Source: Bacteroidota bacterium (GTDB taxonomy: Bacteria > Bacteroidota > Bacteroidia > Chitinophagales > Saprospiraceae). Taken from it: 14,800 nt of DNA. Every line of letters starts with the position of its first letter. The stretch's first letter is position 1. The translations under genes were made by a program, and so were the position numbers. The stretch is taken from contig JAJRQS010000248.1 in assembly GCA_024280135.1 (NCBI GenBank), positions 1-14,800 of the forward strand. Direction: 5' to 3'. The notes beneath the pieces were generated by a model that made no database searches, was not told where the DNA came from, and worked only from the letters and a program-made list of their open reading frames with translations. Below are positions 1 through 14,800 of this stretch, piece by piece.

Positions 1-28
1 GACCTATTGGTAATCAAAAAAAATCACT

Positions 29-445
29 ATGGCTAATTTTTATGAACACTTTATTACTAATAAACAGATTCGAAAAATCATTTCAAATGGAAACTTGAAG
101 CACTTAATGGATGTTTCAGATGAAAAAATAGTATGCTGGACAAAAAATGGATTTACAGCGAAGGAAATGCAATTTGGAAAATTCTGTGCTAATACAATTA
201 GTATAGGTCAAAGAGAAAAAACTATTAATATATCATTCTATGTCGATGATTTCACTTTGTATGAGGATGCCAATAAATACTTCTTTACAGGCAAAGTAAA
301 CCCGATTTTTATAAAATTTAATAAAATAAAAAATATTAAATATCGACGTTTTTCTGCTCACATCCTAAGTCGAAATATAGATACTACTGTTACAAGACCT
401 TCGACAAATGGAATTCTTATTCATATAGAAATCCATATCGAGTGA
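29..445 (+). CDS. Hypothetical protein, 138 aa
   Basis: I do not recognise this protein. The frame opens at the ATG at 29; an in-frame TAA at 11-13 rules out a longer start. There is no clear Shine-Dalgarno sequence, only an A-rich leader, which is common in Bacteroidota. The product is hydrophilic and basic (many Lys, Asn and Ile). It has two cysteines, near residues 36 and 53, and no signal peptide or membrane segment. Alternating hydrophobic/polar stretches in the second half suggest a mostly beta-strand fold, which is an inference. It is the only sizeable plus-strand gene in the window and is convergent to the complex I cluster. A strong terminator 54 bp after its stop codon supports it being a real transcription unit. 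Function unknown; it may belong to an accessory region extending left of the window. Confidence 0.6.
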   Translation: MANFYEHFITNKQIRKIISNGNLKHLMDVSDEKIVCWTKNGFTAKEMQFGKFCANTISIGQREKTINISFYVDDFTLYEDANKYFFTGKVNPIFIKFNKIKNIKYRRFSAHILSRNIDTTVTRPSTNGILIHIEIHIE

Positions 446-473
446 ACTATTTTTCTATTCTCAATAGTCTGTA

Positions 474-492
474 TAAATAAATAAATAAATAA
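474..492. repeat. Short TAAA tandem repeat
   Basis: Four full TAAA units plus a partial one lie just after the stop of the 138-aa gene and before its terminator. It is a simple-sequence tract of the kind prone to slippage. It is non-coding here, and no function is implied beyond a possible A/T-rich terminator context. Confidence 0.8.
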
Positions 493-499
493 GAGTACT

Positions 500-530
500 A
501 GGAAGCACTAATCGCTAGTGCTTCCTTTTT
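500..530 (+). terminator. Rho-independent terminator of the 138-aa gene
   Basis: A perfect 11-bp stem (AGGAAGCACTA at 500-510, TAGTGCTTCCT at 516-526) closes a 5-base loop (ATCGC) and runs into a T tract (526-530). The T tract is on the plus strand, so this is best read as the terminator of the upstream plus-strand gene. Read the other way it lacks an immediate T run, so it would be weaker against leftward transcripts. Confidence 0.85.
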
Positions 531-548
531 ATATTGGTCTAGAATTAC

Positions 549-590
549 AGTACTAGTGCTTCCTTTTTTTGTTTTTGAGTACTCCTTTTT
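549..590 (+). repeat. Two degenerate copies of the terminator unit
   Basis: Bases 549-568 equal the terminator unit starting at 494 with exactly 17 bases (502-518) removed. The removed segment lies between two CTAG repeats, so this copy keeps only the 3' arm and T tract. Bases 578-590 (AGTACT then CC and a T tract) look like the same unit after a further 7-base loss. Each copy begins with the palindrome AGTACT (494-499, 549-554, 578-583). The rest of 446-737 shows only A/T-rich sequence and a weak hairpin. Confidence 0.6.
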
Positions 591-695
591 TGGTTGCGTA
601 CTTTTCCAAGATGAAGATGCTTAAGATGCCTAAAGCTCTTTTTATCATTACCTTGTAATTGAATATTGAAATTATGAACCAAAACTCCGGAAAAT

Positions 696-745
696 TTTTA
701 AAGAAAGCTTTAAAACTCTTAGTAGCGATTAGTCTTGCTATCGCT
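696..745 (-). terminator. Possible weak terminator of the kor-nuo cluster
   Basis: Reading leftward, a 6-bp stem (AGCGAT/ATCGCT, 740-745 with 724-729, plus two inner pairs) overlaps the stop codon of the last gene. An A/T-only hairpin (TTTTAAAG/CTTTAAAA, 696-715) follows. Neither has a strong G/C stem with a clean T tract, so this is only a candidate 3' end for the long transcript. Confidence 0.25.
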
Positions 746-1067
746 CATAATACTGGGGAGAAGTATCGTCCGTCTCCTGATTCCAGTAAGCAGGTGTAAC
801 CTTTCTTCCGTCCAACGTCAATAAACGACGTTGATACACAAAAGTAGTGGGATTAAAAACTAGGTCGGTGGTTGCTACATTATACAAGGTTGGATCCTCT
901 TCTGTCTTGCCAGGGATATCTTGAATAATGATTTCAAAACCATTGTGTTCGAGCAGTTCTTTAAGAAAGTGCATGCGTTTTTCATCGACTTTCTTTTCGA
1001 CAAAAGAGACGATGTTTTCATCCGTTTTATTCAACTTACCAAATACGTTTTTTCCTAAAAATGCCAT
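738..1067 (-). CDS. Unrecognised 109-aa soluble protein, last gene of the nuo cluster
   Basis: No family is recognised. The ATG at 1067 lies 5 bp after the nuoN stop, so the gene is almost certainly cotranscribed and perhaps translationally coupled with nuoN. The product is hydrophilic, with no membrane segment, no signal peptide and no cysteine, so it cannot itself carry a Cys-ligated iron-sulfur cluster. Residues 1-50 are Lys/Glu-rich and look helical (for example EKKVDEKRMHFLKELLEHNG). Residues 50-100 look like strands and contain the string VYQRRLLTLDGRKVTPAYW. The tail is acidic and ends in YYER. Its position suggests an accessory, assembly or electron-input factor for the NuoEFG-less complex I, but position is the only evidence. 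It may equally be a passenger gene. Confidence 0.75.
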   Translation of the reverse strand: MAFLGKNVFGKLNKTDENIVSFVEKKVDEKRMHFLKELLEHNGFEIIIQDIPGKTEEDPTLYNVATTDLVFNPTTFVYQRRLLTLDGRKVTPAYWNQETDDTSPQYYER

Positions 1068-1072
1068 GATGC

Positions 1073-2488
1073 TTAGTTTGAAGCGAGTTGAAGAATATAT
1101 TCATAAAATGGGCTGTACATGCCTAATACTAATATTCCGATAACGGATAAGGCTAAGCCTATTTGGACAGGCCATTCATTCTTAAAGAATGCGATTGGTT
1201 TATCTGACTTGCGCAAAAACATAGCCCGAACCACCAACAAATAATAATATAAAGAAATGGTCACATTAATAACACCAATGATGACCAACAGATAATAATT
1301 GTGTGCAGCGGCTGACATGAACAAAAAGAATTTGCCAAAAAAACCTGCAACGGGTGGTATGCCCGCAAGGGAAAACAAACCTAACAACATCACTAATGCC
1401 AATTTTGGATTGGTTCGATATAAGCCATTGTAATCATCCATTTGCTCTTTGCCCGTCTTTAGGCTAATGACTTGTACCACACCAAAAGTAGCCAAGTTGG
1501 AAAAAATATAAATGGCCGAGAAATAGATAACTGAAGTCAAACCCATTTCGTCAAAAGCTAAGATACCCATGAGGATAAATCCTGCTTGTGCCACTGATGA
1601 AAAGGCCAAAAATCGTTTCATGTTTTTTTGCCGCAAGGCGAATAAGTTTCCTACCGTCATCGTCAATATGGCCAACCAAAACAAAGCTGGTTTCCATACC
1701 GTCGTCATCCCTTTACCTATCTGAAAGAGAATCAATATCATCGCGAATACCGCAGCAGCTTTAGAGATAACTGACAAGAAGGATGACACTGGAACAGGTG
1801 CACCTTCATATACGTCAGGTGTCCAAAAATGAAAGGGAACCAACGAAATCTTAAACGCCAAGCCCGACATAAACATGAGCAAAGCAATAGCACTTAACCC
1901 TGTCAAATGGAAACTTTGAGCCACTTCCGTAAAATAAATGGACCCTGTAATTCCATAAATCAGAGAGATTCCAAATAACATCACCGCCGACGAAACACCA
2001 GCCATCAGGATGAATTTTACACCTGCTTCGGCAGAACGTTTCTTCGCCAAATCAAAAGCCACCAATCCAGCTACTGGCAAAGAAGCCAATTCTAACCCCA
2101 AGAAAAACATTAAAAAATCACCGGCAGAAATCATGTAATACATCCCCAAAACCGTTGAGAATAAAATAATATAAAACTCTGTCAAACGGTTTCTATTACT
2201 CCATTTTACACGTGCCCATGTCCATGTCTGTAATAGTAATATCAAAACCCCAACATTGAGGATGTTTTTCATATTATGGTGCAAGTGAGTTGTCTGAAAG
2301 CTTCCACCAAACATACTTCCCTCTCCTAATGGCATAAAACCAAAAGCCGTATGCAAAGCAAATAAACCAGTGGCAATACCCACCACATTTTTCTTGTCTT
2401 TGTCTGTCAACAAAATTTCCACCACTAATAAAAGTAGGATAATTCCTAACAGAACAAATTCATCACGCATTAATAAAAAATTATTCAT
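1073..2488 (-). CDS. nuoN: NADH-quinone oxidoreductase (complex I) subunit N
   Basis: This is an antiporter-like membrane subunit of the complex I arm, translocating protons coupled to quinone reduction in the cytoplasmic membrane. At 471 aa it is slightly shorter than the roughly 485 aa of E. coli NuoN, with about 14 hydrophobic segments. The key ionisable residues are all present: Glu133 (GLELASLP, TM5), Lys213 (AFKISLVPFHFWTPD, TM7), Lys243 (ISKAA, TM8) and Lys386 (GFFGKF, TM12, where NuoN typically has Lys). The WTPDVYEGAPVPVS signature (222-235) distinguishes NuoN from NuoL and NuoM. The ATG at 2488 follows a 78-bp spacer after nuoM that holds no convincing gene. Its stop is 5 bp before the terminal small gene. 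Confidence 0.97.
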   Translation of the reverse strand: MNNFLLMRDEFVLLGIILLLLVVEILLTDKDKKNVVGIATGLFALHTAFGFMPLGEGSMFGGSFQTTHLHHNMKNILNVGVLILLLQTWTWARVKWSNRNRLTEFYIILFSTVLGMYYMISAGDFLMFFLGLELASLPVAGLVAFDLAKKRSAEAGVKFILMAGVSSAVMLFGISLIYGITGSIYFTEVAQSFHLTGLSAIALLMFMSGLAFKISLVPFHFWTPDVYEGAPVPVSSFLSVISKAAAVFAMILILFQIGKGMTTVWKPALFWLAILTMTVGNLFALRQKNMKRFLAFSSVAQAGFILMGILAFDEMGLTSVIYFSAIYIFSNLATFGVVQVISLKTGKEQMDDYNGLYRTNPKLALVMLLGLFSLAGIPPVAGFFGKFFLFMSAAAHNYYLLVIIGVINVTISLYYYLLVVRAMFLRKSDKPIAFFKNEWPVQIGLALSVIGILVLGMYSPFYEYILQLASN

Positions 2489-2566
2489 CTCTTTTTATTT
2501 CTTATTGGCCATTTAGTTGCCATTTTTTTCATCATAACAAAAATAATGTTTCCAACTTTATTCTCA

Positions 2567-4054
2567 TTAATACCCACTATGACTCAATTGCTCTACAATC
2601 GGAGCCAAACTATCTTGAATTAAACTCACCAACCAATTTGGCGCAAGCCCTATAGCCATCACCGGCAATAAAACCAATAAAGCACCCACTTTTTCGTACC
2701 ATACGGCTTTAGGTAAATCTTCAAACTCTTGATGCTTTATAGGGCCCATCAACATCATTCCGACCACTCGTAAAATATAAACCGCTGTCACTACTATTGC
2801 CGATACCGCCAAGATCGAGAATATTCGATGTATGGTATCTGGGTTCTGGAAAGCACCAACAAAAATATGCATTTCGGCAACGAAACCACTCAACCCGGGA
2901 AGTCCCAAAGAGGCCATTCCTATTATCATATAGACTACTGCAATGAAGGGTAAAACCTTGAGTAAGCCGCCCATTTTTCTCACATCCCGAGTATGTGTTC
3001 GACCATATAACATGCCGATGAGGGCAAAGAAAACGGCTGTCATCAAGCCATGTGATATCATTTGTAATACGGCGCCAGTATATGCCGTCTTATTTAATGC
3101 CATCATTCCAAAAAATATTAAGCCCAAGTGACTTACGGAAGAATAAGCATTGATGTATTTTAAATCTGTCTGGCGGATTGCTCCAAAAGCTCCATAGATA
3201 ACCCCTATCGCTGCCAAGCCCATAAAGAAAGTGGACATTTCATTGGCTGCATCCGGCATTAAATACATGGCAACTCGAAAAGCTCCATAAGTCCCCAACT
3301 TCATCAATACACCAGCATGCAACATCGAAACAGCAGTCGGTGCCGAAGCGTGTCCGTCGGGTGACCAAGTATGAAATGGGAACAAAGCACCCAACACTCC
3401 GAAACCTACAAACGCCATCGGAAAGAAAAACCGTTGTGCCACTATCGGCATGTGTGCATGTGCAATCTCTTGCATATTAAAGGTCTGTCCAGAGAAATAA
3501 TAAATGCCCAAAATCGCCACCAATAACATCGCTGAAGCACCCATTAACATTAAGGTTAATTTCATTGCCGCATATTCTTTTGGACCCGTTCCCCAAATAC
3601 CAATTAATAGATACATCGGAATGACCGCCACCTCATAAAACAAAAACATGGTAAACAAATCCAACGAGATAAAAAATCCAAACACACCTGTTCCCAAAAT
3701 AATTAAAGAGATATAAAATTCTCTTGTCAGGTCTTCAATATTCCAAGAAATAAAAATCCCTGCCAACAACACAATCGCTGTCAGTAACAGCATCGCCACC
3801 GCTATTCCATCGACCCCAACAAAATAATGGATATTTAGACTCTCAAACCAAGTAAAATCTTTGGTCATTAAAAATTCAGAGGTGTCACCAGAGCCTCTTG
3901 ATGCGACGTAATTTCGGGTCACAAAAAAGGTCACAATTGTTTCCACAAACATTCCTGCGGCAGCGATAATTCGTACCATCTGCATATCCTTCACGAAAAA
4001 CAGTATAAAAACTGTAAGCATCGGAATGACCACTAATAAACTCAGTATATCCAT
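2567..4054 (-). CDS. nuoM: Complex I subunit M, lacking the TM7 lysine
   Basis: This is the middle antiporter-like subunit of the proton-pumping arm. It has 495 aa and about 14 membrane helices. The family signature is clear: WSPDGHASAPTAVSMLHAG at 230-248, then VLMKLGTYG. Glu141 (FYEVAVIPM, TM5), Lys252 (TM8) and Glu394 (FVAEMHIF, TM12) are present. Aligning FGVLGALFPFHTW with the E. coli segment FAVKMPVVPLHGW places Leu221 where the conserved, functionally essential TM7 lysine (Lys234 in E. coli) should be. His245 on the next helix resembles NuoL rather than E. coli NuoM. The ATG is 6 bp after the nuoL stop, with AAAGGA just upstream as a likely ribosome-binding site. The subunit is otherwise intact, so this is not a decayed gene. 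Confidence 0.96.
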   Translation of the reverse strand: MDILSLLVVIPMLTVFILFFVKDMQMVRIIAAAGMFVETIVTFFVTRNYVASRGSGDTSEFLMTKDFTWFESLNIHYFVGVDGIAVAMLLLTAIVLLAGIFISWNIEDLTREFYISLIILGTGVFGFFISLDLFTMFLFYEVAVIPMYLLIGIWGTGPKEYAAMKLTLMLMGASAMLLVAILGIYYFSGQTFNMQEIAHAHMPIVAQRFFFPMAFVGFGVLGALFPFHTWSPDGHASAPTAVSMLHAGVLMKLGTYGAFRVAMYLMPDAANEMSTFFMGLAAIGVIYGAFGAIRQTDLKYINAYSSVSHLGLIFFGMMALNKTAYTGAVLQMISHGLMTAVFFALIGMLYGRTHTRDVRKMGGLLKVLPFIAVVYMIIGMASLGLPGLSGFVAEMHIFVGAFQNPDTIHRIFSILAVSAIVVTAVYILRVVGMMLMGPIKHQEFEDLPKAVWYEKVGALLVLLPVMAIGLAPNWLVSLIQDSLAPIVEQLSHSGY

Positions 4055-4060
4055 GTCAAA

Positions 4061-5998
4061 TTATCCTTTAAAATCAATGATGCCGTTCAAATAGAGAACC
4101 GCAAAAATTATCACCAACAGACCCAAAATAAAAGAAAAAGCATATTGTCTGACCCGCCCCGATTGCCAATCTTCTAGCATCATCGAAAACGTTTCCGTTA
4201 TCCATCCTATCCCATTCATAAATCCATCCACTATATTTTTATCAATCCAAGCAACAGGTGCCGCGACTCCTGCAAACATCATTTTGTGTGCAAAAAATTG
4301 ATAGACTTCATCCATATAAAATTTGTCCTTAGCCCAGGTATATCCTTGTCCAAACATCTCCGATACTCCATCCGCCAATGTGCTTTCTTTCTTGTATAAA
4401 ATATACGCTACCAATATTCCAATCAAACCAACACCAACAGACGCTCCTGCCATCATTGGATCAATATGAATATCGTACAATGCTCTATCTGCCGTTACAA
4501 AATGTCCAAAAGGAATAAACCCAATAAACACTGTCGCAATGGCTAATATTAGTAATGGCAATGACATGGTCAAAGGCGACTCATGTGGTGTGTGTTTGTA
4601 CACGGTTTCTTTACCCCAGAAAATACCAAAATAAATTCGGAACATATAGAAAGCCGTAAGTCCTGCTACGGCATATTCTATTGCAAATAAGATTTTGTTT
4701 TGCTCGAAAGCAGCTGCCAAAATTTCATCTTTACTAAAGAAACCTGAGAATGGAGGCACGCCCGAAATTGCCAAACAAGCTATCAGAAAAGTAATATGCG
4801 TTATTGGCATATATTTGCGCAAGCCGCCCATATCTTTCATCAAATTACTATGTACTGCGTGAATCACTGAACCTGCGCCTAAGAATAACAATGCCTTAAA
4901 CATCGCATGGGTAAACAAGTGAAACATTGAAGCCATGTATCCTAATCCATGATGTCCTTCCATCCCAGAAACACCTAAAGCCAACATCATATACCCAATC
5001 TGCGACATCGTAGAATAAGCCAATACACGTTTGATGTCATCCTGCGTCATCGCTATTATTGCTGCAAACAAAGAGGATATCGCACCCGTCCAAGCAACCA
5101 GATGTAATACAGCACCACCATCTACACCTTGGAAAGCAGGGAATAGTCTTGCGACTAAATAAACTCCAGCAACCACCATCGTAGCGGCATGAATCAAAGC
5201 CGAAACAGGCGTTGGGCCTTCCATTGCATCGGGTAACCAAATATGCAAAGGAAACATAGCCGACTTACCCGCACCCCCTACAAATATCAAGGAAAGTGCC
5301 ACACCAAAAATCGAAAGCCCCATAAATACCGGTGGAGCTGTTTGTGCCAAAAGAGGGCCATCCTCACTCACCAAAGTCATAAAATCAAAAGTTCCTGCGT
5401 GAAAGGACAGTAATAATATACCTATCAAAAAACCTAAATCCGCAAAACGAGTAACAATAAAAGCTTTCTTTGCTGCCGACACAGCCGAAGGTTTATCGTA
5501 ATAAAAACCAATTAAAAGATAAGAGCTTACGCCCACTAATTCCCAAAAGAAATATATCTGAAAAATATTCGTCGCTACTACTAGCGCCAACATCGACACA
5601 CTGAATAAGCTTAAAAAAGAAAAGAATTTATAATAACCTTGATCTCCATGCATATAACCAATGCTATAAAGGTGCACCAAAAAAGAAACCGTCGTCACCA
5701 CCACCAACATCAAAACTGATATCGGGTCTATCAAGATCCCCATATCAAAAACCAGTGTATCGGTAAATTTCATCCAAACTTCTTTATACGCAAAAATGGT
5801 CGGACGAATGCCATCCACAAAACCCACTTGAAAAAAGTATTCGTATGCTGTTTTGTATGCTAATAGCATAGCGGTAGCCATACTAGCTGTTCCTATCCAG
5901 CCTGATATTTTTGCGGGCATTTTCTTTCCAAGTAATCCCGTGAATAGGAATACTAAAGTTGGTAGAATCAAAATCCATATTGTAAATTTAAAATCCAT
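4061..5998 (-). CDS. nuoL: Complex I subunit L
   Basis: This is the distal antiporter-like subunit with the long lateral helix at its C terminus. It has 645 aa, within the usual range of about 610-650. Visible key residues are Glu153 (FFWELVGVSSYLLIGF, TM5), Lys245 (GGAGKSAMFPLHIWLPDAM, TM7), His270 (ALIHAATMV, TM8) and Lys423 (GFFSKDEI, TM12). The tail (about residues 560-645) has an amphipathic stretch and a final hydrophobic helix (about 620-640), consistent with an intact lateral arm. The ATG at 5998 follows a 130-bp spacer after nuoK, the largest gap in the cluster. nuoM follows after 6 bp. Confidence 0.97.
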   Translation of the reverse strand: MDFKFTIWILILPTLVFLFTGLLGKKMPAKISGWIGTASMATAMLLAYKTAYEYFFQVGFVDGIRPTIFAYKEVWMKFTDTLVFDMGILIDPISVLMLVVVTTVSFLVHLYSIGYMHGDQGYYKFFSFLSLFSVSMLALVVATNIFQIYFFWELVGVSSYLLIGFYYDKPSAVSAAKKAFIVTRFADLGFLIGILLLSFHAGTFDFMTLVSEDGPLLAQTAPPVFMGLSIFGVALSLIFVGGAGKSAMFPLHIWLPDAMEGPTPVSALIHAATMVVAGVYLVARLFPAFQGVDGGAVLHLVAWTGAISSLFAAIIAMTQDDIKRVLAYSTMSQIGYMMLALGVSGMEGHHGLGYMASMFHLFTHAMFKALLFLGAGSVIHAVHSNLMKDMGGLRKYMPITHITFLIACLAISGVPPFSGFFSKDEILAAAFEQNKILFAIEYAVAGLTAFYMFRIYFGIFWGKETVYKHTPHESPLTMSLPLLILAIATVFIGFIPFGHFVTADRALYDIHIDPMMAGASVGVGLIGILVAYILYKKESTLADGVSEMFGQGYTWAKDKFYMDEVYQFFAHKMMFAGVAAPVAWIDKNIVDGFMNGIGWITETFSMMLEDWQSGRVRQYAFSFILGLLVIIFAVLYLNGIIDFKG

Positions 5999-6128
5999 AT
6001 CTTTTGCTCTTTAACTTTGAGTTATTATCGTTCTCTGACTGGCAGAAAAAATAGCAATCAATTCTTTGTCTTTCATCATTCGATTCAGTTTTACATAATC
6101 AGAACAGCCCTGTTTTATTTTTTTACAT

Positions 6129-6446
6129 TCACCCGCTCAAACTATCCATTTCATCAGCATCAATCGAATTATCCATCCGATAAAAGCTAATAATAATCGC
6201 AATCGCTAACGCCACTTCTGCCGCTGCTACGGCTATCAAAAACAAGGTAAATATATACCCTTGGATATTTCCAGGATATAAAAACTTATTAAAAACCACA
6301 AAATTCAACGCAACTGAATTTAGCATCAATTCAATTGAAATCAATAACGATATCATATTCTTTCGAGTCACAAAACCAAATAGACCGACAAAAAAAATAA
6401 TAGTCGACACCGCCAAAACATCAAAGACTCCTATTCCTTCAATCAT
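6129..6446 (-). CDS. nuoK: Complex I subunit K
   Basis: This is a small three-helix membrane subunit linking the quinone-side charge path to the antiporter-like subunits. The ATG at 6446 gives 105 aa, close to the usual 100, and an 8-bp overlap with nuoJ. An upstream in-frame GTG at 6470 would add eight residues (MKNLKRKI) and is less likely. The two conserved membrane glutamates are present: Glu39 (LISIELMLNS) and Glu77 (AAAEVALAI). The C-terminal tail is acidic (DADEMDSLSG). The overlap with nuoJ suggests translational coupling. The gene is followed by the unusual 130-bp spacer before nuoL. Confidence 0.95.
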   Translation of the reverse strand: MIEGIGVFDVLAVSTIIFFVGLFGFVTRKNMISLLISIELMLNSVALNFVVFNKFLYPGNIQGYIFTLFLIAVAAAEVALAIAIIISFYRMDNSIDADEMDSLSG

Positions 6447-6963
6447 TATCTTCCGTTTTAAATTTTTCACCTTTCGAAATAATTATTGCGGCTATCATCA
6501 CTGCCAACAACAAAACACTAACTACCTCAAAAGGCAATACAAATCCTCCTTCCCCTAAAGTCAAAAGCTTTACACCTATATCTGACACACTTACTTGTTC
6601 TGTGCCTACTATCCGCTCAAAAGGAAATTGCCGCATCGTCGTGAGAAACAAAATCGCTCCTGCTAGCAATGTCCCGCCTTTCCATAAATATTCGAAAGTA
6701 GGAATTTGCTCCAGTCGATGCTCAATATTATGCACCAGTAAAATTGCTATCACTATCAACACCGCAATACCGCCAGAGTACACTGTCAATTGCACACCAG
6801 CCAAAAAATTGTACCCAACCAAAAAGTAAAAACCTGCCAATAAAATCATCACAAACAACAGATATACTGCCGCCCGAATCACTCGTGTAGTCGTCACAGA
6901 CAGAATTGAAAACAGAATCATCAACCCAGCCAATATGTAAAAAATTATTTTTGCTCCCATCAT
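6439..6963 (-). CDS. nuoJ: Complex I subunit J
   Basis: This is a five-helix membrane subunit at the junction between the quinone module and the pump arm. It has 174 aa. The signature GVQLTVYSGGIAVLIVIAIL (57-76) contains the conserved Tyr62 and the flexible Gly-rich helix (TM3, the pi-bulge region in structures of homologues). Two adjacent ATGs (6963 and 6960) could start translation, and an AAAGAA stretch sits about 8-13 bases upstream. The start is 9 bp after the nuoI stop and the end overlaps nuoK. The C-terminal GEKFKTEDND is polar and cytoplasmic by analogy. Confidence 0.93.
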   Translation of the reverse strand: MMGAKIIFYILAGLMILFSILSVTTTRVIRAAVYLLFVMILLAGFYFLVGYNFLAGVQLTVYSGGIAVLIVIAILLVHNIEHRLEQIPTFEYLWKGGTLLAGAILFLTTMRQFPFERIVGTEQVSVSDIGVKLLTLGEGGFVLPFEVVSVLLLAVMIAAIIISKGEKFKTEDND

Positions 6964-6972
6964 TTATGTTCT

Positions 6973-7449
6973 TTATTCTTCGACTCCGTCCATTAATTTA
7001 GAACCGGGTTTATTTAAGACTTTCGTCAAAGCCGTTCTATCAAAAACGGCATTTTCAAATTTTTTGGCCATTTTGATAGCATCTGTTGGACATGCCACGA
7101 TACACAAATTACACATCGTGCACATCGACAAGTGATAAATGTGATTCACGATATACTTTTTCTTTTTACCTGTTTCTTCATCTACTTTTCTATCCCATAC
7201 AATTTCGATTGAGCCATTGGGGCAAGCAATCTCACACGCTTGACAACCCGTGCACCGATGCTCATTATTCTCATCATGAGGCATCACAACTTCACCACGA
7301 AAGCGTTCAAACATCTCCAGTGTATCTCGGTTTTCTGGATATTGTTGCGTAATAATCTCTTTCCGAGCATTTAAGAAATATTTGCCGGTGACTTTCATGC
7401 CCGACAGCAACGTTTTTATTCCTTTTCCTATGTCTCCAAAATAACTCAT
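6973..7449 (-). CDS. nuoI: Complex I subunit I, 2x[4Fe-4S] ferredoxin-like
   Basis: NuoI carries clusters N6a and N6b and passes electrons towards NuoB. Two CxxCxxCxxxCP motifs are intact: Cys66/69/72/76 and Cys110/113/116/120. The reading frame is open upstream to 7557, overlapping nuoH by 79 bp. I choose the ATG at 7449 (MSYFGDIGKG) because NuoI homologues start near here, the upstream 36 residues look like out-of-frame nuoH sequence, and AGAGG lies upstream in the 29-bp gap. This gives 158 aa. A Lys-rich insertion (EETGKKKKY) separates the two cluster motifs. Because NuoE, F and G are missing from the cluster, NuoI is the most upstream recognisable Fe-S carrier of the complex here and the likely electron entry point (inference). 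Confidence 0.95.
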   Translation of the reverse strand: MSYFGDIGKGIKTLLSGMKVTGKYFLNARKEIITQQYPENRDTLEMFERFRGEVVMPHDENNEHRCTGCQACEIACPNGSIEIVWDRKVDEETGKKKKYIVNHIYHLSMCTMCNLCIVACPTDAIKMAKKFENAVFDRTALTKVLNKPGSKLMDGVEE

Positions 7450-7478
7450 TCTTTTTGTTTTTTTTCCTCTAGTTGCCA

Positions 7479-8555
7479 CTACAAGTGCCAGCCCATCAAA
7501 ACAATAAATGCCATCAACAAAATATTTGCTAAATTCATGGGTAACAAATACTTCCATTCTAATGTTAACAACTGGTCAATTCTCAATCTTGGAAAAGTCC
7601 ACCTAAACCACATAATTAAAAATATTAAAAAGCTAACTTTTCCAAAAAACCAAAAAATAGGTGGAATAAAATCCATAACATGATTAAAACCATCCCAGCC
7701 GCCAATATGCAAAGGCATCCAGCCGCCAAAAAACAATATCGCACCCATCGCTGCAATGATGAACATGTTCACAAACTCCGAGAGAAAGAAAAAAGCAAAT
7801 TTTAATCCTGAGTATTCGGTATGAAATCCAGCTCCTAATTCCGACTCTGCCTCTGTCAAATCAAAAGGTGTCCGATTCGTCTCCGCTGTACCAGCTATTA
7901 TAAAAATCATAAAAGCAATCCAAGCTGGAATATGTCCTTTAAATATAAACCAGTAATCAGATTGACTCGCTACAATATCAGACATCCGTAAACTTCCAGA
8001 CAATAAAACTATCGTCAAAATAGACAACCCCACAGACAACTCATAACTAATCATCTGAGCACCCGACCGCATTGCACCCAAAAGCGCATATTTATTATTA
8101 CTGGCCCAGCCACCCAACAAGATACCCATGACACCCAAAGAAGACATTGCTATCACAAAAAAAACACCAATGTCAATATCATAAGCATGTAAGCCTTTTG
8201 CAAAAGGCAAAACAGACATGGACATCAATGCCGCAATAATCACAAAGTAAGGAGCTAAATTGTATAAAAAGGAATCTGCTCGATTCGTCCCAACTGGCTC
8301 TTTTAATAATAATTTTATGGCATCTGCCACCGTCTGAAAGATCCCCCAAGGACCTATGCGATTGGGGCCCAAACGCAATTGAAAGAAAGCTGCAATTTTT
8401 CTTTCGGCAAGAACCAAGACCAATCCCAATATCGCAAACAACCCCAAAAAAGCTGCTGCAATTAATATCCACCCCACCACGTCTGCTGCGACAGCAGGCA
8501 AGATGCTGTGTAACCACTTATTTATTCCTTGAATCAGGCCTGTAAAATCATACAT
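7479..8555 (-). CDS. nuoH: Complex I subunit H
   Basis: NuoH is the membrane subunit that forms the quinone chamber with NuoB and NuoD and starts the charge path. It has 358 aa and about eight hydrophobic helices. Visible signatures are [18 protein letters not shown] (49-66) and [20 protein letters not shown] (225-244), the acidic loop that lines the quinone site and couples to proton transfer. The gene starts 11 bp after the nuoD stop. In the common 14-gene order, nuoE, nuoF and nuoG sit exactly between these two genes, so their absence here is direct and clean, with no remnant. Stop TAG at 7481. Confidence 0.97.
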
Positions 8556-8566
8556 AGGCTTACTTT

Positions 8567-9694
8567 TTATCTGTCAATATCTGGAATCACAAAATCAAAG
8601 GTTGCCATTATTGCAACCAAATCCGCCACTTTCCATCCTTTCGCTAAATGATCAATCACCGAAAGATTTGAAAATCCTGGTGACCTAAATTTCATTCGAT
8701 AAGGGCTTTTTTTACCATCACTAATAATATTAGCACCAAACTCTCCTCTAGCTGTTTCTACCCTTTGGTAGAATTCTCCTTTGGGTAATTTGATTACTGC
8801 TTTTGTCTTTTCAAGAATCTCTCCTTCAGGAATATTATCAATTAATTGTTCGATAATATGCATCGATTCCCACATCTCTAAAATCCGAACACGATACCTT
8901 TCAAACGTATCACCTTTTGTCCCCAAAATTTCTTTGAATTCCACTCTATCATAAGCCGAATAAGGATGCTTTTTACGCAAGTCACAACGCACACCTGAAG
9001 CCCTTGCTCCGGGTCCCGTAACGCCAAAAGAAATCGCATCTTCTTTAGAAAGAATCCCGATTCCTTCTGTCCTTTTCCGAAAAATGACATTATCCGAAAG
9101 CAAGGTGTCGTATTCGGGTAGTTTTGTTTTGAAGTGTTTGATAAAATCCTTGACACGCTTTTGAAAATTAGGATGTATGTCCCACATCAAACCACCGGGC
9201 ACAAAATAATTCATCGTCAACCTAGCTCCACACGTTTCCTCAAAAATATCATTTATCATTTCGCGATCTCGGAAGGCATACATGAACGTCGTCAAAGCAC
9301 CTGTATCCATTCCTATTACCCCCCACCAAAGTTGATGCGAAGATAATCGAGTCAACTCCGTCATAATCGTCCGAATAACCTTCACTCGATCTGACACTTC
9401 AATTTGTAATCCTTTTTCAACTGCCAAACATACCGCTTCATTATTCATGTGTGCCGACAAGTAATCCATTCTGTCCGTCAAGTGAACTATTTGGCGATAT
9501 GTATCAAACTCTGTCATTTTTTCAATCGAACGGTGAATATATCCAAGGTCAGCATCGACTTTTCTAACAATTTCACCATCCAAGGTCAATAATAATCTCA
9601 ACACGCCATGTGTCGCAGGATGCTGCGGACCCATATTGATAAAATACTCTTCTGTTTTTCCTTGTGGATTGATGATTAGTTCTTCTGTTTTCAT
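8567..9694 (-). CDS. nuoD: Complex I subunit D (49-kDa-type, quinone site)
   Basis: NuoD forms the quinone-binding site next to cluster N2 and descends from the large subunit of NiFe hydrogenases. It is 375 aa and separate from NuoC, not fused as in E. coli or Bacteroides. The motif [14 protein letters not shown] (21-34) includes the conserved quinone-contacting histidine (His29). LTDRMDYLS (72-80) includes the conserved Tyr78. The C terminus DFVIPDIDR is the family ending. There are no Ni-binding cysteine pairs, as expected for complex I rather than hydrogenase. The ATG at 9694 is 3 bp after the nuoC stop, so the two are probably translationally coupled. Confidence 0.97.
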
Positions 9695-9697
9695 GAC

Positions 9698-10171
9698 TTA
9701 GCGCTTCACAATGTTAACGGTATCGACATAATCTTTCCGCAATGGATGTCCAACCCAATCTTCCGTCAAAAACAATCTACGTAAATCTGGATGACCTTTA
9801 AAACGTACACCTAACAAATCAAAGACTTCTCTTTCGTGAAATTCAGCTGTTCGAAAAAGATCCGAAACGGTATCTAAAACCGCATTTTCTCCTCTATCCT
9901 CTGTTCGAGCTTTAACCACCAATATCAAACCCAAAGTAGTTGATTCTAAATGATAAATCACCTCTAAGTATTTAGGATAATCTACCCCTGTGAGACAAAA
10001 CATAAAGTCCAACTTTGTCTGTTCATCGTCTCTTAGCTTGCGCAAAAAATGACGCAAAGAAGCACGAGGCACTACAACCGTTACGTACTCTAGGCTATCT
10101 TCGGTAAACTCCAAATCGGGAACCCAATCTTGAATAATAGCTTTTATATTTTCATTTTTCATCTTATTCAT
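9698..10171 (-). CDS. nuoC: Complex I subunit C (30-kDa-type)
   Basis: NuoC is a cofactor-free peripheral-arm subunit packed on NuoD and NuoB. It has 157 aa, near the usual bacterial size. The family motif is clear at 112-121 (HEREVFDLLG), followed by GHPDLRRLFLTEDWVGHPLR (127-146). Two starts are possible: ATG at 10171 (MNKM) or ATG at 10162 (M4), the latter with a better-spaced GGA about 12 bases upstream. The gene lies 25 bp after nuoB and 3 bp before nuoD. Confidence 0.95.
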   Translation of the reverse strand: MNKMKNENIKAIIQDWVPDLEFTEDSLEYVTVVVPRASLRHFLRKLRDDEQTKLDFMFCLTGVDYPKYLEVIYHLESTTLGLILVVKARTEDRGENAVLDTVSDLFRTAEFHEREVFDLLGVRFKGHPDLRRLFLTEDWVGHPLRKDYVDTVNIVKR

Positions 10172-10196
10172 TCCAAGCTTAATTCTTTAAATCTCC

Positions 10197-10754
10197 CTAA
10201 CTCTTTCCTTCATCAAATCCATCAATTGGATTCACTTTGCTCTTATTGTTGGTCCCTCGGATCTTCTTTTGCAATAAAATCATTCCATCTAATAATGCTT
10301 CTGGTCTCGGTGGGCAGCCTGGAATATACACGTCTACAGGTATTACATGGTCTGCGCCTTTTACAACAGAATAAGAGTTATAGAAAAAGGGTCCACCTGA
10401 TATTGCGCAAGCACCCATAGCGACTACGTATTTAGGTTCAGCCATTTGATCGTACAACCTTCTTAGGACTGGAGCCATTTTATTAACAATAGTTCCTGCT
10501 ATGACAATGACATCTGCTTGGCGGGGTGTAGGCCTAGCGACTTCCATCCCAAATCTTGCCCAATCGTGTTTGGCAGCACCTGTTTGCATCATTTCGATAG
10601 CACAACAACTGGTTCCAAAATACAACGGCCAAAGCGAATTCGATCGCCCCCAATTCACAATTGCATCCAACGACGTCACGACGATATTTCCGCCATTTCC
10701 AGCAGGAATAATTCTTCCTGGAAAATCTTCCCCCAATTCTTCTTTCATTCCCAT
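10197..10754 (-). CDS. nuoB: Complex I subunit B, carries cluster N2
   Basis: NuoB holds the terminal [4Fe-4S] cluster N2 that reduces quinone. It has 185 aa. All four ligands are visible: the tandem Cys50-Cys51 ([11 protein letters not shown]), Cys116 ([10 protein letters not shown]) and Cys147 ([13 protein letters not shown]). The ATG at 10754 overlaps nuoA by 10 bp. A second ATG at 10748 forms an ATGA overlap with the nuoA stop and is an equally plausible coupled start that would remove two residues. The C-terminal tail ([17 protein letters not shown]) is polar and unremarkable. Confidence 0.97.
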
Positions 10755-11095
10755 TTAAAAGCTCTTTTTTTGTATGCATATAAAAGCCCCAATCCCAAGA
10801 TTACAATAAAAATAACAATCTCCACAAAGGCCACTATTCCTACTTTTTTCATTGCTACAGCCCACGGAATTAAAAAGATAGTTTCTACATCAAATATTAA
10901 AAACAAAATGGCTATCAAGAAATACCCTACTTTAAATTGCACCCAAGTCGAACCTATCGTCTTCATCCCACTTTCGTACGGTTCCCACTTATCTGGATTA
11001 GTACTTTTTGGTGAAAGCAACTTAGCAGCAATCGCTCCACCTCCAACAAAAACCAATCCGGCAATAAAAAAAACTACAATGGCTTCAGCTCCCAT
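10745..11095 (-). CDS. nuoA: Complex I subunit A
   Basis: NuoA is a three-helix membrane subunit next to the quinone module. It has 116 aa. The loop motif [12 protein letters not shown] (37-48) and the membrane acidic pair in [12 protein letters not shown] (Asp69, Glu71) match the family. It is the first nuo gene but not the first gene of the cluster: it starts 20 bp after the korB stop. That gap is too short for a convincing independent promoter and terminator, so korAB and nuo are probably one transcript. Its stop overlaps the nuoB start. Confidence 0.95.
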
Positions 11096-11115
11096 TATTT
11101 TTAATTTTAATTTCG

Positions 11116-12123
11116 TTAATCTAACATATATGTTTCTCCGGCATTCACCAAGTCATCAAAAGTAATTCCTTTTGACAGTTTAATACGTTCTTCTACTTGA
11201 TTAACAAATCGCTCATCAAATGACATTTCTTCCACGGCACGAATAACACCTGTCACAATTGGATTTGACATCCGAGCCAGCATAAAGTGCAAAGTTGGGT
11301 TTGGATTTTTTGCATCATGCGTTAAAATATCCTCTTCGGTAATCCCATCTTCTCCAATGGTTACAACTTCCAATTCCAGACCCTTTAGGCGCAAACCTTT
11401 ATTTAATTCTGCCCCAAAAAGCATCTTCTTTCCATGCTCCACAAAGACTTGGTTATCTGCGCGTGTTTCTTTGCTATTAAACAAGTCAAAAGCACCATCA
11501 TTAAAGATGACACAATTCTGCAGTACCTCAATAAAAGAAGTACCTTTGAAGGATTCTGCTTGCACAAAAATTGCGGTTAATTCCTTTGGTTTATTTCCAG
11601 ATATTCTTGCAAAAAACCGGCTGTTTGCACCTAGCGCTAACTCCGCAGGATTGAAAGGTGGTTGTGTATTTCCGAAAGGAGAAGTCTTCGTTTTTTGACC
11701 CAATAAGGAAGTCGGGGAAAATTGACCTTTCGTCAATCCATAAATCTCATTATTAAACAAGATAATATTCATATCTACATTCCGACGAATGGCATGAATT
11801 GTATGATTCCCTCCTATCGCAAGTGCATCTCCATCTCCTGTCACCACCCAAACACTCAATTTCGGGTTTGCTAATTTTACACCTGTCGCAACCGCTGCCG
11901 CACGTCCATGGATGGTATGCATTCCATAGGTATTCATATAGTATGGAAAACGAGAAGAACAACCAATGCCCGAAATAAAAACAATATCTTCTTTCTTTCG
12001 TCCAATTTCAGGAAGCGCTTTTTGAACAGCTCTTAGAATGACATAGTCATCGCAACCTGGACACCAGCGTACCTCTTGGTCACTAGCCATGTCTTTGTGT
12101 GTATATTTTTTAACATCTGTCAT
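11116..12123 (-). CDS. korB: 2-oxoacid:ferredoxin oxidoreductase subunit beta (2-oxoglutarate-type)
   Basis: The beta subunit binds thiamine diphosphate and the [4Fe-4S] cluster that passes electrons to ferredoxin during CoA-dependent oxidative decarboxylation of a 2-oxoacid. It has 335 aa. Four candidate cluster cysteines match the spacing known in this family: Cys21 and Cys24 (WCPGCDDY), Cys54 (GIGCSSRFPYY) and Cys204 (EVLQNCVIF). The ThDP/Mg motif is GDGDALAIGGNHTIHAIRRN (96-115), continued by NNEIYGLTKGQFSPTS. The HGRA element (72-75) and overall length fit KorB more than pyruvate-specific PorB. 2-oxoglutarate is the likely substrate, but this rests on family resemblance. The gene lies 29 bp after korA and 20 bp before nuoA. 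Confidence 0.93.
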   Translation of the reverse strand: MTDVKKYTHKDMASDQEVRWCPGCDDYVILRAVQKALPEIGRKKEDIVFISGIGCSSRFPYYMNTYGMHTIHGRAAAVATGVKLANPKLSVWVVTGDGDALAIGGNHTIHAIRRNVDMNIILFNNEIYGLTKGQFSPTSLLGQKTKTSPFGNTQPPFNPAELALGANSRFFARISGNKPKELTAIFVQAESFKGTSFIEVLQNCVIFNDGAFDLFNSKETRADNQVFVEHGKKMLFGAELNKGLRLKGLELEVVTIGEDGITEEDILTHDAKNPNPTLHFMLARMSNPIVTGVIRAVEEMSFDERFVNQVEERIKLSKGITFDDLVNAGETYMLD

Positions 12124-12152
12124 TTTATTATTATTTTGCTTTGACGAAAAGA

Positions 12153-14018
12153 TTAAACGGTGACTTCTGAATTCATTAATAGATCATAACGAGCAATCAA
12201 CTCAGACCCTGTAAAAGGCAATCCTTGCACCTTATTGTATTTGAAATACTTATGTTCTGGAAACTCCCCACGCAATATTTTAACAAACTGACCTTCGTTC
12301 AATTCACAAACAACAATTTTCTTAAAACGCGTAAAGACTTCAGCCGTATTTTTAGGCATTGGATTGATATATTTAAAATGTGCCAAACCAACACTTTTAC
12401 CTTGTCCAGCCATACTCATGACCGCTGTATGAAGCGCACCATAAGTGCCACCCCAACCAACAACTAACAATTCCCCTTCTTGAGCTCCTTCTACTTCCAA
12501 TTCTGGAATATAATTTTCTACTCTTTTTACTTTTTCTGCTCTGATTTTCACCATTGCTTCATGGTTATTGGGATCCATGTTTACGTTTCCCGTTTCCATG
12601 TTTTTTTCCAAGCCTCCGACTCTATGTTCAAACCCTTCCATCCCTGGATAAGCCCACTCTCTAGCTAACGAATCTTTATCTCTAATATAAGGTGACCACC
12701 CCTCAGGATCTTTACGAACCGTTCTAGGCGTAATTTCTGGCAATTCTGACAGTTTCTTAATCAACCAAGGTTCAGAGCCATTAGCAATATATCCGTCAGT
12801 CATTAAAATAACAGGTGTCATATGCTCTAAAGCCAAACGAGCAGCCTCAAAAGCCATATCAAAACAATCAGAAGGCGAACTGGCCGCTAAAACTATCACA
12901 GGACTTTCTCCGTTTCTTCCATACATTGCTTGAAGCAAATCAGATTGCTCCGTTTTTGTAGGCATACCTGTTGAAGGGCCTCCTCTTTGAACATCCACAA
13001 TAACTATTGGCATTTCCATAATCATGGCTAAACCAATTGCTTCACCTTTTAGTGCAAGCCCTGGACCTGAAGTCGTCGTAATCGCCAAGTCGCCAGCAAA
13101 CGAAGCACCTATCGTAGATGCGACACCTGCAATCTCATCTTCCGCTTGAAAAGACTTCACTTTAAATTCTGGGTGCTTAACTAATTCATGCAAAATATCT
13201 GAAGCTGGAGTGATGGGATAGGAACCTAAAAACAATTCTTTTTCCGCTTTATTCGCTGCCGCAATGAACCCCCAGGCAGTCGCTTGATTACCCATGATAA
13301 TACGGTACTTACCTTTTTTTAATTTTGCAGGTCTGACTTGATAAGTCGTTGCAATCAATTCTAAATTTTCTGCATAAACATTACCAGCTTTCAAGGCTCT
13401 AGTATTTGCCTCGATGATAATTTCTTTATTCTTAAATTTTCTTTTGAAGAAATCAATGGTATGTTTCATATCCCGACCATAGATCCAATAAATCATTCCG
13501 AGCGTAAACATGTTTTTACTCCTGTCCATTGCCTTCGCTTGCATACCCAAGTCCAATAAGGCCGCTTTTGTCAAACTTGTAATGGGTGCTGCAATTACTC
13601 GATAACTTTCCAAACTACCATCCTCTAACGGATTAGTATCATATCCCGCCTTCTTCAAATTCTTCCTAGAAAAAGCATCTGTATCTAAAACTAGCATTTT
13701 GCCTGGAGCAAGGTCACGGAGATTAGTTTTCAACGCTGCAGGATTCATCGCCACTAGCATATCCAAATCATCTCCCGGAGTAGATATAATTTCACTTGCG
13801 ATTTGAACTTGAAAACCAGAGACACCATAAATACTCCCTTGGGGAGCACGGATTTCAGATGGATAATTCGGGAAAGTTGCAATATCATTTCCCATTAAAG
13901 CAGAAGTATCTGCAAATTGCGTCCCCGTCAACTGCATACCGTCACCAGAATCACCTGCAAAGCGAACGACAACTGAGCCAATTTCATTAGACGAAATATT
14001 CGAAAGTTTTGTATCCAT
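12153..14018 (-). CDS. korA: 2-oxoacid:ferredoxin oxidoreductase subunit alpha (gamma-alpha fusion)
   Basis: This is the catalytic partner of KorB. The ATG at 14018 gives 621 aa; the frame is open to a TTG at 14042 but that start is less likely. The N-terminal gamma domain (about 1-190) opens with VVRFAGDSGDGMQLTGTQFA. The alpha domain follows, with YPITPASDILHEL (from 267), FQAEDEIAGVASTIGASFAG, TTSGPG (315-320) and GGPSTGMPTKTEQSDLLQ (346-363). A C-terminal transketolase-C-like domain (about 510-621) ends it. No ferredoxin-like delta domain exists here or as a separate gene, consistent with the two-subunit KorAB class. It is the first gene of the cluster, with a 443-bp upstream region carrying a candidate promoter. 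Confidence 0.93.
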   Translation of the reverse strand: MDTKLSNISSNEIGSVVVRFAGDSGDGMQLTGTQFADTSALMGNDIATFPNYPSEIRAPQGSIYGVSGFQVQIASEIISTPGDDLDMLVAMNPAALKTNLRDLAPGKMLVLDTDAFSRKNLKKAGYDTNPLEDGSLESYRVIAAPITSLTKAALLDLGMQAKAMDRSKNMFTLGMIYWIYGRDMKHTIDFFKRKFKNKEIIIEANTRALKAGNVYAENLELIATTYQVRPAKLKKGKYRIIMGNQATAWGFIAAANKAEKELFLGSYPITPASDILHELVKHPEFKVKSFQAEDEIAGVASTIGASFAGDLAITTTSGPGLALKGEAIGLAMIMEMPIVIVDVQRGGPSTGMPTKTEQSDLLQAMYGRNGESPVIVLAASSPSDCFDMAFEAARLALEHMTPVILMTDGYIANGSEPWLIKKLSELPEITPRTVRKDPEGWSPYIRDKDSLAREWAYPGMEGFEHRVGGLEKNMETGNVNMDPNNHEAMVKIRAEKVKRVENYIPELEVEGAQEGELLVVGWGGTYGALHTAVMSMAGQGKSVGLAHFKYINPMPKNTAEVFTRFKKIVVCELNEGQFVKILRGEFPEHKYFKYNKVQGLPFTGSELIARYDLLMNSEVTV

Positions 14019-14112
14019 TGAATATAAAATTTTGTTAATCAAAGCATTACCTCGCTATACACGATTAGGTTTACTTAGCTATGATCAATTAAAAAAATGA
14101 TTCAAAAACTGT

Positions 14113-14137
14113 TCGAGCTTATGTCTCGACAAATCTA
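14113..14137 (-). promoter_or_regulatory. Candidate korA-nuo promoter element with adjacent inverted repeat
   Basis: On the minus strand, TAGATTTG (14137 to 14130) matches the Bacteroidota -7 element TAnnTTTG exactly. No clear TTTG lies at the -33 position; the sequence there is A/T-rich. Directly downstream is a TCGAG/CTCGA inverted repeat (14113-14117 and 14125-14129) that could be an operator or an early transcript hairpin. The implied 5' leader before the korA ATG is a little over 100 bases. Confidence 0.35.
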
Positions 14138-14396
14138 CAATAAAAAAAGATATAAATAGGCTTTTAAAAAGTTTTATTTGACAATTTTGTTATTTAGAAT
14201 TAGTTTAAAAAGCAAACTTTTTGAAACAAAGCTTTTCGTTCTTTTAAAAATGCTTTAACCTTGTGTAGCAGACAAATGCACAGAATGTGTAGGGTTTCAT
14301 GATGACTTGTGTTCCTGATGAAGCAAATATTGAAGACGAAACGACTCTTCTTGCTAAGAAAACCAAGTTACACGGTAAGTAGAATTTACTTGCGCA

Positions 14397-14429
14397 AAAA
14401 AAGACCTGATCTATTGAGTGGTCTTTTTT
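14397..14429 (-). terminator. Terminator after paaD (potentially bidirectional)
   Basis: AAAAAAGACC (14397-14406) pairs with GGTCTTTTTT (14420-14429) across a 13-base loop. Read leftward, it lies 32 bp after the paaD stop and ends in a run of seven T. Only four pairs are G/C-containing, but the flanking A and T tracts are strong. It separates paaD from the korA transcription unit, and by symmetry could also stop a rightward transcript. Confidence 0.65.
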
Positions 14430-14461
14430 CAAAACACCCAAATATTTACTAAAGAATGCTT

Positions 14462-14800
14462 CTACCGGTGGCATTTAAAATAATCAAAAGGCTCCAAGCA
14501 ATCTTGACATTGATACAAGGCTTTGCAAGCTGTTGACCCAAACTCCGATAGAATTTTTGTTTGGTGAGAATCACATCTTGGGCAAGGGACAACAACCTCT
14601 CCCAACAAAGTAGATTTACTTTGCCCAACAGGAGGTGCTATTCCATATATTTTTAATTTATTTTTACCGGCTTCACTTAACCAATCCGTCGTCCAAGCAG
14701 GACTAATCACTTGCTTGATAATAATATTTTTAAATCCCGATTCGGATAACACCTGCTGAATATCTTCGGACATCACATCGGTGGCGGGACAACCTGTATA
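14462..14800 (-). CDS. paaD: 1,2-phenylacetyl-CoA epoxidase subunit PaaD, 5' end beyond the window
   Basis: PaaD (PaaJ in some schemes) is the small subunit associated with the PaaABCDE phenylacetyl-CoA epoxidase, probably in iron-sulfur handling. It has an N-terminal MIP18/DUF59 domain and a C-terminal zinc-ribbon-like domain. Visible here are the DUF59 motif TGCPATDVM (14797 leftward), SPAWTTDWLSEAGK, the cysteine pairs CPRC and CQDC, and the PaaD signature FGSTACKALYQC then EPFDYFKCH at the C terminus. The frame stays open through 14800. The GTG/ATG at 14776-14771 is internal rather than the true start, since DUF59 sequence precedes it. No paaE follows; a terminator does, so paaD ends its operon here. 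Confidence 0.93.
   Translation of the reverse strand, partial: YTGCPATDVMSEDIQQVLSESGFKNIIIKQVISPAWTTDWLSEAGKNKLKIYGIAPPVGQSKSTLLGEVVVPCPRCDSHQTKILSEFGSTACKALYQCQDCLEPFDYFKCHR

Follow-up and report, generated by a model that had tools for sequence, protein, structure and literature searches.

A conserved korAB-nuo gene unit as a candidate ferredoxin-linked entry module for a NuoEFG-less complex I in Saprospiraceae

Which protein delivers electrons to a complex I whose NADH intake module is missing? The question is raised by a 14,800-nucleotide stretch of a Saprospiraceae genome (contig JAJRQS010000248.1 of assembly GCA_024280135.1; hereafter the window), in which the genes of a 2-oxoacid:ferredoxin oxidoreductase, korA and korB, stand directly in front of a nuo cluster (Table 1). 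For complexes of this type, a shared donor protein has been sought without success (Moparthi and Hagerhall 2011, via PMC11238625), and the model for Bacteroides fragilis invokes an unknown donor X (PMC7002350); papers identified by PMC number are cited here from excerpts.

An 11-subunit complex I behind korAB

All 11 genes of a nuoABCDHIJKLMN cluster were recovered from the open reading frames and profile searches, while no nuoE, nuoF or nuoG is present within the window and the 11 bp between nuoD and nuoH offer no room for extra genes. The family sample comprised 199 genomes, of which 10 carry a NuoD of the window type, 22 a NuoD of another type and 167 neither. Queried with NuoF, the linked loci of the family (L184-L192 and L200) gave no match, and genome-wide NuoF exceeds the curated cut-off in none of the 10 genomes with the window-type NuoD and in 21 of the 22 with the other type. 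The window is thus predicted to encode an 11-subunit complex I without NuoEFG that would reduce quinone and pump protons.

Table 1. Features of the window and the basis of their assignment.
Feature	Position	Strand	Assignment and basis
korA	12153..14018	-	fused gamma/alpha subunit, 2-oxoacid:ferredoxin oxidoreductase; TIGR03710, PF01855, PF01558; ATG start, upstream TTG at 14042 also open
korA-korB gap	12124..12152	-	29 bp
korB	11116..12123	-	TPP / single-cluster beta subunit; PF02775; solved relatives 8ys5_C, 6n2n_B
korB-nuoA gap	11096..11115	-	20 bp, no terminator-like site
nuoA	10745..11095	-	profile search
nuoB	10197..10754	-	TIGR01957 above cut-off
nuoC	9698..10171	-	profile search
nuoD	8567..9694	-	profile searches
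nuoH	7479..8555	-	profile search
nuoI	6973..7446	-	two cluster motifs, lysine tract in loop between; start set at Met where relatives begin, ORF open from 7557
nuoJ	6439..6963	-	profile search
nuoK	6129..6470	-	profile search
nuoL	4061..5998	-	Pfam search
nuoM	2567..4054	-	antiporter family; name from gene order
nuoN	1073..2488	-	antiporter family; name from gene order
orf109	738..1067	-	short ORF, conserved behind nuoN; no match to a Pfam family
ferredoxin gene remnant	14265..14379	+	pseudogene, divergent; tblastn

The tight, terminator-free spacing of korA, korB and nuoA reported in the first-pass annotation was confirmed on the minus strand, a hairpin scan having found no terminator-like hairpin in either gap. 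Across positions 10700-14461, both terminator-like hairpins (3, against a mean of 2.7 in shuffled sequence) and promoter-like sites (11, against 9.9) are at background, so that these scans neither prove nor refute co-transcription of the three genes, which are presumably read as one transcript. Rfam gave no match within the window. The orf109 product, kept after nuoN, was considered as a docking subunit and set aside, its structural model (pLDDT 79.7) having no PDB match at E <=0.001.

KorA scores 650.1 bits against TIGR03710 (cut-off 482.75), exceeds the cut-offs of PF01855 and PF01558, and has 6n2n_A as its best solved relative (E 1.4e-75). KorB exceeds the cut-off of PF02775 and falls just below that of TIGR02177 (249.2 against 261.9 bits); as PF02775 and the solved relatives make its homology clear, it is named a KorB homologue despite this shortfall. 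The four candidate cluster cysteines that had been pointed out in KorB (C21, C24, C55 and C204) are invariant in five of five aligned KorB sequences, all four have a cysteine as counterpart in the solved beta subunits of 8ys5 and 6n2n, and we take them to be the ligands of the cluster. Profile searches detected no built-in ferredoxin domain in KorAB, and no model specific for 2-oxoglutarate or for another substrate scored above cut-off for either subunit; by homology, 2-oxoglutarate is the most likely substrate. By our reading of the alignment, the position of Lys49b of StOFOR (PMC5020499) is occupied by Arg in KorB, likewise in 8ys5 and 6n2n, and the K49R exchange in StOFOR1 favoured pyruvate (PMC5020499).

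A second korAB copy, which the first-pass annotation had not noticed, lies elsewhere in the same genome, with an intact ferredoxin gene beside it. Comparison of the two copies gives a dN of approximately 0.10 for korB and korA, with dS at 1.3 or saturated, and both copies are under purifying selection.

Recurrence of the linkage and a third gene

The first-pass annotation had proposed a neighbourhood survey of the korAB-nuoA arrangement, with restriction to this strain as an outcome that would count against its reading; that outcome was not observed. In the family sample, korAB lies directly upstream of nuoA in all 10 genomes with the window-type NuoD (one of them split over two contigs), and korB is on the nuoD contig in none of the 22 with the other type (Fisher p 1.6e-8); across the class sample, the distance from korB to nuoD is within 8 kb in 11 of the 45 window-type entries listed as against 1 of 105 others (p 6e-6), or in 11 of 40 against 1 of 56 when only genomes with a listed KorB are counted (p 2e-4), all of these p values being indicative only because related genomes are not independent. 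Beyond the family, 11 of the best 80 named KorB loci are linked to nuo, in Lutibacter, a Salegentibacter MAG, other Flavobacteriaceae, Flavobacteriales and Bacteroidetes MAGs and a Cyclobacteriaceae MAG, and the deposited strain Lutibacter agarilyticus DSM 29150 (L035) carries a linked korAB-fdx-nuo unit. Where a named genome has its korAB away from nuo, a NuoD search at E 1e-40 mostly (9/10) finds nothing.

In eight class genomes of four families, korAB and nuo are instead arranged head-to-head, and the KorB proteins of these loci form a clade apart from those of the co-directional loci, which suggests more than one linkage event; a single old linkage followed by many losses may also account for the tree. 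The linkage therefore recurs, in the family, in named Flavobacteriaceae, in the Cyclobacteriaceae MAG and in the head-to-head loci, and is conserved in relatives of the window's strain; these loci support korAB and the 11 nuo genes as a conserved unit whose logic fits a 2-oxoacid-to-quinone route. It is not universal: among the 40 class regions retrieved that carry a window-type NuoD, 29 have no korAB next to nuo (four of the 29 being hardly assessable), one of the 29 (G044) has a ferredoxin gene alone adjacent to nuo, and none is linked in the sampled regions of a family taken for Bacteroides-like (f34).

A frequent third gene at the linked loci, missed in the earlier annotation, encodes an acidic 2[4Fe-4S] ferredoxin that resembles 1blu and 2fgo (pI 4.15, net charge -17). 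It neighbours korA in 20 of the 29 linked loci counted (6 of 10 in the family, 8 of 11 among the named ones and 6 of 8 among the head-to-head ones), and in the linked genome G109, which lies outside the family, the order fdx-korA-korB-nuoA runs in one direction throughout. No ferredoxin gene was seen at korA in three family genomes (G286, G386, G325) and two class genomes (G014, G215). What remains in the window is a remnant, recovered by tblastn with the intact L032 ferredoxin in two pieces (approximately 79% identity each, E 5.6e-11), in which the N-terminal half is missing, an internal segment is lost and the frame is broken; the gene is intact at the corresponding place in the sister genomes L184 and L200. 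KorAB had been suggested either to dock on the NuoBCDI arm or to share a ferredoxin with it, and it is the second version that the frequent ferredoxin gene supports; docking gained no support.

The NuoI sequences point in a similar direction. For window-type NuoI the motif matched in 55 loci, 53 of which show a basic tract between the two clusters. In this comparison L213 is a spurious match (its real NuoI has no lysine tract), L240 has a weaker tract and several co-directional loops pass only as tract variants (L204, L205, L054, L190, L238), and the loose rule applied also scored a basic triplet in 6 of 20 other-type loops, with net charges of 0 to -2. The charge of this loop ranges from 0 to +4 in the window type versus 0 to -4 in the other type. 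A first impression of an insertion was abandoned, since the loop lengths (33-36 versus 30 or 37) indicate a change of charge and not simply a longer loop. As clusters without the korAB linkage carry the tract to the same extent, it points to a ferredoxin-like partner and not to KorAB specifically.

A proposed electron route and its alternatives

We consider it probable (at roughly 0.6) that KorAB reduces a ferredoxin which in turn feeds the 11-subunit complex I, the window being a respiratory entry module. KorAB would oxidise a 2-oxoacid, which for 2-oxoglutarate, the most likely substrate, yields succinyl-CoA and CO2; the small acidic 2[4Fe-4S] ferredoxin would take up the electrons and pass them to the outermost NuoI cluster, from which they would travel through NuoB to (mena)quinone, with proton pumping by the membrane subunits, and NADH would be left to Na+-NQR. 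In the window's own genome, where the local ferredoxin copy has decayed, the second korAB-fdx locus could provide the ferredoxin in trans. The substrate, the direction in which electrons flow, docking of ferredoxin on NuoI and pumping are all predicted here from genes and their context. More tentatively, and at somewhat less than even odds, the donor of the Bacteroidota 11-subunit complex I may be a dedicated KorAB-ferredoxin pair, forming with the pump a 2-oxoglutarate:quinone oxidoreductase that was assembled at least twice and uses the lysine-tract NuoI as its entry point for ferredoxin; in the lineage to which the window belongs, the korAB of the pump would have split from its ferredoxin-bearing twin and become specialised for the pump.

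The NAD-linked 2-oxoglutarate dehydrogenase SucA is encoded in 8 of the 10 linked family genomes, the window's own included, so that for most of them KorAB offers an alternative route. The earlier claim that a TCA-cycle step is coupled directly to proton pumping was consequently too strong, the preference for 2-oxoglutarate also being assigned by homology, while the more general 2-oxoacid-to-quinone logic fits. NqrF is present in all 10 of these genomes and had no match in G109.

A general pool of reduced ferredoxin, filled from pyruvate, hydrogenase and other sources, could feed complex I with KorAB as one supplier and the gene neighbourhood as a sign of shared regulation. The class regions without adjoining korAB, the identical NuoI tract in unlinked clusters and the several donors proposed for such complexes (PMC11238625) fit such a pool, which we nevertheless judge unlikely given the unbroken family linkage, the occurrence of linkage in two KorB clades and two arrangements, and the scarcity of NuoD where named korAB is unlinked. 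Complex I could also run in reverse, spending proton motive force to drive electrons from quinol to ferredoxin while KorAB reductively carboxylates succinyl-CoA; KorAB enzymes can run backwards (PMC2773412, PMC11304471) and electron flow from complex I to ferredoxin has been proposed for Nitrospina (PMC3578206), but the SucA and NqrF counts suggest oxidative respiratory heterotrophs and make this improbable. Direct transfer from KorAB docked on NuoBCDI, without ferredoxin, would explain why korAB persists under selection beside a ferredoxin remnant and why five linked loci show no ferredoxin gene at korA; it is very improbable in view of the loci that keep the gene and of the intact one at the second copy.

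Slightly less probable still is completion of the complex, as an NADH dehydrogenase, by a NuoF-like diaphorase encoded elsewhere. NuoF-like proteins below cut-off do occur in 9 of the 10 linked family genomes, compared with 42 of the 167 with neither NuoD type, and look stand-alone in G286 and G325. A scan of the genes next to them in six genomes weakened this candidate, finding formate dehydrogenase in two (G272, G337), hydrogenase-like genes below cut-offs in two (G411, G354), UvrA in one and a family-less neighbour in one; the window's genome has no NuoF-like protein at E 1e-60, an absence that is weak because the genome is 79.7% complete, and the B. fragilis nuo complex without EFG made no measurable NADH:quinone contribution (PMC7002350). 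Operons can persist by descent and the genomes compared are related, yet a chance or historical neighbourhood with no functional tie is hardly credible when the linked loci fall into distinct KorB clades and gene arrangements and other nuo clusters contrast with them.

Relation to known systems

The 2-oxoglutarate oxidoreductase of Campylobacter is a four-gene enzyme, oorDABC, as opposed to the two-gene KorAB encoded in front of nuoA in the window, and cyanobacterial NDH-1 has extra docking subunits (NdhS/V/O). Campylobacter jejuni and other Campylobacterota resemble the present proposal in that a NuoEF-less complex I receives electrons from 2-oxoglutarate oxidoreductase, probably by way of a small carrier, the feed being flavodoxin or ferredoxin supplied by Oor and Por (PMC6682613). 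This precedent, drawn on by the first-pass annotation, holds for a NuoEF-less complex fed by a 2-oxoglutarate enzyme, but not for its composition: Campylobacterota keep NuoG (PMC7002350), whose gene the window lacks, and have NuoXY in place of NuoEF (PMC6682613), for which the nuoD-nuoH gap leaves no space. Cyanobacterial NDH-1, too, is a complex I that lacks an NADH module and is fed by ferredoxin (PMC11238625).

Closer in gene content are B. fragilis, Desulfitobacterium hafniense and Melioribacter roseus, which have nuoABCDHIJKLMN without EFG as in the window (PMC7002350, PMC11238625, PMC3534657); ferredoxin has been suggested as donor in the latter two (PMC11238625, PMC3534657). The excerpts of these three papers describe no korAB linkage. 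Conversely, the fused gamma/alpha KorA with KorB is shared with the two-subunit enzymes of Mycobacterium tuberculosis and of Magnetococcus marinus (PMC2773412), the latter being the organism of 6n2n (PMC11304471), but a tie to complex I is not described in the excerpts of either paper. The korAB-nuo unit is also undescribed in those of PMC7002350, PMC11238625, PMC6682613, PMC3534657, PMC5020499, PMC11351048, PMC3578206, PMC3787301, PMC5736913, PMC3150298, PMC12008989 and PMC7509429; an earlier description of this wiring is possible.

Ferredoxin feeding of 11-subunit complexes has thus been proposed already; of the genetic wiring to KorAB, the literature searched, in the excerpts cited, holds no description. 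The conserved korAB-fdx-nuo unit names a candidate donor for the NuoEFG-less complex I and makes the donor question testable. If the proposal is correct, low-potential electrons of one TCA-cycle step would bypass NADH and reach the pump, and NADH would be left to Na+-NQR.

Conservation of the korAB-nuo cluster

The window is the entire contig C300 of a 2.53 Mb genome (414 contigs, 79.7% complete), and the best matches of its KorB among named organisms are Flavobacteriaceae and other Bacteroidota, which puts it in that phylum. The close spacing of korA, korB and nuoA described in the first-pass annotation is borne out (29 bp for korA-korB and 20 bp for korB-nuoA), as is its statement that no terminator separates them: nothing terminator-like lies in either gap, in a scan that was at background overall.

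Features of the window and of contig C101
Feature	Position	Strand	Remarks
korA	12153-14018	-	family scans agree
korB	11116-12123	-	family scans agree
nuoA, B, C, D, H, I, J, K, L, M, N	downstream of korB	-	family scans agree
orf109, small gene	738-1067	-	no Pfam family
part of PaaD-like protein, zinc ribbon PF23451	14462-14800, contig end	-	family scan
ferredoxin gene remnant upstream of korA	14265-14379	+	two pieces, ~79% identity each, E 5.6e-11
intact ferredoxin gene, 104 aa, second korAB locus	C101 4121-4435		divergent from korAB

NuoD was found in 32 of the 199 family genomes (E 1e-60), 10 of which carry the window type (74% or more), which in the window belongs to an 11-subunit cluster without nuoEFG, and 22 the other type only (39-46%). 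NuoF exceeds its curated cut-off in 22 family genomes, comprising none of the 10 window-type genomes, 21 of the 22 other-type genomes and G355; the sole other-type exception is G398, where nuoF runs off the end of its contig. Matches to KorB of at least 64% are confined to 11 family genomes, the 10 of the window type and G298. The linkage, which might have been peculiar to this strain, is not: korB adjoins nuoA in all 10 window-type genomes (nine fetched regions and the window itself), with the cluster of G272 spanning two contigs (korA-korB-nuoA-nuoB on C46, nuoC-nuoD on C190). Among the matches listed, no KorB (E 1e-80) lies on the nuoD contig of any of the 22 other-type genomes, from which the nuo regions of G266, G398, G418 and G291 and the kor region of G389 were fetched. 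An acidic 2[4Fe-4S] ferredoxin gene is intact and divergent from korA in G375, G272, G337, G354, G411 and G322, and was not seen at korA in the fetched regions of G325, G286 and G386.

The genome of the window contains a second korAB (locus L032, contig C101, assigned by binning), which is 86% (KorB) and 84% (KorA) identical to the window copy; nuo genes are absent from this 6.6 kb contig. The window remnant, found with the intact C101 ferredoxin gene as query, matches it in place and orientation, but its N-terminal half is gone and its two pieces are in different frames. Sister species in the genus, G375 and G272 (97 and 100% complete), have a single KorB match each (E 1e-80), located at nuo and accompanied by the intact ferredoxin gene. 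Since the two KorB sequences are sisters in the KorB tree (SH-aLRT 93, below the 95 mark), a duplication of korAB in this lineage is suggested, after which the pump-side copy would have lost its ferredoxin gene. Purifying selection acts on the window copy and the C101 copy alike (korB dN 0.095, dS 1.29; korA dN 0.10, dS saturated).

Linkage in other Bacteroidota and its origins

In a scan of genome contigs, nuoA lies directly 3' of korB, with a gap of ~10 to 520 bp, in 11 of the best 80 KorB loci: Lutibacter L035, L036, L041 and L044, a Salegentibacter MAG (L034), a Cyclobacteriaceae MAG (L054), and MAGs labelled Flavobacteriaceae, Flavobacteriales or Bacteroidetes (L039, L042, L043, L045, L049). 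The divergent ferredoxin gene is present at 8 of these 11, the contig of L039 beginning within korA. At L059/L022, korA appears as two overlapping tblastn pieces, possibly a frameshift or a MAG assembly error. A NuoD search (E 1e-40) covered 20 of the first 22 named genomes (L039 and L052 left out); 9 of the 10 with unlinked korAB, some of them small and perhaps incomplete MAGs, gave no match, and L051 gave two, while linked genomes, which have NuoD by definition, gave 9 of 10, the contig of L045 stopping in nuoB.

KorB occurs in 168 of the 247 class-sample genomes (E 1e-30), and window-type NuoD (52% or more) in 45 rows among the matches listed. Of the 44 rows other than the window itself, regions were fetched for all but G003, G050, G128 and G199; in these 40, korAB adjoins nuo in 11, co-directionally in G014, G215 and G109 (the last as fdx-korA-korB-nuoA) and head-to-head in G018, G143, G037, G077, G100, G064, G220 and G178; the ferredoxin gene heads the kor run in 6 of these 8, G077 and G178 being the exceptions. 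G044 has the ferredoxin gene at nuoA, and korA ~5.6 kb past orf109. Two regions (G068, G120) begin too near to judge linkage, and two others (L215 and L218, of G022 and G102) show window-type nuoD only, no other nuo gene having been identified in the DNA retrieved. Among the matches listed, from which the KorB of G178 is absent, korB lies <8 kb from nuoD in 11 of 45 window-type rows versus 1 of 105 other rows, or 11/40 versus 1/56 in genomes with a listed KorB, the other-type rows being typed by NuoD. The sole listed korB near an other-type nuoD (G164, contig C67) faces nuoF, apparently convergently.

In the KorB tree (144 rows), the 8 head-to-head rows and one unlinked row form one clade. The 24 co-directional rows stand outside this clade and are scattered over several positions, interspersed with unlinked rows: family f1 with Flavobacteriaceae; L049; f16 with L054; and f59. 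The NuoD tree has 20 of its 21 co-directional rows in one region and every one of the 8 head-to-head rows in a second; unlinked rows occur in both. This separate placing in both trees suggests that korAB and nuo were paired at least twice, or that a rearrangement took place with replacement of KorAB; a single old linkage followed by many losses is a possible alternative.

A candidate route from KorAB to complex I

Family scans found no ferredoxin domain in KorAB, so an outside electron acceptor is needed (compare PMC5020499). The neighbouring ferredoxin has a computed pI of 4.15 and a net charge of -17. It resembles the 2[4Fe-4S] ferredoxins 2fgo and 1blu, the latter from Allochromatium. Between the two NuoI cluster motifs lies a basic tract (GKKKK or a variant) in 20/20 co-directional, 8/8 head-to-head and 25/27 unlinked loci, counting those with a motif match out of 56 tried. 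The net charge of this loop is 0 to +4 in the window type, the spurious L213 left out, and 0 to -4 in 20 of the 21 other-type loci with a motif match. Given the acidic ferredoxin and the basic tract, docking of the ferredoxin on NuoI is plausible, in linked and unlinked window-type clusters alike. The tract is common to most unlinked window-type clusters (L206-L243), including family f34, where nuoC/D look fused, and could be a general sign of ferredoxin use.

NuoF-like proteins below the cut-off, present in 9 of 10 window-type genomes versus 42 of 167 with neither NuoD type (G355 set aside with the over-cut-off genomes), could hint instead at an NADH module, against ferredoxin feeding. Ten such loci were fetched from nine genomes and neighbouring genes scanned in six: in G272 and G337 the NuoF-like gene has as neighbour a formate dehydrogenase that exceeds its cut-off, in G411 and G354 hydrogenase-like genes that stay below theirs, and in G286 UvrA, and no family matched near it in G325. 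Gene sizes at the G322 locus resemble those of G411; the loci of G375 and G386 are near contig ends. NqrF is found in 10/10 window-type versus 11/22 other-type family genomes, which gives NADH an entry point of its own there; NqrF is also present in the class genomes G014 and G215, with no match found in G109.

A third, distant NuoD type (34-36%) occurs with NuoB/NuoI-like genes in G411, G322 and G272 (L193, L194, L195), with two NuoL-like genes alongside in 2 of the 3 loci, and is perhaps a membrane hydrogenase or formate-linked relative of complex I. orf109 (27-57% identity) follows nuoN in many nuo clusters of the window type, whether or not they are linked to korAB; it was not seen in the f34 or G109 nuo regions. 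A protein search returned 78 orf109 proteins including itself, some from Salegentibacter, Muriicola, Pontibacter and Rufibacter, and it may be an additional subunit of window-type complex I or a factor in its assembly.

Ferredoxin feeding of an 11-subunit complex I was proposed earlier (PMC3534657, PMC7509429 and PMC11238625), and the physiology of the Campylobacterota complex I parallels the present proposal; no description of the genetic unit of korAB, nuo11 and its ferredoxin was found in the literature searched, whose coverage was partial.

For these organisms we infer substrate, direction and co-transcription: KorAB, a predicted 2-oxoglutarate oxidiser, would reduce the ferredoxin, which would in turn feed complex I. 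The difference in redox potential between 2-oxoglutarate and menaquinone would be large enough for proton pumping. SucA is present in 8 of the 10 window-type family genomes; in G322 and G411 (each 96% complete), where no SucA match was found, KorAB may be the sole enzyme oxidising 2-oxoglutarate.
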